A stretch of DNA of 64,000 nt from Acinetobacter pittii. GTDB taxonomy: Bacteria; Pseudomonadota; Gammaproteobacteria; Pseudomonadales; Moraxellaceae. The position numbers and the translations under genes are program-made. The notes beneath the pieces are model-generated. The model did no database searches. It was not told where the DNA came from and saw only the letters and a program-made list of their open reading frames with translations. This document shows positions 1 through 64,000 of this stretch, piece after piece; positions within the stretch are counted from its first letter, which is position 1, and the number at the start of each line of letters is the position of its first letter. The stretch spans positions 3,814,889-3,878,888 of the forward strand of contig NZ_CP139249.1 in the NCBI RefSeq assembly GCF_034064985.1, read 5' to 3'.

Positions 1-861
1 CGGCATGGTATTGGCAATACCTTTGTAAAGTGGTTGAGTCGCATCAATCTTTTCATCGTATGCTGGGCATATTGGTGTATCGTTGCTGACAGGCTGACCA
101 GATTGCTCGTTTGCACGGCGATACTGTTTGAAACCAGCTAAAGGGTTATCAGTAAAGTTATCCGGCATGTTTTGATAAACTTTCCATGTCACGCCAGCCT
201 GCTGTAAGCGCTCAGGATACGTCGTCCATTCATAACCTTCTGTTGATGGTCCAATTCCATCAAATTCGTTGACCACACTGGCGACACCTGCACCCGTAGG
301 GCCATTCGTTCCCGTCCAGATAAACTTACGGTTTGGGTTGGTCCCTGCATGCATGGCACAGTGGTAAGCATCACAAATGGTAAAAGCATTCGCTAAAGCA
401 AACTGATATTCAACTTCTTGTTTTTTATAATAACCCATCGATTGTGTTTTTTTAGACGCCACCCAATCACTCATTCGCCCATTGTCCCAAGCGGCTTGGC
501 CATCAGACCAAGAGTGAGGTGTACCTGAAACACGCTGAGCATTTCCTAAACGGCTGTCGAGATGGTAAGGCAATACTTTCTTTTTATTCGCATCGTATTG
601 CTCCCAAACCTTTCGGCCTTCCGTCATAGGAATAGTAAAGCGGTCACCAAAACCACGTACACCTTTTAGTGTTCCAAAGTAATTATCAAATGAACGGTTT
701 TCCTGAGTCAAAATCACAATGTGTTTAACATCTTGAATTGTTCCACTTTCAACTTTGGCGTCAATTGCTAACGCTTTTTGAATACTCAGCGGGAAACTCG
801 CTAGAGCAGCTGTCCCAAACATGGTTTTTGTAGAATTTAAAAGAAATTCGCGACGATTCAT
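1..861 (-). CDS. plc: phosphocholine-specific phospholipase C, N-terminal part
   Basis: This is the first 287 residues of a phospholipase C of the phosphoesterase family; the 3' part runs off the left edge. The start carries a twin-arginine signal (MNRREFL, then a hydrophobic stretch ending near residue 32), so it should be exported folded by the Tat system. The family motif ENRSFDN (residues 54-60), directly after the IVILTQ strand, is the metal-binding, catalytic region of acid phosphatase/PLC enzymes. The family hydrolyses phosphatidylcholine and sphingomyelin to phosphocholine and acts as a haemolytic or phosphate-scavenging enzyme. An AGGA ribosome site lies 8 bases before the ATG. A small lipoprotein gene ends 21 bp upstream and is probably co-transcribed. 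The exact paralogue (plc1 or plc2 type) cannot be told from this part. Confidence 0.9.
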   Translation of the reverse strand, partial: MNRREFLLNSTKTMFGTAALASFPLSIQKALAIDAKVESGTIQDVKHIVILTQENRSFDNYFGTLKGVRGFGDRFTIPMTEGRKVWEQYDANKKKVLPYHLDSRLGNAQRVSGTPHSWSDGQAAWDNGRMSDWVASKKTQSMGYYKKQEVEYQFALANAFTICDAYHCAMHAGTNPNRKFIWTGTNGPTGAGVASVVNEFDGIGPSTEGYEWTTYPERLQQAGVTWKVYQNMPDNFTDNPLAGFKQYRRANEQSGQPVSNDTPICPAYDEKIDATQPLYKGIANTMP

Positions 862-882
862 TAGTTCTATCCTGAGTTCTTA

Positions 883-1017
883 TTATGGTGCACAGTGCAT
901 TTTGCAATTACTGGTAGGCGGTGTTGTGGGCGATGAATTATCTGAGTCGTTATCATCATTACAAGCACTGAGCATGAGTGCTAAAGATGTAATTAATAAA
1001 AGTGAAAGTTTTCGCAT
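883..1017 (-). CDS. small lipoprotein upstream of phospholipase C
   Basis: This is a 44-residue open frame. It begins MRKLSLLLITSLALMLSAC, a lipoprotein signal peptide with lipobox LSAC (Cys19), followed by an Asp/Asn-rich linker (NDDNDSDNSS), a Thr/Pro stretch and a Cys-containing tail ending NCKMHCAP. A GGAAAG ribosome site lies 9 bases before the ATG, and the stop is 21 bp before the phospholipase C start on the same strand, so the two look like one operon. I do not recognise a family. The acidic linker after the lipidated cysteine suggests outer-membrane sorting. A partner or chaperone role for the exported phospholipase is only inference. It could be a chance frame, but the textbook lipobox argues against that. 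Confidence 0.65.
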   Translation of the reverse strand: MRKLSLLLITSLALMLSACNDDNDSDNSSPTTPPTSNCKMHCAP

Positions 1018-1109
1018 TGGTTCTTTCCAAACGGTTTAAATGCGAACTACTAATAAAGCGAAAAGGTGACAGGCAAGTGATGTTTTTATGTCGATTTGAT
1101 GAAGGCATA

Positions 1110-1138
1110 AAAAAACGCATCCGAAGATGCGTTTTTTA
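1110..1138 (-). terminator. intrinsic terminator after rph
   Basis: A perfect stem (AAAAAACGCATC with GATGCGTTTTTT, loop CGAA) with runs of A and T on both sides lies 13 bp past the rph stop. The symmetric runs allow function on either strand, but only rph runs into it directly. Confidence 0.85.
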
Positions 1139-1150
1139 GAAAACTTAAAC

Positions 1151-1867
1151 TTACCAGCCTAAAGCTTCTTGTTGCTTTTTAATGAGCTCGGCAATTCCTT
1201 TTTCAGCCATTTCTAACATGGCATTGCTCTGAGCACGGGTAAACGGTTTATCTTCAGCTGTACCTTGAATTTCAATAAACTCACCTGCTTGTGTCATCAC
1301 GACATTTAAGTCAGTTTGACAGTTCGAGTCTTCTTCATAGCAAAGATCAAGCAACACTTCGTCCTGATACATACCAACAGAAATTGCAGCAACCAACCCT
1401 TTAAGCGGATCATGCTTAATTTTCTTTTGAGACAATAAAACATTCATCGCATCAACCAATGCTACAGCAGCACCAGTGATTGAAGCAGTACGTGTACCAC
1501 CATCAGCCTGAATCACGTCACAGTCGATGGTAATCGTGTTTTCACCAAGCTTTTTCAAATCAACCATCGCACGTAAGCTACGGCCAATCAAACGTTGGAT
1601 TTCTTGAGTACGACCAGTTTGTTTACCACGAGCCGCTTCACGGTCACAACGTGAATGTGTTGAACGCGGTAACATGCCATATTCTGCCGTTACCCAGCCT
1701 TGGCCTTGGCCTTTTAAAAAGCGTGGCACTGAGTTATCAATGCTTGCAGTACAAAGGACTTTGGTGTGACCAAATTCGACCAGCACAGAACCTTCAGCAT
1801 AACGGGTGTAGTTTCGTGTAATTTTCACTTCACGTAATTGGTCTAATGCACGTTGGTCAATACGCAT
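1151..1867 (-). CDS. rph: ribonuclease PH
   Basis: The product (238 residues, normal family length) is the phosphorolytic 3'-5' exoribonuclease that trims the 3' ends of tRNA precursors, releasing nucleoside diphosphates. It begins [16 protein letters not shown], the usual RNase PH start. It keeps the RPH core: the arginine-rich segment after the TAEYGML strand ([12 protein letters not shown]) and the phosphate-binding [11 protein letters not shown] region (about residues 124-134). RNase PH normally works as a hexamer in the cytoplasm. It is a single gene with its own terminator. The upstream 160 bp separates it from the terminator of the desaturase gene, so it is probably transcribed alone. 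Confidence 0.97.
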
Positions 1868-1986
1868 AATCCTTCCTAACTTCTCTTAAATACAAACTTG
1901 GGCATAGTATAGCAAAGGATTTTGACAGGTTGAGTTTATTCCCTACTTTCAAATGTAAGTCTGCAATTTTCATGACTCGAAAAATA

Positions 1987-2014
1987 AAAATAGCCCCTAA
2001 AAAGGGGCTATTTT
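1987..2014 (-). terminator. intrinsic terminator of desaturase operon
   Basis: Stem AAAATAGCCCCT / AGGGGCTATTTT with a four-base loop, followed by a T-run on the minus strand, 13 bp past the desaturase stop. Confidence 0.85.
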
Positions 2015-2027
2015 GAAATTATTTAAA

Positions 2028-3176
2028 TTACGCAAATTTGAATTTTGCTTTTAACTTTTCCAATGTCTGCATTACTTTTCCAGTGGTATGGTTTGGCAGT
2101 GAACATTTCGCCAAACGTACCCATACACTCCAGAACTGGCGCATAAAGTTCGCTTCATTGTAGTTAATGCCATATTCTGCACAAAGTGCCTTAATTTTCG
2201 GTGCTACTTCTTTATAGCGATTAGCTGGCATATCTGGAAATAAATGGTGTTCAATTTGATGACTTAAGTTACCACTCATAAAGTGCATCCATTCTGTACC
2301 ACTAAAATTACTTGAACCACGAATTTGACGTAAATACCACTCTGCCTTGGTTTCAGTGTCGGTATTATCAGGCTCAAACGTTTCTGCATCTTCTGTAAAG
2401 TGGCCGTTAAAAATCACGGCAGATGACCACAAGTTACGAATAATATTCGCAACTACATTTCCTGCAAAAACCGGTAAAAACATAGGGCCAGAGATCACAG
2501 GGAAAAACACATAGTCTTTTAAAACTTGGCGAGTGGCTTTTTTACGGACTTTAGCCGAATCTTTCCAAACCTGTTTCCAGCTCTTGGTTTTATAAACTAA
2601 TGCATCTTCAAGATGTAAGTTTTGTACACCCACATACCATTCAAAGAAAAACATTAACTGTAGACCAAGTGGAATATTAAACAGGTGACGAGGTTCCCAC
2701 TTCTGTTGATCACTTACTCGCAAAATACCATAACCTACATCATGGTCTTTACCAACAATATTGGTATAGGTGTGGTGCACATAGTTATGTGTTTCACGCC
2801 AATCATCACCCGATGCAATGGTATCCCAATCGTAAGTATTACCGTTTAGGCTTGGTTCATTTAACCAGTCAAACTGACCGTGCATGACGTTATGACCAAG
2901 TTCCATATTTTCTACAATTTTAGAAATACCTAATAAGCCTGTGCCTAGTAGCCAGACTGGCGGAATCCAACCACCAAACATCAACATGCCACGTGATGCG
3001 ATTTCAGTGTAGCGAACAAAATTACGCACTTTGTAGATATATTTTGCGTCTTGTTCACCAAGGCTCTGCATCACGTCTTGGCGAATCTGCTCAACACGGC
3101 GACCAAACTCTTCTGTCTGTTCTGGAGTTAAATGAGCAGATTTAGAAACGGTAGAAAATTCTAATGCCATATTCAT
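2028..3176 (-). CDS. membrane fatty-acid (acyl-CoA) desaturase
   Basis: This is a 382-residue integral-membrane di-iron desaturase. The three histidine boxes are intact: HNVMH (95-99), HNYVHH (130-135) and HQIEHH (306-311), with hydrophobic spans near 66-85, 170-185 and 222-260. The HQIEHH third box is typical of front-end or acyl-CoA desaturases (DesB/DesC-like, linoleoyl-CoA desaturase family). It would put double bonds into acyl chains using O2 and electrons from the reductase encoded 24 bp upstream. The arrangement (reductase, desaturase, divergent TetR gene) matches the Pseudomonas desCB-desT unit. Expression is probably repressed through the palindromes upstream of the reductase gene. 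Confidence 0.92.
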   Translation of the reverse strand: MNMALEFSTVSKSAHLTPEQTEEFGRRVEQIRQDVMQSLGEQDAKYIYKVRNFVRYTEIASRGMLMFGGWIPPVWLLGTGLLGISKIVENMELGHNVMHGQFDWLNEPSLNGNTYDWDTIASGDDWRETHNYVHHTYTNIVGKDHDVGYGILRVSDQQKWEPRHLFNIPLGLQLMFFFEWYVGVQNLHLEDALVYKTKSWKQVWKDSAKVRKKATRQVLKDYVFFPVISGPMFLPVFAGNVVANIIRNLWSSAVIFNGHFTEDAETFEPDNTDTETKAEWYLRQIRGSSNFSGTEWMHFMSGNLSHQIEHHLFPDMPANRYKEVAPKIKALCAEYGINYNEANFMRQFWSVWVRLAKCSLPNHTTGKVMQTLEKLKAKFKFA

Positions 3177-3200
3177 AGGGTTAATCCTCTTTAATTCTTT

Positions 3201-4226
3201 TTATAGATCAATCGTGACTGGGCTTAATGCCTGGCTCACGCATAGTTTAATTGGACGGTTAGGTTGGTCTTCAATTTCACCGGTTAACAGGTTTTGAGTA
3301 ACTCCACTTACTTTGGTACAGCTGCATTTATTGCAGACACCCATACGGCAACCATGTTGTGGGCGTAAACCAGCCTGCTCTGCACTGCTCAGTAAATTTG
3401 TTTCAGCTAAAAACTCGTGTTGAGCACGGCGGAAAATAACAGGCTGTGCTGCATGTGTACCAGTCACTTGAAGTGGCTGAAAATACTCTTGATGAAGCTG
3501 CGACTGAGCACCTTTTTGTGCATAAATTTCATTGGCTTGCTGCATCATGCCATGATGACCACAAACATAAGTTGCTGTCTGCTCAAAATCTGGAACCAGC
3601 TTTTGCAGTAAACTTTCAGTTAAATGCTGCTTTTGCTCGGTGGTATTAAAAAAATGATATTGAAGCTGTGGGTGCTGTTCTGCCAAAGCTTTTAATTCGG
3701 CATGAAAAATTTCCGCACGATTAAAATAAATGACATGAATTTGTTCAAGTTGCTGTTTTAAAGCTTGCTGCAAGAGTGAATAAATTGCAGTTATACCGCT
3801 TCCTGACGCAATCAAAATCGCAGGATGCTGACCTTGGTGCAAAGTGAAATCACCTTGTGGCTGTGAAATCTCCACACACTCGCCCACATGTAATAGTTGA
3901 GCTGCACGAGACACCAAACCTTGTACTTTAATACCTAAAGCGATTTCACCCTGAGTAGTCACTTCAATAATTGAATAACTACGCTGTTGGTAAACGCCAT
4001 CGATGAGCAAAGTCAGCAGAATACTTTGACCTGCGCGGACCTGATCGAAATTAAAATTATGATTCGGTTTAAGCTTGATAAGCACCATATCGGTATGAAG
4101 TGGCTGAACTGCAGTAACTTCTGCAAGTACCCTTTTCCACGCCCAAGTCATGTTAATTTTCTGCAAGACAAAATCAACGAAATCTTCTCGAACCCAATGT
4201 GGCTGATAGCTAAGTGTTGCGTTCAT
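3201..4226 (-). CDS. ferredoxin-type oxidoreductase (FAD, NAD(P)H, 2Fe-2S) for desaturase
   Basis: This 341-residue flavin reductase has three parts. There is an FAD-binding barrel with QRSYSI (about residues 77-82), an NAD(P)H-binding domain with ILIASGSGIT, and a C-terminal plant-type 2Fe-2S domain with CRMGVCNKC plus a distal cysteine (LCVS). It should pass electrons from NAD(P)H to the desaturase encoded 24 bp downstream in the same transcript. Family length is usual (about 330-360). The gene is divergent from a TetR regulator, with operator-like palindromes in the 173 bp between them. It is the counterpart of Pseudomonas DesC; the specific substrate of the system is not shown by the sequence. 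Confidence 0.9.
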   Translation of the reverse strand: MNATLSYQPHWVREDFVDFVLQKINMTWAWKRVLAEVTAVQPLHTDMVLIKLKPNHNFNFDQVRAGQSILLTLLIDGVYQQRSYSIIEVTTQGEIALGIKVQGLVSRAAQLLHVGECVEISQPQGDFTLHQGQHPAILIASGSGITAIYSLLQQALKQQLEQIHVIYFNRAEIFHAELKALAEQHPQLQYHFFNTTEQKQHLTESLLQKLVPDFEQTATYVCGHHGMMQQANEIYAQKGAQSQLHQEYFQPLQVTGTHAAQPVIFRRAQHEFLAETNLLSSAEQAGLRPQHGCRMGVCNKCSCTKVSGVTQNLLTGEIEDQPNRPIKLCVSQALSPVTIDL

Positions 4227-4258
4227 ACGTTCCTCTTTTGTTTCTGGCTATTTATTTG

Positions 4259-4276
4259 AGTGAACACATGTTCGTA
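4259..4276. promoter_or_regulatory. DesT/FabR-like operator 1
   Basis: AGTGAACACATGTTCGTA is an imperfect palindrome built from AGTGAACA and a degenerate copy of TGTTCACT. It resembles the known DesT site of Pseudomonas (AGTGAAC-N4-GTTGACT). It lies 33 bp upstream of the reductase start. Confidence 0.6.
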
Positions 4277-4277
4277 T

Positions 4278-4295
4278 AGTGAACATATGTACACT
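4278..4295. promoter_or_regulatory. DesT/FabR-like operator 2
   Basis: AGTGAACATATGTACACT is a near-perfect 18-bp palindrome of the same type, centred 19 bp from operator 1, so the two lie about two helical turns apart on the same face. Confidence 0.65.
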
Positions 4296-4315
4296 ATATT
4301 TATAACTGTTCACTC

Positions 4316-4333
4316 AGTCAACACTTGTTCACT
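4316..4333. promoter_or_regulatory. DesT/FabR-like operator 3
   Basis: AGTCAACACTTGTTCACT, read on the minus strand, is AGTGAACAAGTGTTGACT. This matches the Pseudomonas DesT palindrome arms (AGTGAAC and GTTGACT) exactly. A further half site, TGTTCACT, lies just upstream (4308-4315). Its position 66 bp before the TetR start suits autoregulation as well as control of the reductase-desaturase operon. Confidence 0.75.
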
Positions 4334-4399
4334 ATTTTTTTTATGAAAGTTTGCTCTTTTTTGTTAGACTTTGGCTCACGGTTTAAATAGGTTCTTTTA

Positions 4400-5038
4400 A
4401 TGTCGATACGGGATGAACGAAAACAGCAAAGTCGTCAGGCACTTCTAGATGCAGCCTTGCATCTGAGCACGTCTGGGCGTTCGTTCAGTAGTATCAGTTT
4501 GCGTGAAGTTGCACGTGAAGTAGGTTTAGTACCGACAGCGTTCTATCGTCATTTTCAAGACATGGATGAACTCGGGAAAGAATTGGTTGACCAAGTTGCC
4601 CTACATTTAAAAAGCGTTTTACATCAACTAGGGCAAAGTTATTTACAACATAAATCTGCTAAAACCCAAACCAGTATTGAGCTATTTGTACAGGCAGTAA
4701 ATCATAGCCCTAAACAGTGGCAATTTATGATTTCAGAGCGTTGGGGAGGCTCAGAAACAGTTCGTGCAGCCATTGCCCGAGAAATCGAATTTTTGATCGA
4801 AGATCTCACAACTGATCTGACTAAACTCGAAAATTTTAAACATATTCAAGAGCCTCAAGACTTAAATGTCTTATCTACCATTTTGACCAATATGTCATTT
4901 ACATGGGCAATGACGTGGCTCAACCTATCAAAACAATATCAAGGTGAACAGCTCAAGCTGCAACAAACTGCCTTTATTGAAAATGCTTCTACACAAGTTC
5001 GCCTACTCTTTAGAGGGATTGCAAACTGGGAACGATAG
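4400..5038 (+). CDS. TetR-family regulator of desaturase genes (DesT/FabR-like)
   Basis: This 212-residue TetR-type repressor has an N-terminal helix-turn-helix at about residues 23-50 (ISLREVAREVGLVPTAFYRHF), the classic recognition helix. The segment GLVPTAFYRHFQDMDELG is the hallmark of the FabR/DesT branch, which senses the ratio of saturated to unsaturated acyl groups and represses desaturase genes. It is divergent from the reductase-desaturase operon. The intergenic region holds three palindromes whose arms match the DesT operator. Role and partners are inferred from family and layout; the ligand (acyl-CoA or acyl-ACP) is not proven here. Confidence 0.88.
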   Translation: MSIRDERKQQSRQALLDAALHLSTSGRSFSSISLREVAREVGLVPTAFYRHFQDMDELGKELVDQVALHLKSVLHQLGQSYLQHKSAKTQTSIELFVQAVNHSPKQWQFMISERWGGSETVRAAIAREIEFLIEDLTTDLTKLENFKHIQEPQDLNVLSTILTNMSFTWAMTWLNLSKQYQGEQLKLQQTAFIENASTQVRLLFRGIANWER

Positions 5039-5175
5039 AAGCGGCAAATGACAAAAAATAGGTTATGTGGTAATACGTAAAGAGAGAAAGAAAAAGGCTA
5101 AAAATTTCGAGAAAAGTCTTTTTCTTTTTACAGGAAGTAAATTATTAGTTAGGCCAAACTGGTGTGGGAATACCT

Positions 5176-5823
5176 ATGAATCTTGATCGTCATACACAGT
5201 TTTTGATGCGTAAAGAAAAAATTCTGAGCGTGGCAGAAAAGTTGTTACTAGAAAACAATCAGGAAATTACTCTAGATGAGTTAGTGGCCGAGCTAGATAT
5301 TGCTAAAGGCACACTTTATAAGCATTTTAGAAGTAAAAATGAGCTTCTACTTGAGCTCATTATTCAAAATGAAAAGCAAATTTTAGAAATTTCTAAAAAA
5401 TATAATACAAATTTCAAAGAATATGCTCCTCATTACATGCTTCACCATTTGCTTACACCTGGCAAAACGATTCTATTGCATCAACTTGAAGAAAATCTGA
5501 CAATGACAGAATCTAAGTTGAAGCATCTTTTCGAAGAGCTTTATGAAATTCGCCAACAACGTATTTTAGCAATTAAAGATATTACTGAAAATTATTTAAA
5601 ATCATTGAATTATGATATGTCAATTCGCGATTATTTGTCTTATATCTGGTCACTGACTTATGGTGCATCACTGCTTTTAAATTCTACTTATTACCAGCGT
5701 TCGATTGGTTCTCGACAGAAATTGATTAATTTATATATTAATCAAGCATTATCACTACCGACTCAAACGGCTAATTTTGATGTTTTAAATTTTCAAATTG
5801 AAGATGAAAATCAGCAAAATTAA
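5176..5823 (+). CDS. TetR/AcrR-family transcriptional regulator
   Basis: This is a 215-residue regulator with an N-terminal TetR domain. The helix-turn-helix (about 34-55) reads ITLDELVAELDIAKGTLYKHFRSKNELL, including the typical GTLYKHF recognition helix. The C-terminal ligand domain is not assignable to a known inducer. The ATG at 5176 is preferred because a GGGA ribosome site precedes it; an in-frame GTG at 5164 would add four residues. No divergent or adjacent target gene is obvious: the neighbours are the desaturase regulator (same strand, 137 bp before) and convergent dsbA. Codon use and A+T content (many AAA/TTA codons) are a little higher than in neighbouring genes. Confidence 0.85.
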   Translation: MNLDRHTQFLMRKEKILSVAEKLLLENNQEITLDELVAELDIAKGTLYKHFRSKNELLLELIIQNEKQILEISKKYNTNFKEYAPHYMLHHLLTPGKTILLHQLEENLTMTESKLKHLFEELYEIRQQRILAIKDITENYLKSLNYDMSIRDYLSYIWSLTYGASLLLNSTYYQRSIGSRQKLINLYINQALSLPTQTANFDVLNFQIEDENQQN

Positions 5824-5861
5824 TTGAATTATTTCGTGATAATTAACGATAAATTAAATAT

Positions 5862-5891
5862 AAAAATGGGCTTCATATGAAGCCCATTTTT
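5862..5891. terminator. bidirectional terminator between TetR gene and dsbA
   Basis: AAAAATGGGCTTCAT and ATGAAGCCCATTTTT form a 15-bp perfect stem with A and T flanks. It lies between two convergent genes and should end both transcripts. Confidence 0.85.
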
Positions 5892-5910
5892 GAAGTAAAG
5901 CCTAAACAAC

Positions 5911-6528
5911 TTATTTTGCTTTACGTTCTTTCTCAATTAAATAATTAAGCACTTGAGTAACTTTACCATCTTCACCCTGCACAACATATTTACCATTCAC
6001 GACAACTGCAGGTACGCCTGTTAATTGGTACTGTTGAGCAAGTTTATTTGACTCGGCAACTTTTGCAGTCACAGCAAACGAGTTGTAAGTACTATTAAAT
6101 TTCTGCTCAGGTACGCCATAACGGGTAAAGAATTTCGCAGCAGAAGCCTGATCAAAAATTTGTTGACCGTTCACTTGAATCGCATGGAATAGTGGTAAAT
6201 GCGTGCGTTTACGTACACCTAATGCCTCAGATGTATAATATGTACGCGCCCCTTGTTCCCACATTTTATTCATTGCAGCTGGTGTACGCACAAAACGTAC
6301 ATCTTTAGGAATCTGCTTTAACCACGTTTGCATATGCGGTTCAAGTTTGAAACAGTGTGGACATCCATACCAAAAGAACTCTCGAACTTCGATTTTCCCC
6401 GGAACTTCCACTTTGCCTGGATTGGCAATCACGGTGTAGTCTTTACCAGCAACAAAATCTGCTGCCATTGCACTACCCGATACGGCCATAATTGCTGCAC
6501 TCAAACCACCCAAAACCAATTTTTTCAT
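5911..6528 (-). CDS. dsbA: periplasmic thiol:disulfide interchange protein DsbA
   Basis: The precursor (205 residues) has a Sec signal peptide (MKKLVLGGLSAAIMAVSGSAMA, likely cut after residue 22). The mature part is a thioredoxin fold with active site CPHC (residues 56-59) and the cis-proline loop TGVPA near residue 169. DsbA oxidises cysteine pairs in newly exported proteins and is reoxidised by DsbB. Length and motif order are normal. It is a single gene converging on a TetR gene, with a shared terminator; dsbB is not in the window. A second Dsb protein (DsbC) is encoded at 57.1 kb. Confidence 0.96.
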   Translation of the reverse strand: MKKLVLGGLSAAIMAVSGSAMAADFVAGKDYTVIANPGKVEVPGKIEVREFFWYGCPHCFKLEPHMQTWLKQIPKDVRFVRTPAAMNKMWEQGARTYYTSEALGVRKRTHLPLFHAIQVNGQQIFDQASAAKFFTRYGVPEQKFNSTYNSFAVTAKVAESNKLAQQYQLTGVPAVVVNGKYVVQGEDGKVTQVLNYLIEKERKAK

Positions 6529-6708
6529 TGTTACAGCTTTTCCTCTAAGTTGTTATGCATTAGCTTATGCCCTAAATATAAAACAAATATGCTAAATTCG
6601 TTTTGCTTCTGTGAAGTTTTTTATTGGGTTTATCGCTTTTTTCCCAATAATCGCTACACTAACGGCGAACTACATCCAAAAAGATAACTCAAGTTTAGAG
6701 GTAGCACC

Positions 6709-7422
6709 ATGTCGCAATTGAATGTTGATTTACAAGAAATCGCAAAGTTTGAAGCACTTGCTGCCAAATGGTGGGATCAATATTCTGAATTTCGCCCACT
6801 TCATCAAATTAATCCACTACGTCTAAACTGGATTGATGAACGTGCAGGCGGTTTAGCTGGTAAAAAAGTACTTGATGTCGGCTGTGGCGGCGGTATTTTG
6901 GCCGAAAGCATGGCACGTCGTGGTGCAGATGTATTAGGCATTGATATGGGTGAAGCACCTCTAGCTGTTGGCCGTTTACATGCTCAGCAAGAAAATGTTC
7001 AAAATATTGAATATCGTCAAATTCCTGTAGAGGAATTAGCACAAGAACAAGCAGGTCAATACGATGTGGTGACTTGTATGGAAATGATGGAACACGTTCC
7101 AGATCCGGCATCTATTGTAAAAGCTTGTCAGGCTCTGGTTAAACCGGGCGGCCATGTGTTCTTCTCGACCATTAACCGTAACCCAAAATCTTATTTATTT
7201 GCCATTATTGGTGCAGAGTACGTCCTACGCATGTTGCCAAAAGGTACGCATGATTATCATAAATTTATTCGACCATCTGAAATGGCACATGATATTCGTA
7301 ATGCTGGCCTTACCTTAAAAGAAATGACTGGACTGCATTACAACCCTCTGACCAAGCATTATTGGTTAGCGCCAAATGTGGACGTTAACTATATGGTTCA
7401 TACGATTAATACAGGTGCATGA
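6709..7422 (+). CDS. ubiG: ubiquinone biosynthesis O-methyltransferase
   Basis: This 237-residue class I SAM-dependent methyltransferase catalyses both O-methylations in ubiquinone synthesis. Motif I is [13 protein letters not shown] (about 54-66), the acidic loop GIDMG follows, and EMMEHVPDP is the post-motif typical of UbiG. The start [23 protein letters not shown] is the conserved UbiG N-terminus. The gene overlaps the downstream phosphatase gene by 4 bases (ATGA), so the two are translationally coupled; yciK follows. The same trio (ubiG, mupP, yciK) occurs in Pseudomonas. Confidence 0.96.
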
Positions 7423-8120
7423 TGAAAGCTGTTTTATTTGATTTAGACGGTACGCTTATCGATACAGCTGCGGATTTCATTCGTATTATTCAGCAAATGT
7501 GCCGTGATGAAAGACGCCCTGTTGTAGAGGCCGATCTTATTCGCACTCAGGTATCTGAAGGTGCGCGTGCGATGGTGAAATTGGTCTATCCAGAGCTGGA
7601 TGTGGCCAACCCAATTTTCTTGGCCCATCGTCAAAACTTTTTAGATATTTACGGCAATAATATTGTGGTTGATACAGATCTGTTTGAAGGCATGTATCCA
7701 CTTCTAGAAGAGTTAGAAGCTGCGCAAATCCCATGGGGTATTGTGACCAACAAACCACGTGGTTTAAGTGAAGCTCTTTTAGAAAAGTTAAATCTGACAG
7801 AACGCTGTGCGGTTCTGGTATGTCCTGAAGATGTCAGTAAAACCAAACCAGACCCTGAACCAATGCATTTGGCCGCTAAACAGTTAAACATCCCAGCAGA
7901 TGAAATTATTTATGTAGGCGACCACCCACGTGATATTGATGCTGGTCGCAATGCCAATATGTACACTATTTTAGCTGCGTACGGTTATTTGCCTATTGAG
8001 CACCGTGATGATCTCGCAGCATGGCAGGCTGATTCGATTGTAAATACGGTGACAGAATTACACGATATGTTACGTCAAAAGCTTCCTGCTCTACAGGAAA
8101 ATCAGCGTATGATAAGTTAA
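7419..8120 (+). CDS. mupP: HAD phosphatase, probable N-acetylmuramate 6-phosphate phosphatase MupP
   Basis: This 233-residue haloacid dehalogenase phosphatase has motif [11 protein letters not shown] (about 7-16), motif II VTNKP, motif III lysine in TKPDPEP and motif [10 protein letters not shown]. Automatic annotation usually says phosphoglycolate phosphatase (Gph). However, the position between ubiG and yciK is that of MupP in Pseudomonas, which dephosphorylates MurNAc-6-phosphate in the cell-wall recycling route (AnmK, MupP, AmgK, MurU). Acinetobacter is known to use that route. The start overlaps the ubiG stop (ATGATGA), with a second ATG 3 bases later. The substrate assignment rests on synteny, not on residues I can prove. 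Confidence 0.78.
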
Positions 8121-8188
8121 CATCAGAGTTTTATAGACTTTTTTAACGGTTAATCGTTTTATCAATATAAAAAGAAGGAGGTTTACCA

Positions 8189-8935
8189 ATGAAATATTCA
8201 GAATATCAACCTCGTCCAGATCTACTTAAAGATCGTGTTATTTTAATCACCGGTGCTGGTGATGGAATTGGGCGAGCTGCGGCTCTAAGTTACGCCCTAC
8301 ATGGTGCAACCGTTGTCCTGCATGGTAGAACCTTAAATAAACTTGAAGTTATTTATGATGAAATTGAGAGTCTCGGTGCACCGCAACCCGCGATTTTACC
8401 GCTACAACTTTCAAGTGCCTCTGACCGTGATTATGACTTTTTAGTCGATACGCTCGAAAAGCAGTTTGGACGTCTAGACGGTATTTTGCATAATGCGGGT
8501 ATTTTAGGTGAGCGTGTAGAGCTAGCACATTATCCTACAGAAGTGTGGGATGACGTGATGGCAGTTAACTTACGTGCTCCGTTTGCCCTCACTCAAGCCT
8601 TATTACCACTTTTGCAGAAATCAGAAAACGCCTCTGTCGTATTTACCAGTTCTGGTGTAGGCCGTGAAGCACGTGCTTTGTGGGGCGCATATTCTGTCTC
8701 CAAAATTGCAATTGAAGCAGTGAGTAAAATTTTTGCAGCGGAAAATACTTATCCAAATATCCGCTTTAACTGCATTAACCCAGGCGCAACACGTACTGCA
8801 ATGCGTGCTAAAGCCTACCCACAAGAAGATCCGAAGACACTACCTACACCTGAGTCAATCTTGCCTGCTTACCTCTATTTAATGGGTGAAGACAGCTTGG
8901 CGCTCAATGGTCAAAGTATTGATGCACAGGATTAA
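8189..8935 (+). CDS. yciK: YciK-family short-chain dehydrogenase/reductase
   Basis: This 248-residue cytoplasmic Rossmann-fold SDR has the cofactor loop TGAGDGIGRA (about 20-29), the NAG structural motif (HNAGILGE) and the catalytic YSVSK (Tyr and Lys of the active site). The sequence reads as YciK, an SDR of unknown physiological substrate commonly found beside ubiG and the HAD phosphatase gene. A strong ribosome site (AAGGAGG) lies 9 bases before the ATG. The 68 bp since mupP holds no clear terminator, so it is probably in the ubiG operon. Confidence 0.9.
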   Translation: MKYSEYQPRPDLLKDRVILITGAGDGIGRAAALSYALHGATVVLHGRTLNKLEVIYDEIESLGAPQPAILPLQLSSASDRDYDFLVDTLEKQFGRLDGILHNAGILGERVELAHYPTEVWDDVMAVNLRAPFALTQALLPLLQKSENASVVFTSSGVGREARALWGAYSVSKIAIEAVSKIFAAENTYPNIRFNCINPGATRTAMRAKAYPQEDPKTLPTPESILPAYLYLMGEDSLALNGQSIDAQD

Positions 8936-9152
8936 AAAGTTAAAGATGAAAAGCTAAATTAAATTACGGCCAATCATCAAATCTGGCTTGCCTATACCTG
9001 AAAAGATATATACAAGCCTTTTTTACGATTGATAAAAACTCTTGATCTATCCGTAATTTTAATTGAACCATTAAATGATCTTCACAGTTTCTCTGCATTT
9101 TGCGCGTAGAGTATTCAACATGAGAGACATCAGATGTAAACGAGGATGCATC

Positions 9153-9566
9153 ATGAAAAAGTTGTTCACCATCTTAGCCCTATGCATAACCGTACTGACC
9201 ACCAGTATGGCGAGCTTTGCTGATCCCCCTTTTGACCGAGGCCATGGCCCTAAAGGTCCTAAAGGCGGAGGACCACGCGGTGAGTGGAATGATCGTGGGC
9301 CAGGATTTGGACGTGATCATGATGAAGATCGTATCCGTGACGAACGTCGTATGCGTGAAGAACGTGGTTTTGAACGGTTGAAACAGCATCGCTGGCAGCC
9401 AGGTTATGTTATGCCACAGCACTATCGTGGCAATGGTTATAAAGTCGACTATAAAGACAGCAACCTACCTAAACCAGGCCGTAATCAGCAGTGGTATAAA
9501 ATCAATAATGATTATATTTTAGTCGATACAGATTCTAATAGCATTGTCAGTATTCGTGGTTTTTAA
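9153..9566 (+). CDS. RcnB-like periplasmic protein 1
   Basis: This 137-residue exported protein has a signal peptide (MKKLFTILALCITVLTTSMASFA) and then a Pro/Gly/Arg/Asp-rich linker with many charged repeats (DRGHGPKGPKGGGPRGE, RDERRMREER). The C-terminal RcnB domain has the pattern W-PG-V-P-Y-(R)-Y-VDYKD-LPKPG-QQWYKI-NDYILVD. E. coli RcnB is a periplasmic protein affecting nickel/cobalt homeostasis; metal function here is inference. An in-frame ATG at 9075 lacks a signal sequence, while 9153 gives one and has a GAGGA site. A second RcnB-like gene follows 240 bp downstream. Confidence 0.82.
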   Translation: MKKLFTILALCITVLTTSMASFADPPFDRGHGPKGPKGGGPRGEWNDRGPGFGRDHDEDRIRDERRMREERGFERLKQHRWQPGYVMPQHYRGNGYKVDYKDSNLPKPGRNQQWYKINNDYILVDTDSNSIVSIRGF

Positions 9567-9593
9567 AGCGATAGAGCCTCGCTATCGCTGAAT

Positions 9594-9628
9594 AAAAAGG
9601 ATAAAGCCTTAGGGTTTTATCCTTTTTT
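9594..9628 (+). terminator. terminator after first RcnB-like gene
   Basis: Stem AAAAAGGATAAA / TTTATCCTTTTT with T-run. A second small hairpin (GCGATAG / CTATCGC, 9568-9588) lies directly after the stop codon, giving a tandem structure. Confidence 0.8.
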
Positions 9629-9806
9629 ATTGCTTATCTAACTTAAAAATAAAAAGATTTTTTATATTTTCACTTTAGATATTTTCTTAATTTCTTCTTA
9701 TTTCATATTGGGTTTTCACATTTATTCTTCTTGGTCTCCACGATTTATCTGCAATTGTTCACTAATCTTTAGTTATTGAAATTTAACTCATCATTCGAGG
9801 TTCATA

Positions 9807-10136
9807 ATGAAAAAATTAACAACAGCAATTGTTCTTTCACTTACTGGTTTAGTTGCAACAACAGCAATGGCAGCGCCTAACGATCATAATCAACATGGCA
9901 ACTATCAAACCCATGAAGTAAAAACAGTTAAAGTGATTAAAAAAGATGACCATCGTAATGCTTGGCGAGTGGGTCAAGTTGTACCTCATGAATACCAACA
10001 CTCACGTTATGTGATTGACTATCGCCAACATCAAAAATTGAGTAAACCGGGTCGCTACCAAAAATGGTACAAAGTGAACGGAAATTATGTACTGGTGAAT
10101 GAACAGAGCCATAAAATCATTAGAGTTGTTCACTAA
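9807..10136 (+). CDS. RcnB-like periplasmic protein 2
   Basis: This 109-residue protein has a signal peptide (MKKLTTAIVLSLTGLVATTAMA). A short His-rich mature N-terminus (NDHNQHGNYQTHE) is followed by the RcnB domain (WRVGQVVPHEYQHSRYVIDYRQH, LSKPGRYQKWYKVNGNYVLVN). It is a shorter paralogue of the protein encoded just upstream, without the Arg/Asp linker. Its own upstream region of 240 bp and its own terminator suggest separate transcription. Nickel, cobalt or other metal association is family knowledge only. Confidence 0.85.
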   Translation: MKKLTTAIVLSLTGLVATTAMAAPNDHNQHGNYQTHEVKTVKVIKKDDHRNAWRVGQVVPHEYQHSRYVIDYRQHQKLSKPGRYQKWYKVNGNYVLVNEQSHKIIRVVH

Positions 10137-10150
10137 TTTAAAACTTTTTA

Positions 10151-10181
10151 AACACCCAAACTTAGATTTGGGTGTTTTTTT
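10151..10181 (+). terminator. terminator after second RcnB-like gene
   Basis: Stem AACACCCAAA(C) / (G)ATTTGGGTGTT and a run of seven T. Confidence 0.85.
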
Positions 10182-10256
10182 ATCTAAAACATGCGGCTTT
10201 AATCTTTTTTGTTTAGAATCATCTTTATATCTTTTTGCTGTTGATTCGAGATCGGT

Positions 10257-11612
10257 ATGTCAAGTAAGCCTGTAAGTAAGTCGCATAATAACACCCAGCA
10301 TTATGTACACTGGTTTCGACACTCAGCACCCTATATTAATGCGCATCGCGATAAAACGTTTGTCTTGATGTTTGGTGGCGAAGCAGTTCGCCATCCTAAT
10401 TTCCAGCATATTATTCATGATATTGCACTATTACATTCTCTTGGTATTCGATTAATTCTCGTACACGGCGCACGTCCGCAAATTAATCACAACCTTAAAG
10501 AAAAAGGAATAGAAACCCCTTTTTATGACAATAGCCGAATTACCACACGTGAATCTTTAGGCTGTGTCATGAATGCTGTAGGCTCTATTCGCTTAGAAAT
10601 TGAAGCATTACTTTCTATGGGTTTAGCAAACTCTCCAATGTATGGCGCTCGCATAGACGTGATATCAGGTAATTTTGTGACTGCGAAGCCTTATGGTATT
10701 CGTGATGGGATGGATTTCCAGCTTACAGGTGAAGTTCGTTCCATTGATACCGATGCGATTGATCGACACCTCGATAATCATAATATTGTGTTATTGGGGC
10801 CAACAGGTTATTCCACTACAGGCGAAGTATTTAATTTACGAGCTGAAGAAGTTGCGACAAAAACTGCAACTTATTTAAAAGCAGATAAACTCATTTTTCT
10901 AGGTGAGCAACAAGGATTGCTGAATGAAGATGAGCAAATATTACGTGAATTAAGCCCACATCAACTGGACTACTACATTCAACAATACCAAACCATCAGC
11001 CCGACACTCACCTTGCATTTGCAACAAGCAAAAAAAGCGTCTTTGTCAGGCGTACACCGCGTTCATCTTATTTCTTATGCCTATGATGGTGCCCTCCTCG
11101 AAGAGTTATTTACCCGAGATGGTATAGGAACCATGATTACCGATGCGCATTATGAAGAAGTTCGCATGGCCAACATTCAAGATGTGGGCGGTTTAATGAA
11201 TTTATTACGTCCATTAGAAGAAGAAGGTATCTTAGTTTATCGTTCGCGTGAACGTTTAGAGCAAGAGATTAGCCAGTTCGCTGTCATTGAACGCGATGGT
11301 ACGATTCTAGCGTGTGCTGCACTTTATCCAATTCCAACAGAATTTAATGAAACACGTTCAGCAGAAATTGCCTGTGTTGCAGTACATCCAAGTTATCGTA
11401 AATCAAACCGCGGTAGCCAGATTTTGCAATTCCTTGAAGAAAAGGCAAAAGAGCAAGGTATTCGTCAATTATTTGTTTTAACGACTCGAACAGCTCACTG
11501 GTTCTTAGAACATGGTTTCCATCAGGTGAGTGTTGATGATTTACCAAATGCTCGTCAGGCGCTTTATAACTATCAAAGGAATTCTTTAGTCTTTAAGAAA
11601 CTGCTTCCTTAG
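10257..11612 (+). CDS. argA: N-acetylglutamate synthase
   Basis: The 451-residue product is the bifunctional-fold ArgA. An N-terminal amino-acid kinase domain (about 1-290, LVHGARPQIN at 71-80) binds arginine for feedback inhibition. The C-terminal GNAT acetyltransferase domain (about 305-451, ACVAVHPSYRKSNRGSQIL as acetyl-CoA motif) moves acetyl from acetyl-CoA to glutamate, the first step of arginine synthesis. Length and order match gammaproteobacterial ArgA. It is a single gene with a strong terminator. I see no clear ARG box in the 120 bp upstream. Confidence 0.96.
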   Translation: MSSKPVSKSHNNTQHYVHWFRHSAPYINAHRDKTFVLMFGGEAVRHPNFQHIIHDIALLHSLGIRLILVHGARPQINHNLKEKGIETPFYDNSRITTRESLGCVMNAVGSIRLEIEALLSMGLANSPMYGARIDVISGNFVTAKPYGIRDGMDFQLTGEVRSIDTDAIDRHLDNHNIVLLGPTGYSTTGEVFNLRAEEVATKTATYLKADKLIFLGEQQGLLNEDEQILRELSPHQLDYYIQQYQTISPTLTLHLQQAKKASLSGVHRVHLISYAYDGALLEELFTRDGIGTMITDAHYEEVRMANIQDVGGLMNLLRPLEEEGILVYRSRERLEQEISQFAVIERDGTILACAALYPIPTEFNETRSAEIACVAVHPSYRKSNRGSQILQFLEEKAKEQGIRQLFVLTTRTAHWFLEHGFHQVSVDDLPNARQALYNYQRNSLVFKKLLP

Positions 11613-11947
11613 CCTTTGCTCTTTTTAAGATATTCTTATTTCAGATAAGCTTAGTTCAAAAAGTACAACCGTAAACACGATTAATTTATGGTTGTACTTT
11701 TTTTAAATCTAAATTTTTTAAGGTTTTAATATTTTTTATTTTATTTACATCAACTTACTCACAATTCATTAAATATATTTCTATTAGATAAATCATTTTT
11801 TCGCATAAGTTTATAGCCTATTGTGTTTAGCTTTTTTTTGCATAAATAAAGACCGAATACTTATTTTTTCTGAAATAAAAATCCATTTAGGGTATCTGCT
11901 CATCCAATTATTTTTTTCTTTTTCTCTTTCGGGGAGTACGAAATCTC
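11613..11947 (+). other. intergenic region before sulfonate operon
   Basis: This is 335 bp without a gene. It holds the argA terminator and then very A+T-rich sequence that should contain the promoter of the sulfonate operon. The stretch around 11785-11825 (ATAAATC, CATAAG, TATAGCC) could hold CysB-type control sites, but I cannot define one. A GGGGAG ribosome site precedes the first operon gene. Confidence 0.5.
11658..11705 (+). terminator. terminator of argA
   Basis: AAAAAGTACAACC(GTAAA) pairs with (TTTAT)GGTTGTACTTTTT, followed by further T residues. Confidence 0.85.
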
Positions 11948-12916
11948 ATGGCACTTTTCAACACCACTTCATGGGCAAAATATTCAGTCATCGCGGCCAG
12001 CCTTGCAGGAGTGATGATGTTAAGTGGTTGTGCCAAAAAAGAGGAACAAGCTACCACAACATTAAATATCGGCTATCAAAAATATGGGATTCTTCCTATT
12101 TTAAAGGCTCGTGGTGACTTAGAAAAAGCATTAAAAGAACAAGGCGTGCAAGTGAAATGGGTTGAGTTTCCTGCTGGCCCTCAATTGCTTGAAGGTTTAA
12201 ATGTAGGAAGTGTTTCACTCGGTGAAGCAGGTGAAGCGCCACCGATCTTTGCTCAGGCTGCCAATCCAAATTTAGTCTATGTCGCAAACCAACCTGCTGC
12301 GCCAAAAGCTGAAGCACTATTGGTACAAAAAGACTCTCCAATCCAGTCTATTAAAGACTTAAAAGGCAAACGTGTTGCTCTTAACAAAGGCTCAAATGTT
12401 CATTACCTATTGTTAAAGGTTCTAGAAGCCAACAACTTAAGCTTAAGTGATATTCAACCTGTTTATTTACCGCCATCAGACGCACGTGCTGCTTTTGAAA
12501 AAGGTGCTGTGGATGCATGGGTGATCTGGGATCCGTTCTTTGCAGCAGCTGAACATCAAATTCAGGCACGAGTTTTAGCAACAGGTGAAAACTTGGTAAG
12601 CAATCATCAGTTCTATCTAGCTGACCGTAAATTTGCAGAAAATAATCCGAAAGTTCTCAATACAGTTGTGCAAACCCTTAATCAAACAACTGAATGGGTG
12701 AGCTCACATCAGGATGAAGCAGCCAAGCTACTCGAAAAACCTACAGCACTTGAGTTTGATGTACTCAAAACTTCCATTTCACGTATGGGTTTTGGAGTTC
12801 AGCCAATATCTGACAAAGTGGCACAAGAACAACAACAAGTAGCTGATGCCTTTTATACACAAAAGCTCATTCCAAACAAACTCACCATTCAAGATGCCAT
12901 TTTAAAACTGAAATAA
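11948..12916 (+). CDS. sulfonate ABC transporter substrate-binding lipoprotein (SsuA-like)
   Basis: This 322-residue binding protein has a signal peptide ending in lipobox LSGC (Cys28), so it should be anchored as a lipoprotein. The SsuA/NMT1-type fold follows: NIGYQKYGILPILKARG, WVEFPAGPQLLEGLNVGS and DAWVIWDPFFAAAEHQ are signatures of aliphatic-sulfonate binding proteins. It is the first gene of a five-gene unit (SBP, SBP, ssuD, ssuC, ssuB). It shares about half of its residues with the next protein by eye, but that one is soluble rather than lipidated. The two may differ in ligand range. Confidence 0.9.
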   Translation: MALFNTTSWAKYSVIAASLAGVMMLSGCAKKEEQATTTLNIGYQKYGILPILKARGDLEKALKEQGVQVKWVEFPAGPQLLEGLNVGSVSLGEAGEAPPIFAQAANPNLVYVANQPAAPKAEALLVQKDSPIQSIKDLKGKRVALNKGSNVHYLLLKVLEANNLSLSDIQPVYLPPSDARAAFEKGAVDAWVIWDPFFAAAEHQIQARVLATGENLVSNHQFYLADRKFAENNPKVLNTVVQTLNQTTEWVSSHQDEAAKLLEKPTALEFDVLKTSISRMGFGVQPISDKVAQEQQQVADAFYTQKLIPNKLTIQDAILKLK

Positions 12917-12986
12917 ACCCAGCTTAGGCACGGCAAATAACCATATAAATGCTGTGCCTTGCCTCAAGGGGAACAAGGATATCAAT

Positions 12987-13970
12987 ATGCAACATCAGTC
13001 ATTATTTAATAAGAGTCAGTGGGCACAACTAGCTAAACGCATCAGTGCAGTCACTGTATTAGGTTTAACAATTGCCGCACCCGCTTGGGCGATTGATCCA
13101 ACTGTAAAAGAACTTCGTATTGGTTTTCAAAAAAGTTCGATTAACTTTGCAATTGCCAAACAGCAAAAATTATTTGAACAAGAATTTCCAAATGCCAAAG
13201 TTACTTGGAACGAGTTCCCTGCTGGTCCACAAATTTTAGAAGCTTTAGCTGTCGGTTCACTTGATGTAGGCGTTACTGGAGATACACCTCCTGTCTACGC
13301 ACAAGCGGCTGGCAAGCCTTTGTATTACATTGCCTATGAAGCAGCTAAACCACTAGCATCGGCAATCTTAGTTCCTAAAAACTCGCAACTCAAACAGCTG
13401 AAAGACCTTAAAGGTAAACGTATTGCGCTACAAAAAGGTTCGAGTTCACATTACTTACTTGTGCAAGCTGTACGTAAAGCAGGCCTAAACTGGAGTGACA
13501 TTACTCCGATCTGGCTTACACCTGCCGATGCTCGCGCAGCATTTCAAAAAGGTGCTGTTGATGCATGGGCAATTTGGGACCCTTACTTCGCTTCAGCACA
13601 ACTAGAAGACCAAGCTCGTGTTCTTGCATCGGGTAAAGGCTTAAGCCCGAACTATACATTTTATTTAGCAGCTCCAAATTTTGTTAAACAACATCCGAAA
13701 GCTGTTTCAGGGCTCATCAAACAAATCAATCAAGCCGATAAATGGGTTCAAAGTCATCAAGCAGAAACGGCAGGTGCGATTGGTCAAAGTACAGGTCTTA
13801 AACCTGCAACCAGTGATTTATTTATTAAACGCCGTCCGCGCCCTTCATCAGCCGCTCCTCTTAATAGCAAAGTGATTGCTGAGCAGCAGCAACTCGCAGA
13901 CATCTTTACTCAACAAGGGATCATCCCAAAACCAATCAGCATTAAACAAGCTGTTTGGGGCGCCAAGTAA
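12987..13970 (+). CDS. ssuA: sulfonate ABC transporter periplasmic binding protein
   Basis: This 327-residue SsuA homologue has a cleavable signal peptide (ending PAWA, about residue 36) and no lipobox cysteine. The core repeats the SsuA signatures LRIGFQKSSINFAIAKQQ, WNEFPAGPQILEALAVGS, GDTPPVYAQAAG and DAWAIWDPYFASAQ. It delivers alkanesulfonates to the SsuBC transporter. The ATG at 12987 is chosen because AAGGA lies 9 bases before it and the signal peptide begins there; the in-frame ATG at 12954 has neither. It is second in the operon, 20 bp before ssuD. Confidence 0.92.
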   Translation: MQHQSLFNKSQWAQLAKRISAVTVLGLTIAAPAWAIDPTVKELRIGFQKSSINFAIAKQQKLFEQEFPNAKVTWNEFPAGPQILEALAVGSLDVGVTGDTPPVYAQAAGKPLYYIAYEAAKPLASAILVPKNSQLKQLKDLKGKRIALQKGSSSHYLLVQAVRKAGLNWSDITPIWLTPADARAAFQKGAVDAWAIWDPYFASAQLEDQARVLASGKGLSPNYTFYLAAPNFVKQHPKAVSGLIKQINQADKWVQSHQAETAGAIGQSTGLKPATSDLFIKRRPRPSSAAPLNSKVIAEQQQLADIFTQQGIIPKPISIKQAVWGAK

Positions 13971-13996
13971 TTTCAATAGATATATAGGTAATGCAC

Positions 13997-15172
13997 ATGA
14001 AAATTTTCTGGTTTATTCCTACCCACGGTGATAGTCGCTATTTAGGTACAAGTAAAGGCGCTCGTCAGGTTGACCATGCCTATATGAAGCAAATTGCTGT
14101 GGCAGTAGATAACTTGGGTTACGAAGGAGTACTTATTCCAACAGGTCGTTCATGTGAAGATCCTTGGATTACGGCGGCTAGCCTCATTGACGCAACTCAA
14201 CACCTTAAGTTTTTAGTCGCGTTACGTCCGGGTGTAACAACACCAGCTTTGGCTGCGCGTATGGCTGCAACATTTGACCGCTTGTCGAATGGTCGAGTGT
14301 TACTCAACTTAGTGACTGGTGGCGATGAAGCTGAACTACGCGGCGATGGGTTATATGAAGACCATGAAACCCGTTATCAAACTGCCAATGAATATGTAAA
14401 AATCTGGCGTGAAATTTTGACGCGTTCACATACGGGTGAAGTTTTTACATTCCATGGTGAACGCTTACAAGTCGATGATGCAAAACTACTTTACCCACCT
14501 GTTCAAAAGCCTTACCCCCCACTTTGGTTCGGCGGCTCTTCAGACGTCGCTGTCGATTTGGCTGCTGAGCAAGTTGATACTTACCTTACGTGGGGCGAGC
14601 CACCAGCAGCAGTCAAACAAAAGATCGAACATGTTCGCGCCAAAGCTGAGGCTAAAGGCCGTAAATTAACTTATGGCATTCGCTTGCATGTGATTGTTCG
14701 TGAAACCAACGAACAAGCTTGGGCTGCGGCAAACGAACTGATTCAATATCTAGATGATGCAACTATTGCTGCTGCACAGAAAAAATTTGCACAAATGGAC
14801 TCGGTAGGCCAACAACGTATGGCAGCTCTTCACGGCGGTAACCGAGACAAGCTTGAAGTATCTCCAAACCTTTGGGCAGGAATTGGTTTAGTCCGTGGTG
14901 GCGCTGGTACAGCACTTGTAGGTGACCCTGAAACCGTTGCTGCTCGTATTCAGGAATATGCTGATTTAGGTATTGATACATTTATTTTCTCAGGCTATCC
15001 ACACCTTGAAGAATCAATTCGTTTTGCAGAGTTAGTATTCCCGTTATTACCAATTGAGACCCGAGCTAAACTTGCTCAGCCAAATTTGACCGGTCCATTC
15101 GGTGAAATTATTGCCAATAATTATGTTCCAGACGAGAAGAAGCAAAATAGTTCCGTCAAGGAGCCTGCATGA
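13997..15172 (+). CDS. ssuD: FMNH2-dependent alkanesulfonate monooxygenase
   Basis: This flavin-dependent monooxygenase of the luciferase-like (TIM barrel) family starts [18 protein letters not shown], the conserved SsuD N-terminus. An in-frame ATG two codons earlier (13991) is possible. It uses reduced FMN and O2 to cleave the C-S bond of alkanesulfonates, giving an aldehyde and sulfite. [17 protein letters not shown] and the C-terminal SGYPHLEE motif are SsuD signatures; the length (391) is usual. It overlaps ssuC by 4 bases (ATGA). The reductase partner ssuE is not in this operon; an FMN reductase gene lies at 24.7 kb but its relation is unproven. Confidence 0.96.
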
Positions 15173-15966
15173 TCAAAGCTGAAAGTATTGTTTCACGTGG
15201 AACGAAGCAAGTCGGGCAGCGTCTGCTGCCTTGGATTTTCCCTATTGTTCTATTGATTGTTTGGCAAATTGCCTCAAGCTCGGGTCTTTTAGAGAACCGT
15301 ATTTTGCCTGCACCCACTGCTGTAGTTTCCGCTTTTTGGCATCTACTGGTGAGTGGCGAACTTTGGCAGCACGTTAAAGTCAGTGCAGGGCGTGCTTTAC
15401 TGGGGTTACTGATTGGCGGTGGCTTAGGTTTGTTATTGGGTCTACTCAACGGATCTTCACGATTCGCCTCTACCCTGCTCGATACGACCTTACAAATGAT
15501 TCGTAACATCCCAGCTTTAGCCCTCATTCCACTCGTCATCTTATGGTTCGGTATTGATGAAACAGCGAAATTATTTTTAGTCGCAGTAGGTGTTTTCTTC
15601 CCTATCTATATCAACACTTATCACGGTATTCGGTCAGTTGATCCTCAATTAATTGAGATGGGTAAAAGCTACGGACTTTCGCGTTGGCAGCTCTATAAAG
15701 AAATTATCCTACCGGGTGCGATGCCTTCTATTTTAGTAGGTTTACGCTTTGCTTTAGGTTTGGTTTGGGTATTGCTCATTGTTGCTGAAACCATTTCAGC
15801 TCAAGCAGGTATTGGTTATATGACTATGAATGCACGTGAGTTTTTACAAACGGATGTCGTTCTGGTCGGTATTCTTCTTTACGCCTTATTAGGCAAACTA
15901 GCAGATGTTTTAGCACAGCTTTTAGAACGCTATTTACTACGTTGGCACTCTGGATATCAGAAATAA
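15169..15966 (+). CDS. ssuC: sulfonate ABC transporter permease
   Basis: This 265-residue inner-membrane permease has about six hydrophobic spans and the EAA-type loop for ATPase contact ([31 protein letters not shown], about 163-193). The start overlaps the ssuD stop (ATGA), and ssuB follows 13 bp later. Together with SsuB it imports alkanesulfonates delivered by the SsuA proteins. Unusual: codons 7-12 of the gene contain a near-perfect parS sequence (15189-15204), listed separately. Confidence 0.95.
15189..15204. promoter_or_regulatory. parS-like ParB-binding site inside ssuC
   Basis: TGTTTCACGTGGAACG matches the bacterial chromosomal parS consensus TGTTNCACGTGNAACA at all defined positions except the last. 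It lies in the coding sequence for residues 7-12 of SsuC. Its origin-proximal position and the two further sites in this window support a real segregation site. Confidence 0.7.
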
Positions 15967-15979
15967 GGGAGCTTAGAAC

Positions 15980-16780
15980 ATGACAAATCTGAATTTAAAT
16001 ATTAATCAGAATGAAGTACAGCTCATTCCGGAAGAACCAACAGAATCTCAAGAACCTGTATTAGGTGCAGAGATTCTGATTGAGCAACTTTATAAATTCT
16101 ATGGCGAGGTAAAGGTTCTCGAAGATCTTGACCTACACATCCAGCCAGGTGAGTTTTTAGCTATTGTTGGCCGAAGTGGTTGTGGCAAAAGTACGTTATT
16201 ACGTTTAATTGCTCAACTTGAAAAAGCCAGTTTTGGGGAAATCAAATTCAAATCTGCCCGACATTTGCGTGAAGGTATTACCAGCGATGACATACGGGTT
16301 ATGTTCCAAGACCCACGCCTATTGCCTTGGAGAAATATTCTTCAAAATGTGCAACTGGGTTTACCTAAAGCGCAACATGCTTTAGCAGAAGAATTACTAG
16401 AAAAAGTCGGTTTAAAAGAAAAATCTGGGCAATGGCCTTCCCAACTCTCTGGTGGTCAACGTCAGCGTACAGCCTTAGCACGTGCGTTATCTCATACTCC
16501 GCGTATTTTGCTGTTAGATGAGCCATTAGGGGCATTAGACGCGTTAACTCGCCTTGAGATGCAAAGCTTGATTGAGCGCTTGTGGAAAGAGCAAGGCTTC
16601 ACTGCAATTTTAGTTACCCACGATGTAAGTGAAGCCGTACAATTGGCTGACCGTATTATATTATTAGATAAGGGCCAGATTGCTCAAAGCTTCCAAGTTA
16701 ATTTGCCGCGTCCCCGTAAAAAGAGTATTTCTTTTGCTCAGCTTGAACAGCAAGTACTCGATGCAGTTTTAGCAACCTAA
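15980..16780 (+). CDS. ssuB: sulfonate ABC transporter ATP-binding protein
   Basis: This 266-residue ABC ATPase has Walker [10 protein letters not shown] (64-72), the Q-loop in [10 protein letters not shown] (typical of the taurine/sulfonate/nitrate importers), signature LSGGQRQR and Walker B ILLLDEP followed by the GALD D-loop and a switch histidine in VTHDVSEA. It powers SsuC. About 30 residues precede the ABC domain, a little longer than E. coli SsuB. It is the last gene of the operon and a strong terminator follows. Confidence 0.95.
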
Positions 16781-16829
16781 GGTTGCGATGAGTAATGAGA
16801 ATCGCCCAGCCGAAAAATGCACAATTTAT

Positions 16830-16863
16830 GAGCAATAAAATTGCTGTTTTATTGCTCTTTTTT
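16830..16863 (+). terminator. terminator of sulfonate operon
   Basis: GAGCAATAAAA / TTTTATTGCTC stem (loop TTGCTG) followed by seven T, 50 bp past the ssuB stop. Confidence 0.87.
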
Positions 16864-17039
16864 AGGGCGAAATTTAAAAAATATTTTTAAGAATAACAAT
16901 AAACTAGTGAATCTCTCTATTTTTTGCACAATAGTATATCTATTACGCAAATAACTAGCCGTTTTTTGATTAAAAAAGCAAGACACCTGTGCACAAATCA
17001 AACAATTTCCCTTACAATGGGAATATTATTTTTTTAATT

Positions 17040-17660
17040 ATGCAGCAGATGGAACAAAAAAAGAGTACCCAAAAGCGCAATCAGCTCCTTGCTGCCGCCC
17101 TTGACGTATTTTCAGTCTATGGGTTCAGTGGTGCAAGTCTGGATGAAATTGCCCAACTCGCCGACATGCATAAGTCGAATATTTTCTATTACTATGAAAA
17201 TAAAGAGTCTTTATATGTAGAAGTGCTCACAACCGTTTTACAAAAATGGTTGGCCCCCTTACAAACTTTAGAAGCTGAATTAGAACCAGCCGAAGCCTTA
17301 TCGCACTATTTAATTCAAAAAATCGAACTATCTCGTAGCCAACCGAAAGCCTCTAGATTGTTTGCATTAGAAATCATTCAAGGTGCTCCGCATATTTTAC
17401 CTATTCTCAAAGGACCATTAAAAAAACTATTTAAGCGCAAAGCCAAAGTCATTCAGACGTGGCAAGAAGAAGGGAAAATTTCCCCAGATATCGACCCAGA
17501 ATTATTAATCTTAAATATTTGGGGCCTTACGCAAAACTATGCAGATTTTGCAACTCAAATGGAAATGGTGACTGGTAAAACGCTTCGTAACCGCAGTATG
17601 TTCCAGCGTTCAATTGAGCATACAGTCCACCTAATGCTCTACGGCGTATTGCCTCGTTAA
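17040..17660 (+). CDS. TetR-family regulator, RutR-like
   Basis: This 206-residue protein has an N-terminal TetR helix-turn-helix (ASLDEIAQLADMHKSNIFYYYENKESL, about residues 32-58). The C-terminal domain reads like the RutR/YcdC family (ALEIIQGAPHILPILKGPLKKLFKRKAKVIQTW, NIWGLTQNYADFA). RutR senses uracil in E. coli; the ligand here is unknown. The ATG at 17040 is preferred over an in-frame GTG at 16989, whose extra residues are not family-like. The gene is alone between two terminators, with 210 bp of A+T-rich DNA before it; no target is evident. Confidence 0.85.
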   Translation: MQQMEQKKSTQKRNQLLAAALDVFSVYGFSGASLDEIAQLADMHKSNIFYYYENKESLYVEVLTTVLQKWLAPLQTLEAELEPAEALSHYLIQKIELSRSQPKASRLFALEIIQGAPHILPILKGPLKKLFKRKAKVIQTWQEEGKISPDIDPELLILNIWGLTQNYADFATQMEMVTGKTLRNRSMFQRSIEHTVHLMLYGVLPR

Positions 17661-17663
17661 AAC

Positions 17664-17697
17664 AAAAAAAGATCGGCAAATTTGCCGATCTTTTTTT
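17664..17697. terminator. bidirectional terminator, TetR gene / nucleosidase
   Basis: Stem AAAAAAAGATCGGCAAA / TTTGCCGATCTTTTTTT between convergent genes. The last bases overlap the 3' end of the nucleosidase gene. Confidence 0.88.
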
Positions 17698-18262
17698 AGA
17701 AATGGTTTTGATAAAGAGCTAGGAGTTTCTGAGCGCCTAACAATAAATTTTCTTCCCAATCCAAATGTGCAGTGTCATCTGCCCCATCAGTAATATACTT
17801 CACAGAAATTAATCGTACACCTAACTTATGGCACACTTTAGCTAAAGCATAGCCTTCCATATCAACCACATCACAAGCTACTTTTGGCTGACCTGTTTCA
17901 AATGAATCACCTGTTCCACATACTGCTTTTGGCAAATCAATAAAATGTGGTTGAAGATGAATCTCTGCCGCCAAATGATCATCTAACGGCGTTACACCTA
18001 CTTCAAAACCTAGGGGTGAAACATCCATATCCCGTTGTACAAAAGTTTTTACTTCGACTAAATCATGTCGATTAAATGCAGAGCTTCCCGCTGTACCTAG
18101 GTTAATTAAAGTTTTACAGCCAGTTTTTTGAATAACTTCAAATGCTTTAAAGGCAGCATTAATCTTACCAATACCACTGTAATGGACTTCAACACCTGCT
18201 TGTTCAAATAAACCCTTAGATTCATTAGGAAGCGCCATAATTAAAGCAATATCAGTGTTCAT
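17696..18262 (-). CDS. nucleosidase of the MTA/SAH nucleosidase (phosphorylase) family
   Basis: This 188-residue protein of the nucleoside phosphorylase/nucleosidase fold is shorter than E. coli MtnN (232). Signatures: IALIMALPNES (base-contact N-terminus), YSGIGKINAAF, INLGTAGS (phosphate/ribose loop), and DMEGYALAKVCHKLGV with the catalytic region YITDGADD near the C-terminus. It likely hydrolyses 5'-methylthioadenosine or S-adenosylhomocysteine or a related nucleoside. The MEGYA glutamate and the GTGDSF segment are retained. Because of the short length I leave the symbol empty. It converges on a TetR gene and lies downstream of the SSU1/TehA-like gene on the same strand. Confidence 0.8.
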   Translation of the reverse strand: MNTDIALIMALPNESKGLFEQAGVEVHYSGIGKINAAFKAFEVIQKTGCKTLINLGTAGSSAFNRHDLVEVKTFVQRDMDVSPLGFEVGVTPLDDHLAAEIHLQPHFIDLPKAVCGTGDSFETGQPKVACDVVDMEGYALAKVCHKLGVRLISVKYITDGADDTAHLDWEENLLLGAQKLLALYQNHF

Positions 18263-18311
18263 TCAAAAAGCTCAAATCAAAATTAAATAAGTTAGAAAAT
18301 AAGTATAAATC

Positions 18312-18337
18312 AGGTGCAAAAGCTTTTTGCACCTTTT
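18312..18337. terminator. possible terminator after exporter gene
   Basis: AGGTGCAAAA / TTTTTGCACCT hairpin. The T-run is better on the plus strand than on the minus strand, where the exporter gene would need it, so function is uncertain. Confidence 0.45.
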
Positions 18338-18342
18338 CATCA

Positions 18343-19476
18343 TTACTGCACTTTTTGTTGTAAAGCGATTAAACACGGTGAGAAGAACAGTTGACCACTA
18401 TATGCGCCTGCAAGTGTTTTCTTCATTACCACGCCCCACATTGCCAATAATAAAAGACTCAACGCCACAGCAACGTATTGTAAAAATACAACTTCAACCT
18501 GATGTCCTAAGTTAAATAGTGCAAGAATAAATACACCTAATGGAAAGGTTAAGCCCCACCAGCCTAAATTAAATGGAATACCTGTTTTTGCATGACGAAG
18601 TGTTGTTAAAATCGCAAGACCGAGCCACCATAAACCGAAGCCTAAAAGCACGAGACTACCTACAACTCCTAAAGCTTGAAAGACATTAGCAAATTGTTCA
18701 AATTCTACATGTGGAGTCACTCTTTGTGCCTGCTGCCCTAGTAACAATAAACCTAATGCACCTGTACCAATCGGGCCTAAAGAGAGCCAGCTAGAAATGG
18801 CGACTTCTTTTTCAGGTAGCTGATGCAAAGCCATACGTAACATTAAAATTGTCAAAATAGCGAATGCGGGTAAAACAGAAATCCCCCAAAGTATGTAGCC
18901 CGCCATTAATAAATGAAAGCTATGCAAATCTGCTGGTAAATGTCCAACTAACATGCCCGCAGAACTTGCTGCGACTTCACAGGCAACCACTGGTAATAGC
19001 CAGATTGCAGTCATGGTATGTAGCTGATGGTTCTGACGACTAAACATACAAAATGGCACGATCCACGCAATAGCCAGTGCTAAAAAGACATCGATGTACC
19101 ATAAAGCTTGGGCGATATGGATTGCGACTTCACCGTAAAGCCCAACACCAAAGCTTAGAAACCCGTTTAATATCGTTGCGAGCCCCATCGGGATAGCCCC
19201 TAAAAACAAGCTCATATTTGGATGGTTAAATATTTGCTTCGCTTCATGAGGAAAAAGAAACCACCGCAATAAATAAAGAACTGAAAAAACACTGAACAAA
19301 ATAATATTAAATTGCCATAACAAAGTTGCTAGCGTGAATAAAAATGATTGAGCAAATGGTAGCTGGATTAAAATCATACTAACCACGCCAGTGCCCATAG
19401 TCGCTGTAAACCAATTTGGAGTAAAATGCCGTATGACATCTTTGCTATGATCTAATTGGTAAAAGGGTTTTTTCAT
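18343..19476 (-). CDS. TDT-family exporter (SSU1/TehA/Mae1 type)
   Basis: This 377-residue integral membrane protein has about ten hydrophobic spans and belongs to the tellurite-resistance/dicarboxylate (TDT, SLAC1-fold) family. The N-terminal HFTPNWFTATMGTGVVS motif is that of the sulfite-pump SSU1 and Mae1 branch rather than of TehA. Family members export sulfite or dicarboxylates as anion channels. The sulfonate operon 1.6 kb away generates sulfite, so a sulfite-efflux job is plausible but inferred. It is a single gene, divergent from ribF with 207 bp between the starts. Confidence 0.82.
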   Translation of the reverse strand: MKKPFYQLDHSKDVIRHFTPNWFTATMGTGVVSMILIQLPFAQSFLFTLATLLWQFNIILFSVFSVLYLLRWFLFPHEAKQIFNHPNMSLFLGAIPMGLATILNGFLSFGVGLYGEVAIHIAQALWYIDVFLALAIAWIVPFCMFSRQNHQLHTMTAIWLLPVVACEVAASSAGMLVGHLPADLHSFHLLMAGYILWGISVLPAFAILTILMLRMALHQLPEKEVAISSWLSLGPIGTGALGLLLLGQQAQRVTPHVEFEQFANVFQALGVVGSLVLLGFGLWWLGLAILTTLRHAKTGIPFNLGWWGLTFPLGVFILALFNLGHQVEVVFLQYVAVALSLLLLAMWGVVMKKTLAGAYSGQLFFSPCLIALQQKVQ

Positions 19477-19683
19477 CTTGGTTCTCTAATCAAAGAGTGG
19501 ATAAAGATATAGTAGAGCAAACTATTAATAAGAAAAATTGATTTATTTTTATTTAATTCATCAATATTTTAGATATGAAGATATTCATATTGAAAAATAA
19601 CTGAGTAAAAACACAACAACAAGACGAATCTGTGAGATTATGGCAATATATAGCCCTTGCAAAAATAGCCATATTTTAAGTTC

Positions 19684-20685
19684 ATGAAACTGCTTCGTCT
19701 TAATGCGTTATCACCCAATTTTCAGTTACCTCAAACAGCGGTAACTATTGGTAATTTTGATGGTGTCCATTTAGGTCACCAAGCGATGATTGCGCAACTC
19801 AAAAAAATTGCTGCAGCACAAGGCTTAAAAACATTGGTCATGATTTTTGAGCCACAACCTCTTGAGTTCTTTAAAGGTTACGATGCTCCTCCTCGTATTA
19901 ACTCATTACGAGAAAAAGTCGAATATCTAACTGAGCTTGGCGTTGACTATATTGCGGTTGCTAAATTTGATCAGCATTTCCGTAGTATGAGCGCGTCTGA
20001 GTTTGCAGATTTATTAAAAGATAAACTAAATGCTCAGGCTTTGGTTTTAGGGGATGATTTTCATTTCGGCAAAGACCGTCAAGGTAACAGCGAATTTCTA
20101 AAGAATTACGGTTTTCAAGTCACAAATTTACATACCATTGAACTTGAAGGTGAACGCGTCAGTTCAACCCGTATTCGCCAAGTACTTCAAGTGGGTAATC
20201 TCGCTTTAGCAGCTAAATTATTAGGCCGTCCGTACAGTATTACCGGACGTGTCCAATATGGCGATCAAATTGGACGAACTCTGGATTTTCCAACCATTAA
20301 TGTTCGTCTCAACCGCCACAAACCTTGTTTAAACGGTATTTATGGCGTTGAAGTCATTTGCGAAACGACTTCTCTCACTGAAAAAGTGCGCCAAGAAACA
20401 CCAGAGAAACTGGGAATTGCCGGATATCATGAAAATAGCCTCTATGGTGCAGGTCATGTCGGTACACGTCCCGCCATTCAGCAAGAACATCCAGAATGGA
20501 GATTAGAAGTACATTTCCCTGATGTTTCTGCTAATCTGTATGGCTTATTTATGCGGGTGACTTTTCTTCACTATCTTCATGGTGAATTGAACTACCCTTC
20601 GCTTGAAGCACTTAAGGCTGGAATTGATAATGACGTGCAACAGTTACGACAATACCGTAACGACACGACACAATTTCCTTTTTAA
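19684..20685 (+). CDS. ribF: bifunctional riboflavin kinase / FAD synthetase
   Basis: This 333-residue RibF has an N-terminal FAD synthetase (nucleotidyltransferase) domain with GNFDGVHLGHQ (about 23-33, HxGH-type motif) and RISSTR-like SSTRIR near 162. The C-terminal flavokinase domain has the RTLDFPTINV segment (GRTLDFPT). It converts riboflavin to FMN and FMN to FAD. Its order with ileS and lspA downstream is the common gammaproteobacterial arrangement. The insertion around residues 235-270 is rich in charged residues and makes it slightly longer than E. coli RibF (313). Confidence 0.96.
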   Translation: MKLLRLNALSPNFQLPQTAVTIGNFDGVHLGHQAMIAQLKKIAAAQGLKTLVMIFEPQPLEFFKGYDAPPRINSLREKVEYLTELGVDYIAVAKFDQHFRSMSASEFADLLKDKLNAQALVLGDDFHFGKDRQGNSEFLKNYGFQVTNLHTIELEGERVSSTRIRQVLQVGNLALAAKLLGRPYSITGRVQYGDQIGRTLDFPTINVRLNRHKPCLNGIYGVEVICETTSLTEKVRQETPEKLGIAGYHENSLYGAGHVGTRPAIQQEHPEWRLEVHFPDVSANLYGLFMRVTFLHYLHGELNYPSLEALKAGIDNDVQQLRQYRNDTTQFPF

Positions 20686-20747
20686 TTCGAATTTTGATTG
20701 TAAAACATGTCAGCTCCCAAGCTGATTAAAACTGGATGAAAACTTGC

Positions 20748-23585
20748 ATGAGCGATAAGCAAACTCCTGAGAATGCAGTGGACTACAAAGCCACGCTAAA
20801 CCTGCCGGATACTCAATTTGCAATGAAAGCAAATTTGGCAGTACGTGAAGTGAAATGGTTAGAAGAGTGGTATACCGACAACATTTATCAGCAGATTCGT
20901 GCATCGCGTATTGGCAAGAAAAAATATATTTTGCATGATGGCCCTCCATATGCGAACGGTACAATTCACTTGGGTCATGCGGTCAATAAAGTACTCAAAG
21001 ACGTTATTGTAAAAAGCCGTACACTTTCAGGTTTTGATGCACCATATGTTCCAGGTTGGGACTGTCATGGCTTGCCAATCGAACTAAAAGTTGAAGAGAA
21101 AGTAGGTAAAGTGGGCGAAAAAGTTGACGCGGCAACTTTCCGTAAACTTTGCCGCGAATATGCGCTAAAACAAATTGATTTACAACGTACTGACTTTAAA
21201 CGTCTTGGTATTTTAGGTGATTGGGATAATCCTTATCTCACCATGAATTACAAACAAGAAGCCGATATCGTTCGTGCTCTAGGTCTCATCCAGAAAAATG
21301 GCCATATCCAACCAGGCTTAAAGCCAGTGAACTGGTGTATGGACTGTGGTTCAGCTCTTGCTGAAGCAGAAGTTGAATACGAAGATAAAAAATCTGACGC
21401 AATTGATGTTGGTTTTGGCGTTGTTGATCTTAAAGATTTAAGTGCCCGTTTAAACGTAGAAGTTCAAGATCCAACTGATATCGTGATCTGGACGACTACA
21501 CCATGGACATTACCAGCTAACCAAGCCGTTGCGTTGCATGCCGAAATTGAATATCAATTGGTACAAGTATCTACTGAGCGCGGTAAGCAAAACTTCATTC
21601 TTGCTAAAGACTTAGTTGCTTCAGCAATCGAACGCTATAAGCTTGAAAACCCAGTTGTTTTAGCTGACTTTACAGGTTCAGCTCTTGAAAACCTTACCCT
21701 GCAACACCCTTTACTTACTGATCGTCAAGTTCCAGTTATTTTGGGTGAACACGTTATTGCAACAAGCGGTACAGGTGCAGTACACACAGCGCCTGGCCAT
21801 GGTGCAGACGACTATAAGGTAGGTCTTCAATATAACCTTAAAGTAGACAATCCAGTCGGTGGTAACGGGGTTTATTTACCAACTGCTCCAATCTACGCTG
21901 GTGAACACATCTATAAAGCTAATCCAAAGATTATTGAAGCTTTAGGTGCTGTAGGCCGTTTATGGGCTCATCAGCCAATTAAACATAGCTACCCACACTG
22001 TTGGCGCCATAAGACTCCAATTATTTTCCGTGCTACACCACAATGGTTCATTAGCATGGATCAAAAAGGGTTACGTGAAGGTGCGCTTAATGCCATTGAA
22101 AATGATATCGAGTTTGTACCGAACTGGGGTAAAAACCGCATTGAATCAATGATCGAAGGTCGTCCGGACTGGTGTATCTCACGTCAACGTACTTGGGGTG
22201 TTCCAATTCCTTTCTTCGTTCATAAAGATACGAATGAATTACACCCTCGTACACCTGAACTCATCGAAGAAGTTGCTCAACTGATCGAACAAGAAGGTAT
22301 CGAAGCATGGTTCAAACGTGAAGCAAAAGACTTCATAGGTGAAGATGCTGAACAATACAACGCCGTTCGCGATACGCTTGATGTATGGTTCGACTCTGGT
22401 ACAACACATTACGCTGTACTTGAGCAACGTGAAGAATTAGAAAGCCCTGCTGATTTATATTTAGAGGGCTCAGACCAACACCGTGGTTGGTTCCAATCTT
22501 CTTTATTAACGTCTATGGCAATTCACAATCGTGCGCCATATAAAGCCTTGTTAACTCATGGTTTTACCGTTGATGAAAATGGCCGTAAATTGTCGAAATC
22601 TTTAGGCAACTATATTCCGCTTGAAGAAATCATCAAACAGCTTGGTGCCGATGGTTTACGCCTATATGTAGCTTCTAGTGACTACCGTTATGAAATCGCA
22701 GCATCAAAAGAAATCTTTAGCCGTGTAAGTGATAGCTACCGTCGTATTCGTAATACTCTACGCTTCTTGCTTGCGAACCTAAATGGTTTCAAACCAAGTA
22801 CTGATGCTCTGGACGTAGATGACCTTATCGCTCTAGATCAATACATCTTACAACGTGCGAATGAAGTACAACAAACTATTATCACTGCCTATGAAGAAAT
22901 GAACTTCCATGTGGTGTGTAGTGCGTTAACAAGCTTCTGTATTAATGACTTAGGTGGTTTCTACCTAGATATTATCAAAGACCGTCAATACACTACTAAA
23001 GCAGATTCTCAGGCACGTCGTTCTGCACAAACAGCGCTTTATCATATTGTTCAAGCATTTATCCGTTGGATGAGCCCAATCCTAAGCTTTACCGCTCAAG
23101 AAGCTTGGCCATTGATTCCAGAACAAACTGAAAAGTATGTATTTACTTCAGAATGGTATGACTTGCCTGTTTCATCAAAAGCAAACTTGCTTTCTGAAGA
23201 AGATTGGCAAACATTGATTAGCGTAAAATCTGCAGTAAATAAACAGATTGAAGCAGCGCGTAACGCTAAACTTGTCGGCAGTAATCTTTCAGCCAAAGTT
23301 GAACTTTGGGCAAGTGAATCATTACAAACAGTTTTAAACCAACTGGCTGATGAACTCCGTTTTGTTCTTATTACTTCGCAAGTAGTAGTACATCCATTTG
23401 CTGAGCAAGGTGAAGCAACTGAAATGGAAGGCTTACGTGTACAAATATCTGCAGCTGAAGGTGAAAAATGTGCACGTTGCTGGCACGTTCTTCCAGATGT
23501 AAATACACATGCCGATCATCCTGGTTTATGTGGTCGTTGTATTGTGAACGTCACTGGTCGTGGCGAAGTGAGAAAATATGCCTAA
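20748..23585 (+). CDS. ileS: isoleucyl-tRNA synthetase
   Basis: This 945-residue class I synthetase has the HIGH-type motif HLGH (in [13 protein letters not shown]), a CP1 editing domain with [12 protein letters not shown], the KMSKS motif as KLSKS ([10 protein letters not shown]), and a C-terminal zinc knuckle CARCWH...CGRC. It charges tRNA-Ile and edits valine. The ATG at 20748 ([20 protein letters not shown]) fits the family; an ATG 12 bases upstream is possible. Its 3' end overlaps lspA by 8 bases. A tRNA-Ile gene is in the rRNA operon at 29.5 kb. Confidence 0.97.
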
Positions 23586-24108
23586 TTCACAAGCTAAAAA
23601 AGGCTTATTCCAGTTTTATCCACATAATCTGATTTGGCTTGGACTTTCTATCCTTGCCATTGTATTGGATCAATGGACAAAATGGATTGCAAGTACACAT
23701 CTCAACTATGCAGATCCTGTACCGGTACTTCCATTTTTAAACTGGACACTATTACATAACTATGGTGCAGCTTTTAGCTTTTTATCAGATGCTGGAGGAT
23801 GGCAACGCTATTTCTTCACATCTCTGGCAGGCTTAGTTTCAATCCTTTTTGTATTTTGGTTAATGCGTATGCCTAAAAAAATGGTGGTGCTACCTGTAGC
23901 TATCGCTTTAATTTTAGGTGGAGCATTAGGTAATTTAATTGACCGTATTACTCTAGGATATGTGGTCGATTTCATTCATGTTTATTACCAAAATCATCAC
24001 TTTCCAGCTTTTAATATTGCGGACAGTGCCATTACTCTAGGTACAATTTTGCTACTCATCGATACATTCTTCCTTGAGAAGCAACGTAACCAAAATTCGG
24101 ATGCATAA
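23578..24108 (+). CDS. lspA: lipoprotein signal peptidase (signal peptidase II)
   Basis: This 176-residue inner-membrane aspartic peptidase has four hydrophobic spans. Catalytic aspartates lie in GNLIDR (about 121-126) and FNIADSAI (about 144-151). It cuts prolipoproteins before the lipidated cysteine, so it serves the many lipoproteins in this window. It starts inside the ileS 3' end (8-base overlap), and fkpB follows 1 bp after its stop, making a tight ileS-lspA-fkpB operon. Confidence 0.97.
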
Positions 24109-24109
24109 T

Positions 24110-24592
24110 ATGACCGAAATTATTCAACCTAACGAAGAAATTCGTATTACTGATGGTTCTAAAGTCGACCTACACTTTTCTGTTGCTCTTGAAAATGGTG
24201 TAGAAATTGACAATACACGTAGCCGTGAAGAACCTGTTAGCTTAACTATTGGAGACGGTAACTTATTACCAGGTTTTGAGAAAGCCCTTCTTGGCTTACG
24301 TGCAGGTGATCGACGTACTGTACATCTACCACCAGAAGATGCTTTTGGTCCATGGAATCCGGAAAATATTCAAACTTTTGATACGGTTAAATTTGAACAA
24401 CGACCTATTCCTGGTCACATGATCGAGTTTGAAGATAAAGCAAAAGCAACTTTATTTGGTGTCGTGAAATCAGTGAATGATGATATTACTGAAATTGATT
24501 TCAACCACCCTTTAGCTGGCAAAAATATTACTTTTGAAGTAGAGATATTCAAAGTGACTCCAGCTGGCCAGCAAGGCATTAAACTCATGTAA
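24110..24592 (+). CDS. fkpB: FKBP-type peptidyl-prolyl isomerase (SlpA)
   Basis: This 160-residue SlpA/FkpB-type cytoplasmic peptidyl-prolyl isomerase has no signal peptide. The FKBP core includes VDLHFSVALENG, LLPGFEKALLGLRAGDRRTVHLPPEDAFG and the insert-in-flap chaperone segment before HPLAGKNITFEVEI. The ATG at 24110 follows the lspA stop by 1 bp; earlier in-frame starts lie inside lspA and add non-family sequence. It usually sits behind lspA and before ispH; here ispH does not follow and a terminator does. Confidence 0.93.
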   Translation: MTEIIQPNEEIRITDGSKVDLHFSVALENGVEIDNTRSREEPVSLTIGDGNLLPGFEKALLGLRAGDRRTVHLPPEDAFGPWNPENIQTFDTVKFEQRPIPGHMIEFEDKAKATLFGVVKSVNDDITEIDFNHPLAGKNITFEVEIFKVTPAGQQGIKLM

Positions 24593-24594
24593 AT

Positions 24595-24625
24595 AAAAAA
24601 AGCCCTCTGAATGAGGGCTTTTTTA
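24595..24625 (+). terminator. terminator of ileS-lspA-fkpB operon
   Basis: AAAAAGCCCTC(T) / GAGGGCTTTTTT, loop TGAAT, three bases past the fkpB stop. Confidence 0.88.
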
Positions 24626-24730
24626 TAATTTAATTTTTATTAGTGACATAAAAATCCTTACAAATTCTATATTCTCTCCTACCTATATAATGAATTAAGT
24701 TATAAAGATAAAAACTCTTAGGAAAAATAC

Positions 24731-25273
24731 ATGCTGGTCTATATTATCGTAGGAAGTGTTCGTGAAGGACGTACAGCAATTAAAGTTGCCAATTGGCTAG
24801 AATCCACAATTCCATCATTTAATCTAGAAGATTTTCAGACAGAAGTAATTGATTTAAAAGAGTGGAATTTACCGTTATTTTCAGGCTCTCACCCACCCGC
24901 TACCGGGATTTATGATCAACCTAAACAACAAGAATGGGCAGACAAAATTGCTCAAGCAGACGCATTTATCTTTATTAGCCCAGAATACAACCATGGTTAC
25001 AGCCCAGCTTTAAAAAATGCACTTGATTATGTCGGTAAGGAATGGGGGGGTAAACCTGCTGCATTTATTGGCTATGGTTCAACAAATGGCTCTCGATCTA
25101 TTAGCCAAATACGTCAAGTCACCTCAAGTTTAAGTATCATTGACCCAAACGCTGTTATAGAAATTCGGGATATATTTAAGCGCAATAAAGATGAAAAATT
25201 CGAAGCTAATGAGTTTGAAGTAAAAGGACTTCAATCCATTGTTGAGAAACTACAGAAATATCATTTGTCTTAA
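24731..25273 (+). CDS. NADPH-dependent FMN reductase
   Basis: This 180-residue flavodoxin-like reductase has the FMN phosphate loop GSVREGRTAIKVA (about 8-20) and the family motif ISPEYNHGYSPALKNALDYVG (about 82-102), as in ChrR/YieF/azoreductase-type enzymes. It would reduce FMN or quinones with NADPH. It is monocistronic, between a terminator and a bidirectional terminator. It could supply reduced FMN to the SsuD monooxygenase encoded 10 kb away, but it reads as a general YieF-type enzyme rather than as SsuE, so that link is speculative. Confidence 0.87.
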   Translation: MLVYIIVGSVREGRTAIKVANWLESTIPSFNLEDFQTEVIDLKEWNLPLFSGSHPPATGIYDQPKQQEWADKIAQADAFIFISPEYNHGYSPALKNALDYVGKEWGGKPAAFIGYGSTNGSRSISQIRQVTSSLSIIDPNAVIEIRDIFKRNKDEKFEANEFEVKGLQSIVEKLQKYHLS

Positions 25274-25280
25274 ATTGAAC

Positions 25281-25314
25281 AAAAGGCCTCTTTTCGAAAC
25301 AAAAGAGGCCTTTT
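25281..25314. terminator. bidirectional terminator
   Basis: Perfect 14-bp stem AAAAGGCCTCTTTT / AAAAGAGGCCTTTT (loop CGAAAC) between the convergent FMN reductase and ankyrin genes. Confidence 0.9.
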
Positions 25315-25318
25315 AATT

Positions 25319-25630
25319 TTACAAACTTTTTAAATAATTCACTACATCAGTATTACCAGCCATTTCTGCAAGCTCTAATGCGGTATATTCACTCTTATAA
25401 GCGACATGCGCACCTTTTTCAATTAAGAGTTGAACTATCTCTAAATGGTCATTTTCAGCAGCTGCTTGTAGAGCACTATATCCCTCATCATCTGTCTGGT
25501 TAGGATCTTCTCCATCTATTAATAATTCTTTTACTTGATCGATATCACCTAAAGATGCCCAATAAATCAATGCAGGCAAAGATAGCTCCTCATCATCTTC
25601 AGGTATAGGAGAGAAAGAATTAATTTTCAT
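25319..25630 (-). CDS. small ankyrin-repeat protein
   Basis: This 103-residue protein is made almost wholly of ankyrin repeats. Recognisable units are LPALIYWASLGDIDQVKELLIDG, GYSALQAAAENDHLEIVQLLIEKG and EYTALELAEMAGNTDVVNYL. There is no signal peptide, so it is probably cytoplasmic. Ankyrin repeats mediate protein contacts; the partner is not indicated. The start at 25630 (MKINSFSPIPEDDEE) is chosen over one 12 bases upstream. It is isolated between the rRNA operon terminator and a bidirectional terminator. Confidence 0.8.
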   Translation of the reverse strand: MKINSFSPIPEDDEELSLPALIYWASLGDIDQVKELLIDGEDPNQTDDEGYSALQAAAENDHLEIVQLLIEKGAHVAYKSEYTALELAEMAGNTDVVNYLKSL

Positions 25631-25776
25631 TGATGTGCCCAAAAATAAGAAATTTCAACATTATATTCATAGAATATAGCCAATATACAATTCTTACTTT
25701 GAATCTAAATTTTATTAAAAATCAAAATTTTTTATATTACCCGGGCAATAAAACTAACTTTAATATATTTTAGGCA

Positions 25777-25813
25777 TAAAAAAACACCCCCATTCATTGG
25801 AACGGGGGTGTTT
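25777..25813 (-). terminator. terminator of the rRNA operon
   Basis: AAACACCCCC / GGGGGTGTTT stem, with a T-run of seven on the minus strand, directly after the 5S gene. Confidence 0.9.
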
Positions 25814-25823
25814 AGAATAATGA

Positions 25824-25937
25824 GCTGGCGATGACTTACTCTCACATGGGTAACCCCACACTACCATCAGCGCTAAGAGGTTTCACTTCTGAGTTCGGGA
25901 AGGGATCAGGTGGTTCACTCTTGCTATGGTCGCCAGC
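25824..25937 (-). rRNA. rrf: 5S ribosomal RNA
   Basis: The minus strand reads GCTGGCGACCATAGC at the 5' end and closes with TCATCGCCAGC, so the terminal helix is complete. Internal GAACTCAGAAGTGAAAC is the universal 5S loop sequence. It is the last gene of the operon, about 185 bp after 23S. Length is about 114 nt. Confidence 0.95.
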
Positions 25938-26121
25938 ACAACTGTTTATGGATACTTGCTTCGTTTTATTCACTGTGTGATACGTTGCGTTTTCCAAATC
26001 TTTACAGACGGGCTGATTGAATCTGATTTTGTTCATTTTAGCTAAGCGTTTAACTAAATCAAGTTGCTTTGCATGTTTATGAATCGATTGATGCTTCACA
26101 TACAACTGCTTGGGTGTTGTA

Positions 26122-29011
<2,890 letters not shown>

Positions 29012-29373
29012 ATACAACCCCAAACAGTCGTCAACACCTACAAGTGAGTGTTGTCCGTGCGATTCTTCATCGCTACTATCTGTTGTCTGTGTACTTAAAC
29101 ACTGTACAGCTTCAATCTAAATTCATATACCAAAACGCTTGATTCAGTTAATTTGCTAGTTCTCAATCAACTCCAAGATCAGAATTACTTCCTCTCTTTT
29201 TGTTATTGAGTGAACAATTTATTTCAGACTCAATTTTGCCAATCTGTTAATGAATAAACATGCCTTCGTCAGGTCATGCTTAATACCGTGATACTTAAAT
29301 CACAGAAGTTAATAAACCAAGATCTTAAAATCTCTATTTACTAATTTCTGTAATCCGAACTTCTCTTAAGTTC

Positions 29374-29449
29374 TGGTGGAGACTAGGAGAGTCGAACTCC
29401 TGACCTCCTGCGTGCAAAGCAGGCGCTCTACCAACTAAGCTAAGTCCCC
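29374..29449 (-). tRNA. tRNA-Ala (TGC)
   Basis: A 76-nt cloverleaf on the minus strand: GGGGACT acceptor arm, D-arm AGCTTAGTTGGTAGAGC, anticodon loop CTTTGCACG (anticodon TGC) and T-loop GTTCGACTC, with an encoded CCA. It lies in the 16S-23S spacer. Confidence 0.96.
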
Positions 29450-29504
29450 AGCTTACATCATCAGTCATGTATCTTTTATCTATAACTTCAACTAGTCAAA
29501 GTCA

Positions 29505-29581
<77 letters not shown>

Positions 29582-29640
29582 TCAGATACATCTATGAAGA
29601 ACAACTTGTTGTGGATTCTTACCAATCGTCAATCTTTCGT

Positions 29641-31178
<1,538 letters not shown>

Positions 31179-31568
31179 AAATCATTTTGCACCTTATTAA
31201 AGACAAGGTGCCAATTCTGGCTCATCAATTACTGACTTAAATTTCGCTCAAATAAACTTCGAGTAATTTAAACCAATCAATCAATGAAAATTATTTCGAT
31301 TAATCAATCAGCAAAAATCCACACAAGTTGTTCTTCAATTCTCTTAATGATTTTTCTGCTCTTCGTCAGAGACAGAATTCAACGCAATACCAAGCTTTCA
31401 TCTTAACCCTGTAAGCTAAGATATTCTCGTGTATCGCGTCGGGATGAGTGCATTATAGGGAAAAAAAACTGGTACGCAAGCACTTTTATAAATATGCATG
31501 TTCGACCGGTTCTTTTTCAGCCAAAAAAAATCTCAAAAATACACAAACATATGATTTATATAGTTAAT
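31179..31568 (-). promoter_or_regulatory. rRNA operon promoter and leader
   Basis: On the minus strand a sigma-70 promoter has -35 TTGCGT (31474-31479), a 16-bp spacer containing a T-run, and -10 TATAAT (31452-31457). Transcription should start near 31445, giving a leader of about 265 nt before mature 16S. The leader is A+T-rich and should hold antitermination and RNase III processing signals that I did not resolve. Nothing else is seen between the promoter and the cyclophilin gene stop. Confidence 0.75.
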
Positions 31569-32126
31569 TTATTTTTTAAGAGTTTTAAACTTTATATCTA
31601 CTATCTTTATAGACTGTTTTGGTACGTTTTGATGCATGCCATAGTTTGATGTAGGGACCTGAACAATACGGTCAACCACATCCATTCCTTTAATTACTTT
31701 TCCAAAAACTGCATAACCAGGATTACCCGCAGAGCGATTTAAAAAATTATTATCTGCAACGTTTATGAAAAACTGACTAGTAGCTGAGTCAGGATTTGCT
31801 GTACGGGCCATTGCCAAAGTTCCTCGTGTGTTAGCAATTCCATTCCCAGCTTCATTTTTGATAGGTGCTCGCGTAGTCTTTTCCTGCATATTTGCAGTAA
31901 GTCCACCGCCCTGTACCATAAAACCAGGAATTACACGGTGAAATATCGTATCTTTATAAAAGCCTGACTTTATATAGTCTTTAAAATTCTTCACACTGTT
32001 TGGTGCTTTATCATCATAAAGTTGTATTTCAATATTGCCTACATTTGTTTGCATTTCAACTAAAGTGTCAGCCCATACTGAATGACTGCTTATACCCAAA
32101 CAACATAACATTAATAATTTTTTCAT
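31569..32126 (-). CDS. ppiA: periplasmic cyclophilin-type peptidyl-prolyl isomerase
   Basis: This 185-residue protein has a Sec signal peptide (MKKLLMLCCLGISSHSVWA) and a single cyclophilin domain. The active-site stretch FHRVIPGFMVQGGG (Arg and Phe of the catalytic pocket) and SQFFIN are intact. It catalyses cis-trans isomerisation of proline bonds in exported proteins. It is a PpiA-type enzyme of normal length. The gene is alone; the upstream 157 bp contains a parS-like site. Confidence 0.9.
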   Translation of the reverse strand: MKKLLMLCCLGISSHSVWADTLVEMQTNVGNIEIQLYDDKAPNSVKNFKDYIKSGFYKDTIFHRVIPGFMVQGGGLTANMQEKTTRAPIKNEAGNGIANTRGTLAMARTANPDSATSQFFINVADNNFLNRSAGNPGYAVFGKVIKGMDVVDRIVQVPTSNYGMHQNVPKQSIKIVDIKFKTLKK

Positions 32127-32251
32127 ATCTTCCTACAACAAAATGCCAAACTTAATAAATGATAAATTTAATCATCTATATAAAAGAATTCTAGTGAGTA
32201 TTTATTATCTTTTATTTAGTGCTTTATATTTTGGATTAAAGTATTAGTCCA

Positions 32252-32267
32252 CGTTCCACGTGAAACA
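32252..32267. promoter_or_regulatory. parS-like ParB-binding site, intergenic
   Basis: CGTTCCACGTGAAACA matches the parS consensus TGTTNCACGTGNAACA except for the first base. It lies between the esterase and cyclophilin genes, inside a longer imperfect inverted repeat (TTAGTCC...GGACTAA). Confidence 0.75.
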
Positions 32268-32283
32268 TGGACTAAGCTTTTAT

Positions 32284-33354
32284 TTAACTATTTTTATCCC
32301 AGAACTTTCTGAAGTTTTTACTGATCTCGATGGTATAGCGTTTTGCCTTTTTCGAAATAGGTGTCAAGTTTATAAAACCGTGGGTTTGATCCGGATATTC
32401 TTCATAATGCATTTTGACGCCATTTTGTCTTAGCTTATAGCTATAAATTTTTGCTTCATCATGCAATACGTCATGACCAGCCGTAATCACAAAAGCTGGT
32501 GGATTCTTTTTCAAATTACCATAGGTTGGAGAAATAATTGGATCATCTAATTCTACATTATGCTGAGTTGCATAATATTGAGTGACATAATTAATATCGC
32601 TATCCGTCAAAACTAATCCTTCGTTATAAGCATAAAAAGAAGGATGTCGGCTTTTAAAATCAACTGTAGGATAAATGAGAAGCTGTGCTTGTGGAGCATA
32701 AGGTTTGTTTACTGATCGTTGAGCCACAACCGTACTGATATTGCCGCCTGCACTATCCCCTGCTACAGCAATACGATTTTTTAATATTTTTAGTTGTCTG
32801 CGATTTTGATATACCCAAGCTAATGCATCTTCACATGATTGGATTAAATGTTGAGGTGAGACCTCAGGTGCAAGTGGATAATCAATACTGAGTACTTGTA
32901 CTTTTGCATATTTTGCCAATATACGACAAACCTCATCATGAGTATCTAAACCACCTACAACGAACCCTCCCCCGTGATAGAAAACAATCAGAGGTAATTT
33001 TTTATTCGGTGACGGATGATAGTGTCTTGCGAAAACAGTTCCACTTTGAAGCGGCAAACGAATGTCTTCCACTGAATCAATTTCAGTTGATTTCTGGCGT
33101 ATAGCCAACATTTGTGTATCAAACTGCCGTCTAGACTCAATAGGATCTGAACCAATGAAACCAATACGTCCCTGTTTAATTTGTACGGCCATCATACATT
33201 TAGTGAATGAGTCGAGCTCTGGGTATTGGTAGGCATATCCAAGGATTTTGGCAAGTGATTCTTGAGCTAATCGAGGTAACTTATCAAGAGCTCGAGCAGC
33301 AGGCCCTTGGCCCTTATCTAGCAATGTTTGAATTTTTTGATTAAATGCTGTCAT
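32284..33354 (-). CDS. alpha/beta hydrolase, HSL-family esterase
   Basis: This 356-residue hydrolase of the hormone-sensitive-lipase group has the oxyanion motif HGGG (in VFYHGGGFVVGG), nucleophile elbow GDSAGG, and the catalytic Asp (AGHDVLHDE) and His (DQTHGF) near the C-terminus. It hydrolyses short-chain esters; the natural substrate is unknown. The start at 33354 (MTAFNQKIQ) has a GGAG site 6 bases before it, and the in-frame ATG 12 bases upstream overlaps that site. There is no signal peptide, so it is cytoplasmic. It is monocistronic; the 209 bp upstream is shared with a divergent lipoprotein gene. Confidence 0.9.
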   Translation of the reverse strand: MTAFNQKIQTLLDKGQGPAARALDKLPRLAQESLAKILGYAYQYPELDSFTKCMMAVQIKQGRIGFIGSDPIESRRQFDTQMLAIRQKSTEIDSVEDIRLPLQSGTVFARHYHPSPNKKLPLIVFYHGGGFVVGGLDTHDEVCRILAKYAKVQVLSIDYPLAPEVSPQHLIQSCEDALAWVYQNRRQLKILKNRIAVAGDSAGGNISTVVAQRSVNKPYAPQAQLLIYPTVDFKSRHPSFYAYNEGLVLTDSDINYVTQYYATQHNVELDDPIISPTYGNLKKNPPAFVITAGHDVLHDEAKIYSYKLRQNGVKMHYEEYPDQTHGFINLTPISKKAKRYTIEISKNFRKFWDKNS

Positions 33355-33563
33355 GCCTATCTCCATGAATTCCTCTTATCCTTCATATTTTCTACAGAAT
33401 TCTTTGTTGTTTGACTATATTCGCATACAACTCATGTAATCAAGATACAAAGGTAAAAACCAATCTACGCTAATCTGATTTATAGCAAATGTCATTAACA
33501 AATCTGTCGTTTAAAACAGGATTTTTTTGCCAATTATTGTTAACAGAAAAAGGAGATTGGGCT

Positions 33564-33890
33564 ATGTCAGCAAAACTAGTTGTTACTTTATTAGCAACCA
33601 GTCTTTTAACTGTAGGCTGTGTTGCTTATACAGATGACCCTTATTATCGCGGTGGTTATGGTTACCATGATCATGATGATGATCGTTATGACCGTAACGA
33701 TGGACGTCGATATAGTGATTGGGAGCGAAAACGTTGGGAAGAGCGTAAAAGAATATACGAACAACAACGTAAAGATGCTCGTGAACAGGACAAAAATCGT
33801 CGGGATTGGGAAAAAAGACATCGTGAATGGGAAAAAAAACGCTTAGAAGATCGTGATCATGACCACCGAAATTATCGTCATGATGACTAA
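33564..33890 (+). CDS. charged repetitive lipoprotein, hypothetical
   Basis: This 108-residue protein has a lipoprotein signal (MSAKLVVTLLATSLLTVGC, lipobox TVGC, Cys19). The mature part is extremely charged: a His/Asp/Arg/Tyr stretch (YRGGYGYHDHDDDRYDRNDG) and then Arg/Glu/Lys/Trp repeats (WERKRWEERKR, DWEKRHREWEKK) likely to form a long helix. I do not recognise a named family. The His/Asp clusters could bind metal, which is inference. The ATG at 33564 has AAGGAGA before it; an ATG 75 bases upstream gives no signal peptide. Confidence 0.75.
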   Translation: MSAKLVVTLLATSLLTVGCVAYTDDPYYRGGYGYHDHDDDRYDRNDGRRYSDWERKRWEERKRIYEQQRKDAREQDKNRRDWEKRHREWEKKRLEDRDHDHRNYRHDD

Positions 33891-33904
33891 TCTCATTACT
33901 ATAT

Positions 33905-33942
33905 AAAAAGCCCCAAAGAGATAAGTCTTTTGGGGCTTTTTT
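33905..33942 (+). terminator. terminator of charged lipoprotein gene
   Basis: AAAAAGCCCCAAA / TTTTGGGGCTTTTTT stem with T-run. Confidence 0.85.
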
Positions 33943-34056
33943 GAGAATTTTAAATTCTCTTAATTATAGAGTAATGAGTAGCAGCTCACTTCATACATAA
34001 ATCGGCATCTTAAATATATGACTCTATAATTTTTTAACTGTTCTTATCGCTAAGAA

Positions 34057-34287
34057 TTACTGAGCTGTCGCAGAACCTGAAACAGAACCAGAAGCACCAG
34101 CATCAACTTGACCTGGTTGTGCTTGACCAGAAACACCAGCGTCTACACCTACACCAGCTTGTACGCCAGATGGGCTAGCGCTAGTTTGAGCAGAACCTGA
34201 TGCGTTTAAGCCAGCTTCAGATGCACAACCAACAGCTGTAAAAGCAACACCAGCAAGTACTACAGAGATAAGACCTAATTTTTTCAT
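34057..34287 (-). CDS. small Gly/Ala/Ser-rich lipoprotein
   Basis: This 76-residue protein starts MKKLGLISVVLAGVAFTAVGC, with lipobox AVGC (Cys21). The mature part has low complexity (Ala, Gly, Ser, Gln, Val: SGSAQTSASPSG, VGVDAGVSGQAQPG), with no predicted fold. Probably an abundant small outer-membrane lipoprotein; function unknown. The ATG at 34287 begins a clear signal peptide; the frame extends 39 bases further upstream without one. It is a single gene. Confidence 0.75.
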   Translation of the reverse strand: MKKLGLISVVLAGVAFTAVGCASEAGLNASGSAQTSASPSGVQAGVGVDAGVSGQAQPGQVDAGASGSVSGSATAQ

Positions 34288-34679
34288 AATCGCTTTCCTT
34301 TCATTACGACAAACATTTAAATGCAAAGTTCATCTTCGCGCTGCCTATAATTCACAATTTTTTTTTCTGACGTGCGTATCATTGGTTGTCTTTTGTAGTA
34401 ATAGAAGTACAAATTGTGCAATTTTTTATTAAAATCTCTTCCTTAGCCTCACCTCTACCTTTTATATAGAAGCTACAACTTAAGCTTTTGTTTAATTTTA
34501 TCAATTTCTAATTTTTATCTTAGCCTTTTACTCTACTCAAAAATTTTCTCTTTATAGAAACGCTATATAAGGTGCGTAGAATGTTACAGAGACTTTTTAC
34601 TTAAAAATGCCTTATCTCATCGAAAAAAGCCGGGTATAGACCACGGCTTTTTTGAATTTTTTTAGCGCTTCATCTTAAA
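34288..34679. other. A+T-rich intergenic region
   Basis: This is 392 bp between two minus-strand genes. It should contain the promoter of the small lipoprotein gene (long T/A run near 34360) and the terminator of the MBL-fold gene at its right end. A short inverted repeat AAATTG-TG-CAATTT lies near 34411. I see no gene. Confidence 0.5.
34623..34653 (-). terminator. terminator of MBL-fold gene
   Basis: AAAAAAGCCG / CGGCTTTTTT with an 11-base loop, 27 bp past the stop. Confidence 0.8.
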
Positions 34680-35546
34680 TTATGGCCATTGCATCTCGCC
34701 TTTTACAACTTTTGCGCCTAGCTCTAGACTATCCACACTCTTTAATGTTGGATATTGTTTCTGCATGAGCTGACTTAGCTCACCCGCATTTTTACTTACT
34801 TTGACCGCTTTCTCATAGCTCTTGAGATAGTCGATAGAAAAGTTAACCGCATCTAAACCTTGTGGAGCTCCCTCAACCATATGAGCTGGAACAACTGTTT
34901 GAGGCTGCAGTGCTTTAATATTTTCTAAAGTTTGAATCACTTCATTGCGGTCTTTAACTTTTGGTGTATCCGCCATCCATAAATGAATACCTGAAGAGAC
35001 AGGAATACCACCTACTACTGCTTTAGAAGAAGGAATCCATAAATAAGTGAGTTCTTTCTTACCTTTAATCTCGATCAACTCATTTTCTAACTTTAAAGTT
35101 TTAGCAGTATAAGCTTGAGGCACAATAATTTGACTAGGCGCATTTGCACCCATTTGTGGACCCCAATATTTCACTTTAAGCGCTTGAGTATCTTGGATAT
35201 GTTTAACAGTTTCTGGCGTTGCGATGATTTGTACATTTGGGAAGTATTGTTTAAATACATCTAAGCCAAAATAATAGTCCGGATCACCATAACTTACGAA
35301 AATTGTCTTTAATGTTTTACCACTATCCAAAATATCCGCAGCAATACGTAATGCTTCAGATTTTGAGAATTGCGCATTCACCAACAGAACTTCTTTATCG
35401 CCTTCAATTAAAGTAGAAGTCACACCAAAATGTTCGGGTTTAGCCAAGAAACTTTGGATTTTCAAATCTTGCGCAAAAGCTGAGGAAGTTACTGTTAAAG
35501 CAGTAGCAGTTGCTAGGACTGAAGCAGTTAATTTAAAAAATTTCAT
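34680..35546 (-). CDS. exported MBL-fold protein with degenerate metal site
   Basis: This 288-residue protein has a signal peptide (MKFFKLTASVLATATALTVTSSAFA). The metallo-beta-lactamase fold is visible from TLIEGDKEVLLVNAQFS, GKTLKTIFVSYGDPDYYFGLDVF and VVPAHM. The zinc motif HxHxDH is changed to YxDxDY (SYGDPDYYFG, residues 85-94), so normal di-zinc hydrolase chemistry is unlikely; His in PAHM remains. It probably acts in the periplasm, function unknown. It is divergent from a LysR gene with 95-107 bp between the starts, suggesting control by that regulator. Confidence 0.82.
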   Translation of the reverse strand: MKFFKLTASVLATATALTVTSSAFAQDLKIQSFLAKPEHFGVTSTLIEGDKEVLLVNAQFSKSEALRIAADILDSGKTLKTIFVSYGDPDYYFGLDVFKQYFPNVQIIATPETVKHIQDTQALKVKYWGPQMGANAPSQIIVPQAYTAKTLKLENELIEIKGKKELTYLWIPSSKAVVGGIPVSSGIHLWMADTPKVKDRNEVIQTLENIKALQPQTVVPAHMVEGAPQGLDAVNFSIDYLKSYEKAVKVSKNAGELSQLMQKQYPTLKSVDSLELGAKVVKGEMQWP

Positions 35547-35653
35547 TATGTATTCTCCAAATTCATGAGAAATACTTTAAATTGCAATTCTTGTAAGGTA
35601 AATGCACTAAATTAAGATAAACTGTTGCATATATTGTAATAATGATAAAGCAT

Positions 35654-36547
35654 ATGGACACATTAAAAGCCATACAAGTCTTTGTTTCTATTGCTCAACA
35701 TGGCAATTTAACCAAAGCCGCAGAACACCTAAATTATTCCCGTGCGATGGTTTCTCGCTATCTTGAGCACCTAGAGCACACATTCTCAACTCGACTATTT
35801 CAAAGAAATACCCGAAAAATATCTCTCACTCCAGCGGGTGAAAAAGCCCTCCTCTACTGCGAGAATATTTTACAACAACAGCAACTTTTACAAGAATTAG
35901 CCGCACCCGAACAACATAACGGTACGATTCGCTTTACCTGTGGTTTATTTTTATTTCAATTAGGGGTTGGGGAATGTATTCGCCAATTTAAACAGCAACA
36001 TCCACATATTCAATTTGATGTATATCTGACCGAAAATACAATGGACTTAATTGATGCACAGGTCGATTTAGCCTTACGTATAACGCAAAAAGTTGCAGAT
36101 GGATTAATTGCACGACCTGTTTGTCAAATCGAGTCTGTTTTCTGTGCTCATCCTGATTATTTAAAACAGCACAGTCCCCTCTCCCATCCAAGACAACTGA
36201 TTCAACATGAATGTTTAGCTCACCATAGCCAACATCAATTTTGGACTCTTTTTGATAATGAACAGCAGCCTCAAAACTATCCTTTGAACGTTACCTTTAA
36301 AAGTAATGATGTAAATGCTGTTTATGACATGTGTATACATGCTCAAGGGGTAGCGATGCTACCTACTTTATTAGTTAAAAAAGATTTAAAAGAAAAACGA
36401 TTAGTTCCTTTATTTAAAAACTTTTCAGCTCCTGAATTAAGTTTGTCGGTGGTATATGCTTCAAGGCAACATTTACCCAAAATAACGCAAGAATTTATTG
36501 CTTTTATGATCGAAAATTTAAATTTTTACTTAAAACCGCAAAATTAA
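35654..36547 (+). CDS. LysR-family transcriptional regulator
   Basis: This LysR-type regulator is about 297 residues. The N-terminal winged helix-turn-helix (about 1-60: MDTLKAIQVFVSIAQHGNLTKAAEHLNYSRAMVSRYLEHLE) is followed by a substrate-binding domain of the CrgA/DsdC group. An ATG 12 bases upstream (35642) is also possible. Divergent placement with the MBL-fold gene is the classic LysR arrangement, so that gene is the probable target. The intergenic part around 35590-35640 is A+T-rich; I do not see a clear T-N11-A box. The inducer is unknown. Confidence 0.88.
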   Translation: MDTLKAIQVFVSIAQHGNLTKAAEHLNYSRAMVSRYLEHLEHTFSTRLFQRNTRKISLTPAGEKALLYCENILQQQQLLQELAAPEQHNGTIRFTCGLFLFQLGVGECIRQFKQQHPHIQFDVYLTENTMDLIDAQVDLALRITQKVADGLIARPVCQIESVFCAHPDYLKQHSPLSHPRQLIQHECLAHHSQHQFWTLFDNEQQPQNYPLNVTFKSNDVNAVYDMCIHAQGVAMLPTLLVKKDLKEKRLVPLFKNFSAPELSLSVVYASRQHLPKITQEFIAFMIENLNFYLKPQN

Positions 36548-36569
36548 AAGTTTTAAATTGCCGTGTACG

Positions 36570-36594
36570 CTTGAATTTTTAGGCAATGCCCATA
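36570..36594 (+). promoter_or_regulatory. sigma-32 (heat-shock) type promoter of grpE
   Basis: CTTGAAT (36570-36576), a 12-bp gap and GCCCATAC (36588-36595 region) match the RpoH consensus CTTGAA / CCCCATNT well. It lies about 115 bp upstream of the grpE start. Confidence 0.6.
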
Positions 36595-36709
36595 CTTCAT
36601 CCCTATTAATGAATTACAGCATATGCATGGCAGTTCAGGTTTTACCCAGTAAATGCTGATGCCAAAAGGACTGTACATGTTTAAAAACCCATTTAAACGG
36701 AGATCATCA

Positions 36710-37264
36710 ATGGCTAATGAGCAAAATGAGCAAGCTCAAGACATTCAACACGAGCAAGCAGAGCAATCTAATGAGCAAACTCAGGCTGAAGGTGTAGAGC
36801 AAGCAAACGACGTTACCGTTGAATCTTTACAAGCGCAAATCACCAAATTAGAAGAAAGCCTAAAACTTGAAAAAGCACGTACTGCGAATGCAGTTTACGA
36901 AGCACAAAAAAGTGTAGAGCGTATTCAACGTGAGTCTGACAAGCATAAAGAGACTGTGCTTGAAAAATTTGCAAAAGAATTACTAGATTCTGTTGATAAT
37001 TTAGAGCGTGCAATTCAAGCAGCTGGCGATGAAGAAACACCAGTACTTGAAGGTATTAAACTAACCTTGAAGTCGCTGTTAACCACACTTGAAAAATTTG
37101 GTGTTGTAGAAGCTGATACAAAAAATGGCTTCAATGCGGATTTACATCAAGCTGTAGGTATTGACCCAAATGCTAAAGCGAATGAAATCGGTAGCGTTTT
37201 ACAAAAGGGCTATACATTAAATGGTCGCTTATTGCGCCCTGCTATGGTTATGGTGGGTCAATAA
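36710..37264 (+). CDS. grpE: nucleotide exchange factor GrpE
   Basis: This 184-residue GrpE has a Gln/Glu-rich N-terminal tail, a long helix (about 45-105) for dimerisation, and a C-terminal beta domain with the signature around [13 protein letters not shown] and [17 protein letters not shown]. It releases ADP from DnaK. The ATG at 36710 has GGAG 7 bases before it; longer in-frame starts at 36653 and 36677 add sequence that is not family-like. It is followed by dnaK after 118 bp; dnaJ is not in the window. Confidence 0.95.
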
Positions 37265-37305
37265 ATAATTTTTTGAGAGTTTTTAGATTTTTTTTCGCTA
37301 AAACG

Positions 37306-37333
37306 CTTGAAAAAAATAGATTCACTCTCATAT
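37306..37333 (+). promoter_or_regulatory. sigma-32 (heat-shock) type promoter of dnaK
   Basis: CTTGAAA (37306-37312), a 14-bp gap and CTCATAT (37327-37333) fit the RpoH consensus with one mismatch in the -10. It lies 50 bp before the dnaK start, so dnaK has its own heat-shock start besides any read-through from grpE. Confidence 0.65.
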
Positions 37334-37382
37334 CGGATAACAAGCAAAAACATTGCAAAAGAATTTTTGAGGAAAACGTCAC

Positions 37383-39323
37383 ATGGCAAAAATTATTGGT
37401 ATTGACTTAGGTACTACCAACTCATGCGTTGCTGTACTTGAAGGCGATAAAGTAAAAGTAATCGAAAACGCTGAAGGCGCACGTACAACTCCATCGATCA
37501 TTGCTTATAAAGATGGCGAGATCTTAGTAGGTCAAAGTGCTAAGCGTCAGGCAGTAACTAACCCGAAAAATACATTATTCGCTATCAAGCGTTTAATTGG
37601 TCGTCGTTATGAAGATCAAGCGGTACAAAAAGATATCGGTCTTGTACCTTATAAAATCATCAAAGCAGACAATGGCGATGCTTGGGTTGAAGTAAACGAT
37701 AAAAAATTAGCGCCTCAACAGGTTTCTGCTGAAATCTTGAAAAAGATGAAGAAAACTGCAGAAGACTATTTAGGTGAAACAGTTACTGAAGCAGTTATTA
37801 CTGTTCCTGCTTACTTTAACGATGCTCAACGTCAAGCAACTAAAGATGCGGGTAAAATCGCTGGTTTAGACGTTAAACGTATTATTAACGAACCAACTGC
37901 TGCTGCACTTGCGTTCGGTATGGACAAAAAAGAAGGCGACCGTAAAGTTGCAGTTTACGACTTAGGTGGTGGTACTTTTGACGTATCAATCATTGAAATC
38001 GCAGACCTTGATGGCGACCAACAAATCGAAGTGTTATCAACAAACGGTGATACTTTCCTTGGTGGTGAAGACTTTGATAACGCATTAATTGAATTCTTAG
38101 TTGAAGAATTTAAGAAAGAACAAAGTGTGAACTTGAAAAATGATCCACTTGCGTTACAACGTTTGAAAGAAGCTGCTGAAAAAGCAAAAATCGAGCTTTC
38201 TTCATCTAACGCAACTGAAATCAACCTTCCATACATCACAGCTGATGCAACTGGTCCTAAACACTTAGTGATCAATGTAACACGTGCAAAACTTGAAGGT
38301 TTAGTTGCTGATTTGGTTGCTCGTACAATTGAGCCTTGTAAAATCGCACTTAAAGATGCTGGTCTTTCGACTTCTGACATCTCTGATGTGATCTTGGTTG
38401 GTGGTCAGTCTCGTATGCCACTTGTACAACAAAAAGTACAAGAATTCTTTGGTAAAGAGCCACGTAAAGACGTGAACCCTGATGAAGCAGTTGCAATCGG
38501 TGCTGCGATTCAAGGTGCTGTATTGTCTGGTGACAAAACTGACGTTCTTTTATTAGACGTAACACCATTAACTTTAGGTATTGAGACAATGGGTGGTGTA
38601 TTAACACCAATCATTGAGAAAAACACGACGATTCCTGCGAAGAAATCACAAGTGTTCTCTACTGCTGCTGACAACCAGCCTGCTGTAGACATTTCTGTTT
38701 ACCAAGGTGAACGTAAGATGGCTCAACAAAACAAATTGTTGGGTAACTTCCAATTAGGTGACATCCCACCTGCTCCACGTGGTGTGCCACAAATTGAAGT
38801 ATCTTTCGACATCAACGCTGATGGTATCTTGAAAGTATCTGCTAAAGATAAGAGCACTGGTAAAGAGCAATCGATCCAGATTAAAGCGAACTCAGGTTTG
38901 TCTGATGCTGAAATCGAAGCAATGATTAAAGATGCTGAAGCGAATGCTGAAGAAGATCGTAAGTTTGAAGAACTTGCAAAAGCTCGTAACGAAGCTGATG
39001 CATTAATTTCAAGCTCGAATAAAGCAGTTAAAGATCTTGGTGATAAAGTTACTGAAGATGAAAAAACTGCTGTGAGCACTGCAGTTTCTGAACTTGAAGC
39101 AGCAACTAAAGAAAACGATGTTGAAGATATCAAAGCGAAAACTGAAGCTTTACAAAACATCTTGATGCCTATCACTCAACGTGCTTATGAACAAGCACAA
39201 CAAGCTGGTGGCGCTGAAGGCTTTGATCCAAATGCATTCCAAGGTGGAGATGCGGGTCAACAAAAAGCAGATGATGGCGTTGTAGATGCTGAATTTACTG
39301 AAGTTAAAGATGACAAAAAATAA
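37383..39323 (+). CDS. dnaK: Hsp70 chaperone DnaK
   Basis: This 646-residue Hsp70 has an N-terminal ATPase domain (about 1-385) with [10 protein letters not shown] (4-13), [22 protein letters not shown] and the phosphate loop [13 protein letters not shown] (about 190-202). The interdomain linker [15 protein letters not shown] is followed by the substrate domain and lid, and a disordered acidic tail ([14 protein letters not shown]). With GrpE (next gene upstream) and DnaJ (not here) it folds nascent and heat-damaged proteins. A GAGGAAAA ribosome site precedes the ATG, and a strong terminator follows. Confidence 0.98.
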
Positions 39324-39651
39324 TTTGTTTCTTTAATAAAAAACCGTGCTTAGGCGCGGTTTTTTATTAGTTACAAAAAATAACAATACATTTTTCAGTA
39401 TATTTTTAAATTATTTAATGTCAAAAAGATCAATCATAAAAAATAAGTTATTAATTTTAATTAAGATTTTTTTATTAAAAAACCACTGTTATTTATTACA
39501 TTAATTATTCCATTATTGCCAAGTCTAAAAACTTCTTTTGTAATTTTTTTATCAAGATCACACACCTTACTAATCTATTGAAGTTTTTATCATTTTGACG
39601 AATTAAATTAACTAGCTAACAATAAGATTTATTTATATTTTTTATTTTGCC
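39324..39651. other. intergenic region before first metzincin gene
   Basis: This is 328 bp with the dnaK terminator at the left; the rest is very A+T-rich (about 80 per cent by eye) with no open frame. It should hold the promoter of the protease-like gene. Confidence 0.5.
39338..39365 (+). terminator. terminator of dnaK
   Basis: AAAAAACCGTGC / GCGCGGTTTTTT stem with one G-T pair and a T-run, 14 bp after the stop. Confidence 0.87.
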
Positions 39652-40557
39652 ATGAAAAAATTTCTATGGTGGGGATTGAGCTTATGCTTATGCATGGGCT
39701 TACAAACAATGCTGTTTGCTCAAAGCAACCTTTCAATCAGCTCATCTCAAAAACCTTTAAAATATCGAATTGCCTTTATTGACCCGCGGTTTCAAATCAC
39801 CAAAGAACAATTTATTGAGGTAAGCCAACAAGCGGCTGAAATCTGGCAAAAAGAGACTGGGAAAACCTATTTTATTTACGATTCACAGGCTCAACTGTCA
39901 ATTAACTTAATTTATGATGACCATCAAATGTTTAAAGATGAGCAACAAAAAAATTTGGATGCACTTTTGCAAAAGCAGAAAGCTTGGCGCATTAAAAATG
40001 AAGAAATTGTTCTAAACAAACAGCAAGTTGCTCAACTATCAAGTGATTTAAACAAGAAAAAGGTCAGTCTAAAAGTTGAGTTTGAACAATATCAACAAGA
40101 CGTAATACGCTTTAATCAAAGAGAACATCAGTACGCTCATGCCGATAATTTAAAAGAACGGCAAAAACAACTAGAGCAAAAATCGGAATATATAAAAAGT
40201 GAAACAAACGATTTAAATTTTAAAATCCAAATACTTAATATAAAAATCAAAGAATTAAATCAAGAGCAAAGTGATTTAGCCGCTTTAAAAACACAATTTA
40301 AACTAGAGCAAAAAACCAATATTCAACCCTTCCATAAAGGCTTATTTAGCCAAAACCAAATTCAGATTTATGGTTACGCCTCATTAAATGATTTACGTTT
40401 GACCCTTGCTCACGAACTTGGCCATGCTTTAGGCCTAAAACATACTACTGATCCTAAATCCTTAATGTACCCCTACTTAAAAGAGCAAGACATTCATAAT
40501 TTTAAATTAACAAATTCTGATTTAGATTTATTAGGTTCAATTTACAGGTCTAATTAA
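39652..40557 (+). CDS. secreted metzincin-like (matrixin/M10) metalloprotease 1
   Basis: This 301-residue exported protein has a signal peptide to about residue 23 (LQTMLFA). The matrixin-type N-terminal part is YRIAFIDPRFQITKEQFIEVSQQAAEIWQ. A long Gln/Lys/Glu-rich coiled coil (about 97-222) follows, and then the zinc site HELGHALGLKH (254-264: His254, Glu255, His258, His264). A Met-turn (SLMYP, about 270-274) completes the metzincin fold. The coiled coil is inserted between the two halves of the catalytic domain, which is unusual. A paralogue follows 197 bp downstream. Substrate unknown. Confidence 0.85.
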   Translation: MKKFLWWGLSLCLCMGLQTMLFAQSNLSISSSQKPLKYRIAFIDPRFQITKEQFIEVSQQAAEIWQKETGKTYFIYDSQAQLSINLIYDDHQMFKDEQQKNLDALLQKQKAWRIKNEEIVLNKQQVAQLSSDLNKKKVSLKVEFEQYQQDVIRFNQREHQYAHADNLKERQKQLEQKSEYIKSETNDLNFKIQILNIKIKELNQEQSDLAALKTQFKLEQKTNIQPFHKGLFSQNQIQIYGYASLNDLRLTLAHELGHALGLKHTTDPKSLMYPYLKEQDIHNFKLTNSDLDLLGSIYRSN

Positions 40558-40754
40558 GAAAATAATTAAAGTTAAATGATTAAAAAAACTAAATAAAACT
40601 AAATATATTAAATTTTTTCTAAAAAACTATTTGGCATTTGGTAAAAAATAATGAGACTAAAGTCTCATTTATTTGCCCAAATTGTACGTTTTTTGATTGA
40701 TTTTTCATTTTATATTCTTATAATACGTTTTTTTTCAAATCTCCCCCTTCGATT

Positions 40755-41660
40755 ATGCGTTTAACATCTTTGTTATTAGGCGTAGCCTTCGCTTTTTCTA
40801 ATTTTCAGGCTAATGCTAATCTTGCTACCCCAGCTCATACTCAAATCCAGCAAAAAGCAGGTCAACATTTGACTTATAAAATTGCTGAAGTTGATCCACG
40901 TTTTGGTTTAAGCCAAGATCAATTAATTGAGATTAGTCAACAAGCTGCGGACATTTGGAAGCAAGGTACTGGTCAGGATTATTTTACTTATGATCCAAAT
41001 GCAAAGTTAGAAATTCGTTTAGTTTACGATAATAGCCAAAGTCGTTCTGAACAGCGTCAAAAAATCGCGGCACAGTTCCAACAAGAACAGCAACGTGTAA
41101 TTGATGAACAGCAACAAATTAAGCAATTGAAGCAAACCCTTGGTCAAACTCAGTCTGAGCTTGAAAATAAGAAGCAGATTTTGAATGGCAAATTGAAAAA
41201 TCTTGACCAGCAAATGATGCAACTTAACCAAGGCAAATTAGCACCTGAATATAATGCTAAATCTCTGGCTAAAACTCAGAAAGATTTGCAAAAACAAACT
41301 GTTGCTTTAAAGAAAGAAATTGCTGCATATAATCAGCAAGCTAAAGACTTAAATGTAAAAGTTACTCATTTTAATCAGATTAATAATGAGTTTAATAATT
41401 CATTAAACCAATTTAAGCAAAATGCTCAAGCGGATGTCTTTAAGAAAGGTATCTATAACGGCAAACAAATTGTGATTTATGAGTTTAAGTCTATTGATGA
41501 TTTACGCTTAACGATTGCTCATGAGTTAGGTCATGCGCTTGGCTTAAAACACAGTGATCAACCAAATGCATTAATGTACTCAGTACGTAAAGATGGTGAT
41601 AAAAAAATCACTGGACTTACGGATGCTGATCGTGATCTATTAAGTGCTTTACCTCAATAA
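40755..41660 (+). CDS. secreted metzincin-like (matrixin/M10) metalloprotease 2
   Basis: This 301-residue paralogue of the preceding protein has the same length and layout: signal peptide (to about ANA, residue 21), TYKIAEVDPRFGLSQDQLIEISQQAADIWKQGTG, and a Gln/Lys-rich coiled coil (about 96-225). The zinc site HELGHALGLKH (256-266) and Met-turn ALMYS follow. All zinc ligands and the catalytic Glu are present. Lower A+T in this copy and different coiled-coil sequences point to an old duplication. The separate 197-bp upstream region is A+T-rich, so each copy probably has its own promoter. Target unknown; a secreted or periplasmic peptidase is the best reading. Confidence 0.85.
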   Translation: MRLTSLLLGVAFAFSNFQANANLATPAHTQIQQKAGQHLTYKIAEVDPRFGLSQDQLIEISQQAADIWKQGTGQDYFTYDPNAKLEIRLVYDNSQSRSEQRQKIAAQFQQEQQRVIDEQQQIKQLKQTLGQTQSELENKKQILNGKLKNLDQQMMQLNQGKLAPEYNAKSLAKTQKDLQKQTVALKKEIAAYNQQAKDLNVKVTHFNQINNEFNNSLNQFKQNAQADVFKKGIYNGKQIVIYEFKSIDDLRLTIAHELGHALGLKHSDQPNALMYSVRKDGDKKITGLTDADRDLLSALPQ

Positions 41661-41678
41661 TTAAAGGCTTGATTAAAT

Positions 41679-41706
41679 GATGTATCTATTTCTGGATAGA
41701 TACATC
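41679..41706. repeat. inverted repeat after second metzincin gene
   Basis: GATGTATCTA and TAGATACATC form a perfect 10-bp stem with an 8-base loop and no T-run. It may be a weak terminator of the upstream gene or an operator for the downstream one. Confidence 0.5.
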
Positions 41707-41771
41707 GAAATTGGTATCAAAGTCATGTTATTGTGGTCATAAGAGCTAACGAAAATAGAATGGAGATCAAG

Positions 41772-42134
41772 ATGAGTTATTATCATATCCTGATTGAAGT
41801 AAATGATCATATCAGCACAATTGAACAGACTCGCGATATTGAACTGTTTGATATTATTGAAATTAAACCATACCTCCATTCTATTTTAATTCCCTTTTTC
41901 AATGAGCATGAAATCGAGCTTGAGGATGAAAATATCGAATATAAAGATATTCTCCATCTTGAAGTAAAACAGACTCTGTTACCGATTGAACATTTAATTG
42001 AAGAAGAGCAAAAGCAATTACCAAGTGATACTGATGTCACGATCACTGCGTATGAAATCTTTAATGATCGTGACTTAAGCCAAGATGTTACTTCGGTTAT
42101 TTTTGATATTTTGGAAGCGGTTAAATTAGAGTAG
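41772..42134 (+). CDS. conserved hypothetical acidic protein
   Basis: This 120-residue protein has no signal peptide or membrane span, is acidic (many Glu, Asp, Ile) and is probably cytoplasmic. It begins MSYYHILIEVNDHISTIEQTRDIELFDI and ends EILEAVKLE-like. I do not recognise a family. The ATG at 41772 follows a GGAG site; an in-frame ATG at 41733 is possible but lacks one. It is flanked by an inverted repeat upstream and a strong bidirectional terminator downstream, convergent with the transglycosylase gene. Confidence 0.75.
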   Translation: MSYYHILIEVNDHISTIEQTRDIELFDIIEIKPYLHSILIPFFNEHEIELEDENIEYKDILHLEVKQTLLPIEHLIEEEQKQLPSDTDVTITAYEIFNDRDLSQDVTSVIFDILEAVKLE

Positions 42135-42154
42135 TAATCGTACATAAGTGCCTA

Positions 42155-42185
42155 TAAAAAAGGTCTGCATAAGCAGACCTTTTTT
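42155..42185. terminator. bidirectional terminator
   Basis: AAAAAAGGTCTGC / GCAGACCTTTTTT (loop ATAA) between convergent genes. Confidence 0.9.
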
Positions 42186-42197
42186 ATTATTTTCAAT

Positions 42198-43490
42198 TTA
42201 TTGCATCATTTTTTGCGCTTGTTCTTGACGGAATGCGCGTAAAATTTGTTGCCCTGCCCGTCCCGTTGGGTTTAAACCTAAACGAGTTTGTTCTTGACGA
42301 ATAGCTACGCGGGTTTTATCTCCAATAAGGCCGTCAACTGCACCAATATCATAGCCACGGTTAATCAAAAACTGTTGGATTTCACGACGTTCTGCACGTG
42401 AAGTTCCCGGATCATCAGTGGGCCAAGACGCAACAAATGGACCAGCACCTTTTAAACGATCAGATAAATGTGCAATCGCAAGCCCATAACTTTCCGCAGC
42501 GTTATAGCTGTAAATAGCATCAAAATTCTTAAATACTAAAAATACTGGACCATTTACACCTGCAGGTGCCATTAAACCCGCTGAAGTATTGCCAGATAAA
42601 GCCCCTTGAACAAGTGGAGAATCATCAATTCGGGTCACCCCTCGTGCACTCCAGCTACTTAAAGCTTTCTTTGAACGTCGCCCTTCTCCATCAATTGACA
42701 TACCTTGGGGAACTTTGACTTCAAAACCCCACGGCATTCCTGTTTGCCAACCTGCTTTATTTAAGAAATTAGCAGTTGAAGCCAGTGCATCAGCTGTACT
42801 AGAAACTAAATCTCGACGACCATCTCCATCAAAATCAACCGCTAAACGTTCATAAGTAGACGGCATAAATTGGGTGTGACCAAATGCCCCAGCCCATGAA
42901 CCCTTTAATTGATCTTCGGTTAAGTCACCACGTTGTAAAATACGCATGGTGGCAAAGAATTCAGTACGGAAATAACTTTGTCGACGCCCTTCGCAACTTA
43001 AAGTTCCGAGCGCTTGTAATAAAGGATATTTTCCAGAAATATCACCAAAATTACTTTCAACCCCCCACACTGCCACAATTGTTTCTGGTGGTACACCGTA
43101 AGTTTGAGAAGCACGATTTAAAACATCGCGATGTTGCGCCAGTTTTTGTTTACCAAGCTCAACGCGCTCTTCATCAACTAGACCAGAAAGATAATCCCAA
43201 ATTGGTGTCGAAAATTCTGGTTGATAGTTTAATTTATCAATAACTGAATAATCTGGGGTCAAGTTTTGGGTATAACGATCATAAGTTGTACCCGATACTC
43301 CAGCAGCAATTGCTTGAGAACGTAAATTTGCCAAACAGCTTTGGAAATTATTATTAGGTGTATAATCTTCACTCGTCACTACTGGAACAGTAGCACTGCT
43401 AGATATTGTAGAACCATTAATTACGAGCTCTGCTTGAGCCTGAGTCATCGCTAAAAATACAGAGCCAACAATACAAGAAAAACGTCGCAT
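42198..43490 (-). CDS. lytic murein transglycosylase (MltB family)
   Basis: This 430-residue exported protein has a signal peptide (MRRFSCIVGSVFLAMTQAQA). The MltB-type lysozyme-like domain (about 45-345) has catalytic Glu in GVESNFGD and FGHTQFMPSTYERLAVDFDGDGRRDL. A C-terminal peptidoglycan-binding domain (about 360-422: IQQFLINRGYDIGAVDGLIGDKTRVAIRQEQ) follows. It cleaves MurNAc-GlcNAc bonds to 1,6-anhydro ends. There is no lipobox, so it is periplasmic and soluble, closer to soluble MltB-like enzymes. Its start abuts the origin-like repeat region (43491-44175), which must also contain its promoter. Confidence 0.93.
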   Translation of the reverse strand: MRRFSCIVGSVFLAMTQAQAELVINGSTISSSATVPVVTSEDYTPNNNFQSCLANLRSQAIAAGVSGTTYDRYTQNLTPDYSVIDKLNYQPEFSTPIWDYLSGLVDEERVELGKQKLAQHRDVLNRASQTYGVPPETIVAVWGVESNFGDISGKYPLLQALGTLSCEGRRQSYFRTEFFATMRILQRGDLTEDQLKGSWAGAFGHTQFMPSTYERLAVDFDGDGRRDLVSSTADALASTANFLNKAGWQTGMPWGFEVKVPQGMSIDGEGRRSKKALSSWSARGVTRIDDSPLVQGALSGNTSAGLMAPAGVNGPVFLVFKNFDAIYSYNAAESYGLAIAHLSDRLKGAGPFVASWPTDDPGTSRAERREIQQFLINRGYDIGAVDGLIGDKTRVAIRQEQTRLGLNPTGRAGQQILRAFRQEQAQKMMQ

Positions 43491-43507
43491 ATTATCCTAG
43501 TTCAATT

Positions 43508-43730
43508 TTTAAATTTAAATTTGTAAGTACCATACCATTATGAGTCCAAAATTTCAGAGAGAAAACGTAAATTTGAATTCATAATCTCTACTTTAAATTC
43601 ATTCCCCATGTTTTAAATTCAAACTTTCTACTTTATTTTTAAATTTAAAAATTTCTTAATCCAAATTATAAGTTTTGAATTCAAAAAATAACCTCAAGTT
43701 TAAATTCAAAAACACTTCTTTAAATTTAAA
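43508..43730. repeat. 12-mer repeat block, left of DnaA-box pair
   Basis: Six exact and two near copies of TTTRAATTYAAA (TTTAAATTTAAA, TTTAAATTCAAA, TTTGAATTCAAA) occur in 223 bp, at starts 43508, 43572, 43592, 43612, 43638, 43674, 43699 and 43719. Confidence 0.85.
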
Positions 43731-43747
43731 CCGTAAATAATACTTTT

Positions 43748-43767
43748 TGTGGATAACTTTATCCACA
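43748..43767. promoter_or_regulatory. inverted pair of perfect DnaA boxes
   Basis: TGTGGATAA and TTATCCACA separated by CT form a 20-bp near-palindrome of two consensus DnaA boxes, at the centre of the repeat region. Confidence 0.85.
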
Positions 43768-43861
43768 ATACAGCAAAAAGCTTCTATTTCTTAATGCTAT
43801 TCCATATTCTCTTATTATTTATTAAATATTAACACCCAGCACAATCACAGCAATCCGCACT

Positions 43862-44124
43862 TTTAAATTTAAAAATCAGCCAAAATTTTTAAATTCAAAA
43901 CCTCATACCAATAGACTTCTATTTTTGAATTTAAAAACCCACCTACCTTTCTCATTTAAATTTAAAAATACTTTTGTGGATAACTAATTTTAAATTCAAA
44001 AACAACCAAGACTGCCTTTTATGGTTTTAAATTCAAATTACAGAAGCTTTTTTAAATTCAAAATTTCCAATTAAAGTTATCCACACCCCAAAATATGCAT
44101 ATTCTACTATTTTTTAAATTTAAA
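43862..44124. repeat. 12-mer repeat block, right of DnaA-box pair
   Basis: Eight exact copies of TTTRAATTYAAA in 263 bp (starts 43862, 43888, 43924, 43955, 43989, 44026, 44051, 44113), interleaved with two further DnaA boxes at 43975-43983 and 44077-44085. Confidence 0.85.
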
Positions 44125-44130
44125 AAATAA

Positions 44131-44158
44131 AAAAAAGCGATCCGAAGATCGCTTTTTA
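44131..44158 (-). terminator. terminator of purE-purK operon
   Basis: AAAAAGCGATC / GATCGCTTTTT (loop CGAA) with a minus-strand T-run, 18 bp past the purK stop. Confidence 0.87.
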
Positions 44159-44175
44159 GAAAATTAAAAATACTT

Positions 44176-45297
44176 TTAGAGGGTCATATCTGCTGTTAAA
44201 GCAAGTGGTTCTGGCAAAATTTCTGCCAATTGACGGCATAAATTCGTCAATTCATTACTATCCACAGGCATTAAAGTGATATGGCCTAATTTACGGCCAG
44301 CACGTTCTGACTTGTTATAAAGATGCAGATGAGCACCATTTAAGGCAAGTACATCCTCAGTTTTAGGATGTTGACCAATAATATTGATCATAACCGTTGG
44401 GCGAACAACTTCTGTTGAGCCTAATGGTAAGCCTGCAACAGCTCGAATATGGTTTTCAAACTGAGAACAAACCGCGCCTTCAATTGACCAGTGGCCGGAG
44501 TTATGCACACGTGGTGCCATCTCATTTGCACACAAGCCTTGTTCTGTCACAAATAGCTCGAGAGTCAGCACACCAACATAGTTAAGATGATTCAACAAAC
44601 GCGTAATGTAGTCTTGAGCAATTGGTTGTAAAGCTTCACTATTCGGTGCAGGAACAATTGAATGCGATAAAATACCATTGTGATGATGGTTTTCAGCTAA
44701 TGGCCAAGTCTTCACTTCACCATTTTGGCCACGTACTGCAATAATCGAAACTTCGCGAGAAAATTTCACAAAGCTTTCAGCCACTAAGCTTTTTGCAGGA
44801 CCAAGTTCAGCCCACGCCGTATCAATCTGGTCTTCTGAACGAAGTACAAACTGACCTTTACCGTCATATCCACCAGTTGCAGTCTTAAGCACAATCGGTA
44901 AACCAAGCTCAGCAACAGCCTTTTTCAAGCTTTCTAGACTATCTACAGCACGATACGGCGCTACAGGAATAGTAAGCTCATCAAACAATGCTTTTTCTGA
45001 CAAACGATTTTGTGCAGTTGCTAAAGCAACACGGGGAGGGTGCAATGCTTTGGTTTGTGTTAAAACATCCACATCTTCAACGGGCGTATTTTCAAACTCA
45101 AGACTAAAAACATCAGCACTTTCAATAAACTGCTTTAAACCTTGCTCATCTTGGCTAGAAAAGACTTGGCCTAAAACACCTGCTGGACAATCTGTATTTG
45201 CTTCAAAAAAAGTACACTGAATATTTAATGGTAATGCTGCTTGAGCCATCATTCGGCCCAGTTGCCCACCACCAAAAATACCGATAGTTTTATCCAT
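44176..45297 (-). CDS. purK: 5-(carboxyamino)imidazole ribonucleotide synthase
   Basis: This 373-residue ATP-grasp enzyme has an N-terminal pre-ATP-grasp loop (GIFGGGQLGRMMAQAA, 6-21), the ATP-grasp core with LKTATGGYDGKGQ (about 137-149) and EMAPRVHNSGHWSIEGA near 258-274. It makes N5-CAIR from AIR, ATP and bicarbonate in purine synthesis. It is encoded 9 bp after purE, the usual order; both are needed for the CAIR step. Length is slightly above E. coli PurK (355). Confidence 0.96.
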   Translation of the reverse strand: MDKTIGIFGGGQLGRMMAQAALPLNIQCTFFEANTDCPAGVLGQVFSSQDEQGLKQFIESADVFSLEFENTPVEDVDVLTQTKALHPPRVALATAQNRLSEKALFDELTIPVAPYRAVDSLESLKKAVAELGLPIVLKTATGGYDGKGQFVLRSEDQIDTAWAELGPAKSLVAESFVKFSREVSIIAVRGQNGEVKTWPLAENHHHNGILSHSIVPAPNSEALQPIAQDYITRLLNHLNYVGVLTLELFVTEQGLCANEMAPRVHNSGHWSIEGAVCSQFENHIRAVAGLPLGSTEVVRPTVMINIIGQHPKTEDVLALNGAHLHLYNKSERAGRKLGHITLMPVDSNELTNLCRQLAEILPEPLALTADMTL

Positions 45298-45306
45298 CTC
45301 AGCCTC

Positions 45307-45822
45307 TTACACCTGACCCGGAATATTTTTGCTTGCAACTTTATCAGTTTGTGCAGCGCGGAAATCAGCAACATTCTTTGCGATTTCAGGACGAGTTAAA
45401 CCTAAGATTTGTGCCGCCATGATTGCAGCATTCGTCGCACCAGCTGGACCAATTGCTAAAGTACCAACGGCGATACCTGCTGGCATTTGTACAATTGAAA
45501 GCAAAGAATCTACACCATTTAAAATTGATGATTTAACTGGCACACCCAAAACTGGTAAATCAGTTTTTGCGGCACACATTCCAGGTAAATGCGCTGCACC
45601 ACCTGCACCAGCAATAATCACTTGAATACCGCGATCACGCGCAGTTTCTGCGTATTCAAATAAACGGTCTGGAGTACGATGAGCAGATACCACTTCCGCT
45701 TCAAATGGGACACCAAGCTGTTTAAGCATATTGGCTGTGTTTTCGAGAGTTGCCCAATCAGATTGAGAACCCATAATAATTCCAACGAGAGGTTGAGCGT
45801 CTTGTGCTGCGGCCGCATTCAT
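45307..45822 (-). CDS. purE: N5-carboxyaminoimidazole ribonucleotide mutase
   Basis: This 171-residue PurE of class I has [17 protein letters not shown] (about 14-30), the active-site SAHRTPDR loop and [11 protein letters not shown]. It converts N5-CAIR to CAIR. A short Ala/Gln-rich N-terminal tail precedes the fold. It is the first gene of the purE-purK operon. The 280 bp upstream should hold its promoter; I do not see a clear PurR box. Confidence 0.96.
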
Positions 45823-46057
45823 TGCTAATGTTCCAGAGACAAAAGTAAAAGAAGATAAATCTCGACGAGAGCCAAGTTTTAAATGGTTCGGAAGCCCATT
45901 ATTATAGACTGATTTTTCATCTCACGAAAATTTAACTGATCAGCTCTGTGAATATTTTTATTCTCATAAAAAATTGCCATGCTTTAAAAGTGCCACATTC
46001 TCAAATTTTATTAATATTATTTAAACATTCTGCAAGATCATCAAGGATTTGGAAGAT

Positions 46058-46099
46058 TAAGAGCTTGTATTGAATAATTGATTCACTACAAGCTCTTAC
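46058..46099. repeat. long perfect inverted repeat
   Basis: TAAGAGCTTGTA and TACAAGCTCTTA form a 12-bp perfect stem with an 18-base loop, just past the 3' end of the DMT gene (minus strand). There is no T-run. It may stabilise the transcript end or be a remnant of a short mobile repeat. Confidence 0.55.
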
Positions 46100-46102
46100 A
46101 GA

Positions 46103-46471
46103 TTATTGGCTTCTAAATACGAAATAAACACAACCAAATAGACATAACATCGCCCATAAATAATCGAGTTTAAATGGCTGTTTAAACAAGAAAATCATAA
46201 ATGGTACAAACACAACCAGCGTGACCACTTCTTGAGTGATCTTCATTTCACCGAGCAACCAACCTTGTGCACTCAATATACGAGTAGCGGGAATCATAAA
46301 ACTGTATTCAAGTAAGGCAATAATCCAACCGAATAGGATTGCTTGCCAAATGGGAGCATGGTGTAAAAATTTGAGATGCCCGTACCATGCGAGCGTCATA
46401 AAGCAATTAGAGATAATTAAGAGAGCAAAAGCTAAAACCGTTGGGCTCAAAGGCACATCCTTCATCATCAC
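46103..46471 (-). CDS. small DMT-type membrane protein (DUF486)
   Basis: This 122-residue protein has four hydrophobic helices (about 12-30, 41-58, 75-93 and 99-117), reading as the DUF486/DMT family (AFALLIISNCFMTLAWYGHLKF, WIIALLEYSFMIPATR, LKITQEVVTLVVF-like). Such small four-helix proteins resemble SMR-type exporters, but the DUF486 substrate is unknown. It lies alone between purE and mpl. Three in-frame ATG codons begin the frame, so the start is uncertain by two residues. Confidence 0.88.
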   Translation of the reverse strand: MMMKDVPLSPTVLAFALLIISNCFMTLAWYGHLKFLHHAPIWQAILFGWIIALLEYSFMIPATRILSAQGWLLGEMKITQEVVTLVVFVPFMIFLFKQPFKLDYLWAMLCLFGCVYFVFRSQ

Positions 46472-46707
46472 GATGATTTAAGAATTAATATGGATCAAAA
46501 ATATTATAAAAGATAAAACTGTAATTCAGCTTAAATCGAAAAAATAAAGATGTGCTTTTGTTAGGGGCCTCAAACACATAGAACAACAACGATTTTTGAC
46601 TATCTTTTCGAGTTTAGCCTTGCTATCGTTGCTGGCAAATTTATCAATAATGCACACACAGCAATTCATTTTAATGTTGTGTACAAAAGCAGTGGAGAAG
46701 GCGAGCA

Positions 46708-48081
46708 ATGCATCTGCATATCTTGGGTATTTGTGGCACTTTTATGGGCTCTTTAGCACTTTTGGCTCGTGATTTAGGACATAAGGTAACTGGTTCCGAT
46801 TTAAACGTTTACCCACCGATGTCTACCCAGTTAGAAAATGCAGGCATTACACTCATGCAAGGCTATGACCGTAGTCATTTACAGCCTCATCCGGACTTGG
46901 TTATTGTCGGCAATGCCATGAAACGTGGTATTGATGCTGTCGAATACATGCTAAACGAAGGCCTGCCATATATTTCTGGTCCACAGTTCCTTGCCGATCA
47001 TGTTTTACAAGGTAAACACGTACTTGGTGTAGCAGGTACTCACGGAAAAACTACTACTACAACCATGTTAGCTTGGGTACTTGATCAAGCTGGTTTAAAT
47101 CCGGGCTTTTTAATTGGTGGTGTTCCACTTGGTTTTAGTGAAAGTGCACGTTTAGGGGGTGGCAAATACTTCTGCGTTGAAGCCGATGAATATGACTCAG
47201 CTTTCTTTGATAAACGTTCTAAGTTTGTTCATTATCACCCAAAAACGGCGATTTTAAATAACCTTGAATTTGACCATGCCGATATTTTTGATGACCTAGC
47301 AGCGATTCAAAAGCAGTTCCATCATCTTGTGCGTACTATTCCAAGTGAAGGTCGTATTATTGCGCCAATTACTGAAACGCATATTGATGAAGTGCTTGAA
47401 ATGGGCTGCTGGACGCCAGTAATTCGTACAAGTTTAGAAGCAAATGAAAAAGCTGCTTTGTCTGCCGAACTCATTTCAATTGATGGTAGCCATTTTAAAG
47501 TACTCGAAAATGGCAAAGTAGTTGGCGAAGTGAAGTGGAGCATGACAGGGCAACATAGCGTAGCAAATGCTTTGGCAACAATCGCAGCCGCTCAACATGT
47601 GGGTGTTTCGCTTGAACAAGCTTGTGTAGCTTTGTCTAACTTTGGTGGTGTAAAACGCCGTATGGAGTTACTCGGCACAGTCAATGGTATTGAGGTTTAT
47701 GATGACTTTGCTCACCATCCAACAGCAATTGACACCACTTTAGATGGCGCACGCAAACGTTTAGGCGAACGTCGTTTATGGGCCATTATTGAACCACGTT
47801 CAAATACGATGCGTATGGGCAGTCATAAAGATGGCTTAGCACATTCAGCACGCTTAGCAGACGAAGTGATCTGGTATCAGCCAGAAGGCTTAGATTGGGA
47901 TCTACAACCAGTGATTGAAGCTGCTTCTAACCATGCTCAAGTGAGCCGTTCACTTGATGAAATTATTGAACGTATTGTTAATGAAGCAGGTGAGGGCGAT
48001 GCCGTTGTGATTATGTCTAATGGTGGCTTCGGTGGCTTACATCAAAAATTAATGAGCGCATTAAAAGCGAAAGCTGCTTAA
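46708..48081 (+). CDS. mpl: UDP-N-acetylmuramate:L-alanyl-gamma-D-glutamyl-meso-diaminopimelate ligase
   Basis: This 457-residue Mur-family ligase has an N-terminal Rossmann domain (HILGICGTFMGSLALLARDLGHKVTGSD), ATP loop GTHGKTTTT (about 110-118), and the Mur middle-domain residues EADEYDSAFFDKRSKF and HHPTAI. It re-attaches recycled tripeptide to UDP-MurNAc, so it serves the same cell-wall recycling as MupP at 7.4 kb. Length is as in E. coli Mpl (457). It is monocistronic with a strong bidirectional terminator. Confidence 0.96.
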   Translation: MHLHILGICGTFMGSLALLARDLGHKVTGSDLNVYPPMSTQLENAGITLMQGYDRSHLQPHPDLVIVGNAMKRGIDAVEYMLNEGLPYISGPQFLADHVLQGKHVLGVAGTHGKTTTTTMLAWVLDQAGLNPGFLIGGVPLGFSESARLGGGKYFCVEADEYDSAFFDKRSKFVHYHPKTAILNNLEFDHADIFDDLAAIQKQFHHLVRTIPSEGRIIAPITETHIDEVLEMGCWTPVIRTSLEANEKAALSAELISIDGSHFKVLENGKVVGEVKWSMTGQHSVANALATIAAAQHVGVSLEQACVALSNFGGVKRRMELLGTVNGIEVYDDFAHHPTAIDTTLDGARKRLGERRLWAIIEPRSNTMRMGSHKDGLAHSARLADEVIWYQPEGLDWDLQPVIEAASNHAQVSRSLDEIIERIVNEAGEGDAVVIMSNGGFGGLHQKLMSALKAKAA

Positions 48082-48103
48082 CTTCCGCTTTAGATGATTC
48101 AAT

Positions 48104-48137
48104 AAAAAACGGGTTTCAAATTGAAACCCGTTTTTTA
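48104..48137. terminator. bidirectional terminator, mpl / ltrA
   Basis: AAAAACGGGTTTCAA / TTGAAACCCGTTTTT stem with A and T flanks between convergent genes. Confidence 0.9.
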
Positions 48138-48147
48138 TCAGTGACTT

Positions 48148-49332
48148 TTAAATCTTTTCTGGCTCTATATTGACCATAAATTTATTAGAAACCATTAAAC
48201 GTAAACTATAGACAATGCCCATCGCAAAAACGCTATATCCCACGTTATTACAAATAAATGGGATACATAAAATAATCAGCGCTGTGATCGGGTAAAACCA
48301 TTTCGTGATGCCAGATAAGCATTGGAACTCATAAAGTATCCAAATACAGGTGGTATAAATTACTACACTCACCGCAACAACTATTCCCATATATAAATCA
48401 GAAATATGCGCATGATGGGTTGTAACATCCACGGCAGCAGCAAGCGCTGCACCTACTGCAGCAATACTGACAAAAACAAAATAATGGCCATAACCCCAAA
48501 CAAAAGGACGTACACCTTTAACATGATGGTGTTGTTCACTGCGATCGAAATAAGCCCACCACATTGCGAACATGAGCATCAATCCACCCACCATCAAGAA
48601 AATGGCGGGGATATTCATTGATTGAGCGGCTAAAGCATCTCGTATGGCATTAAAACTACCGACAATCGACTCACCCAACACAATAATTGTGAGTAGGGCA
48701 TAACGTTCTACAATATGATGAGGATGCCACGGCGTTGGAGAATATTTTTCTGCATAGATTGGAACAAATAACTCCACTACAACCAGAAATAAAAATAGAG
48801 GTATTGAAAGTACATGAGCAAAGTTAGCCACAAGCCAGCCAATTTGTACTAAGACTATACCTATTGCATAGCGATAAGCCGTAACTCGCCTTTCAGGATC
48901 ATGTTTTGCTGCTCTGAGCCACTGAGTCACCAAGGTCATGCGCATGATCACATAACCGATAATGATTACATCAAAATCCTGACTGTGAAACACATCAGGA
49001 ATACCCGCAGCCATGACCAATGAACCTACAATCTGCACAAAGGTAAGGCAGCGATACAAAGCATCATCGTTATCGTAAGCTGAAGCAAACCATGAAAAAT
49101 TCATCCAGGCCCACCATAGCGCAAAAAATACCATCAGGTAGCTTGGCAGTGCATGCCAGAGGTGATTTTCAATAATCGCGTGGTGTAACTGCTGACCAGC
49201 TGTTGCAATTGCGACTACAAAAATTAAATCAAACAATAATTCGAGGGGAGTCGCTGCTCTATGGGATTGTTTTGGATCTCTTGGAGATAGGGGCCTCAAA
49301 CTTAATTTTTTCTGTTTTTCTTGAGTAGTCAT
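48148..49332 (-). CDS. low-temperature requirement protein A (LtrA) family membrane protein
   Basis: This 394-residue integral membrane protein has about ten hydrophobic spans. The LtrA signature is at the N-terminus: RAATPLELLFDLIFVVAIATAGQQLHHAI, followed by WWAWMNFSWFASAYDNDDALYR. LtrA proteins are named from a Listeria cold-growth mutant; their transport role is unknown. The ATG at 49332 (MTTQEKQKK) starts a plausible cytoplasmic tail; an in-frame ATG at 49398 adds 22 residues of uncertain value. It is monocistronic. Confidence 0.86.
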   Translation of the reverse strand: MTTQEKQKKLSLRPLSPRDPKQSHRAATPLELLFDLIFVVAIATAGQQLHHAIIENHLWHALPSYLMVFFALWWAWMNFSWFASAYDNDDALYRCLTFVQIVGSLVMAAGIPDVFHSQDFDVIIIGYVIMRMTLVTQWLRAAKHDPERRVTAYRYAIGIVLVQIGWLVANFAHVLSIPLFLFLVVVELFVPIYAEKYSPTPWHPHHIVERYALLTIIVLGESIVGSFNAIRDALAAQSMNIPAIFLMVGGLMLMFAMWWAYFDRSEQHHHVKGVRPFVWGYGHYFVFVSIAAVGAALAAAVDVTTHHAHISDLYMGIVVAVSVVIYTTCIWILYEFQCLSGITKWFYPITALIILCIPFICNNVGYSVFAMGIVYSLRLMVSNKFMVNIEPEKI

Positions 49333-49533
49333 GAAATAACGTTCTCGTATAAAGTGCCGACACGTTAACACTTTAATCTCAACGCTTAGATCACGCATTA
49401 AAAATTATCTAGACCTGTTGTTTAATCTTTACCCATCAGCGAGCTATATTTCATTTTTGTGACAATTCTTTATCAAGCTATTAAGCTTAATTCTTTATCA
49501 TAGCTCACGTTTTTGTTCTTGTTTGGAATATGA

Positions 49534-50130
49534 ATGTCTTTAGAAACACTCAACCTTAGCTTATTCCATGTGATTAATGGGGCTCAGGATGCGAGTCAAT
49601 TTATCATTCGTCTTGCTATCTTTTTTGCTAATGATCTCCTCTATATTCTTTTATTCATCCTTACATTCTTATGGTTTTATGGCGATCAAGATTTAAAAAA
49701 TAGGGTCATTAAATCTGTCTTTTTAACCTGCGTATCGCTTTTAGTCGGTTATGTTATTTCTCTGTTTTATCATCACTCAAGGCCCTTTGTCATGGGTGTG
49801 GGTACTACTTTTATTGAACATGCACCAACAGCGTCTTTTCCAAGTAATCATATGCTGATTTTCAGCACCATTGCTTTATCTTATTTGTTTGCTCAGCGCA
49901 AAATGATTGGAATGATTCTGCTATTTTTGTCATTTGTGGTGGCGTGGTCACGTATTTATTTAGGTGTGCATTTTCCTTTAGACATGTTAGGGGCTTTTAT
50001 TGTCGCACTACTAGTCAATACAGCAGGTTATTACTTCTGGAATGCTTACGGTACAAGTTTGACCGCATTCTGTATTCACCTTTACCAAATTATATGCAAA
50101 CCGCTTTTAGACCGTGGTTTGATTAAATAA
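49534..50130 (+). CDS. PAP2-family phosphatase (undecaprenyl-diphosphatase-like)
   Basis: This 198-residue membrane phosphatase has about five hydrophobic spans and the three PAP2 motifs: HHSRPFVMG (with the motif-1 Arg-Pro), FPSNHML (motif 2 with catalytic His) and SRIYLGVHFPLDMLG (motif 3). It reads as the BcrC/YbjG type that removes a phosphate from undecaprenyl pyrophosphate at the periplasmic face, recycling the cell-wall lipid carrier. Other lipid phosphates are possible. The start ATG follows a GGAAT stretch; no operon partner. Confidence 0.87.
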   Translation: MSLETLNLSLFHVINGAQDASQFIIRLAIFFANDLLYILLFILTFLWFYGDQDLKNRVIKSVFLTCVSLLVGYVISLFYHHSRPFVMGVGTTFIEHAPTASFPSNHMLIFSTIALSYLFAQRKMIGMILLFLSFVVAWSRIYLGVHFPLDMLGAFIVALLVNTAGYYFWNAYGTSLTAFCIHLYQIICKPLLDRGLIK

Positions 50131-50243
50131 CCTATAGATTTTTTTATATTAAAACCACCACAATAAGTTCAGTTGCGTAATACAAAAAAATCTGCCATTC
50201 TATGTGAACTTGGATATGTTTTATCCAATACAGAATTTAGTTT

Positions 50244-50368
50244 GACAAGGGGAGTAGCCTCCTCCAAACATAACAGCAATGTTATGTGTCAGGTATCGTC
50301 AATACACTTTTATTAAAAAGTCGGTATCTGAGCATCGTGAAATTCATGATGTAGGCAAGACCTTGATC
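50244..50368 (+). ncRNA. yybP-ykoY-type (manganese) riboswitch upstream of terC
   Basis: The leader has the conserved 5' block CAAGGGGAGTAGCC (50246-50259) and the 3' block GCAAGACCTTG (50355-50365). Their ends, CAAGG and CCTTG, pair as helix P1. These are the invariant parts of the yybP-ykoY class, which binds Mn2+ and often controls TerC/Alx-type genes. The TerC start codon lies 79 bp after P1, with GGAGG at 50438-50442 available for translational control. A less likely reading would be an N-terminal extension of TerC, whose frame stays open through this RNA. Confidence 0.8.
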
Positions 50369-50446
50369 ATGTTGATACAGATGTTTATTCATCTGGCAAC
50401 TGGTCGAGGTTTTTTTATGCCCAATTGCCGGATGTATGGAGGATTT

Positions 50447-51403
50447 ATGGAAACAATCGGTAATTTATGGCTGTACATAGCATTCTTTGGCATAGTCATT
50501 GTCATGCTCCTGATTGACTTTTTAGGCTTTAAGCAAAAGCAAGGTCAGGATGTCTCAATCAAGCAAGCTGCTTACTGGAGTGTAGCGTGGGTAAGCGTCG
50601 CAGCTTTATTTGGTGGTGGTTTATGGCTTTACCTACAACAAACAGTTGGGGTGACCTTAGCAAACCAAAAAACCATGGAATACTTTGCGGGTTACTTACT
50701 CGAAAAGTCCCTCGCAATTGACAACGTTTTCGTCTGGTTAATGATTTTCGCAGCGTTTGCTATTCCAGCTGCACTACAACGTAAAATTTTGCTCTACGGT
50801 GTATTAGGCGCAATCGTACTGCGTACCCTCTTTATTTTTATTGGTGCATGGTTCGTTCAAGAGTTCTCTTGGGTACTTTATATCTTCGGTGCGTTCTTGG
50901 TATATACAGGCTTTAAGTTCTTAAAAGGCCAAGATGAAGAAACCAATATTGAAGATATCAAGCTCTTAAAATGGTTACGTAACCATATGCGTATTACCCC
51001 ACAGCTTGAAGGTGACAAATTCTTTGTACGTCAAAACGGTTTATTGTGGGCAACGCCGTTATTTCTAGTTTTGATTTTGGTTGAAGCTTCAGACGTGATT
51101 TTCGCAGTAGATTCTATTCCTGCTATTTTCGCCGTAACTAGCGACCCGTTTATTGTTTTAACGGCGAACTTAATGGCAATTTTAGGTTTACGCGCAATGT
51201 TCTTTTTGCTTGCTGGCGCTGCGACTAAATTGCATTACTTACCATACGGCTTAGGCATCATCTTATTGTTCATTGGTGCGAAAATGTTGTTGCTTGATGT
51301 ATTCCACATGCCAATCTGGATCTCGTTAAGCTTTATCGTCATAGTATTAGCAATCACTGCTTATCTTTCTCTACGACATAACAAAAAGCAATTGCAGTCT
51401 TAA
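50447..51403 (+). CDS. TerC-family membrane protein (Alx/MntX-like)
   Basis: This 318-residue integral membrane protein has about nine spans. The TerC signatures LEKSLAIDNVFVWLMIF (about 78-94) and VEASDVIFAVDSIPAIFA are present, with the acidic residues thought to bind metal. Relatives Alx and MeeF/MeeY export manganese or respond to alkaline pH. The ATG at 50447 follows a TGGAGG site by 6 bases. An in-frame ATG at 50279 is inside the riboswitch leader and adds no family sequence. Control by the upstream Mn-type riboswitch points to manganese export. Confidence 0.92.
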   Translation: METIGNLWLYIAFFGIVIVMLLIDFLGFKQKQGQDVSIKQAAYWSVAWVSVAALFGGGLWLYLQQTVGVTLANQKTMEYFAGYLLEKSLAIDNVFVWLMIFAAFAIPAALQRKILLYGVLGAIVLRTLFIFIGAWFVQEFSWVLYIFGAFLVYTGFKFLKGQDEETNIEDIKLLKWLRNHMRITPQLEGDKFFVRQNGLLWATPLFLVLILVEASDVIFAVDSIPAIFAVTSDPFIVLTANLMAILGLRAMFFLLAGAATKLHYLPYGLGIILLFIGAKMLLLDVFHMPIWISLSFIVIVLAITAYLSLRHNKKQLQS

Positions 51404-51415
51404 TTCATCACAACA

Positions 51416-51440
51416 AGGCATCTACACGTGAGATGCCTCG
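51416..51440 (+). terminator. possible hairpin after terC
   Basis: AGGCATCT / AGATGCCT stem (loop ACACGTG), 13 bp past the stop. The T-run after it is poor, so terminator function is uncertain. Confidence 0.45.
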
Positions 51441-51591
51441 TTATCTAAATTTTCAAAATAGACTGTACTTTAAAAAAACAGATTAATATCATATGCCAAC
51501 CTAAAATTTATCTTTCCTAATCAGAAACATAATAGATAACAGCTATTCGGTATTTTATGCCGAACATACTTATTAAAATGTGTGGAGTCTC

Positions 51592-51957
51592 ATGCGTTCT
51601 AAAAAAATTAATCTTGTCGTTGTCCCTCTATTACTCACGGCATGTAGCCATAATGATGGACCTTTAGTACAAGACGTATATAACAACCAATATGACTGTG
51701 CTCGTGACTGGAATACCCAAACTTGTAAAGAAGAAAATAGCTCAAGTGGACATGGTTCTAGCTATGTTGGTGGTCGCTATTTAGGTCCTGCGTATTATCG
51801 AAATAATCGGGAAGTTTCTTTTCGCGGGAATACATTACACCCTTACAGCAATTTGAGTGTAGGTCGCCCCATTATTTCAAGTACGGCGAAAAGCGCTTCT
51901 TCTTCATCCCCAATTCGTGGTGGTTTTGGTCGTAGCGGTTTTTCTTTTGGCGGCTAA
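51592..51957 (+). CDS. YgiB-like small lipoprotein (DUF1190-like)
   Basis: This 121-residue protein has a lipoprotein signal (MRSKKINLVVVPLLLTAC, lipobox LTAC, Cys18). The mature part has a Cys pair (YDCARDWNTQTCKEE), Gly/Ser/Tyr-rich sequence and an end RGGFGRSGFSFGG, resembling the RGGFG tail of E. coli YgiB. YgiB pairs with YgiC, a glutathionylspermidine-synthase-like protein, and here the next gene 21 bp on is the YgiC homologue. Function unknown. The start at 51592 has TGGAG before it. Confidence 0.68.
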   Translation: MRSKKINLVVVPLLLTACSHNDGPLVQDVYNNQYDCARDWNTQTCKEENSSSGHGSSYVGGRYLGPAYYRNNREVSFRGNTLHPYSNLSVGRPIISSTAKSASSSSPIRGGFGRSGFSFGG

Positions 51958-51978
51958 GTCTTTAGGCATTCACTTAAT

Positions 51979-53139
51979 ATGAAAAGAAAAATATTTACTC
52001 CGCGCCCAGACTGGCAAGTGGAGCATCAGAATATTGGTTTCGATTATTTTAATTTACCTTCTCTTGATGGCTCAATTTACTGGTCTGAAGGGGTTGCGTA
52101 TGAGTTTACCCTTAAACAGATTGAACAACTCGAAGATGCGGCAAATGAACTGCATCAGATGTGTTTATCGGTAGTAGGAGACCTCATTCAACGGGGAAAC
52201 TATCCAGCTTATTTTCAAATTCCTGAAGTCGCCATAAACCATATTGAACATTCGTGGAAACAAAATGCTCCCATGCTCTATGGCCGCTTTGATTTCGCTT
52301 ACGATGGGCGAAATATCAAAATGCTGGAATATAACGCCGACACACCGACTGGCTTACTTGAAGCTTCTGTCGCGCAGTGGCTGTGGATAGAACAAGTCTC
52401 GGGCATTGCAAACCGAGACCAGTTCAATAGCATTCATGAAGATCTGATTAAACGCTGGAAGACTATTTTACCGCGTGGTAGCCATGTACATTTTGCTGCC
52501 TGTCAGGAGGCTGGAAGGGAGGACTGGGGCAATCTCGAGTACTTGATGGATACCGCTTATCAAGCTCATCTACAAGTTTCCGAGCTTTCTATGGAGAACA
52601 TAGGCTGGAACGGGCAAGATTTTGTTGATCTCCATAATCAGCCCATTCAAAACATATTTAAGCTCTACCCATGGGAATGGATTTGGGAAGAAGCATTTTC
52701 TCAATATATCCATCCACAAACACAGTGGATTGAACCTTGCTGGAAAATGTTACTTTCAAATAAAGCGATTTTGGTTGAGCTTTGGAAGCGTTATCCAAAC
52801 CATCCCTTATTAGTCGAAACCCATACCTATGACCCGCAACAAATTTTGTCTGGCAAATGGGTGAAAAAGCCGATTTTGGCAAGGGAAGGGGCCAATATTC
52901 GAATTTTACAAGATGGTTATGACCGAGGCTCAGCTTCTGGTAGCTTTCATTTTGATGACTATGACAAATACGGATATGTTGTACAAAAATGGGTAGATAC
53001 CCCATTATTTTCAGGACAACTGCCTACACTCGGTTTATGGATGGTTGGACATCAATGCGCCGGCATGTCTATTCGTGAAGATTGCTATGACATTATTGGT
53101 AATGATGCTCACTTTGCAGCACATTATTTTGTCGAGTAA
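51979..53139 (+). CDS. glutathionylspermidine synthase-family (YgiC/YjfC) ATP-grasp protein
   Basis: This 386-residue ATP-grasp protein of the GSP-synthase preATP family lacks the amidase half of true glutathionylspermidine synthetase. Signatures: YGRFDFAYDGRNIKMLEYNADTPTGLLEA (ATP-grasp core), KKPILAREGANIRI, and the C-terminal VGHQCAGMSIREDCYDIIGNDAHFAAHYF. E. coli YgiC binds ATP but has no proven peptide-spermidine ligase activity. It forms a two-gene unit with the YgiB-like lipoprotein. A terminator follows. Confidence 0.9.
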   Translation: MKRKIFTPRPDWQVEHQNIGFDYFNLPSLDGSIYWSEGVAYEFTLKQIEQLEDAANELHQMCLSVVGDLIQRGNYPAYFQIPEVAINHIEHSWKQNAPMLYGRFDFAYDGRNIKMLEYNADTPTGLLEASVAQWLWIEQVSGIANRDQFNSIHEDLIKRWKTILPRGSHVHFAACQEAGREDWGNLEYLMDTAYQAHLQVSELSMENIGWNGQDFVDLHNQPIQNIFKLYPWEWIWEEAFSQYIHPQTQWIEPCWKMLLSNKAILVELWKRYPNHPLLVETHTYDPQQILSGKWVKKPILAREGANIRILQDGYDRGSASGSFHFDDYDKYGYVVQKWVDTPLFSGQLPTLGLWMVGHQCAGMSIREDCYDIIGNDAHFAAHYFVE

Positions 53140-53157
53140 AAACGCATAGAGATTTAT

Positions 53158-53185
53158 AAAAAAGCACTTTTAAAGTGCTTTTTTA
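53158..53185 (+). terminator. terminator of ygiB-ygiC-like operon
   Basis: AAAAAGCACTTT / AAAGTGCTTTTTT stem with a T-run. Confidence 0.87.
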
Positions 53186-53390
53186 TTATGCTTGGTTCGC
53201 AATCAAACAGTGCATTTTAGATATATAACAAATAATGAATATTTATTTTTAAAGCTAAATTAGAACAAAAATTCAAAAATATAATAATTTAATCTTATGA
53301 ATTTTAAAAACTTTATTCTTATTTTCAAAATTAAAAAGTGATATTGGCAAGCTCTTTGCATCTCCTAAAAAGAAAAAAGCCTAGATTTTA

Positions 53391-53418
53391 AGGGCTCGCG
53401 AGAGCCCTGATTTTTTTA
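53391..53418 (+). terminator. leader terminator/attenuator before Rieske oxygenase gene
   Basis: Hairpin AGGGCTC / GAGCCCT (tetraloop GCGA) is followed by GATTTTTTT, and directly after it comes the AAGGAG ribosome site and ATG of the next gene. An intrinsic terminator placed 12 bp before a start codon is typical of transcription attenuation. A short upstream sequence GCTCT (53351-53355) could pair with AGAGC (53401-53405) and open the hairpin. The leader 53186-53390 is A+T-rich and contains no recognised riboswitch. Confidence 0.6.
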
Positions 53419-53430
53419 AGGAGTGATGCT

Positions 53431-54486
53431 ATGAATGCTATTCCAACTTTAACGCCACTTGCCATGCCATGTAACAGCAGTTTTGATGCAAAAGATTGGG
53501 AAATTTTATCAAGTCATTGGTATCCGGTTGCACGTATTCAAGATGTCTCTAATGCGCCTCAACGAGTCACGCTACTAGACGTCAATATGGCGTTATATAA
53601 AACACAAAGTGGTGAAATTCATCTGGTCCGAGACATTTGCCCTCATCGCGGTGTTCCTTTAACCAAAGGTTGGGTCGATGGTGAGGAGATTGTGTGTCCT
53701 TATCATGGTCTACGCTATAACGCTGAAGGGAAATGTACCCAAATACCAGCTCAACCCGAGTTAACCAAAATTTCTGATCGTTTTTCTCTGACCAAATTTC
53801 CAGTTGTGCAAAGATACGGCCTCATTTGGACCAGTATTCATGGTCGTGATATTGCTAAAGCCAATATTCCTGTATTAGATACTTGGGACCATGCAGAGCA
53901 TCAATCAATTTTACCGCCTTTCGTCGATATTGGTGGTTCTAGTGGACGTCAACTTGAAGGGTTTATCGATGTTGCTCATTTTGCGTGGGTACATCATAAT
54001 GCCTTTGCGAGTCGTGATAATCCCGTCGTCCCTAAATATCACACTGAACGTACCAGCTACGGCCTGAAAACGGTCTATATCAGCAATGTCAGTAACTATC
54101 CACATGAACTAAAATATCTCGAACCAGAAGGCTTTTTGTGGAAGCGTACTTTTGAGGTTTATCCACCATTTTCTGCCGTGCTTACTGTCGATTTTCCAGA
54201 AGGTGGGATCTTAAAAATTTTAAATGCCTGTTGTCCTATCTCAAGTAATAAAACCCGTTTATTTGTTCCACTCACTCGTAACTTTGACCAAACAGGTGAT
54301 TTAGAAAAAGTATATGCATTTAATGCGCAAATTTTTGCCGAAGACCAAGACATGGTCGAATCACAAAAGCCAGAAGAACTACCGCTTGATTTAATGATGG
54401 AAGCACATTTTGAAGCAGACCGTTCATCAACGACTTATCGACGGATTTTGGCTGAATGGGGACTAAGTAAACGTTATACCGTTTAA
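53431..54486 (+). CDS. Rieske non-heme iron oxygenase
   Basis: This 351-residue ring-hydroxylating/O- or N-demethylase-type oxygenase has the Rieske cluster CPHRG (about 71-75) and CPYHG (about 91-95), followed by the catalytic domain with EGFIDVAHFAWVHHNAF (mononuclear Fe ligands) near residues 173-190. Relatives include VanA and purine N-demethylases (NdmA/B). Guanine deaminase lies 56 bp downstream and hpt follows, so a purine or methylpurine substrate is plausible but unproven. The required reductase is not encoded here. An AAGGAG site precedes the ATG and an attenuator-like hairpin precedes that. Confidence 0.87.
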   Translation: MNAIPTLTPLAMPCNSSFDAKDWEILSSHWYPVARIQDVSNAPQRVTLLDVNMALYKTQSGEIHLVRDICPHRGVPLTKGWVDGEEIVCPYHGLRYNAEGKCTQIPAQPELTKISDRFSLTKFPVVQRYGLIWTSIHGRDIAKANIPVLDTWDHAEHQSILPPFVDIGGSSGRQLEGFIDVAHFAWVHHNAFASRDNPVVPKYHTERTSYGLKTVYISNVSNYPHELKYLEPEGFLWKRTFEVYPPFSAVLTVDFPEGGILKILNACCPISSNKTRLFVPLTRNFDQTGDLEKVYAFNAQIFAEDQDMVESQKPEELPLDLMMEAHFEADRSSTTYRRILAEWGLSKRYTV

Positions 54487-54542
54487 ATCTTGGCTAACTG
54501 GGGTACAATCAATCGAAAAAAGTGAAAATATATAGGCTTTCC

Positions 54543-55868
54543 ATGTCATTGATTGCAAATACCACCGTTGTGCGTGGTCGTTTTTTAGATATTCAACATA
54601 CTGTCTCTGAGCCAACTGATATTCCAAATCAAATACGTTATTTGGAAGATGGTGTATTGATTAGTGAACATGGAAAAATCAAATGGTTTGGAGCATGGGA
54701 AGACGCTCAAGCGCATCTACCGGCTGGAGTTGAGGTTCAACATTATCCAGAACAATTGATTGTACCTGGCTTTATTGATACCCATATTCACTTCCCGCAA
54801 ACAGAAATGGTTGGAGCATACGGCGAACAACTTTTAAGCTGGCTCAATACTTATACTTTCCCAACTGAAATCCAGTTTCAGGACAAAGCATATGCAAGTG
54901 AAATTGCCCAGTTCTTTGTTCAAGAACTACTGAAACACGGTACAACCACAGCACTGGTTTTCTGTACAGTTCACCCCGAGTCTGTTGATGCCTTATTTGA
55001 AGCCGCAGAACGCGTTCAGATGCGTTTGATTGCAGGGAAGGTACTCATGGACCGCAATGCCCCTGAAGCGCTTTGTGACACGCCAGAAACGGCTTACGGC
55101 GACACCAAAGCACTGATTGAGAAATGGCACGGTAAGGGCCGTGCTCTCTATGCGATTACTCCACGTTTTGCACCAACGTCTACACCTGAACAGTTAGAAA
55201 GAGCAGGGCAGTTAAAACAAGAATTTCCGGATGTTTATGTACATACCCATTTAAGTGAAAACAAAGATGAAATCGCTTGGGTGAAATCTTTATTTCCTGA
55301 GCAAGCTGGCTATTTAGATGTTTATCAACATTATGGTCTGACTGGTAAGCGTTCTGTGTTTGCGCATTGCGTTCACTTAGAAGATGAAGAATGGCAATGT
55401 ATGCATGATACGCAATCTGCTATCGCATTTTGCCCAACTTCAAACTTATTCTTAGGCAGTGGTTTATTTCCACTGAAAAAAACTTGGGAAAAACAAGTGA
55501 AAGTAGGCTTAGGGACAGATATCGGTGCTGGTACATCATTTAGTTTGCTGCAAACCGTTAACGAAGCTTATAAGGTTCAGCAGTTACAAGGTGATAAACT
55601 TTCAGCTTATGAAGCGCTTTATCATGCAACTTTAGGCGGCGCAAAAGCGCTTGATTTGCAAGATCAGTTAGGCAACTTCAACGTTGGTAAAGAAGCAGAC
55701 TTTGTGGTACTAAATCTTAAGCCAACCGCATTACAGCAACTTCGCCAGTCTAAATCCAAATCTGTTGGAGATTCACTGTTTGCATTATTCACTTTAGGTG
55801 ATGACCGTAATATTGAGGCGACTTATATTTATGGAAACCGTGCTTATCAAAAAGAAACAGCCAAATAA
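54543..55868 (+). CDS. guaD: guanine deaminase
   Basis: This 441-residue amidohydrolase has zinc motif PGFIDTHIHFPQ (HxH), a second His region around THLSENKDE, HCVHLED and the Asp in GLGTDIGAGTSFS. The FCPTSNLFLGSG segment is typical of guanine deaminases. It converts guanine to xanthine and ammonia. The start at 54543 (MSLIANTTVVRG) is preferred over an in-frame GTG at 54522. It is co-linear with the Rieske oxygenase gene and probably co-transcribed. Confidence 0.92.
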   Translation: MSLIANTTVVRGRFLDIQHTVSEPTDIPNQIRYLEDGVLISEHGKIKWFGAWEDAQAHLPAGVEVQHYPEQLIVPGFIDTHIHFPQTEMVGAYGEQLLSWLNTYTFPTEIQFQDKAYASEIAQFFVQELLKHGTTTALVFCTVHPESVDALFEAAERVQMRLIAGKVLMDRNAPEALCDTPETAYGDTKALIEKWHGKGRALYAITPRFAPTSTPEQLERAGQLKQEFPDVYVHTHLSENKDEIAWVKSLFPEQAGYLDVYQHYGLTGKRSVFAHCVHLEDEEWQCMHDTQSAIAFCPTSNLFLGSGLFPLKKTWEKQVKVGLGTDIGAGTSFSLLQTVNEAYKVQQLQGDKLSAYEALYHATLGGAKALDLQDQLGNFNVGKEADFVVLNLKPTALQQLRQSKSKSVGDSLFALFTLGDDRNIEATYIYGNRAYQKETAK

Positions 55869-55980
55869 AAAAGGCATTGTTAAGTTTTTGTTATTATTTG
55901 GAATATGTGCTCTTACGTTAAAGCGTGATCGACATAATCAGCAAAATGATAAAATTTCACAGCCCTCAAAGGGTGCATGA
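55831..55980 (+). CDS. possible small membrane protein overlapping guaD end
   Basis: This is a 49-residue frame (METVLIKKKQPNKKGIVKF then LLLFGICALTL, then a polar tail). It overlaps the last 38 bases of guaD in another frame. The Lys-rich start, single hydrophobic helix and position before the terminator allow a small membrane protein, but there is no clear ribosome site and it may be chance. Confidence 0.25.
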   Translation: METVLIKKKQPNKKGIVKFLLLFGICALTLKRDRHNQQNDKISQPSKGA

Positions 55981-56024
55981 AACGTCATTTTGCTTTAAAA
56001 TTTTACCATTAACTCAGATTTTCG

Positions 56025-56050
56025 AGGTGTTGCAGGTCAACACCTTTTTT
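56025..56050 (+). terminator. terminator of guaD unit
   Basis: AGGTGTTG / CAACACCT (loop CAGGT) followed by seven T. Confidence 0.85.
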
Positions 56051-56082
56051 ATTTTTTCTTTTATATCTTGTAGGAATCTGCC

Positions 56083-56610
56083 ATGACTGTTGCAATGAGC
56101 ATCATGATTTCAACCGAAGAAATTCAAGCAAAAGTCAAAGAGCTCGGCGAGCAAATTAACGCTCACTATGCAAATAGTGATAAAGAATTAGTCCTTATTG
56201 GACTACTTCGTGGTTCTGTTATTTTCATGGCAGACTTGTGCCGTACAATTACCAAACCGCATGAACTCGACTTCATGACAGTGTCTAGCTACGGCGGCGG
56301 TACGACTTCAAGTCGAGATGTTAAAATCTTAAAAGATCTTGATGGTGAAATTCGCGGTAAAGATGTATTGGTTGTTGAAGACATTATCGACTCAGGCAAT
56401 ACCTTAAGCAAAGTCGTTGAAATGTTGCAAACTCGCGAGCCAAATTCAATTCAACTCTGCACATTAGTGAGTAAACCATCTCGCCGTGAAATTGATCTTG
56501 AAGTGAAATTTTTAGGTTTTGAAGTTGAAGACAGATTCATTGTGGGTTACGGCTTAGACTACGATCAAAAATATCGCCACTTGCCTTTTATTGGTGAAAT
56601 TGGTTTATAA
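56083..56610 (+). CDS. hpt: hypoxanthine phosphoribosyltransferase
   Basis: This 175-residue type I phosphoribosyltransferase has the PRPP loop VLVVEDIIDSGNTL (about 105-118), GLLRGSVIFMADL near 45-57, and the C-terminal VGYGLDYDQKYRHLP. It salvages hypoxanthine and guanine to IMP and GMP, matching the purine context of guaD next door. An AGGAA site lies 8 bases before the ATG. It has its own terminator. Confidence 0.94.
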   Translation: MTVAMSIMISTEEIQAKVKELGEQINAHYANSDKELVLIGLLRGSVIFMADLCRTITKPHELDFMTVSSYGGGTTSSRDVKILKDLDGEIRGKDVLVVEDIIDSGNTLSKVVEMLQTREPNSIQLCTLVSKPSRREIDLEVKFLGFEVEDRFIVGYGLDYDQKYRHLPFIGEIGL

Positions 56611-56618
56611 ATTTCATA

Positions 56619-56648
56619 AAAATAGCACCGCAAGGTGCTATTTTTTTA
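56619..56648 (+). terminator. terminator of hpt
   Basis: AAAATAGCACC / GGTGCTATTTTTTT, loop GCAA. Confidence 0.88.
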
Positions 56649-56782
56649 TATAAAACCTTAGCTTTGAACAAAAAAGACACAAAAAGTCGCAATCTGCTAC
56701 AGACAAAATAGACAGCTCTACCGCACGATAGAATATGAAGCAAAATCATTAACTTCATCAAAAAAACAATTGGAGAACAAAT

Positions 56783-57034
56783 ATGTGGTCACTTATTGTC
56801 GCTATTGTAGTTGGTTTCTTTGCTGGCTTAATCGCTCGCGCTTTGCATCCAGGGGATGATAAAGCAGGTTTCATCGTAACGACCTTAATTGGTATTGCAG
56901 GTTCACTTCTAGCCACTTATGGTGGTCGTTTACTTGGTCTTTATGGCGAAAACTCAGCTGCAGGCTTTATCGCATCCGTGATTGGTGCCATCGTTATTCT
57001 TTTTATCTACAACTTGATTGCACGAAAAAGCTAA
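56783..57034 (+). CDS. GlsB/YeaQ/YmgE-family stress membrane protein
   Basis: This 83-residue very hydrophobic protein has three membrane spans (about 2-20, 29-47, 60-80). The pattern GLIARALHPGDDKAGFIVTTLIGIAGSLLATYGGRLLG and GFIASVIGAIVILFIYN is that of the transglycosylase-associated (YeaQ/GlsB) family, small inner-membrane stress proteins of unknown mechanism. A GGAG site precedes the ATG. It is monocistronic, converging on dsbC. Confidence 0.92.
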   Translation: MWSLIVAIVVGFFAGLIARALHPGDDKAGFIVTTLIGIAGSLLATYGGRLLGLYGENSAAGFIASVIGAIVILFIYNLIARKS

Positions 57035-57050
57035 ACTTTAATTCATTTAT

Positions 57051-57078
57051 AAAAAAAGCACCTTATGGTGCTTTTTTT
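57051..57078. terminator. bidirectional terminator, GlsB-type gene / dsbC
   Basis: AAAAAAAGCACC / GGTGCTTTTTTT, loop TTAT, between convergent genes. Confidence 0.9.
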
Positions 57079-57086
57079 AATTTATT

Positions 57087-57785
57087 TTAAAGACCTAACT
57101 CTTTCCATAGGGCCTGAATTTCTTCAGCAGAGCGTGCGCCAACCAGTTTGAAACCATTTGCAAAAATTAAAGTAGGAGTGCCGTTAAAGCCGAGTTTTTT
57201 TCCTAATTCCAAATTACGGTCAATTGGGTTTGCACAGCTCGCAGCTATTGGTTTAACACCTTGCTGAATCAGTTTTTTCCATGAATAAGATTGATTTGGT
57301 GCACACCAAACTTGTCTAGAAACCACAATAGACTGAGGTTTTAAAGGATAGATGAACGTGTAAATAGTCACGTCATTAAGCTTGTCGAGTTCAGGTTCGA
57401 GTTGCTTGCAATAAGGACAGTTTGGATCAGAAAATACTGCTAAAACATGCTGTCCATTACCTTTCACCGTTTTAATCGCATCTTTTAAAGGCAGCTGTTT
57501 CCAATCAATTGAGTTCTGTCCTAACACTAGATCTTTAGTCAAATTCTTCTGATCTTTTAACTGAATCATAGAGCCAACAAGCATATGCTGACCATCTTCG
57601 CCAACATAGATGATTTGTTGATCCAGATTAGCACTATATATCCCAGACATTTCGGTTTTCTGAATATTACTAATTTTCAAATTAGGATATTGTTTTTTAA
57701 AATTTTCCCTAATCGTATCCACATTAGCGAAACTTAAACTCGCCGTTAAGCTTAATAGTGTCAATATTCCTAATTTTTTAAGCAT
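57087..57785 (-). CDS. dsbC: thiol:disulfide interchange protein DsbC
   Basis: This 232-residue exported protein has a signal peptide (MLKKLGILTLLSLTASLSFA), a DsbC dimerisation domain (about 21-80), a linker, and a thioredoxin domain with CPYC (123-126) and cis-Pro loop NGTPTLIF. It isomerises wrong disulfides in the periplasm and is kept reduced by DsbD. Normal length. Monocistronic; its start lies 95 bp from the 3' end of the metal exporter gene on the same strand. Confidence 0.93.
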   Translation of the reverse strand: MLKKLGILTLLSLTASLSFANVDTIRENFKKQYPNLKISNIQKTEMSGIYSANLDQQIIYVGEDGQHMLVGSMIQLKDQKNLTKDLVLGQNSIDWKQLPLKDAIKTVKGNGQHVLAVFSDPNCPYCKQLEPELDKLNDVTIYTFIYPLKPQSIVVSRQVWCAPNQSYSWKKLIQQGVKPIAASCANPIDRNLELGKKLGFNGTPTLIFANGFKLVGARSAEEIQALWKELGL

Positions 57786-57880
57786 AAAACCAACTCATAG
57801 GTAGGAGAGGAGCTCATTTTAATCAGTTCAGCTTTTTAAAACAGAACTGATTACCGAGTTATAACCAAACTGCCACTCTT

Positions 57881-58849
57881 TTATGCCAATGTTTCACGTG
57901 GAACATAAGCTGGTTTTAGAGTATTAATTTCTACTGAAATATGCACAATTTCATCATGAATGGATAAAGCATGACGAATCTGATCTGCGGTTAAAGAAAT
58001 ATCATCAGTTTCGAGCGCCAAAATACAAGAAAACTTACCTTTCGCGACCTTCCAAACATGAATATCCGTAATTTCAATATGTTTAGGAAACTCAGCAATG
58101 ACTTCACGGATCTCTTCAACTACCGGATGATCCATTTCTGCATCAAGAAGAGTTTTTCCTGTCTCTTTCATTAATCCAAGAGACCATTTTGCAACCAAAA
58201 TAGCACCTAAAATTCCTAAAAGCGCATCTAAAAAATCCCATCCGAAATATTTACCTGCGAAAAGCGCAATAATTGCAAAAACAGAAGTTACTGCATCTGC
58301 AACTACATGTAAAAAAGCAGCTTTTTGGTTTAAATCATGGTGGTGATGACCATGTTCATGCTCGTGATGGTGATGGTGATGGTGATGGTGATGGTGCCCA
58401 TCATCGTGAAGTAACCATGCGCAAATCAAGTTAATGACCAAACCTAAAATTGCAATCGGAATCGCTTCATTATAAAAAATTTCAACTGGATTAAATAAAC
58501 GTTGTATCGACTGAAACGCCATAAAAATGGCGACAACCATCAACAAAATTGCACTGCTATAACCCGCTAAAATCTCGATTTTCCACGTTCCGAAACTAAA
58601 CCGACGATCTTTGGAATAATGACGAGCCGCGCGATAGGCAAAATAGGCTAAACCGAGAGCCAACATATGGGAACTCATATGCCAACCATCAGCCAGAAGC
58701 GCCATTGAATTGAAAAACCATCCACCGAATATTTCTAACACCATCATTGATGCCGTTAAAATCGTTGCAATCAAAATACGTTTTTGTGCAAGTGGATTTC
58801 CTTCATCAAACTGATGTTGATGATGACGTGATACACTATGATCCTGCAT
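57881..58849 (-). CDS. dmeF: cation diffusion facilitator, DmeF/CzcD-like metal exporter
   Basis: This CDF exporter of about 322 residues has six membrane spans, with the metal-site motif ADGWHMSSHM (about 51-60) in span 2 and HVVADAVTSV in span 5. The loop between spans 4 and 5 is extremely His-rich (HDDGHHHH... with 22 His in about 27 residues). It exports divalent cations; cobalt/nickel (DmeF) is favoured because the divergent regulator is RcnR-like. Zinc (CzcD/ZitB) is possible. The start at 58849 (MQDHSVSRHH) is chosen, with one five codons earlier possible. A parS-like sequence lies in its last codons. Confidence 0.88.
   Translation of the reverse strand: MQDHSVSRHHQHQFDEGNPLAQKRILIATILTASMMVLEIFGGWFFNSMALLADGWHMSSHMLALGLAYFAYRAARHYSKDRRFSFGTWKIEILAGYSSAILLMVVAIFMAFQSIQRLFNPVEIFYNEAIPIAILGLVINLICAWLLHDDGHHHHHHHHHHHEHEHGHHHHDLNQKAAFLHVVADAVTSVFAIIALFAGKYFGWDFLDALLGILGAILVAKWSLGLMKETGKTLLDAEMDHPVVEEIREVIAEFPKHIEITDIHVWKVAKGKFSCILALETDDISLTADQIRHALSIHDEIVHISVEINTLKPAYVPRETLA
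57890..57905. promoter_or_regulatory. perfect parS site inside metal exporter gene
   Basis: TGTTTCACGTGGAACA is a perfect 16-bp match to the bacterial parS consensus (TGTTNCACGTGNAACA). It lies in the final codons of the dmeF-like gene, about 6 kb from the dnaA-proximal region. Confidence 0.85.
58364..58393. repeat. (GTGATG)5 hexamer repeat
   Basis: Five tandem GTGATG units on the plus strand encode the His-His run of the exporter on the minus strand. Slippage by whole units keeps the frame and changes the length of the His loop. Confidence 0.9.
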
Positions 58850-58862
58850 AATATTTAAACCC

Positions 58863-58885
58863 AATATACTCCCTACCAGTATATT
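58863..58885. promoter_or_regulatory. DmeR-type operator between dmeF-like and regulator genes
   Basis: Perfect inverted repeat AATATACT-N7-AGTATATT with central CCCTACC. The AT arms around a C-rich core resemble known RcnR/DmeR operators (a G/C tract flanked by A/T inverted repeats). It occupies most of the short gap between the two divergent starts. Confidence 0.75.
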
Positions 58886-58906
58886 GAATTATACAAGAGA
58901 ACACAG

Positions 58907-59170
58907 ATGAGTCACATTGGTCAGGATAAAAAAATAGTTAATCGTGTAAAACGACTAAAAGGACAAATCAACAGCATTGAGCATGCTGTTGAACAGACAG
59001 ATATTTCATGTATAGAAATACTACAACAAGTTGCTGCAATTAAAGGGGCAATAAACGGTTTGATGAGTGAATTAATGGAACAGCATTTACATCACCACGT
59101 GCTCAAAGACGCACAAGTTGATCAAAATGAGCTAGATGAGTTTTTAAAGGTTCTAAAAAGATACGGTTAA
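58907..59170 (+). CDS. dmeR: CsoR/RcnR-family metal-responsive repressor (DmeR-like)
   Basis: This 87-residue four-helix repressor of the metal-sensitive family starts MSHIGQDKKIVNRVKRLKGQINSIEHA. Metal-ligand candidates are His3, Cys35 (in DISCIEIL) and a His cluster in EQHLHHHVL, the RcnR/DmeR pattern rather than the CsoR Cys-His-Cys pattern. It would repress the divergent exporter gene until cobalt or nickel binds. The operator-like repeat lies 22 bp before its start. Confidence 0.88.
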   Translation: MSHIGQDKKIVNRVKRLKGQINSIEHAVEQTDISCIEILQQVAAIKGAINGLMSELMEQHLHHHVLKDAQVDQNELDEFLKVLKRYG

Positions 59171-59219
59171 CGAGGTGACTGAATGACACAGCCATGTGCA
59201 TTCATTCAGAATTTTGTAA

Positions 59220-60575
59220 TTATTTTCCAATACAGAATGAACCAAAAATCTTGCCTAATAGGTCATCGGCACTAAAGTCACCGGTAATTTCCCCTAAAGC
59301 ATTTTGAGCAAGACGTAGTGACTCAGCAACCAGTTCACCTGCGTTAAACACAACAAGTTGCTCGCGTGCTTCTGAAAGATAGAGCTGCGTGCGCTTCATT
59401 GCGTCTAAATGACGTGTTCTTGCAATAAAGGTGTCTTCCTCAGGGTGGAAGCCTGCATGCGCTGTAATCGCGTCTACGAGGCCTTGTACGCCCATCTCTT
59501 GTTTTGCAGAAACGGTTATATGACGGAACCCTTGAAAATCGCTTATTTCAGCTAATTGTCCAGTTAAATCGCATTTATTACCAATTAACATTAAACGACG
59601 TGGTTCAATGTGTTCAGCAAAATATTCTTGAGCAAGTTTTAATGGGTCATCACCTTGATTTAAATCATAAACCAGCAATAACAAATCAGCTTGTTCAATT
59701 TCTTTGATTGCACGACGAATCCCTTCTTTTTCAACGATGTCACCTGTTTCACGAAGACCCGCAGTATCTGTTAAGGTGATTGGTAGACCATTTAAACTAA
59801 TTTTTTCATGTAAAACATCACGAGTTGTACCAGCAATATCGGTCACAATTGCACGCTCAACACCAGCAAGTGCATTCAACAAGCTCGACTTACCCGCATT
59901 TGGTTTGCCTGCAATAACGACTTGTAGACCTTCACGGAGTAATTGACCTTGTCGTGCAGAGGTCTGAACGGCATGTACCGACTGCTGAACATCTTCAAGT
60001 AAAGCTAAAATTTTGCCATCTGCCAAGAAATCGATTTCTTCTTCAGGAAAATCAATTGCTGCTTCAACATGCAAGCGTAAATGAATCAGTTTTTCTAAAA
60101 CGGTATTAATTTTTGTTGAAAAAGCGCCTTGCAAAGAACGAACTGCAGAGCGTGCCGCAGCTTGCGAAGTCGCATCAATCAAGTCGGCAATCGCTTCCGC
60201 TTGCACCAAGTCCATCTTGCCATTTTCAAAAGCACGCATGGAAAATTCGCCAGCTTTTGCAGCGATTGCGCCAAGCTCAAATAAACGTCCAAGCAAGGCA
60301 TTTTGGATGACTGGACCGCCGTGACCTTGTAGCTCTACAACATCTTCACCTGTAAACGAGTGAGGATTGGGAAAGCATAGAACAATCCCTTCATCCATAA
60401 TGCTGCCATCAGCATCATAAAATTTACGGAAACCCGCCATACGCGCTTCTGGCAAGTTTTTTTGTGTCAGGTTTTGAGCAATTTCATAAGCCTTAGGTCC
60501 AGATAGGCGAATCACGCCCACACCACCACGCCCAGGTGGCGTTGCAATTGCGGCAATCGTGGTTTGACTTTGCAT
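59220..60575 (-). CDS. mnmE: tRNA modification GTPase MnmE
   Basis: The protein (about 451 residues) has an N-terminal tetrahydrofolate-binding domain (IAAIATPPGRGGVGVIRLSG), a G domain with GKPNAGKSS (G1), TTRD (G2), DTAG (G3) and NKCD (G4), and the C-terminal active cysteine in FCIGK. With MnmG it makes cmnm5U34 in tRNA anticodons. The ATG at 60575 has an AGGTG site; an in-frame GTG at 60584 is possible. It is the last of the rpmH-rnpA-yidD-yidC-mnmE series, separated from yidC by a terminator. Confidence 0.96.
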   Translation of the reverse strand: MQSQTTIAAIATPPGRGGVGVIRLSGPKAYEIAQNLTQKNLPEARMAGFRKFYDADGSIMDEGIVLCFPNPHSFTGEDVVELQGHGGPVIQNALLGRLFELGAIAAKAGEFSMRAFENGKMDLVQAEAIADLIDATSQAAARSAVRSLQGAFSTKINTVLEKLIHLRLHVEAAIDFPEEEIDFLADGKILALLEDVQQSVHAVQTSARQGQLLREGLQVVIAGKPNAGKSSLLNALAGVERAIVTDIAGTTRDVLHEKISLNGLPITLTDTAGLRETGDIVEKEGIRRAIKEIEQADLLLLVYDLNQGDDPLKLAQEYFAEHIEPRRLMLIGNKCDLTGQLAEISDFQGFRHITVSAKQEMGVQGLVDAITAHAGFHPEEDTFIARTRHLDAMKRTQLYLSEAREQLVVFNAGELVAESLRLAQNALGEITGDFSADDLLGKIFGSFCIGK

Positions 60576-60610
60576 ATTATTCACCTAAAAACCTAAAATC
60601 CAGCCAAAGA

Positions 60611-60646
60611 AAAATCCGCCTAAGATTACCATCTTAAGCGGATTTA
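60611..60646 (-). terminator. terminator after yidC
   Basis: AAATCCGCCTAAGAT / ATCTTAAGCGGATTT stem with a minus-strand T-run. It separates yidC from mnmE, which then needs its own start. Confidence 0.8.
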
Positions 60647-60665
60647 TTCAGCAAAAGTTCAACGA

Positions 60666-62426
60666 TTAAGAAGCTGATTCAGTCTTACTGATACGACTTT
60701 TCTCAACGCTCTTATTAATAAACGACTGCTGTAAAATAGTAATACTGTTGTTCACAATCCAGTACAGTACGAGACCGGCAGGGAAGAACAACATAAATAC
60801 CGTGAACATAATCGGCATAATGCGGAACACTTTTGCCTGCATTGGATCAGCTGGTTGCGGGTTCAACATTTGCTGCGCAAACATTGTCGCACCCATGATT
60901 AACGGCAAGATGAACCAAGGATCCATTGCTGACAAGTCTTGAATCCAGCCTAACCATGGTGCATGACGTAATTCCACACTTTCCATGAGTACCCAGTACA
61001 AAGCAAGGAAAATTGGCATTTGTAGCAATAATGGTAAACAACCTGAAAGTGGATTTACTTGTTCACGTTTGTATAAAGCCATCATTTCTTGCGAGAAGCG
61101 CATACGGTCTTCACCGAACTCTTCTTTCATGCGTTGCATTTCTGGTGCAATCACACGCATTTTCGCCATAGAACGATAACTTTTTGAAGATAAAGGCCAC
61201 AAGATCATCTTCACCATAATGGTAAGCAAGATGATTGACCATCCCCAGTTGCCCACAATGCTATGGAAGAATTGAAGACCTAAGAACAAGAGTTTAGCAA
61301 TCGGCCATAACCAACCATAATCAACAGTCTGATTTAAACCAACAGCTAAATCTTTTAATTCAGATTGTACTTTCGGACCTGAATAAAGTTTTGCATCCAC
61401 TTCCATTGAAGTGCCTGCCGGAACATTAATCACTGGTGAGGTAAAACCAATGATATTCATGTGATCAGCAGATTGACGAGATTCAAGCTTAGCTACATAA
61501 GGCTGACCATTCGCTTGAGTCAGCTTAAGGTTTCCAGGAATCCAAGCACTTACAAAATAATGCTGAACAATCGCAACCCATCCACCTTTCGCTTCAGTAT
61601 TTACTTTTTCTTCTGAGAAATTAGCAAATTTAAGCTTGTTGTAATGTGCATCAGGCGTTCCCCAAGCTCCACCTAAGAAAGTTCCTAGAGTGAAAATACC
61701 TTGAGAAGATTTACCTGGATCTTCAGAATTATCGCGCTTTAATTGTCCAAACATCTGACCTTGCCAGCTTTGTTGGCTACGGTTAATTACTTGATGTTTT
61801 ACAACAATTGGATATTGACCTTGAGTAAAGGTAAAAGTTTTAATAATTTCAACGCCTTCAGGTGTTTTAAATACCATCGGAACGTTTAAAACTTTTTCAG
61901 ATTGACCCTTTTGGTCCTGTACACCCTTAGCATCAGCCAAAGTATATGATGTCTTTTCAACAGCATATAATGGACGACCACCACGACTACTATCTGGTCC
62001 ATTCAAACCAATTAAGCCAGATTGAGCAACATATGTACGCTTGGCATCATTTTCAAGCATAACAAAAGGTTGATCGCTGTCTTTGCTTTTGTCGTGTGAG
62101 AGTAATTCAATACGAACAATATCACCACCTTTTGGATTGATCCAAATATGGTAAAGGTCAGTTTGTACTGAAATAAGCTGTTGATTCACAGGTGCAGTTG
62201 CATCTGTGGTTTGTGACTGCGCAATATTTGCTTGTGGCACATCGGAAGCCACTGTTGCATTTTTAGCATTTGGCAAATCAGCAGATACTTCATGCGAACT
62301 TACAGCTGCCGCTTGTTGTTGCGGAGCAGTTGCAGCATTTCCATAATCTTTTTGCCAAGCCAAAATGAGCAAATATGCGGTGACAAACATGGCCCCGAGA
62401 ATTGCAAACCTGGCCCATTGTTGCAT
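60666..62426 (-). CDS. yidC: membrane protein insertase YidC
   Basis: This 586-residue insertase has an N-terminal span (ARFAILGAMFVTAYLLILAW), a large periplasmic domain (about 60-350) with EDPGKSSQGIFTLGTF and GGWVAIVQHYFVSAW, and five C-terminal spans (about 360-570) with the hydrophilic groove and LYKREQVNPLSGCLPLLLQMPIF. It inserts proteins into the inner membrane alone or with SecYEG. Length is like other Gram-negative YidC. It is encoded 5 bp after yidD. Confidence 0.97.
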   Translation of the reverse strand: MQQWARFAILGAMFVTAYLLILAWQKDYGNAATAPQQQAAAVSSHEVSADLPNAKNATVASDVPQANIAQSQTTDATAPVNQQLISVQTDLYHIWINPKGGDIVRIELLSHDKSKDSDQPFVMLENDAKRTYVAQSGLIGLNGPDSSRGGRPLYAVEKTSYTLADAKGVQDQKGQSEKVLNVPMVFKTPEGVEIIKTFTFTQGQYPIVVKHQVINRSQQSWQGQMFGQLKRDNSEDPGKSSQGIFTLGTFLGGAWGTPDAHYNKLKFANFSEEKVNTEAKGGWVAIVQHYFVSAWIPGNLKLTQANGQPYVAKLESRQSADHMNIIGFTSPVINVPAGTSMEVDAKLYSGPKVQSELKDLAVGLNQTVDYGWLWPIAKLLFLGLQFFHSIVGNWGWSIILLTIMVKMILWPLSSKSYRSMAKMRVIAPEMQRMKEEFGEDRMRFSQEMMALYKREQVNPLSGCLPLLLQMPIFLALYWVLMESVELRHAPWLGWIQDLSAMDPWFILPLIMGATMFAQQMLNPQPADPMQAKVFRIMPIMFTVFMLFFPAGLVLYWIVNNSITILQQSFINKSVEKSRISKTESAS

Positions 62427-62431
62427 ATCTA

Positions 62432-62752
62432 TTACCCCAAATGGTTAGAGAGATTTTGCTTCAGTAAACGATCACGAAAGGGTACAGCAACATGATGCGT
62501 TTGAGAATCTATTTGATGAAACGAAATAAAACGAATTGCTTTTGGCGGTACCGGATCATATCCAGATCCTCCCCACGGATGACAACGACAAATCCGTTTA
62601 GAAGATAACCAAACGCCTTTTATCGCACCATGAGTTTGCAATGCTTCTATCGCATATTGGGAACAAGTCGGGATATAACGACAACGGGGTCCAAGAAGCG
62701 GACTAATCGCAATTTGATACAGTCGAATCAACCAACGTAGAAAACGGACCAT
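62432..62752 (-). CDS. yidD: membrane protein insertion efficiency factor YidD
   Basis: This 106-residue YidD has the family core [31 protein letters not shown] (about 11-43) and [17 protein letters not shown]. It binds the inner membrane by an amphipathic N-terminal helix and assists YidC. It lies 10 bp after rnpA and 5 bp before yidC, the usual order. The C-terminal tail after residue 75 is longer than in E. coli. Confidence 0.94.
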
Positions 62753-62762
62753 TGGCTATCTC

Positions 62763-63155
62763 TTAATTCTGCGAGGTTGTGCCAACTTTAGAATGTTTTT
62801 TTGCTAAGCGCTGTAATTTTTGCCAAGCAAAGTCTAATTGTTGATATAGCTCAGCATTCGTAATCGTTTCTATACCAACTTTCGGCATCACCACAACATC
62901 TATGTCTGATCCAAAATTCGGCTGATGTAGACGAAAGCTCTCACGAGCAAGACGTTTTATTCGATTTCTTTCATGCGCTCGGCGCACTTTTTTCTTAGCA
63001 ACAACAATACCCAAACGGCTTTTAGGCTGTTCGGTTAATTTTGCAAGAAATAAAAAATGGGGTTGATGCACTTTAAAAAGCGCACCATCAAATACACTTT
63101 TATAATCTGCAGCACAGCGTATTCGCACGTCTGTGCTAAAACTGTAAAGTGTCAT
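62763..63155 (-). CDS. rnpA: ribonuclease P protein component
   Basis: This 130-residue RnpA has the RNase P signature [29 protein letters not shown] (about 47-75), with the conserved RNR motif ([12 protein letters not shown]) contacting the catalytic RNA. It matures the 5' ends of tRNAs. The ATG at 63155 ([13 protein letters not shown]) is chosen; a TTG three codons upstream is less likely. It lies 29 bp after rpmH in the same operon. Confidence 0.95.
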
Positions 63156-63184
63156 CACACCCAAGTCTGGTCAGCGTAACAGTA

Positions 63185-63319
63185 TTAAACAGTTAAGCTA
63201 TGACGACCTTTTGCACGACGACGAGCTAATACTTGACGACCAGCTTTAGTTGCCATACGAGCACGGAAACCATGAACGCGTTTACGCTTTAATTCAGATG
63301 GTTGGAAAGTACGTTTCAT
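63185..63319 (-). CDS. rpmH: 50S ribosomal protein L34
   Basis: This 44-residue L34 reads [20 protein letters not shown] and ends [12 protein letters not shown], the standard family sequence. It is the first gene of the rpmH-rnpA-yidD-yidC unit. A strong sigma-70 promoter lies upstream. The region between rpmH and the right edge is the dnaA-proximal origin region. Confidence 0.97.
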
Positions 63320-63359
63320 ATTGAAACTCCCAAAAATGATCTTTCTATAAAGGTCCGCG

Positions 63360-63388
63360 ATTTTATTGTGCAATGTTTACGCTGTCAA
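63360..63388 (-). promoter_or_regulatory. promoter of the rpmH operon
   Basis: The minus strand has -35 TTGACA (63383-63388), a 17-bp spacer and -10 TAAAAT (63360-63365). This is close to the ideal sigma-70 promoter, as expected for a ribosomal-protein operon. Confidence 0.8.
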
Positions 63389-63469
63389 TGAAAAACCAAG
63401 AAAGTTTTGTATTTAACCCAAATTTTTAATCTCTTCTCTTCTTTTTATCACGGTCATAATTCAGTGCAA

Positions 63470-64000
63470 TATATAACTTTAAAAGTTATACACAAAGTAA
63501 TTGTCTATTTTTATTAGAACTTTTAATATATACACACCTTATATACATATTTATCAACAAAACAAGATACCATCTTGGTTTGGATTTGCTGTATTTGAAT
63601 TTAAATTCATATTTTGCAGTTATCCACAAAAGATCTCCACCCTATTAAATAAATTCAAATTTAGAAATTTAAATTTATTCTTATTAGGGATAACTTTTTC
63701 TGTGGATTTCGCACTTTTAAATTTAAAAAACATATATTTGGGTTGTTGATAACTCTGTTTTTACTATATTTATGGATTGTGGATAAGTTTATGTGTTAAT
63801 TTATCCACAGGTTGTGCAAAAAGTTATGCACAAGCCGATTTGAATTTAAATTTATTCACAAGAGATTTCTTTTTAGACAAAATCAAACGAAATCGTCATG
63901 ACAGATGTGGATAACTTGGTTAGAATGGCGACCCCTTCTCATCAGGAAGGGTTAATCTTTAGATTATTTGAATTTAAAAACGCAGAAATAGGGGATACAC
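63470..64000. other. rpmH-dnaA intergenic origin region (oriC candidate), left part
   Basis: Four perfect DnaA boxes (TTATCCACA) lie at 63620-63628 (plus), 63778-63786 (minus), 63801-63809 (plus) and 63906-63914 (minus). One-mismatch boxes lie at 63486, 63551, 63744, 63824 and 63852. Four exact copies of TTTRAATTYAAA start at 63594, 63716, 63839 and 63967 (spacing 122, 123, 128 bp), with degenerate copies at 63600, 63648 and 63668. The rpmH side and the expected dnaA start just beyond the edge match the usual gammaproteobacterial oriC location. The dnaA promoter is probably in the last 100 bp. Confidence 0.85.

Follow-up and report, generated by a model that had tools for sequence, protein, structure and literature searches.

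The intergenic region between mltB and purK in the stretch of DNA analysed here (64,000 nucleotides, hereafter the window) combines palindromic AamA methylation sites with DnaA boxes. Both motifs are conserved in relatives and both are also found in oriC. On the whole it is somewhat probable that this region, the array, is a satellite of the origin and the principal AamA methylation array on the Acinetobacter chromosome, and we infer that its function would be to tie AamA methylation to DnaA control. A preliminary description of the locus lacked the main point, namely that the repeated 12-mers are AamA methylation sites common to the array and to oriC.

A cluster of 12-mers and DnaA boxes between mltB and purK

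The array (positions 43491-44175, unstranded; 685 bp, 76.6% A+T) fills the gap described earlier between a lytic transglycosylase gene and purK, and both assignments are borne out by domain matches. The mltB-like lytic murein transglycosylase gene (42198-43490, minus strand) has SLT_2 and PG_binding_1 domains, and its counterpart in CP040042.1 is annotated as a lytic murein transglycosylase; purK (44176-45297, minus strand) has a PurK match. At the end of purK, a terminator-like hairpin on the minus strand, AGCGATC-CGAA-GATCGCT (44136-44153), was read off the sequence by eye. Four exact DnaA boxes (TTATCCACA) were found, as had been claimed: an inverted pair 2 bp apart at 43748-43756 (minus strand; kept in 8/8 close relatives) and 43759-43767 (plus strand; 6/8), followed by boxes at 43975-43983 (minus strand; 5/8) and 44077-44085 (plus strand; 7/8).

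The A+T-rich repeats noted before are likewise present, but their number, given as sixteen, has to be corrected to 14 exact copies of TTTRAATTYAAA and one copy with a single mismatch. The exact copy closest to mltB (43508-43519, unstranded) is 17 bp from the mltB ATG and is kept in 8/8 close relatives. Five more make up a left block at 43612-43730 (unstranded; starts at 43612, 43638, 43674, 43699 and 43719), and eight a right block at 43862-44124 (unstranded; starts at 43862, 43888, 43924, 43955, 43989, 44026, 44051 and 44113). The mismatched copy, TTTGAATTCATA, is at 43572-43583 and reads TATGAATTCAAA on the minus strand, which is motif II of a published methylome study (PMC10483419, cited here, like the other papers below, for part of its text). 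Dinucleotide shuffles of the 685 bp (n = 2000) contained on average 0.038 12-mers (maximum 2) and 0.007 boxes (maximum 1).

The window ends where contig C1 ends, and dnaA starts at C1:1. Provided that the contig is circular, the array is 19.8 kb from dnaA, in agreement with the distance of about 20 kb from the dnaA-proximal origin proposed before. That origin, oriC (63594-63978, unstranded, between rpmH and dnaA), has four 12-mers, at 63594, 63716, 63839 and 63967, and four exact boxes, at 63620 (plus strand), 63778 (minus strand), 63801 (plus strand) and 63906 (minus strand). The array is therefore the more repeat-dense of the two, as had been stated, with 14 exact 12-mers against four, and holds 14/18 of the exact 12-mers that the two regions have together; the number of exact boxes is the same.

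The preliminary description had also proposed a genome-wide count of motif clusters. Over 3,886,502 bases there are 44 exact DnaA boxes, four of them in the array, and at least three within 1 kb are found at three places: the array, oriC and a trio at C1:607678. The 32 exact 12-mers are distributed as 14 in the array, four in oriC, four at C1:229807-230100 and ten single copies. An Rfam scan at gathering thresholds gave no match within the array, and on this ground the array was ruled out as an RNA element.

The 12-mers are identical to the AamA methylation target

The 12-mer of the array is identical to TTTRAATTYAAA, which has been proposed as the target of the orphan adenine methyltransferase AamA in A. 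baumannii ATCC 17978 (PMC10483419). SMRT sequencing of that organism grouped the AamA-methylated sites in 12 regions. The two densest are region 1, with 29 and 28 methylated sites in runs 1 and 2, and region 2, at rnpA-dnaA, with nine in each run; none of motifs I to VI was methylated in an aamA mutant (PMC10483419). A second group found the related motifs TTTRAATTNA and TNTNAATTNAAA to be partly methylated in all the A. baumannii strains tested (PMC10287943), and a third listed TTTRAATTYAAA among methylated motifs (PMC13227989).

When the motif variants of PMC10483419 were counted per strand, 29 AamA strand-sites were predicted in the array and nine in oriC. Two of the 29 are strand-sites of TTTGAATTCAAA, a variant that the motif table of PMC10483419 does not list; without them the figure is 27. 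Two of three A. baumannii records likewise gave 29 array and nine oriC strand-sites, and the third gave 25 and nine. PMC10483419 reports motif II a single time, in region 1, and motif VI in region 2; the window has one copy of each, motif II in the array and motif VI in oriC. The annotation of CP040042.1 runs lytic transglycosylase, array, purK and, further on, rnpA, L34 and dnaA, with 19.8 kb from array to dnaA. The A. baumannii records are 72-83% identical to the array of the window, two of them across only 52% of its length, while the PurK of the window shares 99% identity with those of Acinetobacter sp. WC-141 and A. pittii. Because the site counts of 29 and 9 and the placement of motifs II and VI match, the array is very probably the orthologue of AamA region 1, with the same motif, and hence methylated in vivo; oriC corresponds to region 2.

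The third 12-mer cluster (C1:229807-230100) is in, or overlaps, a coding sequence that we read as a SAM-methyltransferase gene, and a mirrored copy of its spacing is present in another genome (G084, C1:1081066-1081359). It fits region 12 (smtA) of PMC10483419.

Four A. baumannii records with the 12-mer pattern are filed as plasmids in PLSDB (NZ_CP064203.1, NZ_CP077849.1 and NZ_CP104448.1, of 3.7-4.1 Mb, and CP040042.1, of 538,712 bp). CP040042.1 contains dnaA, rpmH (50S L34) and gyrB, and the four are taken as chromosomal sequence misfiled as plasmids. The triple-12-mer pattern also occurs in three stretches of a viral collection, two of which (L228 and L230), read in part, resemble A+T-rich low-complexity sequence. 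A mobile or viral origin of the array was rejected, since the plasmid-collection matches look chromosomal and these two viral stretches look of low complexity.

AamA and paired 12-mers mark one clade

A PF02086 search of the genome to which the window belongs returned one protein, of 430 aa. Its gene is flanked by what we take to be nrdR-ribD on one side and riboflavin synthase on the other. On the basis of the PF02086 match and of this neighbourhood the protein was assigned to AamA; nrdR is named among the neighbours of three MTase genes in PMC10483419. With the sole PF02086 protein of the genome so assigned, the search yielded no Dam methylase of GATC, and Dam is reported to be absent from the genus Acinetobacter (PMC10287943). 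SeqA (PF03925) had no match in this genome either; among 14 control genomes that of E. coli matches.

Among 348 Moraxellaceae genomes, AamA was found at E < 1e-200 in 173/175 Acinetobacter and in 4/4 genomes of a sister genus (g3), and weaker matches in 13 further genomes. The two Acinetobacter genomes without it are G030, which is 65% complete, and G115. In the latter a full ribD, the neighbour of AamA in the genome of the window, was likewise not found, the best hit being weak and partial. This points to an assembly gap, and we doubt that AamA has genuinely been lost there. Close 12-mer pairs have almost the same distribution: 173/175 Acinetobacter, 4/4 of the sister genus and 4/169 other genomes, the last with one pair each, a level also reached by a reversed-pattern control. 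Paired 12-mers were thus present in 176/177 genomes with AamA at E < 1e-200 against 5/171 without, and four of those five have a single pair. Because the total number of 12-mers does not exceed the reversed-pattern control in every genome, and in several is close to it or below (15 against 19 in G050; 28 against 23 in G149), it is clustering and not number that constitutes the signal. AamA and the 12-mer pairs mark one clade and may go back to a single evolutionary event.

Loss of aamA was reported to raise dnaA expression 1.5-2.4-fold and to slow growth; complementation recovered neither growth nor the dnaA level (PMC10483419), so that these effects cannot be cleanly attributed to AamA. Over-expression of AamA also slows growth (PMC9769888), and AamA has been linked to altered drug susceptibility in a published account of epigenetic gene regulation (PMC10483419).

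Conservation of the array

Among the named relatives, the best 80 of 204 loci include 77 with mltB downstream of purK, and 12-mers are present in 76 of these. For the comparison with shuffled sequence we used the 71 mltB-purK gaps shorter than 1 kb together with the window. In these 72 regions exact 12-mers number 738, where 2.19 would be expected, and exact boxes 144, where 0.63 would be. One region is without a 12-mer and three are without an exact box; at least one exact box is present in 69/72 and at least two in 58/72. The comparison across Acinetobacter that had been proposed for this locus therefore shows both motifs to be kept far above spacer: over eight close relatives, identity to the window is 0.95 for 12-mer columns, 0.944 for boxes and 0.72 for spacer. 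Of the 37 substitutions within the 12-mers of these relatives, 23 are at the degenerate R and Y positions. When the 112 12-mer cells were scored and 12 gapped ones dropped, 77 of the remaining 100 were identical, 16 differed by an R/Y transition only and seven broke the motif. This bias is what would be expected if AamA recognition is the thing conserved.

A 12-mer is found 12-18 bp ahead of the mltB start in 68/76 loci. Open reading frames lie within the array, or separate most of it from mltB, in eight loci (L064, L067, L079, L083, L089, L217 of G093, and L190 and L192 of the sister genus), and the array is retained in all. Since the position of the leader 12-mer is fixed while intervening reading frames leave the array intact, the alignments suggest two parts, a leader site that possibly controls mltB and the array proper.

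The distance from array to dnaA, computed for 16 genomes, is 13-39 kb in 14 of them. In the other two, G140 and G093, purK no longer adjoins; the array has stayed upstream of mltB, 0.1 and 1.4 kb away, and is 53 and 124 kb from dnaA, respectively. Across oriC from the array, downstream of gyrB, the same two genomes have a small 12-mer cluster with two DnaA boxes (G140, C1:6827-7001, L220; G093, C1:7103-7379, L219). The corresponding stretch of the window's own genome (C1:1-12000) has no exact box and no exact 12-mer.

No array was found in G020, in which all 15 12-mers were located. Genome-wide, no more than one forward 12-mer pair was found in each of G131, G148 and G026, which have zero, zero and two 12-mers beside purK, respectively. 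All four genomes carry AamA, and the oriC 12-mers are kept in the three that were viewed (G020, G131 and G026). From these sequences the array seems dispensable over evolution; no loss of the oriC sites was seen. In G076 (2.4 Mb) the array is neither beside purK nor within 20 kb to the left of dnaA. At most one forward pair was found in 7/175 Acinetobacter genomes (G026, G030, G098, G131, G148, G163 and G172), all of 2.9 Mb or less. Small genome size alone does not predict loss, however, because five genomes of 2.4-2.8 Mb (G012, G045, G128, G142 and G168) keep 6-10 forward pairs. In eight other Moraxellaceae no 12-mer and no exact box was found downstream of purK; mltB is absent there too, so this is not an equivalent gap.

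Both motifs are conserved in oriC

The region upstream of dnaA was compared in 17 Acinetobacter genomes, four of the sister genus and nine others from eight genera, picked by hand, mostly for having few contigs. In the stretch ahead of dnaA, taken to at most 1.3 kb, 17/17 Acinetobacter carry between one and five exact 12-mers, and 4/4 of the sister genus carry two or three. In the other Moraxellaceae, 8/9 have no exact 12-mer within 1 kb upstream of dnaA and the ninth has one. A 12-mer starts 30-39 bp ahead of dnaA in 10/17 Acinetobacter. Over six close relatives, identity in oriC is 0.983 for 12-mers, 1.0 for boxes and 0.857 for spacer, all four boxes being unchanged in 6/6.

Alternative explanations

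The main rival explanation, which we regard as unlikely though it deserves serious consideration, is that the array serves to regulate mltB, alone or together with purK, AamA methylation governing how a regulator binds and hence how much transglycosylase is made. It is consistent with the leader 12-mer in most loci, with the persistence of the array upstream of mltB in G140 and G093 despite the departure of purK, and with the report that a gene called mltA changed 1.6-fold in an aamA mutant and was restored by complementation (PMC10483419). However, 14 sites across 600 bp seem too many for one promoter, and the array persists despite reading frames inside it or before mltB in eight loci. Regulation of mltB also leaves unexplained the boxes present in nearly all of the 72 regions and the occurrence of the same 12-mers in oriC. 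Less likely still is that the array, as a methylated site near the origin, serves not the control of initiation but segregation, nucleoid anchoring or the marking of new DNA for repair. A methyl-mark common to array and oriC and the usual proximity of the array to dnaA would suit such a role; the conserved DnaA boxes would not, and no parS-like site (TGTTTCACGTGAAACA-like, up to three mismatches) was found in 43491-44175. The array was accordingly rejected as a parS site or centromere. Elsewhere in the window, parS-like sites are present at 57890-57905 (one mismatch), 15189-15204 (two) and 32252-32267 (two), and are possible ParB sites near oriC.

The preliminary description had offered the array as the true oriC or as half of a bipartite origin, a proposal for which the four DnaA boxes, the high A+T content and the lack of genes speak but which we consider very improbable. 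Cumulative GC skew, followed over 136 kb (from 64 kb left to 72 kb right of dnaA, circularity assumed), reaches its minimum at 63,500, by rpmH-dnaA; the skew is -0.025 from array to oriC and +0.068 beyond dnaA on the right. Since this skew, local as it is, puts the start at rpmH-dnaA, a second origin is unlikely. The rpmH-dnaA region moreover has its own four invariant boxes, whereas the array is lost or nearly so in G020, G131, G148 and G026 and displaced in G140 and G093; on skew and relatives together the array was set aside as a second origin. That the array is a functionless chance pile-up of A+T-rich sequence has almost nothing to recommend it beyond the base composition of the region: shuffled sequence falls far below the numbers observed, and conservation is much higher in motif columns than in the spacer.

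A possible methylated satellite of the origin

If the array is a satellite of the origin, the events might run as follows. Once oriC has fired, the fork would soon copy the array, about 20 kb away, giving two sets of hemimethylated sites and a doubled number of DnaA boxes. The array would bind DnaA, and would draw AamA, or a putative reader of the hemimethylated site, away from oriC and the dnaA promoter. Such competition, for AamA and for DnaA alike, should be expected because the array has most of the near-origin AamA sites and adds boxes. The result would be a longer marking of oriC and dnaA as just replicated, and a damping of re-initiation. In effect this would combine sequestration of the Dam/SeqA kind with titration of the datA kind, through a different methyltransferase and a different site and without SeqA. 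More tentatively, as a possibility that we would not call probable, the array could be a methyl-sink and DnaA-sink that times the hemimethylation of oriC and dnaA, probably via a putative reader of the 12-mer, in a clock that evolved independently of Dam/SeqA in Acinetobacter and its sister genus.

Several observations count against the satellite. One or two exact boxes in 57/72 regions, and none in three, make a weak case for DnaA titration. G020 and G131, with none beside purK, and G026, with two left, keep AamA and the oriC 12-mers without the full array, and in G140 and G093 the array is far from dnaA. The dnaA and growth effects were unrestored by complementation, SeqA is absent, and the co-distribution of enzyme and sites amounts to one clade. 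Finally, the fixed 12-mer before mltB and the restored mltA change fit promoter control.

The Dam/SeqA system of E. coli resembles the proposed arrangement in having an orphan adenine methyltransferase with sites in oriC and upstream of dnaA. The E. coli chromosome has thousands of GATC sites; the AamA site, in contrast, is not GATC and occurs 32 times in this genome. The genome with the array is without SeqA, and most of its near-origin sites lie beyond oriC, in the proposed satellite. A further likeness is that a methyltransferase mutant alters dnaA expression (PMC10483419). Because SeqA is absent and AamA is the only PF02086 protein, the array does not belong to the Dam/SeqA system.

The suggestion that the array is a DnaA-control locus like datA or DARS of E. 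coli stays plausible. Like these, the array gathers DnaA boxes between genes at a distance from oriC (for near-origin DnaA-box density, see PMC12371093), and exact boxes recur in 69/72 regions. Unlike them, it is dominated by methylation sites. The IHF consensus WATCAANNNNTTR has no match in 43491-44175, degenerate sites being possible, and an IHF-dependent datA core was rejected for this reason. The two also differ in position, datA being more than 450 kb from oriC (PMC4451416) and the array about 20 kb.

For the limiting of initiation to once per cycle in gammaproteobacteria that have neither Dam nor SeqA, the array is a concrete candidate in a clinically important genus; it also offers a comparison of the clade with genera that lack both enzyme and sites. 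We know of no link to methylation for the DnaA-box clusters of Bacillus. Those clusters, intergenic like the array and distant from the origin, occupy eight regions per chromosome (PMC4451416).

The methylation hot spot is already published. The sections of PMC10483419 covered treat AamA sites as promoter switches and do not link region 1 to DnaA boxes; its main text mentions neither oriC nor purK. In the literature covered on Acinetobacter replication and AamA, which takes in few subscription journals, we found no description of a DnaA-box array near purK. If the array is indeed a satellite of the origin, the published account of epigenetic gene regulation by AamA would become at least partly one of replication control, in which the origin and its satellite are the two places of densest methylation in the genome.

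Inverted pairs of exact DnaA boxes with an 8-nt spacer (TGTGGATAA-N8-TTATCCACA) were seen at C1:506795, 607678, 3404597 and 3564674, near gene ends, and one of the four has a third box 5 nt further on. These pairs could be hairpin terminators or DARS-like DnaA sites.
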